Positions 1-64,000 of a stretch of 64,000 nt of DNA are shown piece by piece. How positions within the stretch are numbered: the stretch's first letter is position 1; every line of letters starts with the position of its first letter. The position numbers were made by a program, and so were the translations under genes. The stretch covers positions 1 to 64,000 of the forward strand of contig PKTM01000028.1 of NCBI GenBank assembly GCA_002869145.1. Direction: 5' to 3'. Source of the stretch: Denitrovibrio sp. (GTDB taxonomy: Bacteria > Chrysiogenota > Deferribacteres > Deferribacterales > Geovibrionaceae). The notes beneath the pieces were generated by a model. The model made no database searches and was not told the origin of the DNA. It worked only from the letters and a program-made list of their open reading frames with translations.

Positions 1-820
1 GTGAAACTAGGCTGTGTCACAACACCTGCATCAGTTATAACGGAAGTGTCAGATGAGCTGTAGGTAACAGTTGTGCCATTTGTAAATGACGTGATTAGCA
101 ACAGATTAGTTTAAACAGAAGATGTGCTTAGGTTAGATCCTAAAATATCAGTCTTGTCAAAGCCAGCTATGTCTAAAGCCAAAAGTTCTGCATCAGTGGC
201 AGGAAGATGAGGTACAGTAAACTCAAATGTAAATACTTCTGTGGGGATACCATCTGTTACTGTAATTCTGGCTGTAGGCAAAAATGAGGCCTTTGCTGTT
301 ATTGTAACCAAAGCATCGCCTTGAGTGTATGAAGGTCTGGTTACTGTTCCATCGTTTGCTATCACTGATGGATCTGATGAGCTGTACTCCACAGTGGTTC
401 CGTTCGGCAGTGATGTTATAAACGTTAGATTTGAAGTTACTGAAGACGAGTTTGTGTTGCTTCCCAGTATGTCTGTAATGTCAAAGCCCGCTATGTCCAT
501 AGCCAAAAGTTCAGTGTCAGTAGCATCAGCGTGAGCAACTGTGAAGCTGAATGTAAATGTTTCAGAAGCAGTTCCGTATGTGGCTGTTGCTGTTATATTT
601 ACATCGGCGTCGCCATTAGTGAAGATAGGCTGCGTCACAACTCCTGCATTGGTTATAATCGATGGATTGCTTGATACGTAATTTAATATTGTGCCATTTG
701 CAAGTGATGTCACAAGAGACAGATCGCTTGTAATGGCTGAAGCTGAGCTGTTTTCACCAAGAATATCGGATATATCAAATTCAGAAACCGCCGCTGCCAG
801 AATTGCAGCATCTGTCGGTT
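1..820 (-). repeat. Tandem Ig-like repeat units in the lipoprotein gene
   Basis: Three consecutive units of roughly 290-330 bp are visible. The third, cut by the window edge, covers about 1-206, the second about 207-530 and the first about 531-820. Units two and three are very close at DNA level: both contain GTCAAAGCC[AC]GCTATGTC followed by AGCCAAAAGTTC on the plus strand, so the array could change length by recombination. The in-frame TAA lies in the third unit. Confidence 0.7.
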
Positions 821-2948
821 CAGAAGGTGTTACAACGGTTCCATCAGCTATCCGGTATTCCCATCCTGCGGAATAACCAGCAAGTGAATTGCTCAGATAT
901 GAAAGGTAAAAAACACAGTTATCCAAAGAGCTATATGCGGAGCTTGGAATTTCTGATGTTGTAAGTGATACACTGGATGATGAGATTGGCAGAGAGATTT
1001 CTGTCCAGTACATATTACCTGTTATATCAGTGCACTCAAGTGATGCAAAGCCGTAAAGCACTTCATTGCTAGGGAGTGTGAAGGACTCTGAAAGTCCACC
1101 TTCACTGAGAAGTGTAGCAAGGTTTTGTTCACTTACACCGTTTGCATTTATAAAATATGCCGAAGGGTTCGACTGCAGTGTTGAAGTTGAAATGCTTCTT
1201 GCTCTCACATTTTCAGTGAGCGACTGAAGAGGTGTTCCCGAGGGGTTTGAGCTGGTATCTGCTGATGTGTATGCAGTATAAGTGTATAATGCATAGCCTT
1301 TTGTTAATATTGCAGAGTTAAATGCTGATTGCTGGGCGGATGTGAAGAAGAAGTCGTTAGTGTCGTTATTATCAGTTCTGTCAGCGGGGAGTATTTCAAA
1401 TTCTCCGTCTGTGCCTGGAACAAGCCTAACTCCATTTGACGGTAGACCAGGTCCTGTTGTAACTATCACCTCTATCCCTTGTGAGGACGGATCTGCGGCG
1501 TACAGTTTAATACCGCTTTTGTATGTTGTCGTTCCATTGTATGCATCAAACTTTGCAGAGATAGGATTTGATTGTCTCTGGAACATTCTGCCGTTACCGG
1601 AGAGATACCATGCACCATTTTTCTTTACTATACGTTGGAAAGTAGGTGTTCTTTCACCGTTTGAGCTTTTTGCATAAAAATATACAACCATCTCTGTCGC
1701 GCTGATGCGGTTGTACATTTGAAAATTTTCTATACTCATACTGCTGCTTGGCGTAAAGGAATTAGCAATAAAATCTGCTCTTGAAAGACCGTTATGCCAT
1801 ACCATGCTGGTATCTACATAATTTGAAAAAGCCCCTCTTGTACCTGATGTGTAAAGGTCATTAATGAAGGCTTTGGCTTCTGTGAGCTGTGCAGGTCCTT
1901 CTGTGACATACTGAGAGATGGTGGTTACAACAGAACCTGATATAGTGTTTGACGTTACTGTCGATACTGATGAAGTAATGAGAGATTCGCCTGTGGTTTT
2001 GTCTGTAACGGTGACAACACCTCCGGAAATATTCACACCTACATAATCAAGAACGCCATCTGCTCCTGTTCCATCAGCAGAGTAACTGCCGCCCAGTGGG
2101 TCGAAGTTTGTTATGCCAAGCTCGGCAAAGAATTCGTCGAAAATAGCTGTAACCTGAGTGACAGCATTTGTAACACTTTCGTTAGTAAGGTTATTTCTGA
2201 ATGATTCTGCTGAATCAAAAAGATCATCAGCACTGGAAGCACCGGATGCCATGACAACTGCAAGGTCGGTGAAAGGGTTGATATTCACAACAGAGCTACC
2301 ACCCTGTGTGTATGAAACCATTGATATTGGAGTGGTGCCTACAACGCCTTCCGCTTTAAGTATAAAAGGCGGAGTTAGCCCTGTGGTGTCTATTGAATAA
2401 CTGCCGTCAGGATTAATATTTGTCTGCACAACAGTTCCGTTTGCATCTTTGAGATATACTACGCCGGAAACAGGAAGCCCGGATGCTGCCACACCAGTTA
2501 ATAATTTAGTTTCAAAACTGAAATCGTCAGAGTCACATATGATATTTACACTGTTGGTGCCTGCGCTGATAGTGCTGGAAGTCTTTCCGTAACAAAGCTG
2601 ATTTCCACTTACATCTTTAGCTGTAATCTCGAAAAGATAGGATATGTTTTTTGTTAGTTCGAGAGTTACATAACCATTAGATTCAACACTAGAGAGTATG
2701 TTTTGTGAGACAGGGGCTACTGTGGAGTCATTCTGCGGTTTTACCTCAAGCAAAAGGTGAGATATGCTGTAGCCGTTGACTTTCAGTCTTGGGTCTAAGC
2801 TCCGAAAGCTGTTCTGGTCAATCTTTATCCTTACGCTAAGCTGGTTGCTTTTTGATGACGACCCGCCTCCGCCACCACAAGATATCATCATAAGTACTAT
2901 TATAAAAAGTGCAGTAAGCCTTATAGTTAAGCTTGTAAACTTGTTCAT
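111..2948 (-). CDS. Surface lipoprotein with C-terminal Ig-like repeats, interrupted by TAA
   Basis: Seen: the N-terminus is a lipoprotein signal peptide with a lipobox ending in ISC at about residue 24, followed by a Gly/Ser linker. The middle (about 370-460) looks like a small SnoaL/NTF2-like domain. The C-terminus holds related units of about 95 residues with the pattern SSVTSNL...NGTTVEYSSSDPSVI, resembling atrophied bacterial Ig repeats. The frame stops at TAA (111-113) inside the third repeat, yet the same frame continues open to the window edge with the rest of that repeat. The full gene was therefore longer and runs off the window. Inferred role: an anchored extracellular or outer-membrane surface protein; the ligand is unknown. 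The truncated product could still be exported. Confidence 0.7.
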   Translation of the reverse strand: MNKFTSLTIRLTALFIIVLMMISCGGGGGSSSKSNQLSVRIKIDQNSFRSLDPRLKVNGYSISHLLLEVKPQNDSTVAPVSQNILSSVESNGYVTLELTKNISYLFEITAKDVSGNQLCYGKTSSTISAGTNSVNIICDSDDFSFETKLLTGVAASGLPVSGVVYLKDANGTVVQTNINPDGSYSIDTTGLTPPFILKAEGVVGTTPISMVSYTQGGSSVVNINPFTDLAVVMASGASSADDLFDSAESFRNNLTNESVTNAVTQVTAIFDEFFAELGITNFDPLGGSYSADGTGADGVLDYVGVNISGGVVTVTDKTTGESLITSSVSTVTSNTISGSVVTTISQYVTEGPAQLTEAKAFINDLYTSGTRGAFSNYVDTSMVWHNGLSRADFIANSFTPSSSMSIENFQMYNRISATEMVVYFYAKSSNGERTPTFQRIVKKNGAWYLSGNGRMFQRQSNPISAKFDAYNGTTTYKSGIKLYAADPSSQGIEVIVTTGPGLPSNGVRLVPGTDGEFEILPADRTDNNDTNDFFFTSAQQSAFNSAILTKGYALYTYTAYTSADTSSNPSGTPLQSLTENVRARSISTSTLQSNPSAYFINANGVSEQNLATLLSEGGLSESFTLPSNEVLYGFASLECTDITGNMYWTEISLPISSSSVSLTTSEIPSSAYSSLDNCVFYLSYLSNSLAGYSAGWEYRIADGTVVTPSEPTDAAILAAAVSEFDISDILGENSSASAITSDLSLVTSLANGTILNYVSSNPSIITNAGVVTQPIFTNGDADVNITATATYGTASETFTFSFTVAHADATDTELLAMDIAGFDITDILGSNTNSSSVTSNLTFITSLPNGTTVEYSSSDPSVIANDGTVTRPSYTQGDALVTITAKASFLPTARITVTDGIPTEVFTFEFTVPHLPATDAELLALDIAGFDKTDILGSNLSTSSV

Positions 2949-3011
2949 GGTATAATCCTATATGGTTTTTACTTAAAGTATAAAAAGTATATTAATTGTG
3001 TAAAAAAAAGA

Positions 3012-4505
3012 TTATTTTAAGATGACAGTAGTGGTGGTGCCTTTGTTGAATTCACTGTGGATGTGTATACTGCCGTTTATCTTCTCAAGCAGGTCTTTGC
3101 AGACTTTTAACCCCAATCCGCTCCCGTGTTCCCCATTCGTCCCCTTGGAAGTGAACTGTTTATTAACATCAAAGATGTTTTTAAGGATATGTCTGCTTAT
3201 TCCTACCCCATTATCCTGTACTATAATTATAACATTTTTATCACTTTTGTCAGTGTTTATGGTAATTTTACCATTGTTATTTGTGAACTTTATTGAGTTA
3301 TTCACAAGATTTCTCAGTACAGTTTTAAGTATGTCTATGTCAGTATTAGCTTTTAGATCAATGTTGGCTTCATTGTTAATTATAATATTTTTTGATTGAG
3401 CAGCTCCCAAAAGCGGCTCCATTGCCTCTTCTATAAGGTTTTTTATATTTGCTTCTGTGTATTTAGGTTCTATGCTTTCTGATTGAGCCTTAATCCACAC
3501 ATTCAGGTTATTAATTAAAGTGTTAATGCTGCCTACTGATAAGTGCCCCGCTTCCAGAAAAGTTTTCAACTCTTTTTCGGAATAAGAGTCAAAATTGGTA
3601 CTTGCATCATGCATAAAAGTGTGGAGAGAGTTTATTGGCCCTCTGATATCATGCATTAAGATCGAATACAGCTGGTCTTTGGTCTGGTTTGCGTTTATAA
3701 GCCTTCTTTCTTTATCTACAAGCTCTTTAAAGATTGTTTCCTGTGGGCTTTCAAGCCCGGTGACTATTATGGACTTATAGATGCAGTAAAAGGAGAACAG
3801 CTTGAAAAAATGACCTGCAAGGTTAGATATCCCGTAATTACTTATATAGAAAGTGAAAGCAAGCTCAGCTATTATCGTTAAAAATATTGAGTAAATCATG
3901 TAAACATAGACTTTATGAGCAAATATATTTTTATTTCTGTAGAGCAGATATGATGTGGTTAAAAGCATAAGGCATATGATGTATTCACTATTTTTCTTGA
4001 AAGCTGTTAATCCGACACCTTCAACAAAACAGACAGGGAATATTTTCCACACAAAAATAGACATTACTATTAGAAAAGTGATAAAACCCATAATAGTCAA
4101 GACCACTTTGTGGTTAAATTTTCTTTTATTTCCGATAAAAATGAAACCGCTTAAAAGTGCAAATGCCTCAAGATATCGGCTGCCGATCCATATCTGATTC
4201 GCATAGTAGTCGTAATCTTTGAAAATGTTCATTCCCGGATAAGAGATAGTGTGAAGCAAATCCAGAAAACCGATAAAAATATAACTGATGGAGATATACA
4301 TCAGATAGTTGTTTTTCAGGTAATATCTCGAATGCCACACGATCATAAAAATCATGCATGCAATGATAATGCTGAAAAACTCTGAAAGAGAGTGAAATAG
4401 CAGATAGTTGTATGTAGATGTATGGTACAGAAGTAATAAAATTGCCAGAGCAATAATGTGGTTTATGCTAAATCTGAATTTAGCTTTTATATCAGTTTTG
4501 TTCAT
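3012..4505 (-). CDS. Membrane sensor histidine kinase, MASE3-like sensor domain
   Basis: Residues about 10-250 form some seven hydrophobic segments resembling the MASE3 membrane sensor (FLDLLHTISYPGM region). A HisKA-like helix follows with the phospho-acceptor His in MHDIRGPIN near residue 285. The HATPase domain has an N box (LVNNSIKFT), a G1 box (DNGVGIS) and a G2 box (GSGLGLKV). Role: autophosphorylating sensor kinase in the inner membrane. No response regulator is adjacent, so its partner and signal are unknown. The gene stands alone, 63 bp downstream of the lipoprotein gene on the same strand. Domain calls are from motif recognition. Confidence 0.85.
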   Translation of the reverse strand: MNKTDIKAKFRFSINHIIALAILLLLYHTSTYNYLLFHSLSEFFSIIIACMIFMIVWHSRYYLKNNYLMYISISYIFIGFLDLLHTISYPGMNIFKDYDYYANQIWIGSRYLEAFALLSGFIFIGNKRKFNHKVVLTIMGFITFLIVMSIFVWKIFPVCFVEGVGLTAFKKNSEYIICLMLLTTSYLLYRNKNIFAHKVYVYMIYSIFLTIIAELAFTFYISNYGISNLAGHFFKLFSFYCIYKSIIVTGLESPQETIFKELVDKERRLINANQTKDQLYSILMHDIRGPINSLHTFMHDASTNFDSYSEKELKTFLEAGHLSVGSINTLINNLNVWIKAQSESIEPKYTEANIKNLIEEAMEPLLGAAQSKNIIINNEANIDLKANTDIDILKTVLRNLVNNSIKFTNNNGKITINTDKSDKNVIIIVQDNGVGISRHILKNIFDVNKQFTSKGTNGEHGSGLGLKVCKDLLEKINGSIHIHSEFNKGTTTTVILK

Positions 4506-4655
4506 AATTGTTTTGTAAACTTTATATATTTTATCATGATAACATAAAGAAAGATACTTGTTGTATGTTCTTAAAAAATATATGATTTCTTTATGACATT
4601 ATTGACTTATTAGTGAATTACTGATTGAATATCAATAAGTTCAGGGAGATTGTTT

Positions 4656-5492
4656 ATGTCAGGTTTTACTCCGCCGTCAAAACTTTTTTTTATTTTCAGT
4701 GAGACTGGTGTGGAAAAAGCAGGTCTTTCTGCTGGTAAGCTTATTTTGCTTGGAGTTTTAGCTGGTGCTTATATAGGCTTTGCAGCTCATCTTGCAACCG
4801 TGATAGCCACTGGTAATGTTGAGTGGGTCGGCTTTAAAAAATTCCTGACGGGAGCTGTTTTCAGTTTTGGTTTGATGCTGGTTATAATCCCCGGCTCAGA
4901 ACTTTGGACAGGCAACAATCTCATGACAATATCACTTCTGGAAAAAAGGATAACTTTCTCTTCTATGATGCGTAACTGGTTTTACGTATATTTGGGCAAT
5001 TTCGCCGGTTCAGTCCTTTTGGCCGCTATAATAGGATGGGGCTCTGGGCTGCTCGACAGTCAGATGGGAGCCACTGCTATAAAGATAGCATTTGCAAAAC
5101 TCACTTTGGCTCCGGAAAATCTTGACCACAACGTAGCATATTTCTTTAGAGCTGTGGGGTGCAACTGGCTGGTTTGTCTGGCTGTTGTTATGGCTGCTGC
5201 CGCAAAGGATATTGCGGGTAAGATACTTGCAATATTTTTCCCTATAATGGCCTTTGTAGCATCTGGTTTCGAACACAGTATTGCAAATATGTATTTCCTT
5301 TCTGCGGCTGTTTTTGCAAAGGGATTCCGCAATGCCACAGAACTCTCCGGTCTGGATCAGGCGAGCCTTGACATGATAAACTGGAGCTCAATGTGGACCG
5401 ATAATCTTATAACGGTCACACTGGGCAATTTCGCCGGCGGCACACTGTTTGTTGCAGTCATCTATTGGTGGCTGAACGTGCGAAAGGCATAA
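4656..5492 (+). CDS. Formate/nitrite transporter (FNT) family channel
   Basis: A protein of about 278 residues with six hydrophobic segments and the duplicated FNT pattern, including LGNFAGSVLLA and LGNFAGGTLFVA. The ATG at 4656 is chosen because AGGGAG lies 7-8 nt upstream; a TTG two codons earlier is less likely. FNT proteins are pentameric inner-membrane channels for formate, nitrite or related small anions. In an organism respiring nitrate or nitrite a NirC- or FocA-like role is plausible, but the substrate cannot be read from sequence. It is monocistronic, with MscS convergent downstream. Confidence 0.88.
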   Translation: MSGFTPPSKLFFIFSETGVEKAGLSAGKLILLGVLAGAYIGFAAHLATVIATGNVEWVGFKKFLTGAVFSFGLMLVIIPGSELWTGNNLMTISLLEKRITFSSMMRNWFYVYLGNFAGSVLLAAIIGWGSGLLDSQMGATAIKIAFAKLTLAPENLDHNVAYFFRAVGCNWLVCLAVVMAAAAKDIAGKILAIFFPIMAFVASGFEHSIANMYFLSAAVFAKGFRNATELSGLDQASLDMINWSSMWTDNLITVTLGNFAGGTLFVAVIYWWLNVRKA

Positions 5493-5547
5493 AAAACCAC
5501 ACTTTGCTTGTGATTAAATAATTGCAAAATTATTTTTGAGCTGTTAA

Positions 5548-6357
5548 TCAATCTTCTTTTTTAATATGCACATCCATCTGTGGATATGGGATGTTTATTC
5601 CTGCTTCGTCCAGTTTTGTTTTCACGTTTTCAAGCATAGCAAAATATGTCGGCCAGTAGTCATCGGTCTTAACCCAGGAGCGGATTGCAAAATCTATACT
5701 GGAATTGCCCAGCGCAGTGAGAACAATAACCGGTTCAGGGTCAGGCATAATTGTATCAGTCTCAGCAACAACATTTGCCAGAACTTCTTTAGTTTTTTTA
5801 ATGTCAGATTCGTAGCCAACGCCTATGGCTATATCGACTCTTCTGGTGTCTTTCGCTGAATAGTTTGTTATGTTCCCATTTATCACAGAAGAGTTTGGTA
5901 CTATTATTGATTTGTTATCTGGTGTTTTCATTTTTACTGTAAAAATACTAATTTCTTCGACAGTGCCCATTGTCCCTGCGGTCTCTACAAAATTGCCAAT
6001 AACAAATGGTTTGAAAACTATAATCATCACTCCGGCGGCAAAGTTTGAAAGTGAGTCTTTCAGGGCAAGACCAACAGCAAGACCTGCTGTGGCAAGCACT
6101 GCCACAATAGATGTAGTTTGTATGCCAAGCTGGTTCAGTGCAGCTATAATGACCGCCGCAAGCAGCGTGTAATATATGATAACTTTAAGAAACTTAATCA
6201 GAGTATCGCCTGCATTAGCCTTGCTAAGTGCTTTCACTACAACCTTTGAGATGACCTTTGCGCTGTAGCGGCCTAAAAAGAGAATGATAAGGGCATAGAC
6301 GATATTAGGTCCGAATTCTGCTAGCCAGTTTTGTATATAATTGACGGTATTTTCCAT
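5548..6357 (-). CDS. mscS: Small-conductance mechanosensitive channel (MscS family)
   Basis: At 269 residues it is close to E. coli MscS. Three N-terminal membrane segments are visible. The third is the Gly/Ala-rich pore helix (AGLAVGLALKDSLSNFAAG, about residues 90-110), followed by the beta domain (VGTVEEI-like TMGTVEEISIFTVKM, and IIVPNSSVINGNITNYS) and the alpha/beta C-domain. Role: opens on membrane tension and releases solutes after hypo-osmotic shock. The gene appears single, with a GGAG-like Shine-Dalgarno just upstream. Confidence 0.92.
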   Translation of the reverse strand: MENTVNYIQNWLAEFGPNIVYALIILFLGRYSAKVISKVVVKALSKANAGDTLIKFLKVIIYYTLLAAVIIAALNQLGIQTTSIVAVLATAGLAVGLALKDSLSNFAAGVMIIVFKPFVIGNFVETAGTMGTVEEISIFTVKMKTPDNKSIIVPNSSVINGNITNYSAKDTRRVDIAIGVGYESDIKKTKEVLANVVAETDTIMPDPEPVIVLTALGNSSIDFAIRSWVKTDDYWPTYFAMLENVKTKLDEAGINIPYPQMDVHIKKED

Positions 6358-6417
6358 AATAAAACTCCTTAGGTTCTTTTACTAAAAAATACCACAATGT
6401 GTGTGCGAAAACTATTT

Positions 6418-6654
6418 TTATTTGCTAAGAATCTCTTTTACTTTTTCATATGTCGGCAATGGTTTTCCTTCATGTACAACAACTTCGTCAACAACAAGAC
6501 CGGGTGTTGTCATAATGTATGATGATATTGTTCCCATGTCCTGAACATACTCCACTGTAGCATCAGTGAGCTGAAGTTCCTCTACAGCAGCCAAAGCCAT
6601 TTCGTGTACTGTTTTGCAGTTTCTGCATCCGGGTCCTAAAACTTTTATTCTCAT
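6418..6654 (-). CDS. Thioredoxin-like small redox protein (CxxC)
   Basis: A 78-residue single thioredoxin-fold domain with the active-site motif GCRNCK near residues 9-14 and a cis-Pro region (TTPGLVVDE). It resembles the small redox-active disulfide / TM0996-like family. It lies 60 bp downstream of the ArsP-like permease on the same strand, a pairing often seen in bacteria. It probably supplies or senses thiol redox state for the permease's substrate. The exact partner is not shown by the sequence. Confidence 0.85.
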   Translation of the reverse strand: MRIKVLGPGCRNCKTVHEMALAAVEELQLTDATVEYVQDMGTISSYIMTTPGLVVDEVVVHEGKPLPTYEKVKEILSK

Positions 6655-6714
6655 AAACTATTCTCCTTATTATATTAATATATTTGTTATTTGCTGCAAA
6701 TGTCTGATTTATAA

Positions 6715-7872
6715 CTACATATTTCCGTAAACATAACCTGCAATGGTAGACATTATAACCACCAGTGTAACATAAACTGCTGTTTTTTGAGTGCCTATGA
6801 CACTTCTTATTACCAGCATGTTCGGAAGGCTTAGAGCAGGCCCCGCCAGAAGCAGTGCAAGCGCAGGCCCCTTACCCATTCCTGCACCTATAAGCCCTTG
6901 CAAAATAGGTATTTCTGTAAGTGTGGCAAAATACATAAGCGAGCCCACCACAGATGAGAAAAATACAGCACCAAACCCATTTCCGCCAACAAGTGATTCT
7001 ATGTAATGAGAAGGGATAACACCCTCGTGACCGGGTCTGCCGAGGAAAAAACCTGCCACCAGCACACCTATGAAAAGCAGGGGTATTATCTGTTTAGAAA
7101 ATTCCCACGTCTCTATCATCCATCCGGAACGTTCCTGTTTGTTCAAAATACTGAAGGACAGGGCAACAACAGCAGCAAGTGACGCCCCTGCTAAAGCCCA
7201 CTTCATACTGAAAATAAATGCAAGGAGCGAGCCGGGTGCGTCTGGTTTCGCCCATGTGGCAAAGATAAGCACAGCGGTCATAAAAAGAAAAAATATAATT
7301 ATTTTAGATGGTGGTTTTTCGCTTTCTGTCATATTTGTCTTAGGCTGAGGCGGTGCTTCACGTTTTTCGTTTCTGTATATGAAGGCCATCAGAACGCCTA
7401 TTATAACAGAGAAAAACACCGCACCAAAAGCTCTGGCCATGCCTAGCTCCCACCCTAGAACCTTTGAGGTAAGGATGATGGCGAGGATGTTTATGGCAGG
7501 GCCGGAGTACACAAATGCTGTGGCAGGACCTATACCTGCACCTCTGCGGTATATCCCTGCGAAAAGCGGGAGGATGGTGCATGAGCACACAGCAAGGATG
7601 CTTCCAGAAACAGATGCTACAGAGTAGGCAACTATACGGTTCGCCTCTGCACCGAAATATTTTATAACCGCCGCCTGAGATATCACTATGCTCATGGCTC
7701 CTGCTATGAAGAGAGCCGGGATAAGGCATGTCAGAGTGTGTTCGCGGACATAGTCCTGCAGGAGGAAAAAACCCTCCAGTATAGCAGAGCTCATCTTAGG
7801 TGTATCAAAAGATACAAAGTAGATAAATGTAAAGATAGCGGTTAGGTATATAAGTTTTTTCAGTTCATTCAT
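6715..7872 (-). CDS. ArsP/UPF0718-family permease
   Basis: A 385-residue polytopic inner-membrane protein with about eight to ten hydrophobic segments in two halves separated by a charged cytoplasmic loop (about 165-190). The conserved cysteine-containing segment CSCTILPLFAGIYRRGAG is near residue 95, and a second Gly/Pro-rich repeat (GPALALLLAGPALSLP) lies near 340. ArsP members of this family export trivalent organoarsenicals; other members have unknown substrates. The start has a GAGG Shine-Dalgarno. The co-directional thioredoxin-like gene suggests thiol chemistry. No ArsR-type regulator is visible nearby. Confidence 0.8.
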   Translation of the reverse strand: MNELKKLIYLTAIFTFIYFVSFDTPKMSSAILEGFFLLQDYVREHTLTCLIPALFIAGAMSIVISQAAVIKYFGAEANRIVAYSVASVSGSILAVCSCTILPLFAGIYRRGAGIGPATAFVYSGPAINILAIILTSKVLGWELGMARAFGAVFFSVIIGVLMAFIYRNEKREAPPQPKTNMTESEKPPSKIIIFFLFMTAVLIFATWAKPDAPGSLLAFIFSMKWALAGASLAAVVALSFSILNKQERSGWMIETWEFSKQIIPLLFIGVLVAGFFLGRPGHEGVIPSHYIESLVGGNGFGAVFFSSVVGSLMYFATLTEIPILQGLIGAGMGKGPALALLLAGPALSLPNMLVIRSVIGTQKTAVYVTLVVIMSTIAGYVYGNM

Positions 7873-7949
7873 TTCAGCCTCTAAGGTATGAATATACGAA
7901 AACGAATATATAGGTCAAGACATTTCTATAATCATCGAAATGTTAAATG

Positions 7950-7976
7950 AAAAAAGCGGCTGTTAAGGCCGCTCTT
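7950..7976 (-). terminator. Rho-independent terminator of the CsgG-like lipoprotein gene
   Basis: The stem AGCGGC/GCCGCT has a 7-nt loop and, on the minus strand, is followed by a run of six U. It lies just after the stop of the 7998-8642 gene. Confidence 0.75.
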
Positions 7977-7997
7977 TGTTTAGGTTATAGGTTATTT

Positions 7998-8642
7998 TTA
8001 AAGTTGAGAGGCAAGGTCGTTTGCAAGCAGTTGCACTGCCTTTTCAAATGCCATTCTGATGAGTGTATCATCAGGAGCTATGCTTCCAGTTGTGGCTCCG
8101 AGCGCTACCTTTTTGGTTTTCTCCTCTTTCCCTTTTGCAGTGGTGCTTGCTACAACAACACCTTTTTCTATATCTATGATACGCCCCTGTATAGTCACTT
8201 CAAAACCCTTGGTGTCGATATAAGCTATTCCTATAGTATGTTTTTTTGCAATTGGATTTATAGAGGTCACCGCACCTATGAAAACATATTCAGCACCTGC
8301 GTGCTTACCTATCTTTAGTGCGTTTTCTGTATCCACCATTCCGCTTGAGCTGTACTGAAGCTCTTGCACAACAGCCTTAAGCTTGGTTCGTTCCACCAGC
8401 AGGAACCTTTTTGTTTCAAAAAACGAGTTTATCGTAAGGTCTACAAGTCCGCTTTCCAGCCCTTCGTAGCTGGTGTTGTTATCTTTGAAATCATAAGGGA
8501 TGACAGCCATAGTCTTGCGTTTGGATATGTCCAGCGGCTGAATAACCTTTAGAGTCTGCTGTGGTTCAGGGTTAGTTGTTGCGCATCCGGAAAAAAGGAT
8601 AGTAAATATAACAGCAATTAATACTGAGGATAACTTTTTCAT
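7998..8642 (-). CDS. CsgG-like outer-membrane lipoprotein
   Basis: 214 residues with a lipoprotein signal peptide (lipobox LFSGC near residue 19). A CsgG-like alpha/beta domain follows: TMAVIPYDF, LVDLTINSFFETKRFLLVERTKLKAVVQEL, and GAEYVFIGAVTSI. CsgG-family proteins form or accompany outer-membrane secretion pores, or act as periplasmic-facing lipoproteins. No curli genes are nearby, so a curli role is not supported. It is monocistronic with its own terminator. Family call from pattern only. Confidence 0.75.
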   Translation of the reverse strand: MKKLSSVLIAVIFTILFSGCATTNPEPQQTLKVIQPLDISKRKTMAVIPYDFKDNNTSYEGLESGLVDLTINSFFETKRFLLVERTKLKAVVQELQYSSSGMVDTENALKIGKHAGAEYVFIGAVTSINPIAKKHTIGIAYIDTKGFEVTIQGRIIDIEKGVVVASTTAKGKEEKTKKVALGATTGSIAPDDTLIRMAFEKAVQLLANDLASQL

Positions 8643-8759
8643 TAGCCGCCCCTATCTTGTTTTCTTTAACTATACCCAATGGAACAGGTTTACTCAATTC
8701 GTTTTACTTGGTTAAGTGATAAATGAACACTTGTAAAAAGGTTTGCGTGATACTAATAT

Positions 8760-9962
8760 ATGCTCATGTTTGAGGATATAACCAAAGCTTATTTCAGAAT
8801 ACGTAAGTATATAAAGCATTTGCCGCTTTATTATTCGAACAATTTTTCTGAAAGGCTGGAAGCTGACATTTTTTTTAAACTGGAAAACCTTCAGAGAACC
8901 GGTTCTTTCAAGATACGCGGTGCGCTGAACTGCATTTTGAAGCATGAGGATAAGTGTCAAAATGGTGTTATCGCTGCATCTGCTGGAAACCACGCTCAGG
9001 GTGTTGCCTTCAGTGCAAAGACCCTCGGTATCCGTGCAGTTATTGTTATGCAGGAGTTTACGCCTATGGTGAAAGTGAACAGCACTAAGGATCATGGCGC
9101 AGAGGTAATACTTCACGGAGAATCATTCGAGGATGATTATAAGCATGCGCTGCAGCTTTCCAAAGAGCAGAAGCTCTTTTTTGTGCACCCTTTTGACGAT
9201 TCAGATGTCATAGCGGGGCAGGGGAGTGTAGCTTACGAGGTGTTGAACGAAAACCCTGATATAGACCAGATAGTTGTCCCTGTCGGGGGCGGAGGTCTCA
9301 TCTCTGGCGTTGCAGAATACGTAAAAGGTTTTGATAACAACATAAAGGTTATAGGTGTGCAGGCAGCAGAGGCTGCGGGGATGGTCAGTTCTCTTTCGGA
9401 GGGCAGGGTTGTGAGCCTATCCACATCAGCTACTTTCGCTGAGGGGATAGCTGTGAAAAAAGTGGGTGAGCTTACATTGAAGCACTGTCAGGAACATGTG
9501 GATGAGCTTGTCACTGTTACAGAAGGCGAGATAGCCTTTGGGGTTTTGGAATATATAGAGCGTGCGAAACTGGTTGTGGAGGGTGCAGGAGCTGCGCCGC
9601 TTGCTGCGGTTTTAGCCGGAAAGATAGATGTTAAAGGGAAGACAACAGTGCTGGTAGTTTCCGGGGGTAATATCGATGTTACCACCATAAACAGAGTCAT
9701 AAACAGAGGTATGACCACTACAGGCAGGTTCATGACGGTTTCCATAATTCTAAGAGATGTCCCGGGAGCACTTACATCGCTCAGCACGGTTATCAGCAAA
9801 CTTCAGGCAAACATACATGAGATAGTTCACGTTCGTAACGACATGGATATTCCCGTGGGACTTTCCAGAGTGAATATATCGCTGGAGACCAGAGGGTATG
9901 ACCACATAGAAAAAATAATGGAAACCCTTAGCTCGCTTTATGACGTTAAAAGGCTTGTTTAG
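8760..9962 (+). CDS. ilvA: Threonine ammonia-lyase (threonine deaminase) with ACT domain
   Basis: 400 residues. The PLP-binding Lys is in SFKIRGA near residue 51, the Gly-rich phosphate loop is GGGGLISG near residue 180, and a Ser/Gly motif VVSGGNID is near 300. A C-terminal ACT domain starts around residue 325 (VPGALTSLSTVISK). It converts threonine to 2-oxobutanoate and ammonia, feeding isoleucine synthesis or catabolism. The single short ACT domain matches the tdcB/short ilvA type rather than the long allosteric E. coli IlvA. The ATG at 8760 has only a weak upstream Shine-Dalgarno; 8766 is an alternative start. Its TAG overlaps the GTG start of the next gene. Confidence 0.9.
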   Translation: MLMFEDITKAYFRIRKYIKHLPLYYSNNFSERLEADIFFKLENLQRTGSFKIRGALNCILKHEDKCQNGVIAASAGNHAQGVAFSAKTLGIRAVIVMQEFTPMVKVNSTKDHGAEVILHGESFEDDYKHALQLSKEQKLFFVHPFDDSDVIAGQGSVAYEVLNENPDIDQIVVPVGGGGLISGVAEYVKGFDNNIKVIGVQAAEAAGMVSSLSEGRVVSLSTSATFAEGIAVKKVGELTLKHCQEHVDELVTVTEGEIAFGVLEYIERAKLVVEGAGAAPLAAVLAGKIDVKGKTTVLVVSGGNIDVTTINRVINRGMTTTGRFMTVSIILRDVPGALTSLSTVISKLQANIHEIVHVRNDMDIPVGLSRVNISLETRGYDHIEKIMETLSSLYDVKRLV

Positions 9963-10918
9963 TGCATCTTATCTATCACTTAAAAGAGATATTTAAAGAG
10001 ACTTTAGGCATTGTGACCCCGCTTTTCAAAATACTGGTGCCTATGATAATCCTCATAAAGGTACTGCAGGAGACAGGTCTTGTCTCTATTTTAGGCGATA
10101 TTTTATCCCCTGTAATGTTTTTGACCGGACTGCCGGGTGAGCTTGGACTTGCATGGGCAAGTGCTCTGGCAACAAACCTATATGGCGGTGTTATCGTCTT
10201 TGCCACTCTTGCACCTGATATGCAGCTGAGTGCGGCACAGGCTACTGTTATGGCTTCCATGATGGTTATGGCGCACGGTTTTCCAGTGGAACTCCAGATA
10301 GCAAAAATGGCAGGAACAAGACTTAGGGCTATGTTTTTGTTTCGTTTTGGTGCTGCGCTTGTTTATGGTATTTTGTTAAATCTTTTTTATAAATCAACAG
10401 GTCTTCTTCAGGAGCCTGTCAGAATTTTTTATACCCCAAAGAATGTAGATAGCGGTATTTTAAGCTGGGCATATGGCGAGGTTGTAAAGCTTATATACAT
10501 TGCCGTGATAATCCTCGCTCTTGTTGCTCTTATGAGACTGCTTAAAAAAATCGGATTGATAAACCTTATTAACAAAGCATGCAAACCTCTATTGAAAGTG
10601 ATGGGGATAGGAGAGCAGGCTGCATATGTTACTATGGTGAGCTTTACGCTTGGTCTTACATATGGCGGAGGACTTATCATAAAAGAGGCAAAGTCTGGAA
10701 GTATGTCACACAGGGACGTTTTTTTTAGTCTTGGCTTCATGGGGATATGTCACTCTATGATAGAGGACACTCTTATTTTGCTTGCTATAGGCGCACACAT
10801 CTCAGGTATACTTATATTTCGCACTATCTTTTCAGTCCTTCTTGTGGCTCTGCTTGTTCGTTTGACAGCTTCAGTGCCCGAAAAAATCTTTTATCGCTTT
10901 ATGTTTGTGAACCGCTGA
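9962..10918 (+). CDS. Nucleoside-recognition (Gate) domain membrane protein
   Basis: A 318-residue integral membrane protein with two internally similar halves. Each carries the Gate/nucleoside-recognition pattern, for example LYGGVIVFATLAPD in the first half and LTYGGGLIIKEAKSG in the second. These are related to the SpmA/SpmB and FeoB gate regions. Substrate unknown. It starts with GTG inside the stop of the threonine deaminase gene (TAGTG), indicating translational coupling. The functional link to threonine deaminase is inferred only from this overlap. Confidence 0.75.
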   Translation: MHLIYHLKEIFKETLGIVTPLFKILVPMIILIKVLQETGLVSILGDILSPVMFLTGLPGELGLAWASALATNLYGGVIVFATLAPDMQLSAAQATVMASMMVMAHGFPVELQIAKMAGTRLRAMFLFRFGAALVYGILLNLFYKSTGLLQEPVRIFYTPKNVDSGILSWAYGEVVKLIYIAVIILALVALMRLLKKIGLINLINKACKPLLKVMGIGEQAAYVTMVSFTLGLTYGGGLIIKEAKSGSMSHRDVFFSLGFMGICHSMIEDTLILLAIGAHISGILIFRTIFSVLLVALLVRLTASVPEKIFYRFMFVNR

Positions 10919-10961
10919 CCTATAATTTTGTCATATCTAAAAACATTATTAGGATAAAATT

Positions 10962-13730
10962 ATGCGCAGAATCATTACAATACTCATATTAATTACTATT
11001 CCGTTTTCAGGGTTTGCTAAGGAATATCTCAATGCCGCAATCAAGATAGATCTCGAAAAAGAGTTAATAATCGGCTTGATGGAGATTGAAGGGGAAGAAA
11101 AAGTTTTCAGTTTCAGCCTTTCTGATGCGGACTTTAACGACGGTCATACTATCGTTATCTATAAAAACTGGCTGCCTGAAATACCAGAGGGCTATGGGCT
11201 TCGTATGCACATTTTCCGTCCGGAAGGTTATATGCTGGTCACAGAGAGCAACAGGTCAAAAGAGACCTACACAGGTGTTCGCTATGAGTATGACAACCCA
11301 GAGCACGGGGTGGTGCTGGCACTTTCTGATAGGTGGGTTCAGGAAACCAAAGAGTATAAAGGGGTGGATATCTCCACGTTTTTTACTTTGAAAAACCGAA
11401 AGTTCTCCCTCAGCTACTTCGACCGGGTGAAGCAGCTGTTGGATATATATACCGAAAAGCTTGGACCCTACCCCTACAGCTCTTTTAACGTGGTGGACGT
11501 ACCGTATCCCGCGGGGCATGCTCTTAAGTCTATGACACTTATTTCTACAAACATAATAGGTATGCCTTTCCTTACTGAAGTTTCTCTTGGGCATGAGCTT
11601 GTCCATCAGTGGTTTGGGGTTGGAGTAGATGTTGATATAGATGGCGGAAACTGGGCTGAAGCACTCACTACCTACTATGCTGACAGACTATATGCCGATA
11701 TGAAAGGTGAGGGCGCAGAGTATCGAAAAAACACACTTGCAAGCTACATGGCACACGCCAGGCAGAAAGAGGAAGGGACGTGTCTTTTAGATTTTAAATA
11801 TAACAAAAACAAGACAGCTCAGGCTGTGGGTTACGGCAAAGGGCTGATGGTATTTACCATGCTGGAGTCGATTCTGGGTGTTGATGACTTTGATAAATCT
11901 ATACGTATTTTTACTGAGAGGTTTCTGCACAAGAAGGCTGACTGGCAGGACATCATAACTATTATGCAGGATGTTAGCGGACTGGATATTGATGGGTTTC
12001 TGGATGGCTGGCTGGCTGAGACAGCTTTGGTAGATTTCAGTGTTTCTGGTGCAAGGATAAACGGCGAGGCTGATGGCTACAGTGTCAGTTTCGAGATTAG
12101 CAATAAATATGAGTGGCTGGAATATCCGCTTGAAGTTGCTGTGAAAACCGATTCAGGTGAAGTAAATGATTACCTGTATATAGACAAAAAGAAAGAGACA
12201 TTTACCATAAAAACCAAAACAAAGCCTTTGGAGATTATTTTTGACCCCGAGTATAAGGTTCCAAGACTACTCAGCGATTCAGAGATGACACCTGTTCTTC
12301 ATCATCTTTTCAGCAAATATCCGAAAGCGGTTTTTGTAAAACCTTCAGAACAGGATAAGTATGAAGCTTTTATCGGCACACTTTCAGATGCTGAAGTAGT
12401 GAGTGATGAAGCGAATCCTTATAAATATTCTGACCGTATTCTTATCTTTTTGGGCAGTTCAAACAAGGCATACCAGAAGGTTTACAGGGAAGAAGTCCCT
12501 GCTTTTGACGGAGAGTTCATGGTCAAGAGCGTAAAGCATCCAATGGGGAATGACCGTATGTCATATATTGTTATAAGCAAAGATGCCGAGACAACCTCTG
12601 CAAATGCAAGGCGTATTTCTCACTATGGCAAATACTCATCTTTGAAACTCACAGACGGTCACAGATACGAAAAGCAGATAGACGAATCAGATGAAGGTTT
12701 TAAGATAGATATGAATAGTGACAAACAGGGGGTCGCAGTGAGTAAACCTCTAAGCATCAGTGATATAGTTCATGATAATAGCGACATCAAGCTCTGGCTT
12801 ATTGGCGAAAAACATGACGAATATGCTCATCACGAAAACCAGTACGAGCTGATAAAGACATTGCAGGAGAACGGGCACGATGTCGCTGTTGGGCTTGAGA
12901 TGATGCAGAGACCCTTTCAGAAGTATCTGGATGCGTATATAGCCGGCGAGATTGACGAGGCACACATGCTTGCAGAAACCGAATATTTCGACAGATGGCG
13001 GTTTGATTTCAGACTGTATAAGAGGATATTCGATTATGCAAAAGCTAACAGCATTCCTCTGGTTGCACTGAACCTGGAGAAAGAGCTTACAAAAAAAGTT
13101 TCACGGGCAGGGGTGGAATCTCTATCCGATGATGATCTGGCTAAACTTCCCGCCGACATCGAATATACTCAGGGAGACTACAAGGAAAGGTTGGTGAAAA
13201 TTTTCGGCATGCATCCCACAAGAAATAATTTTGATAATTTCTATGAAGCACAGCTGCTCTGGGACGAAACCATGGCCGAATCAGCATATAACTATATGAC
13301 CAAAAATCCTGAGAAGACCCTTGTCATAATAGCCGGAAACGGACATATGGAATATGGCTACGGGATTGCAGACAGAGTAAAGAGGCGCAGCGGAGATGAC
13401 TATACACTTATAGTTCAGGATATGGAATACGCAGAAGGGGTTGCAGACTACATTCTGTACCCTGAAAAAATGGATTTTGCTCAATCCCCGAAAATAGGTG
13501 TTATGGTTGACGAAACAGATGACGGACTTTTGGTAAAAGGTGTATTAGACGATACTGTTGCATCAAAAGCAGGAGTTATAAAAGGGGACTACATAACAGA
13601 ACTGAACGGGGTGGAGATATTCGGTCTTTCGGATATAAAAATTGCGCTCACTTATGCTGAAAAAGGTGAAAGCTATGAAATGAAAGTAGAAAGAGATGGT
13701 GAGACCGTCAGCCTGACGGCTACTTTTTAG
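10962..13730 (+). CDS. Secreted M1-like metallopeptidase fused to ChaN domain and PDZ domain
   Basis: 922 residues with an N-terminal signal peptide (about 1-20). The zinc motif HELVHQWFG is near residues 210-218, with the third ligand Glu in NWAEAL 18 residues after the second His, as in M1-like gluzincins. From about residue 600 to 840 a ChaN/Tiki-type domain follows, with LIGEKHDE...HH near the start and GNGHMEYGYGIADRV near the end. In ChaN this domain binds haem; related Tiki domains are proteases. The C-terminal 75 residues form a PDZ domain (GVMVDETDDGLLVKGVLDD). It probably acts in the periplasm. The substrate is unknown. A good ribosome site (AGGA) precedes the ATG. Confidence 0.82.
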   Translation: MRRIITILILITIPFSGFAKEYLNAAIKIDLEKELIIGLMEIEGEEKVFSFSLSDADFNDGHTIVIYKNWLPEIPEGYGLRMHIFRPEGYMLVTESNRSKETYTGVRYEYDNPEHGVVLALSDRWVQETKEYKGVDISTFFTLKNRKFSLSYFDRVKQLLDIYTEKLGPYPYSSFNVVDVPYPAGHALKSMTLISTNIIGMPFLTEVSLGHELVHQWFGVGVDVDIDGGNWAEALTTYYADRLYADMKGEGAEYRKNTLASYMAHARQKEEGTCLLDFKYNKNKTAQAVGYGKGLMVFTMLESILGVDDFDKSIRIFTERFLHKKADWQDIITIMQDVSGLDIDGFLDGWLAETALVDFSVSGARINGEADGYSVSFEISNKYEWLEYPLEVAVKTDSGEVNDYLYIDKKKETFTIKTKTKPLEIIFDPEYKVPRLLSDSEMTPVLHHLFSKYPKAVFVKPSEQDKYEAFIGTLSDAEVVSDEANPYKYSDRILIFLGSSNKAYQKVYREEVPAFDGEFMVKSVKHPMGNDRMSYIVISKDAETTSANARRISHYGKYSSLKLTDGHRYEKQIDESDEGFKIDMNSDKQGVAVSKPLSISDIVHDNSDIKLWLIGEKHDEYAHHENQYELIKTLQENGHDVAVGLEMMQRPFQKYLDAYIAGEIDEAHMLAETEYFDRWRFDFRLYKRIFDYAKANSIPLVALNLEKELTKKVSRAGVESLSDDDLAKLPADIEYTQGDYKERLVKIFGMHPTRNNFDNFYEAQLLWDETMAESAYNYMTKNPEKTLVIIAGNGHMEYGYGIADRVKRRSGDDYTLIVQDMEYAEGVADYILYPEKMDFAQSPKIGVMVDETDDGLLVKGVLDDTVASKAGVIKGDYITELNGVEIFGLSDIKIALTYAEKGESYEMKVERDGETVSLTATF

Positions 13731-13737
13731 CTTTACA

Positions 13738-15495
13738 TCATTTCGGTTTTGGCCGTTTTCTCAATTTCGGGCGTGGATCACGCTTTGGCTTAGCCACAGC
13801 TTTGCCGGGGCGCCTGTCTATAGGTGCTGTTATTGTATTTTTTTGTTTGCTGCGGGCAGCTCCGTCATGCTCTACGTATATGTCATGACCTGTGAATGGG
13901 TTTTTTCCGGTGTAATACATCAGCGCGGAGTAGGTTGAAGGGAGCGGAGTAAATATCTGAACCTGTTCAGGGCTCATCTTCAGTTCCTGTGATGCGAATT
14001 TTTTCAAACTCTCCATATGTTCCATTTCACAGCCCGGGTGAGCGGCTATCATATAATACGTCAGGAATTGTTTCTTCCCTTGTTTTTTTGTCTCTTTATT
14101 AAAAGCGCTCACAAATTCTTTAAGCACTTTTTCAGATGGCTTGCCAATCAGGTCTAAAACCTTCTGTTCGGAGTGTTCCGGTGCAATTTTCAGCTGACCG
14201 GACACATGGAATCTTACAAGGTTTTCCAGATACTGAGGACCGAACTTTTTATCATTCATTATCATATCGTAGCGGATGCCGGAGGCTATAAAAACACGCT
14301 TTATCCCATCCATTTTTCTGATGCGGCTAAGCAGTGAATTTGTATATTTATGGCTGATGCCAAGCTGAGGGCATATCTCAGGGTAGAGGCAGCGTTTGTC
14401 ATGACATCTGCCCTGATCCTTCTTTTTCCGGCACTCTATACCGTACATGTTTGCTGTTGGGCCGCCGACATCATTAATGATACCGTTGAATCCCGGCTTG
14501 TCTATGAACCGCTGTACCTCTTTCTCTACAGATGCTTCTGTGCGTTCCACAACCCTTGTCCCCTGATGCACTGCTATTGCACAGAAGTTACACTCACCGT
14601 AGCAGCCTCTGTGAGTTGTTACGGAGTTTCTGATTGTGTCCATAGCTTTCACGTATCCCTGTGCTGCGTAATGGGGGTGAACCTCATAGGTGTATGGAAG
14701 TTCGAAGTAGCTGTTCAGCTCCACCCTCTCTGGGTCAGGGGAAGGCGGGTTCTGTATTAAGTATCTGGTGTCCTGCTTTTGTGCAAGTCCTGACGCTGTC
14801 AAATAGTCGTTGTTTTTGTAGAAAGTGTGGAACATATGTGTGAAAGTCTTTTTATCCTTAACGCAATCTTCGTAAGTCGGAAGCTCTTCAAAGCCGTTAG
14901 GGATTTCCTTAGAAACATAACACAGGCCATTTATGTCAGCAGGGTTCTTCCCTGCGGCAAACTCAAGTACAGTCTTTTCACCCATGCCATATATAAGATA
15001 ATCTGCTTTCGAGTCGAAAAGTATAGATCTGCGAAGTTTGTCCGACCAGAAATCGTAGTGGGTGAGTCTTCTGAGGGATGCCTCAACTCCGGCAATAACA
15101 ATGGGGGCTGTGCCTTTGAAGTGTTTTCTGATAAGGTTTGTGTAAGCTATTACTGCTCTGTCAGGTCTTTTTGTGTTTTTGCCGCCGGGAGTAAAATCAT
15201 CAGAGCGTCGGGGTTTTTTGGAAGCAGTATAGTTTGCCACCATAGAATCGACACATCCCGATGTTACACCCCAAAACAGTTTTGGTTCTCCCAGTCTTGC
15301 GATGTCAGCAGTGTCTGTTTCCGGCTGTGCTATTATGGCTGTTTTATATCCGTTCGCCTGCAGAAGTCTGCCAATAAGCGCAGCTCCATTGTAAGGGCTG
15401 TCCAGATATGTATCGCCGGAAACGATTATTATGTCTGGTCTGTCCCATCCCAGAGCGTTAATTTCTTTTTTTGTGGTGGGTAAAAAGTTATTCAT
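13738..15495 (-). CDS. YgiQ-family radical SAM protein
   Basis: 585 residues. The N-terminal B12-binding-like fold (DIIIVSGDTYLDSPYNGA) is followed by a radical SAM core whose cluster motif CYGECNFC lies near residue 300. An additional Cys-rich segment (CRKKKDQGRCHDKRC) is near 355, and the C-terminal tail is rich in Lys/Arg/Pro. The YgiQ family is widespread but its reaction is not established here. Convergent with the peptidase-ChaN gene; the two stop codons are only about 8 bp apart. Confidence 0.9.
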   Translation of the reverse strand: MNNFLPTTKKEINALGWDRPDIIIVSGDTYLDSPYNGAALIGRLLQANGYKTAIIAQPETDTADIARLGEPKLFWGVTSGCVDSMVANYTASKKPRRSDDFTPGGKNTKRPDRAVIAYTNLIRKHFKGTAPIVIAGVEASLRRLTHYDFWSDKLRRSILFDSKADYLIYGMGEKTVLEFAAGKNPADINGLCYVSKEIPNGFEELPTYEDCVKDKKTFTHMFHTFYKNNDYLTASGLAQKQDTRYLIQNPPSPDPERVELNSYFELPYTYEVHPHYAAQGYVKAMDTIRNSVTTHRGCYGECNFCAIAVHQGTRVVERTEASVEKEVQRFIDKPGFNGIINDVGGPTANMYGIECRKKKDQGRCHDKRCLYPEICPQLGISHKYTNSLLSRIRKMDGIKRVFIASGIRYDMIMNDKKFGPQYLENLVRFHVSGQLKIAPEHSEQKVLDLIGKPSEKVLKEFVSAFNKETKKQGKKQFLTYYMIAAHPGCEMEHMESLKKFASQELKMSPEQVQIFTPLPSTYSALMYYTGKNPFTGHDIYVEHDGAARSKQKNTITAPIDRRPGKAVAKPKRDPRPKLRKRPKPK

Positions 15496-15536
15496 ATTTT
15501 ATAGAAACTAGCTAAACTGGCAGTTCGCGCAAGCTC

Positions 15537-17423
15537 TTATTTGAAAAGATTCTTTATTATCTCATGATATTTCTTTTCAATATAGTGTCTGCGTTTTTTC
15601 AGAGTATTAGTAAGTTCCTCCCCAAGCTTGAAATCTTTGTCGAGAAAAGAGAGATTCCCTAACTTCTCGTGTGACTTGAAGTTCTTTTTGTTAGAGAGAA
15701 TTTTATTGATATCCTTTTTAACATAATCAACTGCATGTTTTGAGTTTACATCAACATCGTGTTTGAAATCTTCGATTTTTTTGCTCATGTGCTCTTTCAG
15801 CTTTTCAAAATCAGGAATAATCAGTGCACCCAGACTTTTTTGATCCTGCCCTACAAGCACGGCATCTTTAACAAACGGAAGCATAGTTATGGCTGATTCG
15901 ATCTTTGTCGGGTCGATATTTTCACCACTGGCAAGGACTATAATGTCTTTGATTCGGCCGGTGATTTTAAGCTCACCTGTCAGGGTAAGCATTCCGAGAT
16001 CACCTGTTTTAAAAAAGCCGTCTTTGGTGAATGATTTTTCATTCTCTTCCGGCATGTTGTAATAGCCTGGAAAGACCTGCGGCCCTTTTACTATTATCTC
16101 CCCCTCTTCGCCAGGAGGGAGTATGTTTCCTTCTTCGTCAATAATTCTCAGCTCAGTGTCCATAACAGCCGGGCCGAGTGTTCCGAATATTTCACAGTTC
16201 AGCGCTCTGCCAGATATCGCAGGTGCGCACTCTGTCATGCCGTATGCGTTTACAATCCGAAGCCCTATGGCATCCAGCCAGTTTTCCAGATATGACGGCA
16301 GGCTGCCGCCGCCGGATACTGCTAGTCTAAGCCGTCCGCCAAATTTCGCTTGAACTGCTTTGAACTTTTTCATGGCTATAAGTTTTAGCGGCATAAGTGC
16401 TATCAATTTGAAAAATGAGCCGACTTTTAGAAAAAACTTTTTGACAGGATTTACTTTCTGAAATTCCGGCAGATGGTTTTTTATCCTTCGCAGCTGTCTG
16501 TTGTATGATGCGGAAGCTCTTGTGAGAACCATGAACATTCCAAGCTTTTTCTGTGATTGTTTCTCCAAAGAGGCAATGACTTTGGCATATAAAGATTCCC
16601 AAACTCTTGGGACAGAGGCTACTATAGTCGGCTTGTAGTCTTCCAGATCCTGCCCAAAAGTTTTTACGCTGGAATAGATAAGTGTGCATCCGTTTGCCAT
16701 TGCGAGCAGCTCCACTGTGTGCTCGAAAATGTGCCACGAAGGCAGTATGGATAGCCATGAGTCCTTGTCAGTCAGTTTTATTATGTCCGGCATAACGTCA
16801 AGGTTGTGCATCAGGTTCGTATTAGTCAGAATCACCCCTTTAGGATAACCTGTTGTTCCTGATGTGTATATTATGGTGAAAATATCGTCGCCTGTGTTTA
16901 CATCGCTGTTTTTTAACTCTTCCAGCTCTTGTTCAGTATATTTTCTGTCGCCCATTATTTTGTTGTAAGTGTGCACCTTGCTGAAAAGCTTGCCTTTGTT
17001 TTCACCTTCAACAAGGAATATTTCTTTAAATTTAAGGTCGTGAATAACAGTTTTTGCAGCCTCCATGGACTGTTCAGTTTAAAATATGGCATATGTGCTT
17101 TCGGAATGGTTTGCTATGAACTGCATTTCATCCATAGGTGTATCGCTGCCTCTGGGGATCAAAATAGCACCAATTGAGGCGATGGCAATATCAGTAACTA
17201 TCCAGGCATATCTGTTATCAGAGATAAAAAGTACTTTCGTTCCTTTTTTTATACCGTGTTTTTTAAAGGTTTTTGAGAGGATAAAGACATCTTCCAGAAA
17301 TTTCTGATAGCTTACTTTAAATTCCTGCCCTCCAGTTCTATAAACATAAGCTGTATTGTTCTGATACTTCTCGCATGCTTTTAAAAAAGTGCAGAATACT
17401 GTTCTGTTGTCTGTACCTTCCAT
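15537..17423 (-). pseudogene. Long-chain acyl-CoA synthetase, interrupted by in-frame TAA
   Basis: The whole frame encodes about 628 residues of an AMP-forming acyl-CoA synthetase (FadD/FAA1 type). It has the A3 phosphate-binding motif YTSGTTGYPKG, the A5 region YGMTECAP and the A8 region KTGDLGML. TAA at 17079-17081 (codon 115) splits it. The frame reads on directly as TEQSMEAAKTVI, so one base substitution explains the break. The C-terminal part could restart at an internal ATG (17064-17066) but would lack the first 115 residues of the substrate-binding domain. The intact role would be fatty-acid activation to acyl-CoA at the membrane. Confidence 0.85.
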
Positions 17424-17832
17424 ATTTTCACCACCATATCTATAGTTTATAAATTAAAAACGATAAGTTATGCAAGACAATTATTATCTCAATAATTTTG
17501 TAGCAACTATATATTTAAATTTTTTCTAAAGTTTTAATTTCGGTTAAAAAATACGCAATCCTGATAAGTTTATAAAATTTCAATGTTTTTTCTATGACAT
17601 CAGACAAAACTGCACAATTATTCAACAATATTGTGGAGAAAAAAGTGCTTGACACTCAATCCCTTGACAGTCAAGGGTTTACGAGAAGTTATTGATAGTA
17701 AATAGAAAATGCGAGTAGTCGACTTATGTTGATAATAATTGCAGAAAAGTGATAGATTTTATCCACATTTTTTCCACAAAAATAATCCTGACTACAAAGT
17801 AATTAATTTTTGCTTTAATTAATCAAAAAATA
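17424..17832. other. Long AT-rich intergenic region carrying element copy A
   Basis: No open frame with a plausible start is seen. The right part (17647-17778) holds the CTTGACA motif and DnaA-box element described separately. The left part contains the upstream region of the acyl-CoA synthetase gene on the minus strand. The rest is AT-rich without recognisable signals. Confidence 0.5.
17647..17778 (+). repeat. Intergenic element copy A: CTTGACA motif plus tandem DnaA boxes
   Basis: The element begins with GCTTGACA and contains the palindrome CCCTTGACAGTCAAGGG, then GTTATTG. It ends with TTATCCACATTTTTTCCACA, that is, two DnaA-box-like 9-mers (TTATCCACA and TTTTCCACA) separated by 2 bp. A second copy with the same order and nearly the same spacing (112 against 113 nt from GCTTGAC to TTATCCACA) lies at 38124-38256. 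DnaA box consensus is established knowledge; function at this place is inference. Confidence 0.6.
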
Positions 17833-17870
17833 TAAATATAAAAGCACCTGCCATTGCTGACGAGGTGCTT
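17833..17870 (-). terminator. Terminator downstream of cheZ
   Basis: The stem AAGCACCT/AGGTGCTT has a 13-nt loop and is followed on the minus strand by a U-rich tract. It lies 48 bp after the cheZ stop. Confidence 0.65.
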
Positions 17871-17917
17871 ATAATTTGATCAGTTAAGATTTTTTGTATA
17901 GTATTTTGAAGTAATTT

Positions 17918-19078
17918 TTAGTCGAGACCAAAATCCGAAAGCAGCTTATCAATATCGTCTTGTGATGCATCATCCACGGATGCCGGGTCCTTCTCTTGCT
18001 TAAGTTTAATGAATCCGAGTATAGCGCCTAGTCTTCCGCCCATATCTCTGACAGCACTTATTACCTTTTGGAGTTTTTGTTCAGTGATATCTTGGAATTC
18101 AAGCGCGTGCAGAATCTTAAATCCGCTACTGTCAGCTTGCTCAAGCTCTTGTTCCAGTTTAACTATTTTTTTCAAAATGGCCGCCGTATCTTTTTTGTGA
18201 ACCAAATCTTCCAGATCATTTATCTCTTCGATAAACTCTTGATAGTAGTTGTTTAATGTATCAGCATTTTCCATTAGATCCAGTGTGGCATCCTCTGTGG
18301 TCTAAGTTACCGATTCCAGAGTAGAGAGAACATTAGGTATATGTTCGTTTGATGTTGCCAGTGATGGGCCAATTTCATCCACACGTTTTTTTGTTTCCAT
18401 TATAAGATCAAGCAGCTCTTTAATCTCGCTCTTGATGTTAATGCCAATATCAACAGATTCGCCGTCAATTATTTTTTTTTAGAGTGATTTTAGTTTTTCA
18501 AATTCTTCAGCACCCGACTGCGCAGTTGTTGCGGAGATATTTTTCAGTTCTGCCATTGGGTCATCATCATCATCTTCAGACAGCAAATCATTGTCAGTTT
18601 CAGCACTTGCTTCATCATCTTTTTCTTGCAAATCAGCCGCAGGCTCATCCTCTTCCTCCGGCATGTCAAGTTCCAGTAGACCATCTTCATCTGAAATGTA
18701 TTCATCCAGATTTTGTTCATCCAAAGTTTGTTCTATAATATCTTCTGTCTCAGCAGGAACTTCCAGTTTATCTAAAATATCTGACATCTCGTCATTGTTT
18801 TCTAGATCATCTTCCAATTCGCCCAGAAGTTCTTCTGTGTCATCTTCTGCCAAATCTGATTCTTCTTCTACTTCGGGATCTTCTTCGATATCTAACACTT
18901 CCTCAGCAGGTTCTTCTTCTGTGATATCCTCATTTTCATCTTCAGATTCGAGACTAAAATCTTCGTCTATTATGGAATCATCATCTTCGTTTGTTTCTTC
19001 TGAGATTTCTTCTGGAGTGAGTTCTTCTGGAGTGGTTTGAGGCTCCTCTTCAGGAGCCTCTAATGTATTAGCTACTTC
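17918..19078 (-). pseudogene. cheZ: CheZ phosphatase, decayed: frameshift plus two in-frame stops
   Basis: The frame starts in the A11 run at the end of cheW and has a very acidic stretch (about 100 residues of Glu/Asp), then a CheZ domain. The phosphatase signature LEFQDITEQ is intact, with the Asp and Gln used by CheZ to remove phosphate from CheY-P. The CheY-binding tail DDIDKLLSDFGLD is also intact. TAA (18479-18481) and TAG (18302-18304) interrupt the frame. No ATG with a ribosome site opens it, so it looks like a continuation of cheW by frameshift. The last intact piece (18274 to 17918) keeps the active site but lacks much of the four-helix bundle. Either a pseudogene or an expressed recoded fusion; pseudogene is simpler. 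Confidence 0.8.
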
Positions 19079-20061
19079 TTTTTTTTTTTGTTCAGCTCTT
19101 CTGTTTCAGCCTCTCTTTTGGCCAGTTCAAGTGCGATGAGGTCGTCAAGTTCTACCTGCTCAACATGTCCATCTTCTGCATCCATCTTTGAACCGCTCTG
19201 GTTGAGGGCATCGTTTAGTATATCGTCAAGGTCATCTGAAGCTACTTCTTCAGATTTTTTTTTTGGTTCTTCCTCGTTTTCGTCTTCTTCTTTTTTCTTT
19301 TTGTTCAGCTCTTCTGTTTCAGCTTCTCTTTTGGATAGCTCAAGAGCAATAAGATCATCAATAGAGCTGCCGACTTCATCATCTGCGGAGCCTTCATCGA
19401 AAGTTGTTTCGCTTTCAATTTCATCTTCTTCTGCTGACCCTATGGCTGCAGTAGCTTCTTCAGGTTCTTCTGCATATTCCTGCTCTACTGTTGAGGCTAT
19501 CTCCTGATAGTTTTGTTCAGCTGAAGGGAGAGCCATTTGACCGAGGATAGTCTTTTTCAGGTCGCTTTCGATGGATTTGTCATCGTTTACAACACTGTCT
19601 ATGTCAAGAAGTATGATTAGTCTGTCCTGATATTTGCATATACCGAGGATGTATTCCTGACCGACTGTTCCCACAAGAGGAGGTGTCGGCTCAACCATGC
19701 TTTTATTTATTCTGATAACTTCTGTAACTTCGTCAACGACAAAGCCAATATTTTCTGTTTCGAACCTTACAACTATGATACGAGTTTCTTTGTCAAAGTC
19801 CATTTTATCCAGAGAGAAGCGAATACGAAGGTCTATTACAGGGATGACCTTTCCGCGAAGGTTCATAACACCGAGAACAAAACCTTCTGTTCGTGGCACA
19901 GAGGTAATTTCTACGGTTCTTATGATCTCCTGAATTTTCAGGACATCTATGGCATATTCTTCTTCGCCGAGCTTAAGTCCGACAAGCTGGATGACTTCCA
20001 TCCCTTCTCTGTAATCATTATTGTCGTAATCAAGTTCGCTTATTGGTTGTAGATTGCTCAC
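19072..20061 (-). CDS. cheW: CheW-type chemotaxis coupling protein with acidic C-terminal repeats
   Basis: Residues about 20-165 form a CheW domain (GEEYAIDVLKIQEIIR, GVMNLRGKVIPVIDLR, VVDEVTEV). CheW bridges chemoreceptors and CheA. The C-terminal half is an unusual acidic linker holding two copies of a motif of about 27 residues (IDDLIALELSKREAETEELNKKKK and LDDLIALELAKREAETEELNKKKK). The gene ends in TAG immediately after an 11-A run. With one more A the frame would run straight into the CheZ sequence. It is probably in one operon with the FlhG-like ATPase upstream (10 bp gap). Confidence 0.85.
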   Translation of the reverse strand: MSNLQPISELDYDNNDYREGMEVIQLVGLKLGEEEYAIDVLKIQEIIRTVEITSVPRTEGFVLGVMNLRGKVIPVIDLRIRFSLDKMDFDKETRIIVVRFETENIGFVVDEVTEVIRINKSMVEPTPPLVGTVGQEYILGICKYQDRLIILLDIDSVVNDDKSIESDLKKTILGQMALPSAEQNYQEIASTVEQEYAEEPEEATAAIGSAEEDEIESETTFDEGSADDEVGSSIDDLIALELSKREAETEELNKKKKEEDENEEEPKKKSEEVASDDLDDILNDALNQSGSKMDAEDGHVEQVELDDLIALELAKREAETEELNKKKKK

Positions 20062-20071
20062 CTGGCACCCC

Positions 20072-20956
20072 TTAAAGCTTCGTTATAATATGGCTTCGAA
20101 TATCGTCCATGCATTTGGAGACATCACTCTTCATATTGTTTAAATAGTATGGCTTCAAAAGCTTAATACTATCGCTTACGCTAATATCATATGGCAAAAA
20201 ACCTAATTTTTCAATATTAATACCGAGATATTTTTTAGTCACAGATTCAAAACCGTAAAAAACATTAAGTTCTTTTCTGGTTTTAATAAGATTTAGCACT
20301 ATGCCAACCTTGTATTCGCTGACTATCTGCCGTATCTCCTGCAACACATCTGCATCAACAGCACACACCTCTTTGTATATGGTGTTGATGTTCGGGAACT
20401 GCATGCTTTTGCTGTGCAGTCTCTTGCAAATGTCACTCATAGAAGGATTTTTTTTCAAAAAAAGTTCTATCTTTCGGTAGAGAGCCACTTTTAAAAAACC
20501 GTATGAGTTCTCTATGGAGGTGGGCTCAGAATTCATTATTATGATCTTTTTTTCTGCAAAATTGAAAAAATCTATGGTGTTGTAGCTGGTGCCAGCACCA
20601 AGATCAAAAAGTATATATTTATAATTGAGTGATTTTAGCTTATTCAGTATTTTAAGCTTTTCGAAATTAGTTATGTGGGCTATCCCTAAAACGTCGCTGG
20701 AACCTCCGATGAAGTCGACATCCGCAGGGGATCTTGTAATCACTTTATCAATGTCTATTTTATCTTTTAAAAACTCGTACAGGCCCAGACCGGGTATTTT
20801 CAACCCTACAAAGTCATGCAGATTTGCGCCGCCTAAATCTGCATCCACAAGCAGTATGTCGTTGCCTGCTAATTTTAGAGACATGGAAAGGTTTGCTGAA
20901 AAAAAACTCTTACCCACTCCCCCTTTGCCACTGGCAACTGCAAGAATTTCTGCCAT
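20072..20956 (-). CDS. MinD/ParA-family ATPase, FlhG-like
   Basis: 294 residues. The deviant Walker A motif is GKGGVGKSFFSANLS near residues 10-24, the second motif is DADLGGANLHDF and the Walker B region is YILFDLGAGTS. It resembles FlhG/YlxH-type ATPases that set flagellar number or position. The operon with cheW and cheZ supports a motility or cell-pole role. A ParA-like chemotaxis-positioning protein (ParC type) is an alternative. It sits 2 bp after the DUF2062 gene. Confidence 0.8.
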   Translation of the reverse strand: MAEILAVASGKGGVGKSFFSANLSMSLKLAGNDILLVDADLGGANLHDFVGLKIPGLGLYEFLKDKIDIDKVITRSPADVDFIGGSSDVLGIAHITNFEKLKILNKLKSLNYKYILFDLGAGTSYNTIDFFNFAEKKIIIMNSEPTSIENSYGFLKVALYRKIELFLKKNPSMSDICKRLHSKSMQFPNINTIYKEVCAVDADVLQEIRQIVSEYKVGIVLNLIKTRKELNVFYGFESVTKKYLGINIEKLGFLPYDISVSDSIKLLKPYYLNNMKSDVSKCMDDIRSHIITKL

Positions 20957-20958
20957 GT

Positions 20959-21411
20959 TTATACACTATCCTTATATTTTTTAACAAGATAATAAGTCAG
21001 GATATACGTTATCGCACCAAGAATCAACCCAAGCAGATGCGAACCTGTAAAAAATGGCACTAAAAAAGTTTTCGCTGTGGTTAAAAGGTTTGAAAACGTT
21101 ATGTCTGAAAAGTTAACTGTTAGCTCTGCCCGCTGCCCTGTCACCCACTCTCCAAACTTGTAACTAAGCGTATATATAGGTATGAAAGTAAGGGGGTTTG
21201 TTATGTATGCACCTACTATAAGAGGGTACAAAGGGAGATTAAAGACAAAGGATGTCCCGATGGCTATCACGGTATGAAAGCCAATGTATGGAGAAAAGCC
21301 GATTACCACCCCAATAGCAGCCGCAGCAGCTATTCGGCTAGGAGGGCAGTCGAGCAGAAGAATTTTACGTATTTTGATTTTAAATCTCGAAATCATGAAA
21401 ATTAATAGCAT
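20959..21411 (-). CDS. DUF2062 membrane protein
   Basis: 150 residues with the DUF2062 pattern: PSRIAAAAAIGVVIGFSPYIGFHT, then VGAYITNPLTFIPIY, and two further hydrophobic segments. An inner-membrane protein of unknown function. First gene of the four-gene minus-strand operon leading to cheZ. The start may be at 21411 or at the ATG five codons later (21396); neither has a strong ribosome site. Confidence 0.75.
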   Translation of the reverse strand: MLLIFMISRFKIKIRKILLLDCPPSRIAAAAAIGVVIGFSPYIGFHTVIAIGTSFVFNLPLYPLIVGAYITNPLTFIPIYTLSYKFGEWVTGQRAELTVNFSDITFSNLLTTAKTFLVPFFTGSHLLGLILGAITYILTYYLVKKYKDSV

Positions 21412-21779
21412 TAAAAAAAGAAAATGTCTTTAAAAGAAATTAAGGTAATAGAGATATACTTGATAGACAAGACTATTATAAAATAATTATGCTGATAAAT
21501 GTTAATTAAGTATCCGAAAAGATAATAATTATTCAAAATAAGATAAAAAAAGATTGTTAAAACAAACACTAGGGGTATTATTAAGGTATAAACAAGGGGC
21601 TTTAGAGTGAATGATTATATATAATCATGGTTGCTTCAATTGTTAAATACAAGTTGGTCATTTTCAATACGTAAAACAGTTATCATTGCGACAAGTGTTT
21701 GTCACGTTGCGGATAAATTGATTTTTCGTTTTGCAAATAGTTGATTTACTGAGTAAAAATAATGAGGTAAAATAGGATT
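21412..21779. other. Divergent intergenic region with operator-like palindrome
   Basis: AT-rich region between the DUF2062 operon (minus) and the double-HTH regulator (plus). It holds a perfect 18-bp palindrome at 21611-21628 and a smaller inverted repeat GACAA-GTGT-TTGTC about 70 bp further right. No small gene is seen. Confidence 0.55.
21611..21628. promoter_or_regulatory. Perfect 18-bp palindrome, candidate operator
   Basis: ATGATTATATATAATCAT reads identically on both strands. It lies about 150 bp upstream of the HTH regulator gene and 200 bp upstream of the DUF2062 operon. Binding by the neighbouring regulator is inference. Confidence 0.5.
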
Positions 21780-22598
21780 ATGTTGGGAAACAAGATAAGA
21801 AAATTGATTAAACGGAAGGGTCTCAAACAGGTCGATGTATGTCGAGCAGTGGGATTGTCACCTTCACGCCTTTCAAACTACCTTAGCGGCAGCAGAGAAC
21901 CGGATCTTGAAACACTTTCAAGGATTGCCAGATTCCTAGAAGTGAAACTTGATTATTTCGCTTATGGCGATAATATCAAAAACACAAAAGATACGGGCGA
22001 AAATATTCGCAAAATGAGAGAAAAAAGGGGTTTTACAAAAAACGACCTGGCGGCTGTAGCTAAGATTGATGTTCAAGCGTTAACCCGTCTTGAGCTTGGT
22101 CATGGAGAGTTTGAAAGAGATTTAATCGAGAACCTTGCGCTTTGTCTCACTTGTAGTGTGACAGACCTGATAGGGTCTGAAGAAGGCTACTCTTTTGAGC
22201 AGTCTAATGCTGCTGTAGCAGCAGAGAGCGAAGTTGTTGCTTATGAACCTGCAACACCTTCTATTGAAATCACATTATCAGATGTAGAAGACGGAAGATG
22301 CGAGGTGGAAAAGGGTGCATTCTGGGTATACGTCAACGACGGAAGATTTGCACCGAAGGTCAATGAAACTGACATATTATATGTTGAGAAGGTTCTTTTG
22401 AAGGGGATAAGCGACAGAGACGTTGTTCTTTATTTCGACAATGATTCGCTTAAATTCATGAGAGCGTTTCTCTCCGGTGGAAATGTACTGCTGGCACCAG
22501 AAGTTGGAGCTGGCGAACCTGTTACCTATAAGAAAGAAGGCGAACTTGCCTCCGGGTGCAGAGTTTACAAAATCCACTGGCAGGCTCTAAAATATTGA
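21780..22598 (+). CDS. Double-HTH (XRE) regulator with degenerate S24-like domain
   Basis: 272 residues. Two XRE-type helix-turn-helix domains are visible, at about 5-60 (GLKQVDVCRAVGLSPSRLSNYLSG) and about 75-125 (KRGFTKNDLAAVAKIDVQALTRLELG). The C-terminal 100 residues resemble the S24/LexA-CI dimerisation-peptidase fold (DILYVEKV...DVVLYFDNDSLKFMRAF). The usual GDSM nucleophile region reads NDGRFAPKV, so the Ser is missing and autocleavage is unlikely. Role: DNA-binding regulator, target unknown; the 18-bp palindrome upstream is a candidate site. Confidence 0.8.
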   Translation: MLGNKIRKLIKRKGLKQVDVCRAVGLSPSRLSNYLSGSREPDLETLSRIARFLEVKLDYFAYGDNIKNTKDTGENIRKMREKRGFTKNDLAAVAKIDVQALTRLELGHGEFERDLIENLALCLTCSVTDLIGSEEGYSFEQSNAAVAAESEVVAYEPATPSIEITLSDVEDGRCEVEKGAFWVYVNDGRFAPKVNETDILYVEKVLLKGISDRDVVLYFDNDSLKFMRAFLSGGNVLLAPEVGAGEPVTYKKEGELASGCRVYKIHWQALKY

Positions 22599-22673
22599 TC
22601 TTATACAATATTAGAGGGTAATAGTTTTATGAATGAATCAGCTTAAACCTGATTTAATTTCATAAACTTGCTT

Positions 22674-22710
22674 AAAAAAAAGCCCGTTCATTTTAGCGGG
22701 CTTTTTTTTT
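22674..22710. terminator. Bidirectional terminator
   Basis: The stem AGCCCG/CGGGCT has A-tracts on the left and a T-run on the right. It serves both the regulator gene (plus) and amt (minus), whose ends converge here. Confidence 0.9.
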
Positions 22711-22715
22711 ATATA

Positions 22716-24044
22716 TCACTTGATGTATGACCTTGAATATTCCGGGTAAGCATCAATTCCGTGTTCGTAGAAGTCGAGCCCTTCAAGCTCAACCTGTTCA
22801 GAAACACGAAGCCTGATAACAGAGTTGATTATCTTAAAAATAATGAATGATGCACCAAAAGCCCATACGAATGCAGCTACGATGCCTATTATTTGAGACA
22901 TAAACACAGGTTCCATAGAGCCTGTTTCGAAGTTATAGTTAAATATGCCAGCCGCAAGAGTACCCCACACCCCGCAAACGCCGTGAACGGAGACAGCTCC
23001 AACCGGATCATCAACTTTGATTCTGTCAAAGAACTGTACGGAGAGAACAACAACTACGCCAGATATAAGCCCTATGAGTATAGCGTAAGCTGGTGTAACA
23101 TTTGCACAGCCTGCTGTTATCCCTACTAAACCTGCAAGAGCCCCGTTGAGAGACATTCCTGCGTCAAACTTTTTATAAAACATATATGTGAGCCACATGG
23201 CGGACATGATACCAGCCGCAGGGGAAAGTGTAGTATTAACAGCAATAAGCGGAAGCATGGAGTCTGCTGCTGTTTGAGAACCAACGTTGAAACCATACCA
23301 CCCAAACCATAGAACAAAAACGCCTATCGTGGCAAGTGGGATATTGTGTCCGGGGATAGCTCTTATTTTACCATCTTTAGAATATTTCCCGATTCTGGGT
23401 CCTAGAACTATAGCACCCGCAAGTGCTGCCCATCCACCAATAGAGTGAACAACTGTAGAACCTGCGAAGTCTATAAAACCTATACCTTCAAGCCACCCGT
23501 TACCGTTAAAAAGGCTTCCCCACGCCCAACTGCCATAGACTGGGTAAATGAATGCTGTCATTAATACTGAAAAAATCATGTAAGCTTTGAAATTTGCCCT
23601 TTCAGCAACAGCTCCAGAAACAATAGTTGCTGCTGTTGCGCAGAAAACCGCCTGAAAAATCCAGAAACAAAGTGTCCAGTTATCAGCAGGATCCCAGTTA
23701 GAGATGAAAAAACCTTCTGTACCAAAAAAACCTGTAGTAGTACTGCCAAACATTATAGCAAAACCGATTGCCCAAAAAGCAATTGCACCGATGGAGAAGT
23801 CCATCAGGTTTTTCATAATGATATTTACAGCATTTTTTGCTCTGGTGAAGCCGGATTCAACACATGCAAATCCGAGCTGCATAAAAAATACCATGAAAGC
23901 AGCTATAAGCGTCCAGAGCCAGTCAGCATTAGCCTGAACAGCAGCTATCTCAATTGCTAGAGACTCCAGTGTTGGAGCCTCTTCAGCAAAAGCTGTGGCG
24001 CTGATACCGCTTATTATAAGTAATGCAAGAATTTGTCTTAACAT
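22716..24044 (-). CDS. amt: Ammonium transporter Amt
   Basis: Start at 24044 gives a cleavable signal peptide (MLRQILALLIISGISATAFA) with GGAG upstream; the longer open frame lacks these. The protein is about 442 residues, with 11 hydrophobic segments and Amt hallmarks: WLWTLIAAFMVFFMQLGFACVE, DFAGSTVVHSIGG and VHGVCGVWGTLAAG. These include the twin-His pore residues (VHSIGG, VHGVCG). It conducts ammonium across the inner membrane. It follows glnK on the same strand, the standard arrangement in which GlnK gates the channel. Confidence 0.95.
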   Translation of the reverse strand: MLRQILALLIISGISATAFAEEAPTLESLAIEIAAVQANADWLWTLIAAFMVFFMQLGFACVESGFTRAKNAVNIIMKNLMDFSIGAIAFWAIGFAIMFGSTTTGFFGTEGFFISNWDPADNWTLCFWIFQAVFCATAATIVSGAVAERANFKAYMIFSVLMTAFIYPVYGSWAWGSLFNGNGWLEGIGFIDFAGSTVVHSIGGWAALAGAIVLGPRIGKYSKDGKIRAIPGHNIPLATIGVFVLWFGWYGFNVGSQTAADSMLPLIAVNTTLSPAAGIMSAMWLTYMFYKKFDAGMSLNGALAGLVGITAGCANVTPAYAILIGLISGVVVVLSVQFFDRIKVDDPVGAVSVHGVCGVWGTLAAGIFNYNFETGSMEPVFMSQIIGIVAAFVWAFGASFIIFKIINSVIRLRVSEQVELEGLDFYEHGIDAYPEYSRSYIK

Positions 24045-24060
24045 TTTATTTACTCCAAGG

Positions 24061-24411
<351 letters not shown>

Positions 24412-24438
24412 CTAGAAAACTTTAGTTAAACCATTGTT

Positions 24439-24455
24439 ATCAAAAGTCATGCCAG
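24439..24455 (-). promoter_or_regulatory. Candidate sigma54 (-24/-12) promoter of glnK-amt
   Basis: On the minus strand CTGGCATGACTTTTGAT matches the YTGGCACGNNNNTTGC consensus, with the GG and TG correctly spaced and two mismatches. The predicted start would leave a leader of about 30 nt to the glnK ATG. sigma54 control of glnK-amt is well known in other bacteria. Confidence 0.6.
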
Positions 24456-24616
24456 TTTTGTTAAGTTGTTAAGCACACGGATTAAAGTGTATGAAAACAT
24501 GTATTGTTGTGTTTTGAAGTATTAAATAACGAATAATTTATAAACATGCGTTGATTAAAAAGTGATCAGTATATTTCGAATTTGCATAATTTATCAGTAT
24601 TTTCTATTTATACTTA

Positions 24617-24754
24617 TTAAAGAGTTAGTAATTTAACAGGATGGTTGATATTAACCCCGGCGGCAGCCTTTGTGCTGAGAACGCTGAGAATGGCTGCCGA
24701 TTTATCATCGAGGTTCGTTGGGTTTAGATTAACTTTTTTTGCCGGAGAGATCAT
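24617..24754 (-). CDS. Possible 45-residue small protein at the end of the phage module
   Basis: A 45-codon frame opens with ATG overlapping the 3' end of the preceding gene by 26 nt and is preceded by AGGAGAG at a suitable distance. The product is mildly basic, with NLNPTNLDDKSAAILSVLST and no membrane segment. It is not recognised. The Shine-Dalgarno and overlap style match the rest of the operon, but the short length leaves chance possible. Confidence 0.35.
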   Translation of the reverse strand: MISPAKKVNLNPTNLDDKSAAILSVLSTKAAAGVNINHPVKLLTL

Positions 24755-24962
24755 CAATTCTCTCCTGTATCCTGTTTATGTCACTGTGCAGAAGTTTATG
24801 TTTATCTTTGCACTCATTTTTGGCAACATAGTCACGGGCGAGTATGACATTTGTTCTCTCCTGGCCTTTTCGAAGTTCGTTTATCGATTTCCATATGGGT
24901 ATCAGTACTATGCTTGCTGTACTTCCCACTGTTTGAATCACATCAAATATCTCATATGTCAT
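24729..24962 (-). CDS. Small phage membrane/coiled-coil protein
   Basis: 77 residues. A hydrophobic segment (VGSTASIVLIPIWKSI, about 12-27) is followed by a charged helix (KNECKDKHKLLHSDINRIQERIDDL). Similar small proteins with one membrane segment and a heptad-like tail are common at the distal end of phage tail operons; they are sometimes holin-associated. It has a clear GAGG ribosome site. A lysis role is only a possibility, because no endolysin is present. Confidence 0.6.
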   Translation of the reverse strand: MTYEIFDVIQTVGSTASIVLIPIWKSINELRKGQERTNVILARDYVAKNECKDKHKLLHSDINRIQERIDDLSGKKS

Positions 24963-24969
24963 TTTATCC

Positions 24970-25209
24970 TCAGTATGCCTCAGGCATTTCTGGAAATGTT
25001 GTATTAAATGGAAACCCTGTCTGCTCTGTTATATCTCTGAGAGCCTGTCTGTATGTTTGCAAAGCTGTTTTATCTGCTATAGGGTAGTCCGGCATCATAA
25101 GATAATCGGTCTCTTTCAGAAGCCTGTCCCGTTCTGCTCTGACTTTCTCCGCCTCTGCTTCGTATCTTTCCTGTTCCAGCATCTGTGCTGTTTTAATATT
25201 TTTAAACAT
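24970..25209 (-). CDS. Phage tail-fibre assembly chaperone-like protein
   Basis: 79 residues. The C-terminal pattern TYRQALRDITEQTGFPFN is characteristic of small phage tail assembly chaperones encoded just after tail fibre genes. The N-terminal half is a charged coiled coil (RYEAEAEKVRAERDRLLKET). Its ATG overlaps the end of the preceding gene by 8 bp, with AGGAG upstream. Presumed role: folding or attachment of the tail fibre. Confidence 0.75.
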   Translation of the reverse strand: MFKNIKTAQMLEQERYEAEAEKVRAERDRLLKETDYLMMPDYPIADKTALQTYRQALRDITEQTGFPFNTTFPEMPEAY

Positions 25210-25555
25210 TAGAATCTCCTGTAATGTCTATAGTTGCTTGTCCTGAATAGACTGGTTCTGTGTCTGACAGCCACTGCACAGGGGCAATTACATCGCCCTC
25301 TGCAATGTCTACTGTCCAGTTCTCAATAGGTGCAGTTTGGTGGTTCTCTGCTTTGTTATTGTCATATTTAAAAAGTATTTTGCATTCTTCTCTTGTCACT
25401 GTGCCGATAAAGGGAAGCTCTGCTTCTGCCAGACCGCCTTCAGGTATTTCAGAGAGATCATAATCAGTCCCGTCTACGGTGATTACGAGTCCGCTGACAA
25501 ATATCTCTGTTGTTTCCCCGTTAAAATTTGCTTGTGGTGATAAATGTATTTTCAT
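25202..25555 (-). CDS. Phage tail-fibre region protein, unknown function
   Basis: 117 residues, acidic, with a beta-rich pattern (MKIHLSPQ start, VSGLVITVDGTDYDLSEIPEG). Proteins with the same opening and the same place between tail fibre and chaperone occur in many prophages. The precise role is not known. Strong AAGGAG ribosome site. Confidence 0.65.
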   Translation of the reverse strand: MKIHLSPQANFNGETTEIFVSGLVITVDGTDYDLSEIPEGGLAEAELPFIGTVTREECKILFKYDNNKAENHQTAPIENWTVDIAEGDVIAPVQWLSDTEPVYSGQATIDITGDSNV

Positions 25556-25568
25556 GCTTATTTACTCC

Positions 25569-26444
25569 TTAATACCAACGACCGACTTTAAGCTTGTTTG
25601 AATCTATACTTGCTGGAGTACCAACAAAAGACACAGGGTCTGTCACAATTGCTGAGTTTGAATTTGTGCAGATCAGAGTCCCATCAGCGAACTTGACATA
25701 CTCCCCGTTTGCATTTGAGCCTCTTTCAACTATTGGCGCTAAAATTGAGCCGTCAGTACGTTTGACAGAGACAGCACCTGATGAGGTTATGCGCATATGT
25801 TCTGTATCGTTAATTCCAAAAACTATTGGTGAGGTATTTGCTGTACTTATAAGCAATGCGCTGGGATAGTTTATGCCGTCATATGACGTGGTATTAATTA
25901 CAGCCAAATTTGCATTAGGTAATCCAGCAGTTGAGCCTGCACGGAGAGTTCCAAACTGTAAAAATTGCAGGACACGAGACCCATCATCTGATAACACCTC
26001 AGCTGACCCGAAAGATTCACTTGATTGACACACAGCGCTGACCACACCATTATTAACTAATTTTCCGCTGTCATCGATAGTTGCAGAGCTATTCTGCACC
26101 GCACCAGTAATGCCGTCAAACCTAACAATAGCATTGTCAGTGGAAGCTCCGCCTAGCCCTTTAGCTTCCCAGGCGGACTTGGCAGCTGAAAGGACTTCAG
26201 TAAGTTCTTGCCCGTCCAGTTTGTCTGCGTCAAGTCCGGAGCCTCCGCCATCAACAGTTTTGATCTTTTCAAGCAATTCAGAAGAGGTGTCAAGGTTGCC
26301 TACTGAAACCTTTAATGCAGGATCACCAGATTCGTCCAGAACCATATTAAGCACTTCACCATCTGTTTTGTAGATGGTCTTCAGAGAATCGTCACTGCTG
26401 TCGAACACAGCGTTAAGTATCTCTCTAACACTTTTGTAACTCAT
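25569..26444 (-). CDS. Phage tail fibre protein
   Basis: 291 residues. The N-terminal part contains LDADKLDGQ. The centre has the fibre repeat motif TDNAIVRFDGITGAVQNSSATIDDSG, common in tail fibres and spikes, and the C-terminus contains NANGEYVKFADGTLICT and a terminal beta segment. It probably forms a trimeric receptor-binding fibre. It follows the interrupted gene at 26458 by 13 bp, with a TGGAGG ribosome site. Confidence 0.75.
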   Translation of the reverse strand: MSYKSVREILNAVFDSSDDSLKTIYKTDGEVLNMVLDESGDPALKVSVGNLDTSSELLEKIKTVDGGGSGLDADKLDGQELTEVLSAAKSAWEAKGLGGASTDNAIVRFDGITGAVQNSSATIDDSGKLVNNGVVSAVCQSSESFGSAEVLSDDGSRVLQFLQFGTLRAGSTAGLPNANLAVINTTSYDGINYPSALLISTANTSPIVFGINDTEHMRITSSGAVSVKRTDGSILAPIVERGSNANGEYVKFADGTLICTNSNSAIVTDPVSFVGTPASIDSNKLKVGRWY

Positions 26445-26457
26445 GTTTTTCCTCCAT

Positions 26458-27558
26458 TTATCTGTTTTTGATATATATTTTGAAACTAGTTCCTGATATC
26501 TCGTTTTCCGGCAGCTCTATCTGTCCCCAAATCGTTGTAGGTATTGTGAAAAAGCTTTCGATCGGTTCATCTGAGCCATTCATTGTTTGTATGAAAAAAG
26601 CTGATTTGCAGTCTTTTTTACCTATATAGTTTGTGCTTCAGTCTGAACTGAATGTACAGGCATCGTATATCTTCAAGCTTCCGGCAAAGATCTCCCCTGT
26701 AAAATCATCGTTTGCCTTGTATATAGCAGGTGAGTAAACAATGCTGCCTGTAGCCTGCACAGATGCCCCGGTGACATCAGCTTCTGCCGTTGCCAGCTTT
26801 GTGTGTGTGCCTGTTGATGTATAGATATAAAAATCAAATTTAACTCTGCCTGACACTCTTGGTTTCCAGTCATAAAAAGTGTTCACCTGATAAATAAGTG
26901 CTCCCCATCCGTTATCTGGATGAGTGTATGCGCCTAGAATATTTGATCTTGTGCCGTTGAAAACATTTGAGAATGTTTCATTGTTATAGGTGTTGTAGAT
27001 AGATTCGCCGTTGTAATAGAACTTGGACTCACGGTGATATTTACTGTCTGTCCAGTGAGTTTGAGCAGAAACAAAACCAGTGCTTATGTCTGCATTCTGC
27101 TGGTTAACGTATGTGGTGAAAGAGGCATAACACGTTCCAAGTGTCAGGGTTTTATACCTTTCATAAAAAAGAGTGCTCTCAATTTTCTCATATCCGCCTG
27201 TATGCTCGTCATATGCGTATGGGTTTGCACCCGTAAAAACGAATGCAGGAACTTTTATGCACGGCCACAGACTGCTTATGAAGCCTATGATATGTGAAGG
27301 CTCATTTCTGAACATTCTGATAATAATTTCATCACCTCTGCAGAATGCCTTTGAAGAACCATTTAGTGAACCATTCCTTTGCTCTTTTTTAGCATCGGGA
27401 TGGTTATAAAAAACTGGTACTTCTTTATATGTGATCCCGCCTGAGACAAAATCGGCAGTGTCTTTTTCATAGTCCACATGTGTAACAACACCCTCTTGAT
27501 AGCTGATGTTTTCCACCACATCCAGAGTGTTTGCGCATTTGGTTCTGTGTGTCATCAT
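26458..27558 (-). pseudogene. Phage tail structural protein, interrupted by in-frame TGA
   Basis: The frame runs 366 codons with TGA at 26638-26640 (codon 307). After it the same frame continues for 60 codons (STNYIGKKDCKSAFF... to ...FKIYIKNR) and ends 13 bp before the next start, the tight spacing typical of this operon. The original gene therefore very probably included the downstream part. The family is not recognised; the protein is beta-rich. Its ATGA start overlaps the previous stop. Translation may simply end at residue 306. Confidence 0.6.
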
Positions 27559-28556
27559 GCCCTCCCGTAAAAGTGTTCAGAGACGATAATGTCGTTATCT
27601 TCAGACATGGTGTTTTTTACATCTTTGTTTGACGGCATGGTGTCAGCAGTTAACGGCATTTTATCTGTGGAACGTATAACAGCCACTGTTTCCCCGGCTT
27701 CATAAGAGGCAAAATCAGAAGATCTTAGCCAGTACCTTTTATCTCTGTACTCTATGAGATATCTGAATCTGGTGTCGTATATCCACTCAGGTTTTGCGGT
27801 GACGTCTTCACCCCCATCTTTGCAGACATATTCATATGTGTAGCTTGTGTCTGGTTTCAGGATGTTTTGATAAACCTTCTCTTTTTGCACAAGCCCGCAG
27901 CCCAGAACCTTTGCAGTGGTGAAGATGTTTGTTTCGAAACGGAAGAATGCAAAAGGCTGAAATTCATCGAATCCAGCCAGCTTGAACGAAACCGAAACTT
28001 CATAGCCCGGGACAAGGTATTGTCTGTCCAGCCTTGTTTTGTGATAGACAACACCGCCGTCATCAAAAGTCAGTTGCACATTTTCACCATCTGCCTCACC
28101 AATGTGCGAGGGGTAGTCCATTCTGACTGCTGTGTCAGAGAAGTCAGTGCGGAAATACTCCACCCCGCAGTGTTCTGGAAGAGGGAGTTCGGCTGTAATG
28201 TAGTCACCGCTTCTGTGCCATTTTGCTCCCAGTGTCAGAGCTTCAATGTTGCTGCACGGCGGGTAGGCTTTAATACACTCAGGGTCTGCTCCATCCTGCA
28301 AAATAAAAGCTGTAACTGTTTGCGGTTTATCTTCGTGTGTGGACAGATACACATCTATATCTGTCTTCTGACGGGCTGATACAACACTGGTTTCTGCACG
28401 CATGCCGTTAACAAACATTCTTATGTTACTCAAAACACCGGAATTCCTTATGCTCATACTGCGTTTTCTGCACACTTTTCCGTAGCATATCCCTCTGGGC
28501 TCATAAACTGCTTTGCAAATGTAAATATTTGGAGTTATGTAGTTTTCTGATGCCAT
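27555..28556 (-). CDS. Phage tail-region structural protein, unknown
   Basis: 333 residues, mostly predicted beta structure, with several Cys residues (ICYGKVCRKRS, CGVEYF, CKDGGEDV). No family recognised. The start overlaps the previous stop as TAATG and its own stop overlaps the next start as ATGA, so translation is coupled on both sides. Position between hub-like and fibre genes suggests a baseplate or fibre-connecting role; this is inference. Confidence 0.6.
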   Translation of the reverse strand: MASENYITPNIYICKAVYEPRGICYGKVCRKRSMSIRNSGVLSNIRMFVNGMRAETSVVSARQKTDIDVYLSTHEDKPQTVTAFILQDGADPECIKAYPPCSNIEALTLGAKWHRSGDYITAELPLPEHCGVEYFRTDFSDTAVRMDYPSHIGEADGENVQLTFDDGGVVYHKTRLDRQYLVPGYEVSVSFKLAGFDEFQPFAFFRFETNIFTTAKVLGCGLVQKEKVYQNILKPDTSYTYEYVCKDGGEDVTAKPEWIYDTRFRYLIEYRDKRYWLRSSDFASYEAGETVAVIRSTDKMPLTADTMPSNKDVKNTMSEDNDIIVSEHFYGRA

Positions 28557-29281
28557 TATTCCACCGTGAAAAAGTCATTACTTATGGTGTCTTCGTCTGT
28601 TGGCTGATAGCCGTCTTTTGTGATCTTCAGGCTGTATGTTGCACTTTTCATACTCCCAAGTCTGATAATCCCCTCTGTGTCTGATTTGCCAGTGTATTTA
28701 CCATTTATGTACACATGTGCGTCAGAGAGTGTCTCTTTGGTGCAGGCATCACGGACGGTCATCACCACGTCTTTGTTGTAAATGCCTGTCAGGAAACCGT
28801 CAGTGAAATCAACAACAGTATCCCCGGTCAGTCCGCTGGTCTTTGCGCTTAAAAGCACATATGTAGGGGCGGAGCACTCAAGGTCTATCAGGTCATAACT
28901 TGTTTTGTAATTTACTTTCAAAACACCGGTCACTGCTTCCGGCATAACAAGCCTTGAACCGTATATCTTTGGTTTCAAACTCCCTGTACCCTGCCATACA
29001 GCGGATATAAGCTCCTGTATGTAATACTCAGTTTCAGCAGTTTCTGAGTCTCTGAAAACGATGAACTCTGTCATTATCTGTTCCAGAGATTTAAGAAATA
29101 TCTTAGCCTGACGGCTAGTAACACTCAGCTGCGGATTTTGCCCTCCGGGGTAAAGCTTTATGCGTGCCCTGTCATTTGGTGCAAAGATAGTTCTGCCGTT
29201 GTTTTCAGCAGGCTCCAGTACAAAGTCAAAGCCTGCCAGCCCTGTGTCTTTAGCTGTGAAGGTTATTTTTTTATCAGCCAT
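28556..29281 (-). CDS. Phage tail-region protein with carboxypeptidase-regulatory-like domain
   Basis: ATG at 29281 is chosen because it follows GAGG and overlaps the previous stop as ATGGCTGA; the longer upstream frame overlaps another gene. About 241 residues. The C-terminal 75 residues look like a carboxypeptidase-regulatory or PEGA-type beta sandwich (VVMTVRDACTKETLSDAHVY, then GYQPTDED), a fold often used in phage baseplates for surface binding. The N-terminal part is not recognised. Confidence 0.6.
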   Translation of the reverse strand: MADKKITFTAKDTGLAGFDFVLEPAENNGRTIFAPNDRARIKLYPGGQNPQLSVTSRQAKIFLKSLEQIMTEFIVFRDSETAETEYYIQELISAVWQGTGSLKPKIYGSRLVMPEAVTGVLKVNYKTSYDLIDLECSAPTYVLLSAKTSGLTGDTVVDFTDGFLTGIYNKDVVMTVRDACTKETLSDAHVYINGKYTGKSDTEGIIRLGSMKSATYSLKITKDGYQPTDEDTISNDFFTVE

Positions 29282-29777
29282 TTGAAACCTCCACATAGAC
29301 CACCACGGGATATTCGTCCGCATCTTTTTTGGTGAGTGTAAGTCCGTAGAGTCTGTAAGCTGACTGATAGTCAATGCTTGCAGCTGCTATTATGCCGTCT
29401 GCTGGTACGGGATATTCTGAACATTTGACATTGTAAGGATCTTTCACAGATATTGTGCCTAGTGATTTTCCCAGCCAAATGCTTTGAGAGACAGATTTAA
29501 CAGGCTTTTCTGTTTCTGCAGTATCTTGTGTAATGAAACTGATGGTTTCACCCGCTACCACATCTGCAAATATTCCCATGTCTGTAATTGTCCCGTCTGT
29601 GGCACATACTGATACTGCTTCTGGTTCATGGGTATACACTCTGAAATAAGCAGTATCACCGTATCTGAATTTCGATTTAACTGCGCCCGTGTAGTCTCTG
29701 TTGCGTTCGCTGTCTGTTTCAATGCTGAGTCCGGCATCGTTGCCTCCGGTTACAAAACTGACTGTTACTTTTGCCAC
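29274..29777 (-). CDS. Phage tail-region protein, unknown
   Basis: 167 residues, beginning with GTG preceded by a strong GGAGG. Beta-rich with the segments ATDGTITDMGIFADVV and DPYNVKCSEYPVPADGIIAAASIDYQS. No family recognised. It overlaps both neighbours in the operon. Confidence 0.55.
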   Translation of the reverse strand: MAKVTVSFVTGGNDAGLSIETDSERNRDYTGAVKSKFRYGDTAYFRVYTHEPEAVSVCATDGTITDMGIFADVVAGETISFITQDTAETEKPVKSVSQSIWLGKSLGTISVKDPYNVKCSEYPVPADGIIAAASIDYQSAYRLYGLTLTKKDADEYPVVVYVEVSNG

Positions 29778-31411
29778 TGTAAAACCTCCAGCCTGTCAGT
29801 TATTCTGACAGGGTTAGTCTCAATATTTATCTTTACCCCTGTGAGAGCGCCGCCCCCGTGCATGGTTTTTATATTTAATCCGCTTGTGGTGTTTATGATG
29901 TTTGTATGGGGTATTTCTAAGAAGAGCTTTTCGCCGTTTTCAGCATATTCTGACTTTGCCAGTTTTATGGCTGAAACGTGGTCGCTCAGGTGCGGAGCGT
30001 GAATGGTTTTCTTTGTTCCGTTTGCTCCCTTGATAAACAGCGCGCGGTTTTTCATGTATGCAAATACCGCAAACTCGCCGCTGGAAGCAGAGGAAAGCTC
30101 ATATGTGTTTCGAAGCGTTACGTATGTCACTTCTTTAATCCCAGAGCCGTCTTTGACAAAAACACTCTTCCCTGATGCCCGGACATTTGGCGACAGCATT
30201 TTGTACGATGGTTTGGTAAGCGCCCCCGCGCCGTCTTCGAAAAGAACCTGTTCTGTTACTGTTACAGGTATCATTGAAGCTGTTTTACGCAGTGATGCAT
30301 TGCTTATTATCTGTGTGTCTGTGAGTAAATAGATGTTTATAACTATCTTTTCGGAAGTGTTCGCAGTTCTTGTGCTTGGCTCTATGGTGATGCTTTCAGA
30401 GCTTTGACCATAGACAACCTCTGTGAAAGTGCCCTCTGGTTTTACATAGGATTTTTCCCAGCTGATAATGTTCTCAGGGGAATAGACCGGATTGTTTTTT
30501 GAGAGACTAAAAACGAGGCTTCTGTTTCCGTTCACAGTTCTGCTTCTGTTGCCGGAAATCTCCGCTATGAAGCTTGCTGCCTCTATGCTGTTCATATCAC
30601 TGTGCAGCCCTGATATCATAAAATCATCTGCTGCAAATATTATTGAACCGTCTAGTGATGCTGCAAGTTCTGAAGCCATGACATGTTTAAAACTAAAAAC
30701 TTCCCTTTTTGCAGCAGGCGTCTTTCCGTAAAGAGCTGTGCCTTCGGGAGTGTCTCTCTTTTTTGATATCTGAAAAAGGTAGTTTTCAGAATTTATCTGC
30801 ACTAGAAGCTCATCAGGCAGGCTGAGATGTCCGGCAAAATCAGCTTTCACAGACATCTCACCGTAAAGGTCTATCTCCGCATGTCTCAGGTATTTTGTAA
30901 TGTCTGTTCCGTCCGAGTAAATTTTAAAAGTATCACGAACAATAACAGCATCACTTTCAGGCTGATATATGCATAGGGATCCGTATGCCCCGGTCAGAGC
31001 CAGAGTTGACCATATCTGATGAGTCGCTGCGAAGGCAAAATCTCCCAGAGTGTTTGATATTGCTACACTTTTAGAGATCTGTCCTGTGAGCTCATTACGC
31101 AAAACAACACTGCTGTCAAGCCCTGTCACGGCATATATCTTAGTCGAAACAGTCTCTTGGTTCATCCCCGCAAGACTGTTTAATATCTTCAAACTCTCAG
31201 TTGCCATCTCTGCAAACTCAGCAGAGAGCACAATCCATCCTGATTCTCCAAGTACGGCGTGCACCTTTAAAGAGGCAGAGAGTGTAAGACTTGTGACAGA
31301 TTCTCCGGAACCTGGGATTATAAACGGCGCTGTTAATGAAAGGCTTCCGGTTAAGCCTCCTGTTGGTGCAGCAGGAACAGCAATAGGTGATGATGAGCAG
31401 ATGAAAAGCAT
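29765..31411 (-). CDS. Large phage tail protein, hub-like
   Basis: About 548 residues from an ATG at 31411, one base after the preceding gene's stop; an upstream ATG at 31444 inside that gene is possible. The N-terminal 170 residues are Ser/Thr/Leu-rich beta repeats. Residues about 170-400 (DGTDITKYLRHAEIDLYGEM...) resemble a tail hub or baseplate beta-barrel module. It is the largest protein of the tail section. There is no long alpha-helical tape-measure region. Function inferred from pattern and position only. Confidence 0.5.
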   Translation of the reverse strand: MLFICSSSPIAVPAAPTGGLTGSLSLTAPFIIPGSGESVTSLTLSASLKVHAVLGESGWIVLSAEFAEMATESLKILNSLAGMNQETVSTKIYAVTGLDSSVVLRNELTGQISKSVAISNTLGDFAFAATHQIWSTLALTGAYGSLCIYQPESDAVIVRDTFKIYSDGTDITKYLRHAEIDLYGEMSVKADFAGHLSLPDELLVQINSENYLFQISKKRDTPEGTALYGKTPAAKREVFSFKHVMASELAASLDGSIIFAADDFMISGLHSDMNSIEAASFIAEISGNRSRTVNGNRSLVFSLSKNNPVYSPENIISWEKSYVKPEGTFTEVVYGQSSESITIEPSTRTANTSEKIVINIYLLTDTQIISNASLRKTASMIPVTVTEQVLFEDGAGALTKPSYKMLSPNVRASGKSVFVKDGSGIKEVTYVTLRNTYELSSASSGEFAVFAYMKNRALFIKGANGTKKTIHAPHLSDHVSAIKLAKSEYAENGEKLFLEIPHTNIINTTSGLNIKTMHGGGALTGVKINIETNPVRITDRLEVLQWQK

Positions 31412-31412
31412 A

Positions 31413-32621
31413 TCAGCCCACCCTGAACCAATCGTTGCCATCACTGGCGAAAGCTGCGTATTCCCACTGAGATGTCAGGTCAAATGTTGATGCTCCGTCC
31501 ATGGTACAGCCGTTTGATCTCACTGTTACTGTATTTGCAGATGAATCTATCTTCTTAACTGTGACTGATTCCCCTATTGCACGGTCTACGTGGGGGAGTG
31601 TTAATGTTATTGTTCCGGCTGAAGCATCAGCAATAACAAACCGCTCTTGCCCTCTCAGTGTGGAGGATGCGGTTACGGTTTTTGTTCTGATGTTGTCCGG
31701 TGTATACCTGTTTAAAAAGTGGATTTGGTCGTTATCATCTACGATAAATGTCATAGATTCAAATTTGCCGTATATCATCGCTGCGCCTGGTGATTCCACA
31801 AATGCACTCACATATACATAGTTATCCAGATCGTCATACTTTATTATTGTGAGCGGGATACCCTTCATCCCTTCACCTGAAGGCAGGCTAATGGACACTG
31901 CGCCAGCGGAAGTGTCAGCGAATACCACGCCGTCACCAAAAGATATGTCGGAGTTGTTTGCGTCTATCTTTTTTATGCCGTTTGGCTTTGCGTTGACATA
32001 GTCTGTGATGTTCCACTCACCTTCGCTTAGGCAAAGGGTTATGCTTGAGCCGGAAGTAAGCGTTACGTATGTGTCTGTGGTGTGTGCGAAGCTGTCGCCT
32101 ATGTTTGGGTATATCCTTGCGGTCTGGGATGATTTTGTACCTTTGCTGGTTATTTTGTAAGTTATCCCATCTGCCAGAAGTGATTCGGGGAGGGTGACAG
32201 TTTTATAGGTTTCTGCTGTGGTGAATATCAGAAATGTATTTGTGTCGTACCGCCCCATGTCATATATGTTATCTGTGATGTCGCTGACAGAGGCAGATAT
32301 GGATGCTCCTGCGAAAAGGTATTTCATGGTTTCTGCTGTAACCACGTTTGCAATATTTGAACCTGCCTGCCATAACTTTGGGGCTGTACTTTCCTCTCCT
32401 CGCACCGCCTGAAAAAGTCCTGCTGATATTCTGTTTAAAGAGACTATCTCTGAAGAGCTGTCCAGCAGTGGTGAAGACTTTGAGCTGTCCCATATCACAG
32501 CTGTAAAGTCACCGTCAGGAAAGAGTGCGTAGTCAGTTATCTCAATCTGATTGTCACTTTCTCCTGCTTCTGAGGCGAGTGTTGAGAGTGCAAAGTTTTT
32601 GAAATTCAGATTTAAAGCCAT
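31413..32621 (-). CDS. Phage fibre/receptor-binding-like protein
   Basis: 402 residues. The N-terminal module (NFALSTLASEAGESDNQIEI, VIWDSSKSSPLLDSSSEIV, FQAVRGEESTAPKLWQAGS) is seen in many phage fibre or tail proteins. The C-terminal half has two related beta modules (VFADTSAGAVSISLPSGEG and FVIADASAGTITLTLPHVD), a repeat known from phage adhesins. Good ribosome site (AGGTG). Likely a particle-surface protein. Confidence 0.6.
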   Translation of the reverse strand: MALNLNFKNFALSTLASEAGESDNQIEITDYALFPDGDFTAVIWDSSKSSPLLDSSSEIVSLNRISAGLFQAVRGEESTAPKLWQAGSNIANVVTAETMKYLFAGASISASVSDITDNIYDMGRYDTNTFLIFTTAETYKTVTLPESLLADGITYKITSKGTKSSQTARIYPNIGDSFAHTTDTYVTLTSGSSITLCLSEGEWNITDYVNAKPNGIKKIDANNSDISFGDGVVFADTSAGAVSISLPSGEGMKGIPLTIIKYDDLDNYVYVSAFVESPGAAMIYGKFESMTFIVDDNDQIHFLNRYTPDNIRTKTVTASSTLRGQERFVIADASAGTITLTLPHVDRAIGESVTVKKIDSSANTVTVRSNGCTMDGASTFDLTSQWEYAAFASDGNDWFRVG

Positions 32622-32693
32622 TTTTTCACCTGTTTTTACTGATAAAAGTTCCAGAAGGTCGAAACAAAATTTTTAAGGATGTTTTTTGTCTGC

Positions 32694-33662
32694 CTAATCA
32701 ATAAGCCAGTCTAAGTTAAATGAATTGTTTGGCTCGTGTGCACATCCTGCAGGCACAACCTCTCTTATCCACATGCCTTTACAGGCTGGTGCTGTGCTGA
32801 AAGTGATTGTGTTTCCTGTCTCAAAAAGTCCCGACCAGCATTCTGCAGGTATTGAAAAATAAGGTTTGTTTGTCTTTGGGTTCAGCGGTTCATATGCTGC
32901 TGCTGTTGTGCCAGATGTCAGTACTCCGGCATTTACACCGGATACCTGAAAGCTGAAAGAGCTATCGAACGTAATGGAGAAGGTGTCGGATTCTGTGCCG
33001 CCGTTTGAAAGGGTTATAAGGTTATCATCAAAAGAGCCTCCGGCACTTGATACACTGACACCCGAAAGCACAGGGGTAAGATCGCCCGTCTCTATCATAA
33101 CGCCCACATTGGTTTCATATGCCGTGAAGTTGTCCGGAAGCTGACCGTCAAGCTGGATAGTGGCAATATCTCCGCTCCAGCTTACACAGGGTGCAGACTG
33201 GGACGTGCGGATGTTGCATGTGTTGCCCAGCTCATCTTTAATAAGCAGAAGGGCGCTTTCTGGTATGGTGTAGTCGTTTGCTTTAAATGTAACCTGAATG
33301 GAGGCGTCTCCTGCTGATGCATTAAACGCTAGTGCACCGCAGCCAGTCCAGCCTGTTTCTGTGAGCTCAGCCTGAGTGTCGGTGTCTGTCCCTGCTTTTA
33401 TGTAAAACCTGTCCTCACCATTCCCCGGCGAGCTTATCGCCACAGCAGAACCGTAGGCTGTTTCAGCGAGCTGGTTTACATTTGCTATGAAAGCTTTGCG
33501 CTGCCTGGTCTTCCCGTCTGCCCTCTCGGTTGATGTAACTCTGGGGAGCAGGTTAAACTTTACACCTGAAACAACTTCTGCAGCAAAATCTGCTAAGCCG
33601 CCATTTGTGTCAGTGTCTGAAATATTAATAGCCTTTAGTATTTTAATATCTGACTGATTCAT
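32694..33662 (-). CDS. Mu-like-prophage conserved structural protein, unknown role
   Basis: 322 residues. It opens with SDIKILKAINISDTDTNGG and ends with KNKPYFSIPAECWSG-like and CKGMWIREVVPAG segments. I associate this pattern with a conserved protein found after the capsid-connector genes in some Mu-headed prophages. A Ser/Gly-rich Ig-like segment (VSVSSAGGSFDDNLITLSNG) is in the middle. The role is unknown: neck, tail or fibre base. Follows the next gene upstream without a gap. Confidence 0.6.
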   Translation of the reverse strand: MNQSDIKILKAINISDTDTNGGLADFAAEVVSGVKFNLLPRVTSTERADGKTRQRKAFIANVNQLAETAYGSAVAISSPGNGEDRFYIKAGTDTDTQAELTETGWTGCGALAFNASAGDASIQVTFKANDYTIPESALLLIKDELGNTCNIRTSQSAPCVSWSGDIATIQLDGQLPDNFTAYETNVGVMIETGDLTPVLSGVSVSSAGGSFDDNLITLSNGGTESDTFSITFDSSFSFQVSGVNAGVLTSGTTAAAYEPLNPKTNKPYFSIPAECWSGLFETGNTITFSTAPACKGMWIREVVPAGCAHEPNNSFNLDWLID

Positions 33663-34025
33663 TTATACCTCCAAAAGTCTGATAAAGCCGTAGTAGCTAT
33701 CGGTATCTGTGTGCAATTGTTTTGCGCTTATCGGTTTCAGCTCAAGACCGCCTGTGCGAAAGACAGCAGTTTTGATCCGGCCGTTAATGTTTATGCTTAT
33801 CTCACTGTTTTGTTCTGCCAGTGCTTTCAGCAGCAGTGCAGTTTGTCTGGTGAGCTCCCCCGCAATCTTTGGGACGTACAGATCTATCTCTTTTTCTTTT
33901 TCTCCGAAATGCACCAGCCCGCATCCGTCAGTGCAGTTTGTTAGACTGTTTAAAGGCAAGCCGTGAGCCAGTTCGTTTGTCCATACTGCGCTTTCAGGCA
34001 ACGCAATCCCGCCGATGCTTATCAT
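33663..34025 (-). CDS. Small phage structural protein, unknown
   Basis: About 120 residues from the ATG that overlaps the previous stop as ATGA (34025-34022); a start three codons earlier is possible. Mixed alpha/beta, with LPESAVWTNELAHGLPLN and a basic C-terminus. It sits directly after the gp37-like connector, so head-tail joining or tail initiation is plausible. Family not recognised. Confidence 0.55.
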   Translation of the reverse strand: MISIGGIALPESAVWTNELAHGLPLNSLTNCTDGCGLVHFGEKEKEIDLYVPKIAGELTRQTALLLKALAEQNSEISININGRIKTAVFRTGGLELKPISAKQLHTDTDSYYGFIRLLEV

Positions 34026-34393
34026 TGTCTGCATCCGTTAAACGCAGCTTCTATCCGGTACACTGCAGATCTGTCGTTTGCCCCTTTCGTCATCTTTTGG
34101 CTGAGGGAGCAGGGTTCCAGTTCTGACAGAGATTTCATTACTGTCTCTATGTCGTCAGAAGTTTCGTTTACACCTACCTTCAGAAACTTCATATCCACCT
34201 CAAAAACAGCAGTGCAAACAACCACACCATTGTCTTCGGTGCTTTTTAATCCGCTGAAAAAGACAGCCGCTGATGGTTCTCTCATTATTGTGCTTTGTCT
34301 CCTGTCGTCAGAAGGGGTGAGCACGGAATCGAAGACCCCGCAGTTTTCTAGGTTTTGGATAAGAGACTGTTTTATCTGCTGAACTGTCTGCAT
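34022..34393 (-). CDS. gp37-like phage head-tail joining protein
   Basis: About 123 residues starting at the ATG of MQTVQQIKQSL; the longer upstream frame overlaps the previous gene. The pattern (QSLIQNLENCGVFDSVL and a beta-rich remainder) and the position directly after a gp36-like gene match the Mu gp37/DUF1834 type of neck protein. Overlaps the following gene. Probable role: connecting capsid portal to tail. Confidence 0.6.
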   Translation of the reverse strand: MQTVQQIKQSLIQNLENCGVFDSVLTPSDDRRQSTIMREPSAAVFFSGLKSTEDNGVVVCTAVFEVDMKFLKVGVNETSDDIETVMKSLSELEPCSLSQKMTKGANDRSAVYRIEAAFNGCRQ

Positions 34394-34394
34394 A

Positions 34395-34745
34395 TCAGTA
34401 CCCCTTCCAATCCTTTGTTCCGGCGTGTATTTCAGAGAAGACCTTGCTGTTTTTCTCAAAAGGGGCGAGTGGTGTAAGTATCTCAATACATTCTTTTTTA
34501 TATCTCTCAGCCGTTTGCCATTCAGCAGCAAATATATACATTTGAGCTAGTGCCCATTTTTTCACAGCCAGCCGGAGCACCGGGTCTTCCTCGTCATATT
34601 CCAAACCGAATTTTTCAGCCGCCAGCCCTACATAGGCTCTGGCTGATTCTAGGGATTCTTCAGCAACAGCATCGTCTCCACGGCAAATGGCATCATAGTC
34701 TTCTGTCTGTATCGCATCCTGCAGTTCATAGATGTCTATCAGCAT
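34395..34745 (-). CDS. gp36-like (DUF1320) head-tail connector
   Basis: 116 residues, helical. The opening MLIDIYELQDAIQTED and the central ESARAYVGLAAEKFGLEYDE...PVLRLAVKKWALAQMY match the Mu gp36 (DUF1320) connector family. These proteins bind below the portal. It is separated from the capsid gene by 61 bp that hold a GC-rich hairpin, and has a strong AGGAGG ribosome site. Confidence 0.7.
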   Translation of the reverse strand: MLIDIYELQDAIQTEDYDAICRGDDAVAEESLESARAYVGLAAEKFGLEYDEEDPVLRLAVKKWALAQMYIFAAEWQTAERYKKECIEILTPLAPFEKNSKVFSEIHAGTKDWKGY

Positions 34746-34765
34746 CTTTTCCTCCTGGTTTTATT

Positions 34766-34785
34766 GGGGCGCACAGAGGCGCCCC
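34766..34785 (-). promoter_or_regulatory. GC-rich hairpin between capsid and connector genes
   Basis: A perfect 7-bp stem GGGGCGC/GCGCCCC with a 6-nt loop lies in the only sizeable gap near the capsid gene. No U-run follows on the transcribed strand, so it is not a standard terminator. An RNA-processing or 3'-stabilising hairpin that raises capsid expression is possible. Confidence 0.5.
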
Positions 34786-34806
34786 GAAAGGGAGTGTGTT
34801 TGTGCC

Positions 34807-35790
34807 TTATATGGCAGTTGCCCAACAGATACCTTTTGTGAAAGGCACCGGCAGTGGCTTGGATTCTGCTATGATCTCTATGGTGGATGACCTTGGGTCC
34901 TTCACATGCTTCACAAAGAAAGGCATAGCTGTTAGGTTGCTGTCCAAGTCGTCAATAACCGCATAGACCATCTCGAAAGGTGCGTCTGAGGCGAATGCCA
35001 TTATTTTATCCGTGTCTACCACCTTCACTTGTGTGCTGGTTGTAAGGTCTGTGTAAGAGCTGTTCATAAGCTCCACTTTGAACCCTGCGATACTGATGGT
35101 TTTTGCATCTATAATGCCTGAGACAGAAGTGTTGCCTATGTCCTGAACTATCTTTGCCAGAGCCATAAAGGCATCCTGTCCTGCCCAGAAGCGAATGTCT
35201 GAGCCGTAGTGGGTTTCTGACTGAATGTTTGCCTCCATCCCGATAAGATCTGCAAGCACAGCATCCAATGTAATGCCGGAATCACTCCAGACAGTGCCTA
35301 TGGAGTGAGATAAAGTGGAACCGAAGTCTACACTGTATGTGCCGTAACAGCCTTCTATTGCCATAGGGTAGGCTATAGATCCTTTCAGCGACTGAGCAGC
35401 CATAGCCTCCGTAGAAGCCCGCACTATTCTGCGCAGTCTGTCTATCTTGTTGTTTACAAGTAGCTCTACCCCAGAATCATCCAGCAGCTTAAGGTTGTTA
35501 ACGTCCACTCCGTTGAGTCTTTCGGACGGTCTGAACGGCTGAGGTTCAATATGTGTGATGTTCATGGAATCTTCATAAACAGGCACAGGTTCGCCGCCTC
35601 GTTTTGTGATGGCGATGTTTTTTACCGACTGCTGAAGATCGCTCACAGAGACTGTGGGGAGCGGGTGATTCCTGCGTTTATCGTCAGTGTAAATGCTGTC
35701 CATCACCGGTGATTTAAGCTCCGGCATGGACGTAAGAGCCCTCACAATGGACTCTGTGGTGAAGTATCTGCTAATATCAAGCTGTATCAT
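34807..35790 (-). CDS. Major capsid protein (lambda gpE type)
   Basis: 327 residues, consistent with lambda gpE-type capsid proteins. Features: DISRYFTTESIVRALTSMPELKSPVMDSIY at the start, GVDVNNLKLLDDSGVELLVNNKIDRLRRIVRASTEAMAAQSL near 110-150 (the E-loop/spine region pattern), and a beta-rich C-terminus ending KGICWATAI. It forms the head shell. It is preceded by the decoration protein and protease genes, the standard capsid cassette order. Confidence 0.8.
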   Translation of the reverse strand: MIQLDISRYFTTESIVRALTSMPELKSPVMDSIYTDDKRRNHPLPTVSVSDLQQSVKNIAITKRGGEPVPVYEDSMNITHIEPQPFRPSERLNGVDVNNLKLLDDSGVELLVNNKIDRLRRIVRASTEAMAAQSLKGSIAYPMAIEGCYGTYSVDFGSTLSHSIGTVWSDSGITLDAVLADLIGMEANIQSETHYGSDIRFWAGQDAFMALAKIVQDIGNTSVSGIIDAKTISIAGFKVELMNSSYTDLTTSTQVKVVDTDKIMAFASDAPFEMVYAVIDDLDSNLTAMPFFVKHVKDPRSSTIEIIAESKPLPVPFTKGICWATAI

Positions 35791-35800
35791 ATAATTCCTC

Positions 35801-36163
35801 CTAGAATGACCAGATTACTGTTGCTGTCTCAAGAGCGGCTGCATCGTTTGAACCGGATGCTGTACCCTTTGTGAGAAGGCTTTTCGCTACCACAGCTCCG
35901 TGTACAAGCACGCTGCCTATTGTGTCTTTTGCAGTGTCTGTCTCTCTTATGCAGACTCCCACAGGGGTCGCTTCTGTTCCGCCGGATGCCGGATCGTATG
36001 AGACTATTTCGCCGGATGCATCAAGAGCCACTATCTCTCCTGCGGGGATAGTTCCGTTATCCGCCTTGAACTTCTTCAGACGGACAAGGGCAGGGTGCCT
36101 GTCGTCTATGACTGTTTTTCCTGTGATGGTCTGCTGACCAACAACTCCGTTTACTGTTGCCAT
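35801..36163 (-). CDS. Head decoration protein (gpD / DUF2190-like)
   Basis: 120 residues, small beta-rich protein with GTIPAGEIVALDASGEIVSYDPASGG, then TPVGVCIRE and VLVHGAVV, a pattern typical of lambda gpD-like or DUF2190 head stabilisation proteins. It lies between protease and capsid genes with short gaps. Role: trimeric cement on the outside of the expanded head. Confidence 0.7.
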   Translation of the reverse strand: MATVNGVVGQQTITGKTVIDDRHPALVRLKKFKADNGTIPAGEIVALDASGEIVSYDPASGGTEATPVGVCIRETDTAKDTIGSVLVHGAVVAKSLLTKGTASGSNDAAALETATVIWSF

Positions 36164-36172
36164 TTATTCCTC

Positions 36173-36865
36173 CTAGATTTTGCGGAAAAGGTTTATGCCT
36201 GTATCCGCCCTTTTTGTTGTGATGGCTGCTGAGAGCCCCTCTTTTACCGGGGATTTAACTGAGCTGAATATCTCTGTGAGAAGTTCCGCTGTTGAGCTGT
36301 CCCCTGTGTTTCTCATCTGTTCATCCGCAAAACGTATAAGGTGTTCGCGCATTCCGAAGGGGATTTTACCTGCTGCGGCATCTGATAGTTTTGTCAGCGC
36401 GCTTTGCATCTTCTCCTTTTTCAGGCTTATGTATTCTGACGCTTCCGCATCAGAAAGGATGAGGCTGCATCCCGCTGCCGTGAATGTGACTATGTCAGAT
36501 ACATCACCCATTTCGATGACCTTAAGGTCTTTTATCATCGGTGGTACAGCACCTAAAAAAGCCACATGGTGCAGATACATTTTTTCGTCGTCGTTTCTGC
36601 CTGCTCCTATGCTCCAGTTTTTGTACTTGCCTGTACCGAAGGATTCTGCGAGCTCATCGCCCAGCTCCAGTTCTCCTGCGAGAGTCTGCCCGTCATCAGA
36701 CACCTCAAGTGACATAACCCAGCCGTATGCAGGCATTGAGTCATCCATTTCGTGCCCTATTGTCACAGGGACATCACCACAGAAGGTCTGCTCCATCTCT
36801 CGTATGTCATCCTCTGTGATGGTTATGCCGTTATGGTTTCCGGTTTTTGCTAATTCCAGCTTCAT
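36173..36865 (-). CDS. Prohead protease / scaffold (Mu gpI-like)
   Basis: 230 residues. The N-terminal 110 residues carry the phage protease pattern: VPVTIGHEMDDSMPAYGWV with the putative catalytic His, KYKNWSIGAG with the candidate Ser, and HHVAFLGAVPPMI. The C-terminal half is helical and could act as the scaffold, as in Mu gpI. First gene of the module; about 165 bp upstream separate it from the next gene (plus strand), where the module's promoter should lie. Confidence 0.8.
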   Translation of the reverse strand: MKLELAKTGNHNGITITEDDIREMEQTFCGDVPVTIGHEMDDSMPAYGWVMSLEVSDDGQTLAGELELGDELAESFGTGKYKNWSIGAGRNDDEKMYLHHVAFLGAVPPMIKDLKVIEMGDVSDIVTFTAAGCSLILSDAEASEYISLKKEKMQSALTKLSDAAAGKIPFGMREHLIRFADEQMRNTGDSSTAELLTEIFSSVKSPVKEGLSAAITTKRADTGINLFRKI

Positions 36866-37038
36866 ATTCGCTGCTCCTTTTTTCTTGTCTGAGGCGGGAT
36901 GTTACAGCAGTTTTTGCTTTCGATATGTTTAAAAGGGGATAAATTTAAAGTAATATTTTATTAGTTAATTAATTCTTCCCATGAGAACTAATAACGGCTA
37001 TTGTATGCTATTACACACATTTTATAGAGGTGCCTGAA

Positions 37039-37995
37039 ATGAGAATTGTTATATTTATTTTATCCATGATTATCCTGACAGCAGGGTGTGTTGTGAACAA
37101 AGATCTGTACAAAGAGGCATCTGTAAACGCCATGAACGCTCCCACACATGAGCAGGCGATAAAAGAGTACGAGGCAAATGCGAAAAAGACAGTTCAGTCC
37201 CACTACTTCTACGATGGCAGAGGTGATATACACTTTCATTACGGATATTTTGGAAGAGCTGTTAACGACTACACAAGAGCATTGAAAACAATGTGGAATG
37301 CTCAGTATAATCTGAAGCGGGGACGGGCATACCTCAAACTGCATTTTTATAATGACGCGAAGATAGATTTTACAACTGTCATAGAATCAAAAGGCTACAA
37401 GTTTCCTGTGGCATATGTGGAGAGAGCAAAAGCGTACGCTGCTGAAGGGGATTACAGCTCCGCTATGAAAGATATGGAGAAAGCCAGAGAAAAGGGTGGC
37501 GAAAACGCTGAATTCCTTGAGGCTATGGGCGAGCTGAACTTCAAGATGGGCAGGTATGATGAGGCTAAGCTTTATGTTCAGAAGGCTATAATAGCTAACT
37601 CAGAGAATCCCGCTCTTTATCTGCTTCGTGCAAAAATATTTTATAAGCAGAAAAATGCGAATCAAGCCATAGCAGACCTGAAGACAGCTCTGAAGATGGA
37701 AAGAGACTACGTAGAAGCCAAAAGAATGCTTGCCTGGATTTATGCAACAAACCCACTTGCCATTTACAGAGATGGCGCTGAGGCTCTTAGAATGGCGAAG
37801 GAGCTTTACTCCTTGGACAAAGAGGTACAGTATGTAGAGGTTATTGCGGCTGCATACGCAGAACTTGATGAGTTTGACAAAGCTATTGAGATTTTGGAAG
37901 AGGGGATAAGGCTCACAAGTGACCTTGTTCAAAAAGAGGACTTCCGCTTTGATATTAAAAATTATAAAACCAATAAAAAAATAAGAATGTGGTAG
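37039..37995 (+). CDS. TPR-repeat lipoprotein
   Basis: About 318 residues from ATG 37039, which has AGAGG 8 nt upstream. A lipoprotein signal with lipobox LTAGC is at about residue 15. The rest consists of tetratricopeptide repeats, e.g. AYVERAKAYAAEGDYSSAMKDMEKAREKG, then ALYLLRAKIFYKQKNANQAIADLKTAL. TPR lipoproteins scaffold protein complexes at the envelope. No partner is evident from its neighbours. Confidence 0.8.
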   Translation: MRIVIFILSMIILTAGCVVNKDLYKEASVNAMNAPTHEQAIKEYEANAKKTVQSHYFYDGRGDIHFHYGYFGRAVNDYTRALKTMWNAQYNLKRGRAYLKLHFYNDAKIDFTTVIESKGYKFPVAYVERAKAYAAEGDYSSAMKDMEKAREKGGENAEFLEAMGELNFKMGRYDEAKLYVQKAIIANSENPALYLLRAKIFYKQKNANQAIADLKTALKMERDYVEAKRMLAWIYATNPLAIYRDGAEALRMAKELYSLDKEVQYVEVIAAAYAELDEFDKAIEILEEGIRLTSDLVQKEDFRFDIKNYKTNKKIRMW

Positions 37996-38123
37996 TTTTT
38001 GTAAAATTATTTTACTCATTTTTTTTGTGGTCAAAAAGTAATCGGTTTTGTTAAGAGTATTAAGATAAGGGATTTTTTGAGAATCTATTAACATGTTTTC
38101 CCAAATTATGTTGAAAAGAAAAT

Positions 38124-38256
38124 GCTTGACAAGGTAAATCCTTTATTTACAGTCAAGTCCGTTAAGTTATTGTCATATAAGATATTATGCTTTAATTAGT
38201 AATTCTTATCAATTAAATGCCTAATTTCATGTTTTTTTATCCACATGTTTTCCACA
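38124..38256 (+). repeat. Intergenic element copy B: CTTGACA motif plus tandem DnaA boxes
   Basis: It contains GCTTGACA, then ACAGTCAAG and GTTATTG, and 113 nt after the first motif TTATCCACATGTTTTCCACA. The final 20-mer differs from copy A (17759-17778) at one position. It overlaps the stop codon of the protease gene on the minus strand. The remaining part of the 240-bp gap (37996-38123) is AT-rich without a visible gene. Confidence 0.6.
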
Positions 38257-40381
38257 GTTCAGATGAGTGCTCAAAGCTCTGATTATTCTCTTTGCTCATA
38301 TTTCTTAAGCACTGATAAAGGTTTTTCTCTTTGTGAAGAAAAGAGATGGCCAAAGCGTAAGCGATTTCAGGTTTTTTGCTATAGAAATCCCTTTTAGACG
38401 TTATTAGTCTTAGTGATAGGGAATGAGGAATTTTTTGTCTTTTAAACTCTTTTCTGAGTACTTTTGTCGGGTTCCATTTAAATCTTTCATTCAGCTCATT
38501 ACGATTCATCAGGTCATCTTGAGGTGCTCCTGCAATATTTTTTGAAGTGAGAATGGATGTCCATCTCCCATTTTTATAAAAACCTAATGATGCCTCTATA
38601 TTATACATGCAGTAGAAATGCGGAAAATTTATGTCAGTGTCTGCTTTGTAGGTTAGTGTTAAAATTATCTCTCCTGCCACTTTTCCATCTTCTATCATGT
38701 CATCAGGCACGGGTATTCCCGGCAGTTCTATTATCTCGTTGGTCACAGCCTTACCTTCATGCAGGAAGGTTGCGTTTTTGTCATCTGAAGCTATGGCCTC
38801 CGGTGTAGTGCCATAACCTCTGAGATAACACACCTCTCTTTGATTATTGTTCAGAAAAGTGTAGTGTATCAGCATTGTCTTTGTCATATTTGTAGATTTA
38901 AAAGCGAGACTGTATTTTTCATATATTTTTGCGGCAAGAGCTGATATCAGAGGCGCAGCGTGTGAAGTTCAACTGTCTTCAGCCAGCTCGTTCTTTTCTC
39001 CAATGGAAAAAACTCCAACAGGTCTTAGCTTTCCATATCGTTTTTCGTGTGCACCGCCAAAGCTAGCTAAATCGGGTTTTATAAATCCGCACGGTCCGGG
39101 ACCGTTTCTTGAAAATAGTGACGGTGAGTATTTTTTCTGTAGGTTGGTGTCAGTGTGACTAACGGAGCCGACTGTGATAGAGTTTACACTTTCTGCGGGG
39201 GAAGTGATTTTGCTGTCGTAGCCTGACGAGCCGAATGCGTTTCCGGCTGATATGATAAAAAGTACATCATACTCATATTGAAGTTCATCCAGAACACCTG
39301 CCGCAGGGGTGAAAAAATCGCCAACCTGAATATTTGTTCCAAGAGAGATGTTGTATATTTTTACAGTTTTATGGTATTTATCCAGTGCTATACGCATGTT
39401 ACGCTCGAAGCTTTCCAGAGTGAGTCTGCTTTTGGAAGGTATCATTTCGATGTTAAGGTATGTTATGCCTCCGAACTGCTCATCCTTAGCCAAAAGCCGC
39501 CCGCATACAAATGTTCCATGACGGAAATTTTTATCATCCGTATCTACAAAAGATAGCTTTGCAAGCTCCCACTCTTTAAGAAAAGATTCTTCGGATACTC
39601 CAGAATCAACTAACCCTGCCTTCGGATACGTTTTTTCTATGTTCCTTTTGTTTATGCACTCCAGCGTAACCTCACTGTGCCTGGTGTATTGTTCAGTGAA
39701 AAATATATCAGGCTCAGGACACACAGACTGAACAAGGCTATGGGTGAAAAGTGCTTCGTGCTTGCAGGATATTTCTGATGTTTTTACTCTGACGTACTTT
39801 TGCGAGCCAATCTCTGTGAGTGAAGCGCTTGGAGCATTTGTGCCATATTTTACAAAACTCAGTAGTTTTTCTGGATCGTTTTCACTTGTGAAAAGTTTTA
39901 TTAGCGAGTGCCCTTTGTTTGTTTCCGTTATTACAGAAGCATTCAACTTGTCCTGCTCATTTATAATGTCAAGATCTGCCAGGTGGTTTAGGGATGCTCT
40001 GAAAGCTCTGTTTCTGCTATATGAAATAATACTGCATAAATGATTTAGTTTCTGTAAAGAGTTTATCGCAAAAACAAGAGTATCCTCGCTGGTGCTTGAG
40101 CTAGGACTGACATCTGCGGTTTTAAAGAAATGGTATCTGAGTGATTTTGCCAGCGAGCCTTTTTTCAGAACTAGTTTGCTGAATACCGGCATGTCGAGGT
40201 TGTGTTCAAACGATTTATAGTAATTAAAGCCGTTTTTAAGTTTTTCCGAAGTGAAGTACGGATTAAGTGCAGCTCCTCCAGCTTCTCTTGGGCCTGCTCC
40301 TCTTGCAACTCTGGGGTTTGGCCTGTACATAGACTTAGAGAACCTGAGGATGAATGGGCCGTATAGTTCGCCACTGCTCAT
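38237..40381 (-). pseudogene. Subtilisin-like (S8) serine protease, in-frame TGA at the catalytic motif
   Basis: Start at 40381 follows GGGGGAAAC. The whole frame has 714 codons: an N-terminal region of about 200 residues of unknown fold, a subtilase domain with the catalytic Asp (GLVDSGV), His (RHGTFVCG) and oxyanion Asn (SAGNAFG), then the Ser motif. At 38969-38971 a TGA stands where Gly is expected in GTSHAAP; one base change from GGA would explain it. The frame then continues into a 240-residue C-terminal beta domain. Terminated protein would lack the Ser and be inactive. It resembles stand-alone or AAA-paired subtilases of defence-type loci, but no AAA partner is present. Confidence 0.85.
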
Positions 40382-40406
40382 CAACGTTTCCCCCATATTT
40401 TGCAAA

Positions 40407-40766
40407 TCAGTTTGAGAATTCTTTAATGAGCGCCTTCACTACTGCCTCAATAATTTTGACCTTGTCGTGATTAAGCTCCGAAAGCTCATCAAGCATTTCG
40501 TCCCACCCCAAAGGGATGGCTGGGCCACCAAGGGACTGTACATCGAAATAAGAAACCCTATATTCTTTCAGAGGTCTTTTTTCAAAAAAATATCTTATAT
40601 CAACGCCATAGTGTTTTGCAACAATAGCAAGTTTTGAAGCATCTATGTTGCCGCTTTTCTCGTAATAGCTTATTACCTGCTGGGCTACGTTTAATAGCCC
40701 CCCAAGCTCTTTCTGACTGATTTTAAGCTCTTTTCTGAGTTCTTTTAATCTTCTGCCAACACACAT
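40407..40766 (-). CDS. XRE-family transcriptional regulator
   Basis: About 119 residues from ATG 40766; the longer open frame adds an implausible hydrophobic leader. HTH domain at residues about 5-60 (LKELRKELKISQKELGGLLNVAQQVISYYEKSG). The C-terminal 55 residues are unrecognised. It ends 25 bp before the protease start, so the two form an operon. The ATG lies inside one arm of a 10-bp inverted repeat, suggesting autoregulation. Confidence 0.8.
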   Translation of the reverse strand: MCVGRRLKELRKELKISQKELGGLLNVAQQVISYYEKSGNIDASKLAIVAKHYGVDIRYFFEKRPLKEYRVSYFDVQSLGGPAIPLGWDEMLDELSELNHDKVKIIEAVVKALIKEFSN

Positions 40767-40816
40767 ATTTATTATATACAGATATATTCTGTTAAAAACA
40801 AACAGAAAATATGTGT
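40761..40816. promoter_or_regulatory. Inverted repeat over the xre start, candidate operator
   Basis: ACACATATTT (40761-40770) and AAATATGTGT (40807-40816) are perfect 10-bp inverted arms 36 bp apart. They lie in the 110-bp divergent gap between the XRE gene and the HTH gene at 40877. The left arm covers the XRE start codon. Confidence 0.5.
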
Positions 40817-40876
40817 TGAAAAATACATTCATTTTGTGTATTTATATACATAAGATTTATGTGAAAGGAGGGCGCT

Positions 40877-41128
40877 ATGTCTGCACCATGCAAAGTCTGG
40901 AATGAGGAAAGTATTAGTAAGCAAGTAGAAAGTATGCAAGGAAGCAACCTGACTATATATCAGGTGGCAAGAATTCTTCAGGTTAGCCATATCACAGTCC
41001 GTAGATGGATAAAGAGTGCAAAGCTGATAGCCTGGAACACGAGCGATGAGGGTACAGGGCGTTGGCGTGTTCAGAAAAAATCGTTAGAGGAGTTTCTTCA
41101 GGAGCGAAGCTGTATGAACTTGGATTAG
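40877..41128 (+). CDS. Small helix-turn-helix (excisionase/MerR-like) DNA-binding protein
   Basis: 83 residues with the HTH_17 pattern LTIYQVARILQVSHITVRRWIKSAKL and a short wing region. A strong AAGGAGG precedes the ATG. Divergent from the XRE-protease operon, so it may share the operator. Similar proteins act as excisionases or as local regulators; no integrase is nearby to support excision. Confidence 0.75.
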   Translation: MSAPCKVWNEESISKQVESMQGSNLTIYQVARILQVSHITVRRWIKSAKLIAWNTSDEGTGRWRVQKKSLEEFLQERSCMNLD

Positions 41129-41159
41129 TGAAGCAAAGCTTTTAATATGTTTATCAAAC

Positions 41160-41543
41160 TTATTTGATTTTACAGTAACAGCGGTTTTTGTCTTCCAGAT
41201 ATTCGATGATGACAGTTTCGCCGTTATCTACAATAGTCCATTCGCAGCAGTCTATGGGAAAGCTGGAAGTTATAAGCTGTGCGCTGAGTGTTAAATTTGT
41301 GAGTTTCGTGTCTATGTGCACTTTAGTGTTAGGGTCGAAGACATAGTGGTCTTCAACTCTGTTTCGTCTGTTGATGAGCCTTACACCAAGAAGGTGAGGA
41401 GAAATATTTTCAAAAAAGATACCTCGTATGTTTTCCTGAGCTACAGACTGAGCAGGAAAAAATGCAGCAATCATTGAGAGTAGTATAATATATCTGATAG
41501 GGTTAATCGTTTTCCCCCTTGGTTTCGTTATCAAAAAGAGCAT
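41160..41543 (-). CDS. Small secreted protein, unknown function
   Basis: 127 residues. A convincing signal peptide (NPIRYIILLSMIAAFFPAQSVAQ) lies at about 14-36. The mature part of about 90 residues has four Cys (FPIDCCEW and CYCKIK), suggesting disulfide bonds. The start is uncertain because the open frame overlaps the ftsY end by 41 bp. Family not recognised. Periplasmic location is likely. Confidence 0.6.
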   Translation of the reverse strand: MLFLITKPRGKTINPIRYIILLSMIAAFFPAQSVAQENIRGIFFENISPHLLGVRLINRRNRVEDHYVFDPNTKVHIDTKLTNLTLSAQLITSSFPIDCCEWTIVDNGETVIIEYLEDKNRCYCKIK

Positions 41544-42654
41544 CTACAAAATCAGAGGCATTGAACGGTTTCAAATCGTCAACACCTTCGCCGAATCCAA
41601 TGAACTTCACAGGGACGCCAAGCTCATCAACTATGCCTATAATAGCTCCCCCTTTTGCTGTTCCATCCAGCTTGGTAAGGACAAGCCCAGTTATGCCTAT
41701 ATCCTCATTGAACTTCTGTGCTTGTGAGATGGCATTTTGTCCGCTGGTGGCATCCAGCACAAGGAGTATTTCATGAGGTGCATAAGGAAGCTCTCTTTTA
41801 GCGACACGTGTTATTTTTTCAAGCTCTTTCATCAGATTGACTTTGTTTTGGAGCCTGCCGGCTGTGTCTGCTATAAGCACATCCACACCTTTTGATCTGC
41901 ATGACTGGATAGCATCAAAGATAACAGCGGCGCTGTCTGAGCCTTCGGACTGTTTTATAACAGGCACGCCCACTCTGTCGCCCCACACGCAAAGCTGGTC
42001 TATGGCTGCGGCACGAAAAGTATCACCAGCGGCCAGAGTAGTTGATAGCCCCTGCTCTTTGAACATCTTTGCCATTTTAGCTATGCTTGTGGTTTTTCCG
42101 GCGCCGTTTACGCCCAGAACAACTATTACATAAGGTTTATCCTGAGTGGTGTTTAAATCATTTGGTATATCTAGAATGTTAAGTATGTGTTTTTTGAGCG
42201 AGTTTTTCAGCTCTTCCGGATTTTTCAGCTTTTTACGCGAGAGCTCGTCCCGGACGTTTTCTATTATCTTCATAGTGGTGTTAACGCCAATATCTGAAGT
42301 GATGAAAAGTTCTTCTAACTCTTCCAGAAGGTCTTCGTCTATCTCTTTTTTGCCAGTGAAGATGGATTCCATCCCGCCGACAAGTTTGCCGGAAGTTTTG
42401 GAAAGTCCTTTTTTTAGCCTTTTAAAGAAGCCGTATTTAATAGCGGGTTTTTCAGCATAGTCCTGATCCATAGCTGCTAAACGCACTTCCTGCTCTGGGG
42501 CTGGTTCTTCCGCCACGGTTTCCGGTTCTTCCAAAGTCTCAGGTTCCGGAGTATCGCTTACATCCGAATCTGATTCTTCCTGAACCTCATCTTGTTTATC
42601 TATCTCATCAGACTTAACGTCATCTTTCTTCTTAAAAATACTGAAAAAGCCCAT
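41503..42654 (-). CDS. ftsY: Signal recognition particle receptor FtsY
   Basis: Start at 42654 is chosen for the GGAGG spaced 6 nt upstream. About 383 residues: an acidic N-terminal A domain, then the helical N domain (about 85-165) and the GTPase G domain with GVNGAGKTT, DTFRAAA, DTAGRLQNK and TKLDGTAKGG. It receives ribosome-SRP complexes at the inner membrane. Probably monocistronic, with the small secreted-protein gene overlapping its end. Confidence 0.96.
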   Translation of the reverse strand: MGFFSIFKKKDDVKSDEIDKQDEVQEESDSDVSDTPEPETLEEPETVAEEPAPEQEVRLAAMDQDYAEKPAIKYGFFKRLKKGLSKTSGKLVGGMESIFTGKKEIDEDLLEELEELFITSDIGVNTTMKIIENVRDELSRKKLKNPEELKNSLKKHILNILDIPNDLNTTQDKPYVIVVLGVNGAGKTTSIAKMAKMFKEQGLSTTLAAGDTFRAAAIDQLCVWGDRVGVPVIKQSEGSDSAAVIFDAIQSCRSKGVDVLIADTAGRLQNKVNLMKELEKITRVAKRELPYAPHEILLVLDATSGQNAISQAQKFNEDIGITGLVLTKLDGTAKGGAIIGIVDELGVPVKFIGFGEGVDDLKPFNASDFVDALFDNETKGEND

Positions 42655-42719
42655 GATTCCTCCTGAGAAGCGGCTCATTATAGGCAGATTCTGCGGCTAT
42701 GTAAAAGAAAATTTTAAAT

Positions 42720-43766
42720 TTATTTTACAACTCTGTTTTGCCTTATCTGACACGGGAAATATTTTTCAAAATCCTCTCGTTCACCTGGGTCATAACCGAG
42801 TGTCTTTTTCCAGACAGATTCGTGCTCCATGCAGAAATATACAAACACATCTTTCCAATGTCTGCGGAGTTCTTTTACAAAAAAATCCAGCATATGCACT
42901 CGCAAAGGCTTAAAGTAGCGCATCTTCCCGTCCATGGTTTTCACATATTCGCTTTGGAGCAGAAGCGATCTGTCGAACTTCCCACGGACAATATCCAGAA
43001 GCTCTGGTATGAATCGGAATGTGGATACACTGATGTATTCTACAGAACTTTCAGGCACAGAGTTTACCATCTTCTCTAAAACATCTGAATAGCCCTTTTC
43101 AAAATCCTGATAGTATACAAGCGGGTCGAAATGGAAGCCGATTTTATACCCATAGTCAGCGCATATCTTTGCCGCTTTCAGCCTGTTTGCAAGTGAGGCC
43201 GCTCCATGCTCCTCTTTTTCGATAATCTCCTGAGGGTTAAGACTCCACGAAACCATCATGTTTTTTGGGTTAATATTCAGCAGATTTTTAATATTTACGG
43301 ATTTTGTTTTAAACTCAAAGAGCAGGTTCTCTGCGCTATTAACACTTTCGGCAATAAAACCGCTGAAATTAAGTATATGGTCAATGGCAAGGCTGTCGGA
43401 CAGTTCACCAGTTCCCAGCCTGTAAAACTTGTCTTTTGGCAGGTTGAGAATATCGTTTTTGACCCCTTCGAAATCTGCGTAAACCTTTATATATTCGTGA
43501 TTCAGATAGGACTGCAATATGCAGTAGGTGCAGTCGAAAGGGCAGCCTTCTGCGACATCCGCTACATAGTAGTCACAGCATCTGTAAATATTTGTAGCCG
43601 GGCATCTGTGAACAAAGCTGTTTGGGCCGGATGTTATGTGTATGCAGTTTTTGTTGTTAGGTATCTGCTCACCTTCTGTTATAAACTCTACATCGGAGCA
43701 GTTCTTTAATGCATTTTTAGCAGGCCAGCTGTCAGCCGCCTGCCTGTCAATAAATATTCTGCTCAT
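42720..43766 (-). CDS. Spore-photoproduct-lyase-family radical SAM protein
   Basis: About 348 residues. The radical SAM cluster motif is CPFDCTYC near residue 78, the C-terminal Cys is in FCMEHESVW near residue 315, and the SPL pattern HCPATNIYRCCDYYV-like precedes the cluster. Members in spore formers repair the thymine photodimer 5-thyminyl-5,6-dihydrothymine. No sporulation genes are visible here, so the substrate is uncertain. The ATG at 43766 overlaps the end of the upstream gene by 20 bp (43747-43766), indicating coupling. Confidence 0.85.
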   Translation of the reverse strand: MSRIFIDRQAADSWPAKNALKNCSDVEFITEGEQIPNNKNCIHITSGPNSFVHRCPATNIYRCCDYYVADVAEGCPFDCTYCILQSYLNHEYIKVYADFEGVKNDILNLPKDKFYRLGTGELSDSLAIDHILNFSGFIAESVNSAENLLFEFKTKSVNIKNLLNINPKNMMVSWSLNPQEIIEKEEHGAASLANRLKAAKICADYGYKIGFHFDPLVYYQDFEKGYSDVLEKMVNSVPESSVEYISVSTFRFIPELLDIVRGKFDRSLLLQSEYVKTMDGKMRYFKPLRVHMLDFFVKELRRHWKDVFVYFCMEHESVWKKTLGYDPGEREDFEKYFPCQIRQNRVVK

Positions 43767-44559
43767 CAAGAAACCTGTAAATATTTTCTATTTTTTCTAT
43801 GTCGTCACCCAGATATTTTACTTTTTGTTTTAACTCATCAGGAGAGTTTATTTTGAAGCTAACCGTAAGTTCTGCTGTTTCGAAGCTGTTATCGGAAAAG
43901 ATATCCGCTTTCATACCAGCTGTTAGGTTCTGCATCTGTTTCATGAAGCTGAGCCTTGTCATATCTTTTTTTGCAGTGAGCTTCTTCAATAGATCAGGAC
44001 CTATCTCCTCATCTTTTGTCGAAGCCTGCATATCAAAAAGCAGGTTAACCATTTTCCGAAATTCCTGAACTGAAATATCTTTGTCGTCCACTGTGTTTTT
44101 GACAAATCTGCGAAACTCTTTCTCCAGCTTATCGAAAACCGCTATGGTCTTAACAGGTATAGGTTTTACTGAGAGGTACCGCATTAAAACCGGACAGAAG
44201 TGTGTTACACTCTTCAATGTTTCAAAGTTCTTATCCCCTTTTATGTTGTGAAAGCTGAAAGCCTCAATCTTCTTTTTGTCTATTTTCAGCCTGTCGCATA
44301 TAACGGTAAGGTTTGCAAGTTCCACAGTGTTCAGCGTGGATATGCCATATAACGAGACAGACCTGTTCAGCGCTTCAGCAAGGCTTTGCGTTTCACAAAG
44401 GAAGTAGTCTTTGAAATAGATGTCAAAGGTGTTCAACTGAAAAAACTCACCATCTATCTCCGTAACAGCGGGGGGATAAACCGGATCGTCATCAGTTTTT
44501 CTATATATCCAGTTAAGGCTTTTGGATGGGGTTATGCCCGAAATTATTCTATTTTTCAT
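43747..44559 (-). CDS. Conserved-looking protein of unknown function coupled to the SPL-like gene
   Basis: 270 residues, mixed helical, without signal peptide or membrane segments. Charged C-terminal half (DELKQKVKYLGDDIEKIENIYRFLDEQ). No family recognised. Its 3' end overlaps the start of the SPL-like radical SAM gene, so it may be a partner or a regulator. The ribosome site is weak. Confidence 0.6.
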   Translation of the reverse strand: MKNRIISGITPSKSLNWIYRKTDDDPVYPPAVTEIDGEFFQLNTFDIYFKDYFLCETQSLAEALNRSVSLYGISTLNTVELANLTVICDRLKIDKKKIEAFSFHNIKGDKNFETLKSVTHFCPVLMRYLSVKPIPVKTIAVFDKLEKEFRRFVKNTVDDKDISVQEFRKMVNLLFDMQASTKDEEIGPDLLKKLTAKKDMTRLSFMKQMQNLTAGMKADIFSDNSFETAELTVSFKINSPDELKQKVKYLGDDIEKIENIYRFLDEQNIY

Positions 44560-44599
44560 ATTAATGATAATATTTCACAAAATCAGTAAATTACAAGAA

Positions 44600-45490
44600 T
44601 TAAATGTTAGACAGTTTTGTTTTGCAAAGTGCAGAAGCACCTGAAAGTCCTGCGGTATTTTTCAAAGTGGAGAGTTCTATGCTCACACGGTTTTTATACG
44701 CAGGATAAATATTTTTTGAAAATATTTTAAGTGTATGAGGTAGAAAAATATCAGACATCTCTGATATTCCGCCGCCTATCTTTATATTTTCCGGAACCAG
44801 TATATTAGCCAGACTTGCCATCCCTACACCCAAGTACCCTCCAAACACCTCAAATGTAAGAGCAGCAACCTTATCTCCCGCCTTTGCGGCATTATAGATA
44901 ACATTGACGTTTTCTGCCTCTTTTCCGTTAGAGAGCGATCTGTAGGTTTGTATTATCCCTCCTATGCTTGCATATGTTTCGAGACACCCTCGTTTCCCGC
45001 AGCCGCACTGTCTGCCGTCCGGGGTTAAATTTATGTGTCCAGCCTCAAAGAGCGATATGTCAGATGTTAGCAATTCTCCGTTCAAAACCGCACCGCCGCC
45101 AAGCCCTGTGCCTATAGTGAGGAATATCATATTTTTGATATTGCCCTTCTCTACAAAATAGTACTCGCCAAGTGCTGCCAGATTAGCATCATTTTCTATG
45201 AAGACAGGTTTTTCGAGTGATTTTTCCAGATCGTTTTTCAGGTTTTGCCCGGTTAGGCAGACCAGATTCGGACAAAAAAGCACTTCTCCTGTTTCTGGAG
45301 CGCAGGTGCCCGGAACAGCCACAGCACAAGCATCAAAGCTGTCGATTTTGTCAGCAACAGAGCCTATCACTTCGAGTATCTCTTCATACATCTCAGGGGT
45401 GCGCACAGTCATCCTGTCCAGACAGTTACCTTCCGTGTCGGTGAGACAAGATTTAATATTTGTTCCGCCTATGTCGATACATAAGAACAT
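44600..45490 (-). CDS. ROK-family sugar kinase (glucokinase-like)
   Basis: 296 residues. The phosphate-binding loop DIGGTNIKSCL is at the start, the catalytic region IENDANLAALGEYYF is near 100, and the ROK zinc motif GHINLTPDGRQCGCGKRGC is near 150-168. It phosphorylates a hexose, probably glucose or an amino sugar, with ATP. A GGGG ribosome site lies in the end of the Fic-like gene, whose stop is only 2 bp before the ATG, so they share a transcript. Confidence 0.9.
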   Translation of the reverse strand: MFLCIDIGGTNIKSCLTDTEGNCLDRMTVRTPEMYEEILEVIGSVADKIDSFDACAVAVPGTCAPETGEVLFCPNLVCLTGQNLKNDLEKSLEKPVFIENDANLAALGEYYFVEKGNIKNMIFLTIGTGLGGGAVLNGELLTSDISLFEAGHINLTPDGRQCGCGKRGCLETYASIGGIIQTYRSLSNGKEAENVNVIYNAAKAGDKVAALTFEVFGGYLGVGMASLANILVPENIKIGGGISEMSDIFLPHTLKIFSKNIYPAYKNRVSIELSTLKNTAGLSGASALCKTKLSNI

Positions 45491-45492
45491 CT

Positions 45493-46581
45493 TTACCCCA
45501 GTACAAATCTGTTAAAACAGCATTTATCAGCTTCAAAGACTATCAGGTTTAACTCTTTCATCCTCTTTATATCGTTTCTGGCTGTGTTTTCGGTAACATT
45601 TCGGTAAAGCCCAGCAAAAACAGGATTTGTGAGTAGTTCGTGGAGATCGAAAGGCTTGTCATAGCTGTATATTATTTCAAGCAGGTCTTTTTGTCTTTCG
45701 GTAATCTTTTTCATTGAACGCAGTTTGCGAATGTATTCACGTACGCTTATGGCACGAAGTCCTGTTACAGCCATATCTGTTATAAGTTTATATGCCCTGA
45801 CAGAACCCTCCAGACAGAAAATCAGGAAAGGCGTCATATCGAAGCCGCCTGTTTTTTCGTTTTTTATGAATGCTTTAATGTAGTCTTTGTTATTTCTTTT
45901 ATAATACTGTGAAAGCACATGAGGAATGTAGGGCATACCAGCATTTGTAAAGATGAGAGCCTCAACCGCCCTAGCTGTGCGGCCATTTCCATTGGAAAAA
46001 GGCTGAAGCATTCCTAAGTGGTAATGAGCCAGAAAAGCCCTGATAGCAGGGTGGTGATTCTGCATGTCAGAAGATGAGAACCAGTTGCAGAATTCCGCAG
46101 TGAGCTCATCCATCGAGCCGATTGGCGGTTTATAGTCTGTGTTCACCGCTGAGCGGTCTTTTGAGCGGTAAACACCTGGAAGCCCCTCTGAGGTATCTAT
46201 CGTAAACATAATATGAAGTTTTATGATGTTTTCAGTGTTTAATTCAAAATTATTATGGTTTTTTTCAATAAATTCGAATGTACGCCTGATGTTGTTCACA
46301 AATCTGCTTTGAAGCTCACTCAGTTCGTGATCGTTGCCTGATAGAAAATTTCGGACATCCTGCTCCTCTATGTCTGGTTTGCCTATGGCTGCTGTGGAAA
46401 AAACAGATGAGACAAAAAGCTCCCCAGTGAGAAATTTGCGAACCTCAGGAACTATGGGCAGATTGGTGAAGTGGGAGTGCCGCACATCCAGCTCTCTGAG
46501 CAGAAGACCAATTTGTTCCCTGTCATATTTGTCGCTGAAATGCACATCTTCGTATACATCGGTAATAACTTTTCTAATCAT
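45493..46581 (-). CDS. Fic-like protein with Gln in place of the catalytic His, C-terminal wHTH
   Basis: 362 residues. The Fic core near residue 190 reads QPFSNGNGRTAR; the canonical motif is HPFx[D/E]GNGRxxR. The His that deprotonates the target and the acidic metal ligand are therefore replaced by Gln and Asn. The inhibitory-helix area reads FSTAAIGKP without the usual Glu. The C-terminal 65 residues form a winged helix (RNVTENTARNDIKRMKELNLI). AMP transfer seems unlikely unless chemistry is altered. A DNA-binding or nucleotide-sensing role is possible. Upstream of the ROK kinase in one operon. Confidence 0.8.
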   Translation of the reverse strand: MIRKVITDVYEDVHFSDKYDREQIGLLLRELDVRHSHFTNLPIVPEVRKFLTGELFVSSVFSTAAIGKPDIEEQDVRNFLSGNDHELSELQSRFVNNIRRTFEFIEKNHNNFELNTENIIKLHIMFTIDTSEGLPGVYRSKDRSAVNTDYKPPIGSMDELTAEFCNWFSSSDMQNHHPAIRAFLAHYHLGMLQPFSNGNGRTARAVEALIFTNAGMPYIPHVLSQYYKRNNKDYIKAFIKNEKTGGFDMTPFLIFCLEGSVRAYKLITDMAVTGLRAISVREYIRKLRSMKKITERQKDLLEIIYSYDKPFDLHELLTNPVFAGLYRNVTENTARNDIKRMKELNLIVFEADKCCFNRFVLG

Positions 46582-46743
46582 AGTTTACTCTCATTAGTAT
46601 CAGATTATAAACATTATATCTCACCAGCGTTCATTTGAAAACATCAGTATTAAATCTCAATGATATGCTTTTGTAACCCTATCGTAATTAAACATATTAA
46701 TATTCAAAATTTCGTAAAATCCTCATAAAAAACGGAGCTTGAA

Positions 46744-47196
46744 ATGGGCAGAATTACAAAAGATGTCTGGGTGCTGATGCGCAGAGACTATGAGGAGGGG
46801 CTTTACGATCTGGGGGAACTTGCAGCCTCGGCAGATCTGAAACTGGAAACGGTAAGAAAACGGGCAGGTGCGGAAGGGTGGAAACGCCCTCAGTCTGACA
46901 GGACACTACGCAGGCTTAAGAACCATCGTGTTCAGATGCTTGAGGCTATATGCAACAGCACAATGGAGGGGTTGAAAAAAGCAGATGATCTGCTTTTGGA
47001 GTGTGACTGTCTCCGTGATGTGGAGGTGCATTCCAAAACGGTTAAAAACTACAAAGATATATGCATTGGTAAATCTCCCGATGAAATGCTTAAAGAGGAG
47101 CAGAGCGCAAAACCCGGCATTGCAGAGCTTCAGGCGGAGCTTGAGACACTCAGTGACGAGGATGTAAACGCTATACTTTATGAATCTGAGAAGTGA
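46744..47196 (+). CDS. Phage terminase small subunit-like protein (Mu gp27 type)
   Basis: 150 residues. An N-terminal HTH (EEGLYDLGELAASADLKLET, then VRKRAGAEGWKRP) as in small terminases that bind packaging sites, followed by a helical oligomerisation region. ACGGAGC lies 7 nt upstream of the ATG. Its stop overlaps the terminase start by 17 bp. Identification rests on the HTH, size and position before the large subunit. Confidence 0.75.
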   Translation: MGRITKDVWVLMRRDYEEGLYDLGELAASADLKLETVRKRAGAEGWKRPQSDRTLRRLKNHRVQMLEAICNSTMEGLKKADDLLLECDCLRDVEVHSKTVKNYKDICIGKSPDEMLKEEQSAKPGIAELQAELETLSDEDVNAILYESEK

Positions 47197-48583
47197 TCAG
47201 CTAAAAAAACTTTATGCACTGAAACTCTCACGTGAGAAGCTTATTCCATTCGCCATGCTCACCTGCCGCAACTACCGGGCGAACTGGCATCATAGGCTTC
47301 TTGCAGAGAAGCTTATGGAGCTGGAACAGGGGGATAACTACAGGCTTATGGTTCTGATGCCTCCAAGACACGGAAAATCAGAGCTAGCATCCATCCGTTT
47401 TCCTGCGTGGTTTCTGGGGCGAAACCCCGACTACAGAGTGATAGCCACTTCATACAGTGCTCGTCTGGCAGAGAATTTCGGGCGCAAAGTTCGTGACTTG
47501 GTGGCTGATCCGAAATTTCCGCTCATCTTTGACGGAGTTTCTCTCAGCTGAAGATCAAAGGCTGCTGACAGGTGGGAAACTACATCCGGCGGCGGATACG
47601 TTTCTGCCGGAGTAGGGGGGTCTATAACAGGGATGGGGGGCGATCTGCTCATTGTGGATGACCCTTTCAAAAATCAGGAAGATGCCGACTCGAAGAATTA
47701 TCGTGACAAAGTGTGGGACTGGTATCAGTCAACACTTTATACCCGCATAGAGAAGGGTGGCCGGATAGTGGTTATCCTGACCAGATGGCACGAGGATGAT
47801 CTTGCAGGCAGACTGCTGTCTTCCGGTTCGGAGAAGTGGAACGTGATAAGCTTTCCCGCCATAGCCGAAACTGACGAGGAGCACCGCAAAACCGGCGAAC
47901 CCTTATGGGCTGACAAATACGGTGCGGATGCTCTGGCAAGGATACGTATGGCTGTAGGGACAAGAGTTTGGAATGCACTTTACCAGCAGAGACCTGCGCC
48001 TGACGATGGTGCGGTCTTTAAAAAGTCGTGGTTCAGAAAATATGAGATAGAGCCTGTTTTTGACTATATGATTCAGTCGTGGGATATGACTTTTTCCGGC
48101 GGTGATCAGTCGGATTATGTGGTGGGGCAGGTGTGGGGTGTTCGTGGTGCTGAACGCTATCTTGTAGATCAGTTACGAGGACAGATGGATTTTATGGGTG
48201 CTGTTCGTGCCCTGAGACTCATGAGTGAAAAATATCCTCAGGCCCGTGCGAAATATATCGAAGATAAGGCGAATGGTCCGGCAGTTATTTCTGCACTGAA
48301 AGGCGAGGTGCAGGGGCTTATCCCTGTGAATCCGAAAGGGAGCAAGATATCCCGTGCCATAGCTGTTACACCCCTTTTGGAAGCGGGGAATGTTTTTCTT
48401 AAAAAAGGGGCGAGCTTTTCTGATGAGCTTCTGGACGAGGCGGCACTTTTTCCGTCAGGGAAAAACGATGACATGGTGGATGCCATGACACAGGCACTCA
48501 GCATGACCGAAAAAAGGCAGACACCAAAGGCATCCTTTGCCGGAGCAGGAAGGCAGTCCGGCAGAATATTTGAAAAATACTGA
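47180..48583 (+). pseudogene. Terminase large subunit, interrupted by in-frame TGA
   Basis: The frame covers 467 residues. Walker A-type motif MPPRHGKSE lies near residue 70 and Walker B DLLIVDDP near 156; the nuclease domain contains SWDMTFSGGDQSDYVV near 295 and EDKANGPAVI. TGA at 47549-47551 (codon 124) falls between the two ATPase motifs, and the frame reads on as RSKAADRWETTSGGGYV, a standard terminase sequence. Termination would separate Walker A from Walker B and abolish packaging. The nuclease-containing 3' part could restart at ATG 47633. Either a single nonsense mutation or, less likely, readthrough. Confidence 0.88.
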
Positions 48584-48596
48584 TAAGGAGATAATT

Positions 48597-49697
48597 ATGA
48601 GCAGGTTAACCAGCATACTTACAAAAAATACTGAAGGAACAGGAACTATGACCAATCCGGATGTGCTCTTTGGCAAAACCGGAGCAAATATGGGTGTCTT
48701 TTACGAGATGCTTCAGGATGCACACATTTATGCAAAACTCGAACAGCTCAAAGACAGGGTTTTCAGCATGCAGTGGGAGGTGCGCCCTTCTGATTTTGAC
48801 GATCATTCAGCAGGTGTAGCTGCCTTTGTGAAGGACTGCCTTAACAATCTGGGAGTGAAACAGCTGCTTCAGGATATGATGATGGCTGTGGAGTATGGTT
48901 TCTCTGTGGTGGAGGTTGTTTGGCAGGAGAAGGACGGTGTGTGGCTCCCTGAAAATGCAGTTGGGCGCAGGCCTGACAGGTTTTCATTTCTGCATGACGG
49001 CTCGCTGGCACTTCTGGACGGAATAAAAAGCATACCTTTGAATGAGGAGTATAAGTTCATAGTGCATCGCAACAGCCAGAAAAATGAGAATCCCTTCGGA
49101 ACTCCGGTTCTCTCCAAATGTTACTGGACATGGATGTTTAAAAAAGCCGGATTTCGCTACTGGCTGACCGTAGCTGAAAAATACGGTGTGCCAACAGTCC
49201 TGGCGCTTTTTGACTCTATAGATGATGCGGACAGCAGGACACGTGCAAGGGAACTTGCAGAAAACCTCTATAATATCCAGTCTGACGCTGCTGTTGCTCT
49301 GGCCAATGTGGACAGTGTTCAGGTGCTAGAGACAAAGGGGACATCAAAGGATTTTTCCGAGCTGATACAGATATGCAATCAGGAGATTTCGAAAGCAGTT
49401 ACCGGGGAGATTTTGACCAGCGATATTTCTGCAAACGGTTCTTATTCTCTGGCTAAGCAGCATCTCGAGACCCTTGAGGTGAAAAGTGCAAAATTGGCAA
49501 AATCAATCTCTGAGACACTTACAAAGACACTTGTCAGGTGGATTGTCGATCTGAATTTTTCTGATAGCGCTGTGCCTTCATTTATTTTGGATGTCAAAGC
49601 TGAGGCTGAGTGGGATGTTATCAAAGATGCTATGGAGCTTGGTTTTGACGTTGACAAGGAAGAGGTAGCTAAACGTTTTGGAATACCGATAGAGTAG
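48597..49697 (+). CDS. Phage portal protein (Mu gp29 / DUF935 type)
   Basis: About 366 residues from ATG 48597, preceded by AAGGAG 7 nt upstream; an upstream in-frame start lies within terminase. Pattern of DUF935 portals: FYEMLQDAHIYAKLEQLKDRVFSMQWEV, then MMAVEYGFSVVEVVW and FGTPVLSKCYWTWMFKKAGFRYW. It forms the dodecameric ring through which DNA enters and leaves the head. Intact, 14 bp after terminase. Confidence 0.85.
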   Translation: MSRLTSILTKNTEGTGTMTNPDVLFGKTGANMGVFYEMLQDAHIYAKLEQLKDRVFSMQWEVRPSDFDDHSAGVAAFVKDCLNNLGVKQLLQDMMMAVEYGFSVVEVVWQEKDGVWLPENAVGRRPDRFSFLHDGSLALLDGIKSIPLNEEYKFIVHRNSQKNENPFGTPVLSKCYWTWMFKKAGFRYWLTVAEKYGVPTVLALFDSIDDADSRTRARELAENLYNIQSDAAVALANVDSVQVLETKGTSKDFSELIQICNQEISKAVTGEILTSDISANGSYSLAKQHLETLEVKSAKLAKSISETLTKTLVRWIVDLNFSDSAVPSFILDVKAEAEWDVIKDAMELGFDVDKEEVAKRFGIPIE

Positions 49698-49867
49698 GCA
49701 AAAAAAGTGCGTCCTGCATTTTTTTGTATGTCGTGCCTGTCGAACAAGTACGTTGGCACTCCCGTTTCGCTGGTACTTTCAGTACGCTTCACGAAGCACA
49801 TCCTGTGCTTTTGTTGGTAATGAAAATATCCAGTCGATTAGGCAAAAAAAGTGCGTCCTGCATTTTT
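49695..49867. terminator. Hairpin cluster with two 29-bp direct repeats between converging genes
   Basis: The 29-mer beginning TAGGCAAAAAAAGTGCGTCC occurs perfectly at 49695-49723 and 49839-49867. Each copy folds into AAAAAAGTGC-GTCCT-GCATTTTT, A- and T-flanked on both sides, so it can terminate transcription in both directions. A third hairpin AAGCAC-ATCCT-GTGCTT lies between them, and GTAC-TTTCA-GTAC is nearby. The portal (plus) and rhodanese (minus) genes converge here. Confidence 0.65.
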
Positions 49868-49882
49868 GATTAGAAGATATGA

Positions 49883-50359
49883 TTATTCGTGGGCTTTTAT
49901 TATCAGCTTGTCGAGGTTGTACTGTACTTCAGCATTCAGATAGTAAAGCCCATCTTTCTCTATACCGCAGCCGAGGTCTTCCACAGGGTCTACCAAATTA
50001 TAATACATGTCTCCAGAACGTACACCCATGTTGCATAAGAAGATTATTTTCTTGTCTTTGGGCAGTTCTCTGACAACAGCTTTGCAGGGCTGCTCTGATT
50101 CTTCAAAAATGCTTATAGGGATATTTATTGTGCCTACCACGTGAACATTATCGTATTCCTCAGCTGAACGCACATCTACAACAGCATAACCATCAGGCAA
50201 GCCGTCAGAAAAAAGCGGTGCGGCATGCTTAACGGTTATCTCCCCGTATTCAGGCATAGTTAATGGCTCTTCCACTATAGTGGGCTGATCATCAAAATAT
50301 AAAAAAACGCCAAATCCTGCAAAGGCTGCAAGCAATATGACAGTAAATAAAACTCTCAT
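49883..50359 (-). CDS. Membrane-anchored rhodanese-like protein
   Basis: 158 residues. An N-terminal hydrophobic segment (VLFTVILLAAFAGFGVFLYF) anchors it or acts as an uncleaved signal. The rhodanese domain has GYAVVDVRSAEEYDNVHV and the active-site loop with Cys in FLCNMGVRS. Role: periplasmic-side sulfur transfer or sulfide handling; substrate unknown. 25 bp downstream of smc on the same strand. Confidence 0.85.
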   Translation of the reverse strand: MRVLFTVILLAAFAGFGVFLYFDDQPTIVEEPLTMPEYGEITVKHAAPLFSDGLPDGYAVVDVRSAEEYDNVHVVGTINIPISIFEESEQPCKAVVRELPKDKKIIFLCNMGVRSGDMYYNLVDPVEDLGCGIEKDGLYYLNAEVQYNLDKLIIKAHE

Positions 50360-50384
50360 TAAAACCTCAAAAATAATTTTTGTG

Positions 50385-53300
50385 TTACATGGTGACTGAA
50401 AGGATGCGTGAAACGCCGGGTTCCTGCATGGTTACGCCGTAAAGTGAGTCGGCTTCTGCCATTGTCTTCTGGTTGTGGCTTATGATGACAAACTGGGTGT
50501 CTGCGGACAGGGTCTTTACTATCTTTATGAAGCGGTCTATGTTGTTGTCATCCAGCGGCGCGTCTATCTCGTCCAGAAAACAGAAAGGTGTAGGGCGGTA
50601 AAGAAACAGAGCGAAAAGCAGTGTACACGCACTCATAGCCTTTTCACCACCAGAGAGCAGGTTCATGTTCTGGAGTTTCTTGCCTGGAGGCTGAACAAAT
50701 ATCTCCACTCCGCTGCTCAAAATGTCATTAGGATCTGTAAGTTTCAGATCGCAGTTTCCCTGACCGAAAAGTATATTGAAAACACGTGCGAAGTTTTTCC
50801 TTACCCCTTCAAAAGTCTCTCTGAAAAGTGCAGATGTATTCTCGTCCATTTCACGTATCAGTTCGTAAATGGATGCGACCGCCTCTTCCAGATCGTCTTT
50901 CTGGGCTGTTAGAAACTCATTTCGCTCCTGTATCTCCTGATACTCGTTTTCCGCAGTCATATTCAGAGGCCCGAGGCTGTCTATCTCACGGTCTAGCCCT
51001 GCCAGCTCCGCTTTAGCTTTATTCGGCTGAAAATCAGTGAGGTCCATTTCAAAATCTTTAATGTCCTCGTTAAATTTTTCTATAAAGGCTTCGGTCTGAA
51101 CACCCACTTCTGTCTGGTAGCGCTCCATCCTCTTCTCTGCGTCAAAGATGTCGTCCTCTATCCCTTTAATATGGAGGTTCTGCTTATCGATTTTATGCCC
51201 GATATCCTCCAGCTCTTTTTCAGTCTCAGCTATCTGGCTGTCTAGTTTAAGCTTTTGGTCATTGAGTTGATGACGTTTTTTGATTATATCCTGATACTCT
51301 GATTTTCTTTTGTCGAGGTTCTCTTTCAGAGTGACTATATCTGATGTGATCAGTTTCGAAAGTCTGTTCTTTGTGGCTGTGAGCTTGGTGGATGATTCGT
51401 CCAGATCCCGGTCTATGAACTGAAGCTCCCGTGTAACAGCGTTCATGTTTTCCTGAATACCTCTCATCTCCACACGGAAGGATGAAAGCTCGTCACGTAC
51501 ATCCTCGTACATGTTGTCTATGTCTTCCAGCTTGCTCTGCATAACATCCTTCTCTTCCTCTTTTGCTGCTATGCTGACAGAGAGCTCTTTGTTTTGCTCT
51601 TTCAGGTACTGTATCTTCTCTTTTGCCCGCTCTATCTCATTATCAATGTTTTGTATTTCGCTGTCTATAATACCCGCTCTTTTTGACAGTCTTTCATATC
51701 TGGACTGAAGGTCTTCCAGAGAGCGTTCTTTGTCTTTCAGATCAAGTGTAGCAGATTGTTTCTGCTGGAGGAGTTCCTCTTTTTTGACAGAGATGAATTC
51801 CAGCTTTTCCACCTTCTCAGGCAATGCGGATTCTAAATCTGAACAAGCACCGGATGCTTTTTCAAGGTCCTTTTCGTAACCTTCGATCTGTTTTTTAAGA
51901 CGAAGTACTGTCTCTCTTTTATCATCTGCGCCGGGTTTTCTGTGGATGTATCCGTGTTTTACTATTTCGCCGGATGCGTCTATGTTTTCCTTTGCGTACT
52001 CGAGCAGTTTCTCCACTTCATCGTCATAAACAAACCTTACGGCCTGTTTTATCTCTTTCAGCATCTCTGTAACCTGCTCTTGTTTTGCTCTTGGAAAGAT
52101 GACAACATCACCAAGTTCACGAGTCAGCTCTTCGGTTAGTTTTGGCAGAAGGAGTTCGCCATCGAGATTTTCCAGAGCATTCTTTATGTCGCCTCCGGCT
52201 GATTCAGCCTCAAGCGACTGTTTCAGGATATCCATCCTGTTTGTGACACTTTTAACTTCAAGGCGTTTTTCGCTGAGCTGAGTCTCCAGAATGGAAATTT
52301 CGTCACGCAGTTCTGTGTGTTGTTCTGTATATTCTTCCAGAGAATCTGTGATGGTCTCAAGCTCCACACACAGCCTGTTCACATCTTTTTTCTGTTCTTC
52401 TATGTTGTTTTTTGCAAATTCGCTGTCTTTTATACTTTCTTCTTTTTCTGCTCTTAATCTGTCTTTATCTTTTTCAGACCGTGAGAGCAGCGTCTCGTTT
52501 TCGAATATGGCGTTTCTAGTGTCAGATGCACGCTGGGATAGTTCCAGATACTGGTCATCCAGAGCAAACATTTCATCTTTTATGTCGTTACGCATAGATT
52601 CATAGTCAGATATGCGCTCGTTAAATTCTTCTATTTTATCTTCTGTCTCTTTGAGTTTTTCTGACATCTCTGTCTTACTCTCCAAAACGTTTACACGCCT
52701 GTCTGTTAGCTCGTGCAGTTTGTTCTGAAGAAACTCGATATCTCCGTGCAGGCTGTCTTTGCTCTTTTCAGCAGCTTCTATTTCGTTTTCCAAAAGCCTT
52801 ATATCTGCATCCGCCTTTCCGGATTCTGTCTCTGCACTCAGGATCTGCTCGTTCTTTTTATTAAACTCTTTCCTGTCTTCGGAAAGTTTAGATGCCAGAC
52901 CAGTCTCTTTTGATGTTAGTTTAGAAAATTTTTCAGTATATCCTGAAAGCTCAATCTTCAGCTTATTCACTGATTCCTGAGCCTCTTTAAGATCCGATGA
53001 AGATTTGACGTACTTATGAAAAATAACAGCTTTAGAGAGGGACTGCTGTCTTCCGGCAAGCTCCCTGTATCTTTTAACACGCTCGGTCTGAACACCGAGT
53101 GTCTCCAGCTGCGCTCTGATCTCGGCGAGTATGTCTGTGACACGGCTTAGATTGTCTTTGGTCTGGTAAAGTCTGCGTTCAGCCTCTTTTTTTCGCTCTT
53201 TGAAACGCATAACACCTGCTGTCTCCTCAAAGAAAGCCCGCAGGTCTTCGGGAGTGGACTGGATTATCTTCTCCACTTTCCCCTGTTCTATGATAGAGAT

Positions 53301-53720
53301 GCTTCTGGCGCCAATGCCGGAATCATAAAATATTTCACGAATATCTTTCAGACGGCATTTTTTACCGTTAATGCGGTACTCTCTGTCGCCCGTTCTGTAA
53401 TGTTTTCTGGAGACGGTTACCTCGCTGAAAGAACCCCATTTTGCTGTTAAGCTCTCCGGAAGATCAGAAAGTGTGAGTGACACTTCGGCAAAGCCGGTCG
53501 GTTTTCTGTGTTGCGAGCCTGAGAAAATAACATCGTCCATGTCGGCACCACGGAGCTCTTTTGCGCTCTGCTCGCCAAATATCCAGCGTATAGCATCAAG
53601 GATATTACTTTTGCCGGAACCGTTTGGGCCAACCACACATGTGATGCCCCCCGGAAACTCGATTACGGTTTTATCTACAAAAGATTTGAAACCCTGAACG
53701 ATTAGAGATTTAAATTTCAT
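50385..53720 (-). CDS. smc: Chromosome segregation protein SMC
   Basis: 1111 residues. Walker A VVGPNGSGKSNILDAIRW is near residue 30. Long coiled coils flank a short hinge (about 505-605, ELGDVVIFPRAK...GEIVKHGYIHRKPG). The C-terminal signature is LLSGGEKAMSA, with Walker B CFLDEIDAPLDD. Forms an ATP-driven ring that organises chromosomes. The hinge is shorter than the usual 150-180 residues and total length is below typical SMC (about 1180). Rhodanese follows in the same direction. Confidence 0.95.
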   Translation of the reverse strand: MKFKSLIVQGFKSFVDKTVIEFPGGITCVVGPNGSGKSNILDAIRWIFGEQSAKELRGADMDDVIFSGSQHRKPTGFAEVSLTLSDLPESLTAKWGSFSEVTVSRKHYRTGDREYRINGKKCRLKDIREIFYDSGIGARSISIIEQGKVEKIIQSTPEDLRAFFEETAGVMRFKERKKEAERRLYQTKDNLSRVTDILAEIRAQLETLGVQTERVKRYRELAGRQQSLSKAVIFHKYVKSSSDLKEAQESVNKLKIELSGYTEKFSKLTSKETGLASKLSEDRKEFNKKNEQILSAETESGKADADIRLLENEIEAAEKSKDSLHGDIEFLQNKLHELTDRRVNVLESKTEMSEKLKETEDKIEEFNERISDYESMRNDIKDEMFALDDQYLELSQRASDTRNAIFENETLLSRSEKDKDRLRAEKEESIKDSEFAKNNIEEQKKDVNRLCVELETITDSLEEYTEQHTELRDEISILETQLSEKRLEVKSVTNRMDILKQSLEAESAGGDIKNALENLDGELLLPKLTEELTRELGDVVIFPRAKQEQVTEMLKEIKQAVRFVYDDEVEKLLEYAKENIDASGEIVKHGYIHRKPGADDKRETVLRLKKQIEGYEKDLEKASGACSDLESALPEKVEKLEFISVKKEELLQQKQSATLDLKDKERSLEDLQSRYERLSKRAGIIDSEIQNIDNEIERAKEKIQYLKEQNKELSVSIAAKEEEKDVMQSKLEDIDNMYEDVRDELSSFRVEMRGIQENMNAVTRELQFIDRDLDESSTKLTATKNRLSKLITSDIVTLKENLDKRKSEYQDIIKKRHQLNDQKLKLDSQIAETEKELEDIGHKIDKQNLHIKGIEDDIFDAEKRMERYQTEVGVQTEAFIEKFNEDIKDFEMDLTDFQPNKAKAELAGLDREIDSLGPLNMTAENEYQEIQERNEFLTAQKDDLEEAVASIYELIREMDENTSALFRETFEGVRKNFARVFNILFGQGNCDLKLTDPNDILSSGVEIFVQPPGKKLQNMNLLSGGEKAMSACTLLFALFLYRPTPFCFLDEIDAPLDDNNIDRFIKIVKTLSADTQFVIISHNQKTMAEADSLYGVTMQEPGVSRILSVTM

Positions 53721-53826
53721 CTGATATTGTTATTTCAAAAACAATAAAAATACAAGTGAAATTGCTAAGCTATTTGTGGTGAGAACTGTTTTGTTATAGT
53801 GTATATTGATAAGTAAGGTGAATGCA

Positions 53827-54684
53827 ATGACTGACACAAACACAAAGAAACAATGGGTAGACCTGATGAAAAAGGCTATCGACATTATTGAAAATGACGG
53901 AGACAGACGGGAAATTTCAAATTTACTGGTGTCTATGCTGGGAGCTGGCATTTGTGATTTTAACTGCATGGTGACCAATGCTCAGTTTTTTCAAAATGTT
54001 CTGGATCTTATCCCTACCCCTGTTTATTACAAGGATCTCTACGGAGTGTATATAGGTTGTAATGAGGCTATGGCTCGACTTCATGGTATGAAGAAAAGCG
54101 AAATAATAGGCCGCAAAACTGCAGATATCTATACTAAAGAAGAGTCAGAGATTTTTTCATATAGTGACACTGTACTGATTAACGAGCAGAGTCATGAGAT
54201 GGTGGAACATAAAGGGAGATTCACTACTCTTGGCGGGGCATACCACATACTTCATAAAAAGCTGATACAGAACCCTGACGGAACTCCTGCGGGTGTGCTT
54301 GGCTTTATCAGTGATGTTTCTGAAATAAAACAAAATGAAGAGCGCGCATGGCAGAGCGAGGCTTTTTACAAGTCATTGTTCGACAACTCCCCCAGACCTA
54401 AAATTATTTATAACGAGTTCAATATTGTCGAAGACATGAATCAGGCTGCAGTAGCTTTCTTTGGTGGTCACACAAATCTTGTAGGTGGAGATGTAATGAG
54501 CATCTACGACCACTATGAGGACTGCGAAAAGGTCATGGCTTCAGGCGGCAAATCAGTAAAGATCAATATAAAAAAAGACAAGGACTCAAAGCCGATGGAG
54601 GCTCTTGCCACACTTACAGTGAGCAGTCTGGAGAGTACGGAAAAATATGCAGTCTCATTTCTGGTTTTGGAAACAGTTTTATGA
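53827..54684 (+). CDS. Double PAS-domain protein
   Basis: About 285 residues from ATG 53827 with AAGGTG 8 nt upstream. Two PAS domains are visible. The first, at about 55-170, has FFQNVLDLIPTPVYYKDLYGVYIGCNEAMARLHG. The second, at about 175-285, has FYKSLFDNSPRPKIIYNEFNIVEDMNQAAVAFFG. No output domain. It overlaps the FapA gene by 4 bp (ATGA), so the sensor and FapA are coupled. It may sense redox or a ligand; the ligand is unknown. Confidence 0.8.
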   Translation: MTDTNTKKQWVDLMKKAIDIIENDGDRREISNLLVSMLGAGICDFNCMVTNAQFFQNVLDLIPTPVYYKDLYGVYIGCNEAMARLHGMKKSEIIGRKTADIYTKEESEIFSYSDTVLINEQSHEMVEHKGRFTTLGGAYHILHKKLIQNPDGTPAGVLGFISDVSEIKQNEERAWQSEAFYKSLFDNSPRPKIIYNEFNIVEDMNQAAVAFFGGHTNLVGGDVMSIYDHYEDCEKVMASGGKSVKINIKKDKDSKPMEALATLTVSSLESTEKYAVSFLVLETVL

Positions 54685-56108
54685 GTGAAGAGAAAGATAC
54701 TGCCGGCTCTTTATTTGAAGACGATGCTGGACCGGTAAGAACACCTCCGGAAATCAAAGTTTCTGATGATGGGAAGGAGGCCTACATTATTATACCTCCT
54801 AGACCTTTAGCTGCGGATATCCAGCAGATGCTGGATGATGCTGGAGTTGGATTTAATATTGACCTTGAGCTTGTCGCTAAAATTAACAAAAGTCTTTATG
54901 ATGGTATGAAACTGGAATCCAGATACCTGCTGGCTAAAGGTAAAAAACCAGTTAAGGGTCAGCCAGGCGAGCTTATACTGCGAACAAAAAAACCAGAAGA
55001 TATTATTTTATCCTCCGAAGATTTGAACAAAGTTGACTATAGGGTTTATAAAAGAAAAATGCTGGCTTTGGCAGAAAAAGAACAGCCGGTGGCTATTATT
55101 ATTGCTCCTACCAACGGCGTTGAAGGTATGGACGTCTTTGGCAATGTTCTGGCTTGTGAAAATGGAGAGGAAGTCTCTTTAAATCTGGGACAAAATGTTT
55201 ATCAGCAGGGCAGAAAACTGATAAGCAAGATAGACGGGCTTATCTCTTATAATAAACGAAATGATGGTGTGATAGATTTTGATGTGTCAGAAGTTTATAT
55301 GGTAGACGGTGACGTGGATTACCATACAGGAAATATTGATTTCCCCGGGTCTGTTATTATAAAAGGAACCATTAAGGCTGGGTTTGAAGTTGTTGCTAAG
55401 AATGAAGTAGTGGCAGAAACCATAAGAGGCAAGGTTATAACAGCGGGGAGTGTTGCGGCAAAGCAGGGCATCATAGGCGGTGTGCAGCGGTCAGAGATCA
55501 GATGCGCCGGCTCTGTATATGCTAAGTTTATGCAGTTTGCAGAGGTTGTTACCGGTGATGGTGTTTTTGTAAGTAAATCGATTCTCTCCTCAGTGATATA
55601 TGCTCAGGGAGAGGTTAAAGTTGACGGTGCTCCGGGGAGTATCATAGGCGGCAATATTTATGCATCAAAAGGAGTTGAGGCAAAGGTAATAGGCTCTGAA
55701 AGCTTTGTGAAAACAGAGATAGCAGTTTATGGCTCTGCGCAGGATGTTATGATACTGAGAAATGTAGTTGAAAGGCGTTTTGAGATAACAAAAAACCTTA
55801 CTAAGATAGATTCATATCTGGGCACTTACAGGTATGACAGTGAAGAAGATTCGGAAAAACGGGACTATGTGGCAAAACTGATAAGAGAACGGGAAGAGCT
55901 TCGCAAGGAATTGCTGGATATAAATAAAGAGCTTAAATCCCTTCAGGGCGATCTTAAAAAGCCTGTTGATTTTACCATCAATGTTGAAAAAAAGATTTGG
56001 CCGGAAGTACGTGTTTCTGTGTCCGGCAAATTTATGCATCTCAAAAACGAGAAGGATAAATGTACATTCTTCTATGATAAGTTAAACGATATTATCAATT
56101 TTAGATGA
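54681..56108 (+). CDS. FapA family protein (DUF342)
   Basis: 475 residues. An N-terminal helical/beta part (about 15-110), then a right-handed beta-helix-like polymer-forming region with hexapeptide-like repeats (VDYHTGNIDFPGSVIIKGTIKAGFEVVA, SVAAKQGIIGGVQRSEI). A C-terminal coiled coil (REELRKELLDINKELKSL) ends in a small beta domain. FapA proteins are linked to flagellar assembly in some bacteria but the biochemistry is unclear. Coupled to the PAS gene upstream. Confidence 0.85.
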   Translation: MSEEKDTAGSLFEDDAGPVRTPPEIKVSDDGKEAYIIIPPRPLAADIQQMLDDAGVGFNIDLELVAKINKSLYDGMKLESRYLLAKGKKPVKGQPGELILRTKKPEDIILSSEDLNKVDYRVYKRKMLALAEKEQPVAIIIAPTNGVEGMDVFGNVLACENGEEVSLNLGQNVYQQGRKLISKIDGLISYNKRNDGVIDFDVSEVYMVDGDVDYHTGNIDFPGSVIIKGTIKAGFEVVAKNEVVAETIRGKVITAGSVAAKQGIIGGVQRSEIRCAGSVYAKFMQFAEVVTGDGVFVSKSILSSVIYAQGEVKVDGAPGSIIGGNIYASKGVEAKVIGSESFVKTEIAVYGSAQDVMILRNVVERRFEITKNLTKIDSYLGTYRYDSEEDSEKRDYVAKLIREREELRKELLDINKELKSLQGDLKKPVDFTINVEKKIWPEVRVSVSGKFMHLKNEKDKCTFFYDKLNDIINFR

Positions 56109-56114
56109 TTATTA

Positions 56115-57200
56115 TCATACTGGGTTGTTGTTGAACTTGTATCCGTTCTCGCTTGCTTTGATAAGACCCAGATCTTCAAACTTTTTAATATCTCTCGCCA
56201 CAGTTGTTCTGCTGACATTTCCGTATAGTGACGTAAAAGGTTTTTTGAGCTGAAGATCCTCTTGTGTGAATGTGATGTTTTTTTCTTTCAAAAGAGAAAG
56301 CAGGTCAAACTGACGTTTAATAAGTATTTTTTCGCTTAACAAGTTTGACAGATACCCATCGGAGATAACAGCAGAGTACTTTGCAAAATTCTTATTTCTG
56401 ATATCCTCCACTGTAATCCTAAGTGCTTCGCTTATGAACTGTATGAAGGCTGTTATGTTTGATGTGGCATAAAATTCTGACACAGCTCTGTAATATTCCG
56501 TAATGTTAACATTATAAATAATGGGAAGCAGATACGGCAGGATTTTAAAGTCATGCTTTTTCAGATACCACGCCTCGATAATCCTTGCTGTGTGGCCGTT
56601 TGCATCGTAATAGGGCTGTATCTTTTTCAGGTGCAGATGAAGCAGAAACGCCTTAACAAGAGGGTTCTGTGCTATAAGATCCTTCTCCAGCCAGTCTATA
56701 AGGTGTTTTACAAGAAAATTTATGTCCAGAGGTGAGCCGGGCGGTACATATTCTACGGTAAGCCACTTTTCGTCAGCCTTAACACCCCCCTTTCGGTATG
56801 AGCCTTCTTTATCTTTCTGATGCGGAAGTGAGCTTGTAAGTTCTTGATGTATATCAGATATAAGTTCTGCGGACAGGTTGCTGTTTGTTTTTGAATCGAT
56901 AAGGCTGTAAGCCGAACATATGTTAATGACTTCTATAGCCATGGTGTCCTGAGAGAAGTTGCTTCTTTCATGAAGGATGATGTTTTTCACCTGGTCAATG
57001 GTTATTGTGCTTCCTTCAAGTCTTGCTTCATTAGTCACTGCTTTTTCTATGCAGTTGGTTTTCAGTTCGCTTACTGTTTCAGGGAAAAGCGGCATTCTGC
57101 AGAAAACGTTTATAGCCTCGTTTATTACTGAGAGGTCAGATGATATTTCATCAGTAAAGAGATATTTTCCAGAGTGAAAGGTATTAACTTCTTTTTGCAT
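56115..57200 (-). CDS. Second Fic-like protein with degenerate core motif, C-terminal wHTH
   Basis: 361 residues, the same size and layout as the protein at 45493-46581. The core near residue 195 reads QPYYDANGHTAR, with Gln for the catalytic His, Ala for a conserved Gly and His for the first Arg of HPFx[D/E]GNGRxxR. The N-terminal region has NEARLEGSTIT, similar to the inhibitory or target-binding helix of class II Fic proteins. C-terminal winged helix (SRTTVARDIKKFEDLGLI). Distant paralogue of the first; probably a regulator or sensor rather than an AMP transferase. Confidence 0.78.
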   Translation of the reverse strand: MQKEVNTFHSGKYLFTDEISSDLSVINEAINVFCRMPLFPETVSELKTNCIEKAVTNEARLEGSTITIDQVKNIILHERSNFSQDTMAIEVINICSAYSLIDSKTNSNLSAELISDIHQELTSSLPHQKDKEGSYRKGGVKADEKWLTVEYVPPGSPLDINFLVKHLIDWLEKDLIAQNPLVKAFLLHLHLKKIQPYYDANGHTARIIEAWYLKKHDFKILPYLLPIIYNVNITEYYRAVSEFYATSNITAFIQFISEALRITVEDIRNKNFAKYSAVISDGYLSNLLSEKILIKRQFDLLSLLKEKNITFTQEDLQLKKPFTSLYGNVSRTTVARDIKKFEDLGLIKASENGYKFNNNPV

Positions 57201-57307
57201 TAACTCACAACCTAATAGTAGTATTACGAAAAAAACAATAATAGCCTGATACTTTTTTTGTGTTTTAATATTGAAATTTTATTATGTATGGTGTCAAGAT
57301 GCAAGAC

Positions 57308-58081
57308 TTATTCCATCTTTTTTGCTTCCTGCCAGAGTTCTTCCATCTCAGAAAGCGTTGCATCCTCTGACGGCAGACCTCGCTCTGAAAGTCTTTGTTC
57401 GATATAGGTAAATCTTTTATGGAATCTTTTGTTTGCCTTCCTGAGAGCTTCGTCTGGATTTACCTTTAAAAATCTTGATAGATTTATGAGAGCAAAGAAT
57501 ACATCACCAAGTTCGTGCTCAATCTCGTGTGTGTCGTTTGTCTCAACAGCATTTTTAAACTCGTCTATCTCTTCGTTAACCTTGTCCATGCATTCGCTCA
57601 TGTCCGGCCAGTCGAAACCAACCTTTCGGACTCTTTCCTGCATTTTCAGAGACATCTGTATAGCTGGAAAACTGACGGGTATATCATCTAAAATAGATTT
57701 TGTCCTCTTAGCCTTCTTCTCTTCGTCCTTTATCTTTTCCCAGTTTACTATGACCTCTTCGGTGTCTATGCTTTCCATATTTCCGAAAACGTGAGGGTGT
57801 CTGCGCACTAGTTTTTCATTTATTTCGTCAAGCACACTTTCCAGATCAAATTTACCCTCTTGCTCTGCCATAACAGCATGAAAAACAACATGAAATATGA
57901 TATCACCCAACTCTTCACGGATATTGGGTACATCTTCGTTGTCCAGCGCATCAACAAGTTCAAAAGCTTCTTCTAGAAAGTGATTTTTGATAGAGTAAAG
58001 GTTCTGCTCCATGTCCCATGGGCATCCTTCTGGTCCTCTGAGAGTTCTGACTATTTCAATTAATCTTAAAAATTTTTTCAT
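57308..58081 (-). CDS. mazG: Nucleoside triphosphate pyrophosphohydrolase MazG
   Basis: 257 residues. Two MazG domains: the first has GPEGCPWDMEQ, EEAFELVDAL and EELGDIIFHVVFHA; the second has EEIDEFKNAV and HELGDVFFALINLSR. The EExxE and ExxD metal-binding motifs are present in both. It hydrolyses (d)NTPs to monophosphates and pyrophosphate, for nucleotide-pool cleaning or stress signalling. Single gene. Confidence 0.93.
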   Translation of the reverse strand: MKKFLRLIEIVRTLRGPEGCPWDMEQNLYSIKNHFLEEAFELVDALDNEDVPNIREELGDIIFHVVFHAVMAEQEGKFDLESVLDEINEKLVRRHPHVFGNMESIDTEEVIVNWEKIKDEEKKAKRTKSILDDIPVSFPAIQMSLKMQERVRKVGFDWPDMSECMDKVNEEIDEFKNAVETNDTHEIEHELGDVFFALINLSRFLKVNPDEALRKANKRFHKRFTYIEQRLSERGLPSEDATLSEMEELWQEAKKME

Positions 58082-58201
58082 AATAATAATGGTTATTCTT
58101 AATACATTGACACAGTAATATAGTATTTATATTATTAAGTGGTAATCTAGAACCATAATGTAGTAAAGTAAAGTTAAATGTTCATTTCGCAGGGGTGTAT
58201 A

Positions 58202-60499
58202 ATGAAGTCTCGTTTTAAACTCAGTATCAAACAGGTAGTCTCTATAGCCGTTTACATAGGTATTTTGGTGATGACAGGAATTCTGTCTACCTACGACTAT
58301 GTATCATTCAAAAATACTCTTTTTGAAGAAACCAGAAGCAGCATGCAGGATGTCAGCAATTCCCTAAGTGAAGTTTTAGATAGCAAACTAAAAGACCTCT
58401 CGCTTTCTGTGCATACAGTCGCCAATGATCAGGACACTGCGAGAATGTTTGCCGAAAAAGACAGAGCTGGTATTATTAATAAATATTTAGGTTTTTACAA
58501 AGATATAAAAGACAAACATGGAATTGCACAGTTTCAGTTCCATCTGCCTCCTGCCACCAGTTTTCTTAGACTTCATAAACCAGAGAAGTTTGATGACGAT
58601 CTCTCTGCTTTTCGTCAGACTGTTATCGATGCTAATAAATCAAAAAAGCCCATTGTAGGGCTGGAAGTCGGAAGGGGCGGTCCAGGGCTTAGAGCTGTTT
58701 TTCCTGTCAGTTATGATGGTGAACACATTGGCTCTGTAGAGTACGGCGGCTCAATGAATACAATCCTAGAAGATGTAGCTAAAACTTTTAAGCTTGATTA
58801 TGTCATTGGTATCAAACAGGAAGTTTTTAAAAAAGCCAGACGGTTTGACACTAAAGAATCAGACATAGTTAAAGATGGGATAGTTTATTATAAGTATTCC
58901 CACGAAGATTCCAGAGAGCTTGTGGACAAGTATGAGCCTGGGAAAACTATTGAAATGCATGAGCACAATATGATTACAGATAAGACTGTACTGAAAGATT
59001 TTAAAGGTAACGAAATAGGTGAGGTTCTTTATTTTAAAGATATGTCGCCCAGGCTTTCACTAGCACTGAAATTTGCTTTTAAAAAGCTGGTTTTCGGGTT
59101 TGTGATGGCAACACTTCTTGCTGTATTTCTCTATTACTTCCTTGGCTTCTATCTTAGACTTGCGAGCAGAATGTCAGAAATTACTGATGCTGTTACAGAG
59201 GGGCATGGTGATCTTTCAAAAAGACTGCCTGTAGACCACGAAGGTAACGAGCTTGAAACCGTTTCTTATAAAATGAACAATTTTCTTGATACTATGGATA
59301 AAAACCTAGCCAGAACCACTTATTCTCTGGGAAACATTCTTTCTGCTATATCGCCAATTTATTTTGCGCTTGTAGATGTGAGGAAGTCATCTGATGAAAA
59401 CGTTGATCTTGCTGCTACAGTTGCGGCTGCCGGGGAAGAGATGAGCACTACAGTAGAGGAGATATCACGAAATACGGCAGATGTAGCCAGCAAAGGTGAG
59501 CATACTCTGGAACTAGCAACACAAGGTTCCGAAATGGTTCGTGATGCAACTTTGAAAGCTGAAAACGTAAAAGGGATAGTTCATAATCTTGCAGGCGATA
59601 TCAGCTCTCTTACAGAAAATGCTAAAAACATCGGAACGGTAGTTGAGGTTATCAACGATATCTCTGAACAGACAAACCTCCTCGCCCTTAACGCCGCCAT
59701 TGAGGCTGCCAGAGCAGGAGAGGCCGGAAGAGGTTTTGCTGTGGTTGCTGATGAAGTTCGAAAACTTGCCGAGAAAACTTTGGATTCTACCAATGAAATC
59801 GAAAAAATGGTAAAAGTTATACAGGAGAACGTAGCCAGAGCGAATAAGAACGCAACTGAGGTTTCTGAAAATATTGAAACTCAGGTGAAATCAACAGAAG
59901 ATGCAAATGCTAGATTTCAAGAGATACTTTTGGCAGTTCAGGAACTCAACGGACTTCTGCTGAACACATCTACAGCGGCTGAACAGCAGGCTGGTGCCAC
60001 AAATGAAGTCGCAAGCAATATTGAACTGGTGGCTCAGGCTTCCGGCAGCTCAAGAGATAAGATTATGGAGCTCATGGGGCAGATAGATGGACTTATGGAT
60101 AATCTGGGCAGCCTTGAGCGGGATCTCATACAGTATAAGCTTTCCTGTGACGGAATCATCTTTGTTAAGGCGAAGATGGCTCACGTTAAGTATCTGAAAA
60201 ATATATATTCCTCATACATGACAGGAACTAAGCCACAGGGACTTAAAAGTGATCATGAATGTGATTTCGGTAAGCTTTATTTCTCAAAAGAAATGCAGGA
60301 GAAATATGGCAACGATCATGATTTTAAGTCGATCTCAGGACCTCATAAAGAAGTACATGCCATTTCACACCACATCTCAGATATGATAGCCGCTGGTAAT
60401 ATGACTGGGGCATATGAAGATGTTGTTAAGATGAAAGACAAAGTGGATGTTCTGATAGGCATTCTGGAAAAAATGTTTGATAAAGCAAAATGTGTTTAA
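58202..60499 (+). CDS. Methyl-accepting chemotaxis protein with dCache-like sensor and CZB domain
   Basis: Start at 58202 follows CAGGGG. About 765 residues. Membrane segments near 15-35 and 295-320 flank a periplasmic dCache-like domain ([32 protein letters not shown]). HAMP near 325-370. Signalling hairpin tip [36 protein letters not shown]. The C-terminal 110 residues match a chemoreceptor zinc-binding (CZB) domain ([27 protein letters not shown]). It signals through CheW-CheA. Ends in a strong terminator. Confidence 0.93.
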
Positions 60500-60510
60500 A
60501 ATAACTGTAA

Positions 60511-60540
60511 AGCCCCGTCAGATGACGGGGCTTTTTTTTT
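60511..60540 (+). terminator. Rho-independent terminator of the chemoreceptor gene
   Basis: The 10-bp stem AGCCCCGTCA/TGACGGGGCT is followed by nine T, 11 bp after the stop. The following 230 bp (60541-60770) hold no gene and lead into mraZ. Confidence 0.92.
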
Positions 60541-60770
60541 CGCATCAACATCGGCAAAGACATAAGTCAGACTCAAAAATGGACTTTAGAAAAATATTTA
60601 ATTTTTTTTTAAATATGGCAAAAAGACCATCACATCAATAAAGCACTTATACCAGTACTTAATTCCTTCAAACCCTTATTCAGTGTGCTCTCTGACCATA
60701 CCAATATCCCTTGACCTTGTGCATAATATTTGTTAACTTTGGCATGAATTGTACGATATTGTCATTAGAA

Positions 60771-60790
60771 GGTATAAATTGGTATAAATA
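60771..60790 (+). promoter_or_regulatory. Two 10-bp tandem repeats abutting the mraZ start
   Basis: GGTATAAATT GGTATAAATA, repeated with a period of one helical turn and ending at the mraZ ATG. It may contain the -10 box (TATAAAT) and/or be MraZ-binding repeats, since MraZ binds direct repeats spaced 10 bp. No Shine-Dalgarno is seen, so a near-leaderless transcript is possible. Confidence 0.45.
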
Positions 60791-61236
60791 TGGCAGGAAG
60801 TTTTAGAGGACACCACCAACACAAAATTAGCGATACCGGAAGAATCTCTGTTCCTTCGAAGTTCAGAGAGATACTGAAGGTTAAGTACGGCAGTGATGAG
60901 CTTACACTGCTTACAATGGAGGATCACCTCAGACTTTATCCAACTGCCGAATGGGACAGAGAGGAAACCAGACTAGAAGAGCAAATGAGCGATGATGATG
61001 AGTTTCAAGAGTTTCAGAGACTGCTGTACGCAGATATGGATGAGCTTTCCATTGATAAAAACGGCAGGGTGATGATCTCCTCAGAAATCAGAGAAAGGTG
61101 CGGTATTAAGGGCGAATGTACAGTGAATGGTCTTAGAAACCATTTTGAAATTTGGCCTGCAGCTGTTTGGGAGCAAAAAGCCTCAGACGACAGAAAGGCG
61201 GAACTTTATAAAAAGTTCGCCTCAAAGATCAGATAA
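60790..61236 (+). CDS. mraZ: Transcriptional regulator / division protein MraZ
   Basis: 148 residues with the two SpoVT-AbrB-like repeats of MraZ: FRGHHQHKISDTGRISVPSKFREIL and LSIDKNGRVMISSEIRERCGI. It binds its own promoter region and represses the mra operon in other bacteria. First gene of the division and cell-wall cluster. Tandem 10-bp repeats lie directly before the ATG. Confidence 0.93.
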   Translation: MAGSFRGHHQHKISDTGRISVPSKFREILKVKYGSDELTLLTMEDHLRLYPTAEWDREETRLEEQMSDDDEFQEFQRLLYADMDELSIDKNGRVMISSEIRERCGIKGECTVNGLRNHFEIWPAAVWEQKASDDRKAELYKKFASKIR

Positions 61237-61280
61237 GGATTGGCAGGCCACTAGTAAGCGCACGAAAAAGGAGAAATACT

Positions 61281-61505
61281 ATGTCGGTGTTTTCTTGGTT
61301 GGCCGGAAAGGTGAATTCAGGTCGTGACCTTTCGGTTTTCGATATGGAGAACCTGAACAAAGAAACCCTTGCACAAGAGTGCTACAGGTTTATGGAAAAA
61401 GGCAGCTTTGTGCGGTTAGAGTTTGACTTTACAGCAGGAGCAGGAGTCAAGAATGAAGCACATACCGGTAATGATAAGGGAGGTACTGAAGCATCTGCCA
61501 GTTGA
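61281..61505 (+). CDS. Small ORF between mraZ and rsmH, overlapping rsmH
   Basis: 74 residues. A very strong AAAGGAGA precedes the ATG, so translation is likely. The N-terminal 55 residues are plausible protein (VFSWLAGKVNSGRDLSVF, ENLNKETLAQECYRFMEKGSF, VRLEFDF), while the last 18 overlap rsmH in another frame. Not recognised. It may be a genuine small protein of the mra cluster or a leader peptide coupling translation to rsmH. Confidence 0.5.
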   Translation: MSVFSWLAGKVNSGRDLSVFDMENLNKETLAQECYRFMEKGSFVRLEFDFTAGAGVKNEAHTGNDKGGTEASAS

Positions 61506-62379
61506 TCCGGACGGCATAACTCTGGACATGACAGGTGGAGGGGGCGGACACTCAGCAGCCATTCTTGATAAGTTATCTGTGAAGGGTAGACTTATAATAC
61601 TCGACAGAGACCTTGATGCAGTGGCAAGGCTGAAGGAACGCTTTGCAGACAACTCAAATGTTACCGTTGTTCATTCTAACTTTTCAGATTTTGACGAGGT
61701 TTTAAACAGCCTCGGCATCCATTCCGTATCCTCCGTACTCGCAGATTTCGGCGTTTCTTTATATCACCTTAAAATTGCAGAAAGGGGCTTTTCGTTTCGT
61801 AACGAGGGACCGCTGGACATGAGAATGAATCAGGACGATGTGCTCTCCGCCGAAGAGGTTGTGAACACAAACTCCAGAGAGAGTCTCAGCAACATTATAA
61901 AAAGATACGGCGAAGAGAACTTCGCATGGAATATAGCAGGCGCAATTGTCAACGCCAGACAGACGGAGAGGATAACAACAACACTCCGGCTTGCAGAGAT
62001 AGTTGAAAAAGCAGTGCCTAGAGAAGCTCAGAAAAGCGGAGTGCATCCAGCGACTAAGACATTTCAGGCTCTGCGCATCTTTGTGAACGGAGAACTGGAC
62101 AGCATCGAAAAGATGATTTTAAAGCTTGGAGATTATATGGAACCGGGTGGAAAGGCCTGTTTTATATCGTTTCACTCACTGGAAGACAGGATAGTGAAAG
62201 AACTATTCAGAGAGTTTGAAAAAGAGTGTGTCTGTCCGCCGGAGCTTCCGGTATGTAACTGTAAAAAGGTCAGAACATTCAAACAGATAACAAGGAAACC
62301 GCAGATTCCGAAAGAAGATGAAATAGAAAGAAACCCGCTTTCCCGCAGCGCAAAGATGCGTGTAGCGAAAAGAGTGTAA
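61453..62379 (+). CDS. rsmH: 16S rRNA m4C1402 methyltransferase RsmH (MraW)
   Basis: Start at 61453 (MKHIPVMIREVL) follows CAGGAG and is the usual RsmH start; an upstream in-frame start is less likely. 308 residues. SAM-binding GITLDMTGGGGGHS, then FGVSLYHL, GPLDMRMNQ and CFISFHSLEDRIVK. It methylates C1402 of 16S rRNA. Standard mra operon position between mraZ and ftsL. Confidence 0.96.
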   Translation: MKHIPVMIREVLKHLPVDPDGITLDMTGGGGGHSAAILDKLSVKGRLIILDRDLDAVARLKERFADNSNVTVVHSNFSDFDEVLNSLGIHSVSSVLADFGVSLYHLKIAERGFSFRNEGPLDMRMNQDDVLSAEEVVNTNSRESLSNIIKRYGEENFAWNIAGAIVNARQTERITTTLRLAEIVEKAVPREAQKSGVHPATKTFQALRIFVNGELDSIEKMILKLGDYMEPGGKACFISFHSLEDRIVKELFREFEKECVCPPELPVCNCKKVRTFKQITRKPQIPKEDEIERNPLSRSAKMRVAKRV

Positions 62380-62389
62380 GGAGAGAGAC

Positions 62390-62692
62390 ATGAGAACACA
62401 CGTACTTGATCACACAACAGCAGTTAATTCAGAAAGGCTGAAATTGCGCACTCTAATGTTTGCATCAATTGCACTTGTACTGCTCTTTTCAGTGGTTTAT
62501 GTGAGACATCTATGCATAAAGACAGGTTATGAAATAAGCAACCTGACAGATAATATGGAAAAAGTAGAGATAAGCTATCTTAGCCTTCTTGATAAAAAGT
62601 CAAAAGCCTATGATACAGAGAACCTTTATAAAAAAGCCCGTGAAATAGGGCTTGTAATGCCGGACGTTAAAAGGACGTTTTATGTCAAATGA
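62390..62692 (+). CDS. ftsL: Cell division protein FtsL-like
   Basis: 100 residues. A short cytoplasmic N-terminus, one membrane segment (about 22-40, LMFASIALVLLFSVVYVRHL) and a periplasmic coiled coil (LTDNMEKVEISYLSLLDKKS). Size, topology and position between rsmH and ftsI identify it as FtsL. Strong AAGGAGAG ribosome site; it overlaps ftsI by 11 bp. Confidence 0.85.
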   Translation: MRTHVLDHTTAVNSERLKLRTLMFASIALVLLFSVVYVRHLCIKTGYEISNLTDNMEKVEISYLSLLDKKSKAYDTENLYKKAREIGLVMPDVKRTFYVK

Positions 62693-64000
62693 CAGAAACC
62701 GCATAAATTTTTTCAGTTTTCTGGCTTTCCTTGTTTTGGGCGCTCTGGTTTTCAGGGTCGCCTATCTTCAGTTATTGCAGGGTGAGTTTTACACTGATTA
62801 TGCGGGCAGACAGGCAAAAGGAGTTATGGAGAGCACCAGAGGCAGAGGATACATCCTCGACGCTAAAGGTGAGCCATTAGCGCTGAATAAGAAGTCTGCA
62901 TCCATTTACGTTTTTGCAGGGGAGATAAACGACAGAAAAATGTTTATCAAAAAACTGAAAGATTCCGGTGTTAAACTTTCAAAAACTACAATAACCAGAC
63001 TTCTGAAAAATAACGGTTTTGTCTGGCTTGAAAGAAATGTAGATATTGAAAAAGCTGAGCAGTTAGTTAAGAAAGTGCCTAATGTAGAATATCTTCTGGA
63101 GGAGCAGAGGCTTTATCCTGAGCGTAAGCTCGCCGCTTCTGTAATAGGTTTCACAGGAACCGATAACAAAGGGCTTGGCGGCCTTGAAAACAGATATGAC
63201 AAGATACTTCAGGGGCACAAGCTTCAGCTTCTCAGTTTGAAAGACAGCAAAGGAAAAAGAATAATCTTTGAAGACACCAGAAAAGAGAAAGAGATAGATA
63301 CTTATCTTTATCTGACTATTGATAAGTACTTACAGGGGCTGAGTGAAGAGATACTCCGGCAGGACACTGAGAGGTTCATGGCACAGAGGGGAATCGCAGT
63401 TGCTATGGATGCCTACACAGGGGAAATCCTGTTAGCAGCGTCCTCCGGAGGCTTCGATCCGAATGAATATGGAAAATATCCATCATCTGAGTGGAAGAAT
63501 TATCCGGCAGGGTTCCTTTACGAACCGGGTTCAATATTTAAGCCGGTGCTTTTCTCGCTTTTGCTGGATAAAAAAGACCTGAACATAAGAGAGATGGTCA
63601 ATTGTGAAAACGGAAAGTATACGCTTTATGGTCATGAAATAAACGACGTCCACCCTTTCAGCATACTTACTGCGCGTCAGGTACTCATAAAATCCAGTAA
63701 CATAGGAACGATGAAGCTCTCCGACAAGGCGAGCAAATCTGAATTTTATGAATTTCTGTCGAACGCAGGATTCGGTCAGAAGACCGGACTCTCAGGGCTG
63801 GGCGAAGAAGAGGGGATTCTCAGAGACGTTAATGACTGGTCAGGGCTCAGTAAGCCCTCCCTCTCCATAGGTCAGGAGATAATGGTCACGCCCATACAGA
63901 TAGCAAGGTTCTACTCCGCCATAGCAAACGGCGGAAGACTTATAAATCCCAAAATAGTGAGCAAAGTCGAAAACGGCGGAAATATATATCGTCCGAAATA
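62682..64000 (+). CDS. ftsI: Penicillin-binding protein FtsI (PBP3), partial
   Basis: The frame is open from ATG 62682 to the window edge (439 residues visible). A membrane anchor at about 8-28 (FFSFLAFLVLGALVFRV), the dimerisation domain with RGRGYILDAKGEPLA, then the transpeptidase domain with the SxxK active site (EPGSIFKP) and SSN motif (IKSSNIGTMK). The KTG motif lies beyond the window. Septal peptidoglycan transpeptidase; truncated only by the window. Confidence 0.95.
   Translation, partial: MSNDRNRINFFSFLAFLVLGALVFRVAYLQLLQGEFYTDYAGRQAKGVMESTRGRGYILDAKGEPLALNKKSASIYVFAGEINDRKMFIKKLKDSGVKLSKTTITRLLKNNGFVWLERNVDIEKAEQLVKKVPNVEYLLEEQRLYPERKLAASVIGFTGTDNKGLGGLENRYDKILQGHKLQLLSLKDSKGKRIIFEDTRKEKEIDTYLYLTIDKYLQGLSEEILRQDTERFMAQRGIAVAMDAYTGEILLAASSGGFDPNEYGKYPSSEWKNYPAGFLYEPGSIFKPVLFSLLLDKKDLNIREMVNCENGKYTLYGHEINDVHPFSILTARQVLIKSSNIGTMKLSDKASKSEFYEFLSNAGFGQKTGLSGLGEEEGILRDVNDWSGLSKPSLSIGQEIMVTPIQIARFYSAIANGGRLINPKIVSKVENGGNIYRPK

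Follow-up and report, generated by a model that had tools for sequence, protein, structure and literature searches.

Organization of the cheW-cheZ locus

The minus strand of the window (the whole 64-kb stretch of DNA analyzed here) carries a cheW gene whose CheW domain scores 134.3 bits against a cut-off of 23.5 (Pfam PF01584) and whose 3′ end reads AAC-A11-GAAG-TAG (Table 1). A preliminary description of this DNA had stated that cheW runs through 11 A residues into a stop codon and that one extra A would bring an acidic linker and a CheZ domain into its frame, and the window sequence confirmed this; the long frame is also reached with two A residues fewer. The stop codon had been placed right after the tract, and although it is present, it lies slightly farther on. 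The CheZ frame does contain the intact DxxxQ active site that had been reported, in the form FQDITEQ, and it is indeed broken by a TAA and a TAG codon.

Table 1. Features of the cheW-cheZ locus; positions refer to the window unless a locus is named
Feature	Position	Strand	Basis or remark
Short product of 329 aa, from GTG to TAG: CheW domain with the beginning of the charged linker	19072-20061	-	ORF
Ribosome-site-like sequence AAGGGGTG upstream of cheW		-	
Second A10 tract, upstream of A11	19255-19264	-	Other frames close within 1-4 codons
A11 tract; one added A gives the CheZ frame	19079-19089	-	Sequence; A10-A14 at the homologous place in relatives
TAG closing the unslipped frame, 4 nt past A11	19072-19074	-	
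9-bp RNA hairpin just 3′ of the A11 tract	19039-19060	-	MFE -19.2 kcal/mol for 56 nt, z -4.3
Acidic linker plus the first stretch of CheZ, +1 frame	18482-19078	-	Translation
CheZ domain, +1 frame; FQDITEQ (DxxxQ) active site, CheY-binding-like C terminus SQDDIDKLLSDFGLD	17918-18560	-	Pfam match, family profile
TAA inside the CheZ part	18479-18481	-	Ser (TCC/TCT) in both sister species
TAG inside the CheZ part	18302-18304	-	Glu (GAA) in both sister species
Nonsense codons in conserved genes	L113 (G000:C10:212001-232000), 16497, 19546 and others		

The last open CheZ piece in the genome that contains the window (G000) matched the Pfam CheZ family (PF04344) with an E value of 4e-5 and 24.0 bits, below the curated cut-off of 30.7, which many relatives in the order exceed (for example, with 33.4 and 35.9 bits). 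A profile of the family matched structure 1KMI, an E. coli-type CheZ, with an E value of 6e-4, and the catalytic Asp and Gln of the DxxxQ motif are invariant in both alignments (A1 and A2). The structure model of the CheZ part shows a pair of long helices and another helix at the C terminus, but its mean pLDDT of 53.5 left it too uncertain to serve as a query for fold comparison. In the linker, a module of the form DDLIAxELxKREAETEEL is repeated (e.g., within 19072-19600, minus strand), as it also is in the outgroup fusions described below, and the linker pieces IDDLIA and DDLDDILNDAL appear to resemble the CheY-binding motifs at the CheZ C terminus and the FliM N terminus.

An A tract is conserved at the CheW-CheZ junction throughout the Deferribacterales

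In a search of 40 relatives, CheW-linker-CheZ formed one open frame of ~550 to 735 aa in most other genera; in each of the three species of g1, the genus of the window, it was split at the A run. CheW-linker-CheZ genes occur throughout the Deferribacterales, with the DNA itself in the fused frame in 31 genomes, which supports the earlier proposal that the natural product was probably a CheW-acidic linker-CheZ fusion and marks this fusion as ancestral. Among the relatives examined, we did not find separate cheW and cheZ genes at this locus, each with its own start codon and ribosome site. The genome search found G013 and G020 to be without the gene, and there was no match in G022 and G032, which are incomplete genomes.

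We could read the junction in 40 genomes, 32 of them tabulated in full and 8 added, in which a few frames that ran off contig ends were left unscored. Counting the A residues gave a run of at least 10 (A10 to A14, lengths that come from assemblies, in which homopolymer counts can be off by one) at the same place in 40 of 40 genomes from at least 14 genera, including every readable genome of the order whose CheZ part bears the active site. Outside genera g1 (A11, A14, and A11) and g4 (A11 to A13), the tract is nearly always exactly A10, mostly phased GAA AAA AAA AAN; the same nearly constant length of 10 holds outside family f1.

Such runs are rare in these genomes. Isolated A10 runs number ~0 to 10 per whole genome in the order and runs of A11 or longer are near absent, such that the sole site with at least 11 A residues in G001, G005, and G009 is the CheW-CheZ junction. 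When synonymous codons were resampled with the amino acids fixed, the chance of an A10 run was 0.08 to 0.70 per genome, which is not small because the linker is Lys rich; for A10 in all 14 genera the product is ~3e-7, an approximation that takes the genera as independent. This is a reasonable treatment, as even within g1 the synonymous sites are saturated with differences or close to it. In the 32 tabulated genomes, one of the three frames after the run leads into CheZ and stays open for 199 to 430 codons. The remaining two close nearly immediately, both of them within 5 codons in 31 genomes. Elsewhere in these linkers, both frames reach a stop within 4 codons at 12% of positions and within 6 codons at 22%.

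We conclude from these comparisons that the A run at the junction is not a product of chance. The contrary explanation, a fortuitous run in a Lys-rich linker compounded by homopolymer errors in assembly, draws on the facts that homopolymers are error prone and that most of the genomes are drafts. We consider it very improbable, since the stops in the other frames are conserved, the four genomes of genus g15 agree on A10 and a required shift of +1, and G001 is out of frame even though it is a single-contig genome of 3,222,077 bases. Other tracts of A9 to A11 recur ~180 nt upstream of the junction in genera g1, g4, g9, and g13, where the alternative frames again close early, and this upstream tract is perhaps a second slippage site.

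Two cases outside this pattern serve as natural controls. Members of outgroup family f10 of the same phylum have CheW-linker-CheZ in one frame and no A run of 8 or longer, and the fusion is therefore probably older than the tract. In G034, a member of the order, IEHSSEVDGK replaces LEFQDITEQK, so that the catalytic Asp and Gln are lost, and the A run is missing; as a single case, this pairing of a dead CheZ with a missing run is suggestive only.

The DNA frame has changed repeatedly while CheZ has remained under selection

Nine of the 40 genomes carry the short frame in their DNA. CheZ is reached by a +1 shift in seven of them (G000, G002, G021, G033, G035, G039, and G045) and by a −1 shift in the other two (G001 and G014). 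On the tree, the distribution requires four changes of state, at least three of them on well-supported branches, and thus at least three to four independent frame changes.

In the out-of-frame genus g15, the dN/dS ratio of CheZ is 0.15 to 0.17, compared with 0.03 to 0.06 for CheW. By this measure, the out-of-frame CheZ is under purifying selection that keeps it well below the neutral expectation, if more loosely than CheW. The preliminary description had held that the CheZ frame of the window lacks a start of its own, with a TGA just upstream and no ATG with a ribosome site after it. The TGA is real; ATG, GTG, and TTG codons do occur in the frame, but no Shine-Dalgarno match accompanies any of them. 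A scan of 8 out-of-frame genomes revealed no start codon preceded by a Shine-Dalgarno sequence in the CheZ frame, and G014 and G021 had no start codon of any kind before CheZ. On these absences, an internal start for CheZ was rejected. Because the CheZ frame of the genomes scanned has no start with a ribosome site, CheZ must be reached from CheW through a change of frame.

Stop codons in the CheZ part of the window

The preliminary description had offered decay as one reading of the interrupted CheZ frame, and this proved to be its weaker part, given that the fusion is found order-wide; at most, decay applies to the G000 assembly, with its many nonsense codons. In its full form, this alternative holds that in the window's genus a frameshift at the A run split the fusion and that CheZ is now a decaying pseudogene. 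The two nonsense codons in the G000 CheZ part speak for it, as does the presence of another cheZ in the same genome, a stand-alone copy that our search located in a cheY-cheZ-cheA operon (locus L001). We nevertheless think it unlikely. Past the tract, the frame stays open for 360 codons in sister species G001 and for 430 in sister species G002, the nonsynonymous divergence of the G000 CheZ is no greater than that between G001 and G002, and comparable nonsense codons interrupt many other conserved genes of the G000 assembly. The divergence implies that any loss of CheZ in G000 is recent.

When genes with an open frame in G001 were compared with G000, ~51 kb of conserved coding sequence contained about a dozen nonsense codons in G000, among them codons in FadD and in CheA of the cheY-cheZ-cheA operon; G002 has a few. 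This excess across conserved genes means that the stops in CheZ are not special to CheZ. The G000 stops may reflect either recent decay or assembly error. The first nonsense codons had suggested a G:C-to-T:A mutator or DNA damage in G000, an idea that was dropped, as the private changes overall are without such an excess. In the window, the FadD-like acyl-CoA ligase gene (15537-17453) has an in-frame TAA at 17079-17081 (minus strand), a position that encodes Glu (GAA/GAG) in the sister species. A subtilase-like gene has one in-frame TGA (38969-38971, minus strand) and a phage terminase-like gene another (47549-47551, plus strand), both in or near a prophage-like stretch.

Proposed slippage at the tract as the source of two chemotaxis proteins

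Slippage of RNA polymerase on tracts of at least 9 A residues is established. We propose, with a probability of about 0.78, that one gene gives rise to two chemotaxis proteins by means of a conserved and mainly transcriptional slippage site. The polymerase would slip on the A10 to A14 tract and release mRNAs that differ in their number of A residues. Those that restore the long frame would encode CheW-acidic linker-CheZ (535 to 752 aa), and the rest would stop within a few codons, yielding CheW with about half of the linker (~310 to 370 aa). Such slippage would refill all frames and so leave the DNA frame nearly free to drift, fused in some lineages and short in others. The preliminary description had already raised fusion by slippage on the run, and this now appears likely for the window, with eight other genomes out of frame around an intact CheZ. 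The A run is probably a conserved two-product site and no accident, with the short CheW probably also a wanted product.

What the sequences show directly is a conserved tract, the stops that follow it, a DNA frame that changes among lineages, and selection acting on CheZ. From these we infer slippage in vivo, synthesis of both proteins, localization at the array, and phosphatase activity. Given the known role of CheW in receptor arrays, the CheW part would carry a CheY-P phosphatase into the array, and how much plain adaptor is made relative to the phosphatase-bearing form would be set by tract length together with DNA frame. We lean slightly toward the further reading that an order-wide slippage switch tunes array-bound removal of CheY-P through the CheW/CheW-CheZ ratio, the DNA frame drifting freely since every frame is available. 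Stand-alone cheZ is also present in most of the genomes searched, so CheW-CheZ would be a second, array-bound phosphatase and not the sole one. Against the proposal, most genomes are in frame and could produce the fusion with no slippage at all, and in G000, provided that the assembly is correct, the two additional stops would truncate the long form.

Mixed shift directions among orthologs are taken as the mark of transcriptional realignment (PMC3711429). The present gene shows this mixture, with seven genomes requiring +1 and two −1. It also shares with realignment genes a homopolymer conserved at the junction (A10 to A14 in 40 genomes, where the class calls for about 8 to 9 or more) and an early end of the other frames after the tract (31 of 32 genomes).

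Ribosomal frameshifting would account for the long product differently, through −1 slippage at an A_AAA_AAN heptamer aided by a downstream hairpin, as in E. coli dnaX. Such heptamers do lie inside the tract, and strong hairpins are found 3′ of it in several genomes of family f1 and in G028. The f1 cases include each of the three g1 species, with hairpins predicted in both sister species of the window's genome (z scores of −3.5 and −4.1). In most genomes outside f1, however, the hairpins are weak or absent, and a hairpin as a general stimulator was rejected for being strong mainly in several f1 genomes. A −1 shift, moreover, does not explain the product in all members, as seven of the nine short-frame genomes need +1 (or −2), and 10 to 14 A residues exceed what a −1 site needs. 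We regard frameshifting as an improbable main cause; ribosome sliding on the A run could do part of the work.

We give the same low weight to phase variation, in which the tract would change length during DNA replication and switch CheZ on and off between cells. That tract length differs among species and that the DNA frame has switched several times would fit such a process. The fused frame in 31 of 40 genomes would not, as random switching predicts about one third in frame, and neither would a length that outside f1 hardly departs from 10. Phase variation may act on top of transcript slippage and could add to its output.

Relation to known systems

To our knowledge, programmed slippage has rarely been reported in ordinary cellular genes outside mobile elements, with dnaX the classic case, and a core chemotaxis gene conserved order-wide would clearly extend the list, with the added advantage of a natural control on either side. 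The dnaX gene of Thermus thermophilus yields two products from an A9 tract after which the alternative frames run into stops (PMC1088944). The likeness to CheW-CheZ lies in the coding-strand homopolymer, the stops right after it in the two other frames, and, as proposed here, the pairing of a short with a long product (PMC1088944); CheW-CheZ differs in belonging to another pathway, in its A10 to A14 tract, and in DNA that is short-framed in some lineages. Shigella mxiE likewise consists of two overlapping frames joined only through an extra base, and its long product needs slippage (PMC1088944), but mxiE has a U run, whereas the DNA of CheW-CheZ is in the fused frame in some lineages of the order and in the short frame in others. 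The recoding clusters predicted by GeneTack also include poly-A frame transitions, with mixed direction read as a sign of transcriptional realignment (PMC3711429), and the main text of that paper makes no mention of CheA, CheW, or CheZ (PMC3711429). Within the literature library searched, no paper was found that ties slippage to CheW or names a CheW-CheZ protein. The CheW-CheZ fusion thus seems to be undescribed, and slippage control of it in a core signaling pathway is apparently an unreported use.

In E. coli, CheZ is held at the receptor cluster by CheA-short. There, too, a phosphatase is placed at the array, but in CheW-CheZ the phosphatase would be covalently joined to CheW, and a separate cheZ also exists; the fusion offers a direct test of placing a phosphatase at the array. 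CheV, a CheW fused to a receiver domain, is similarly a CheW-based adaptor with a second signaling domain, whereas the second domain of CheW-CheZ is a CheZ phosphatase whose presence, we propose, is set by slippage. Gene callers can split such genes into CheW and a lost CheZ.
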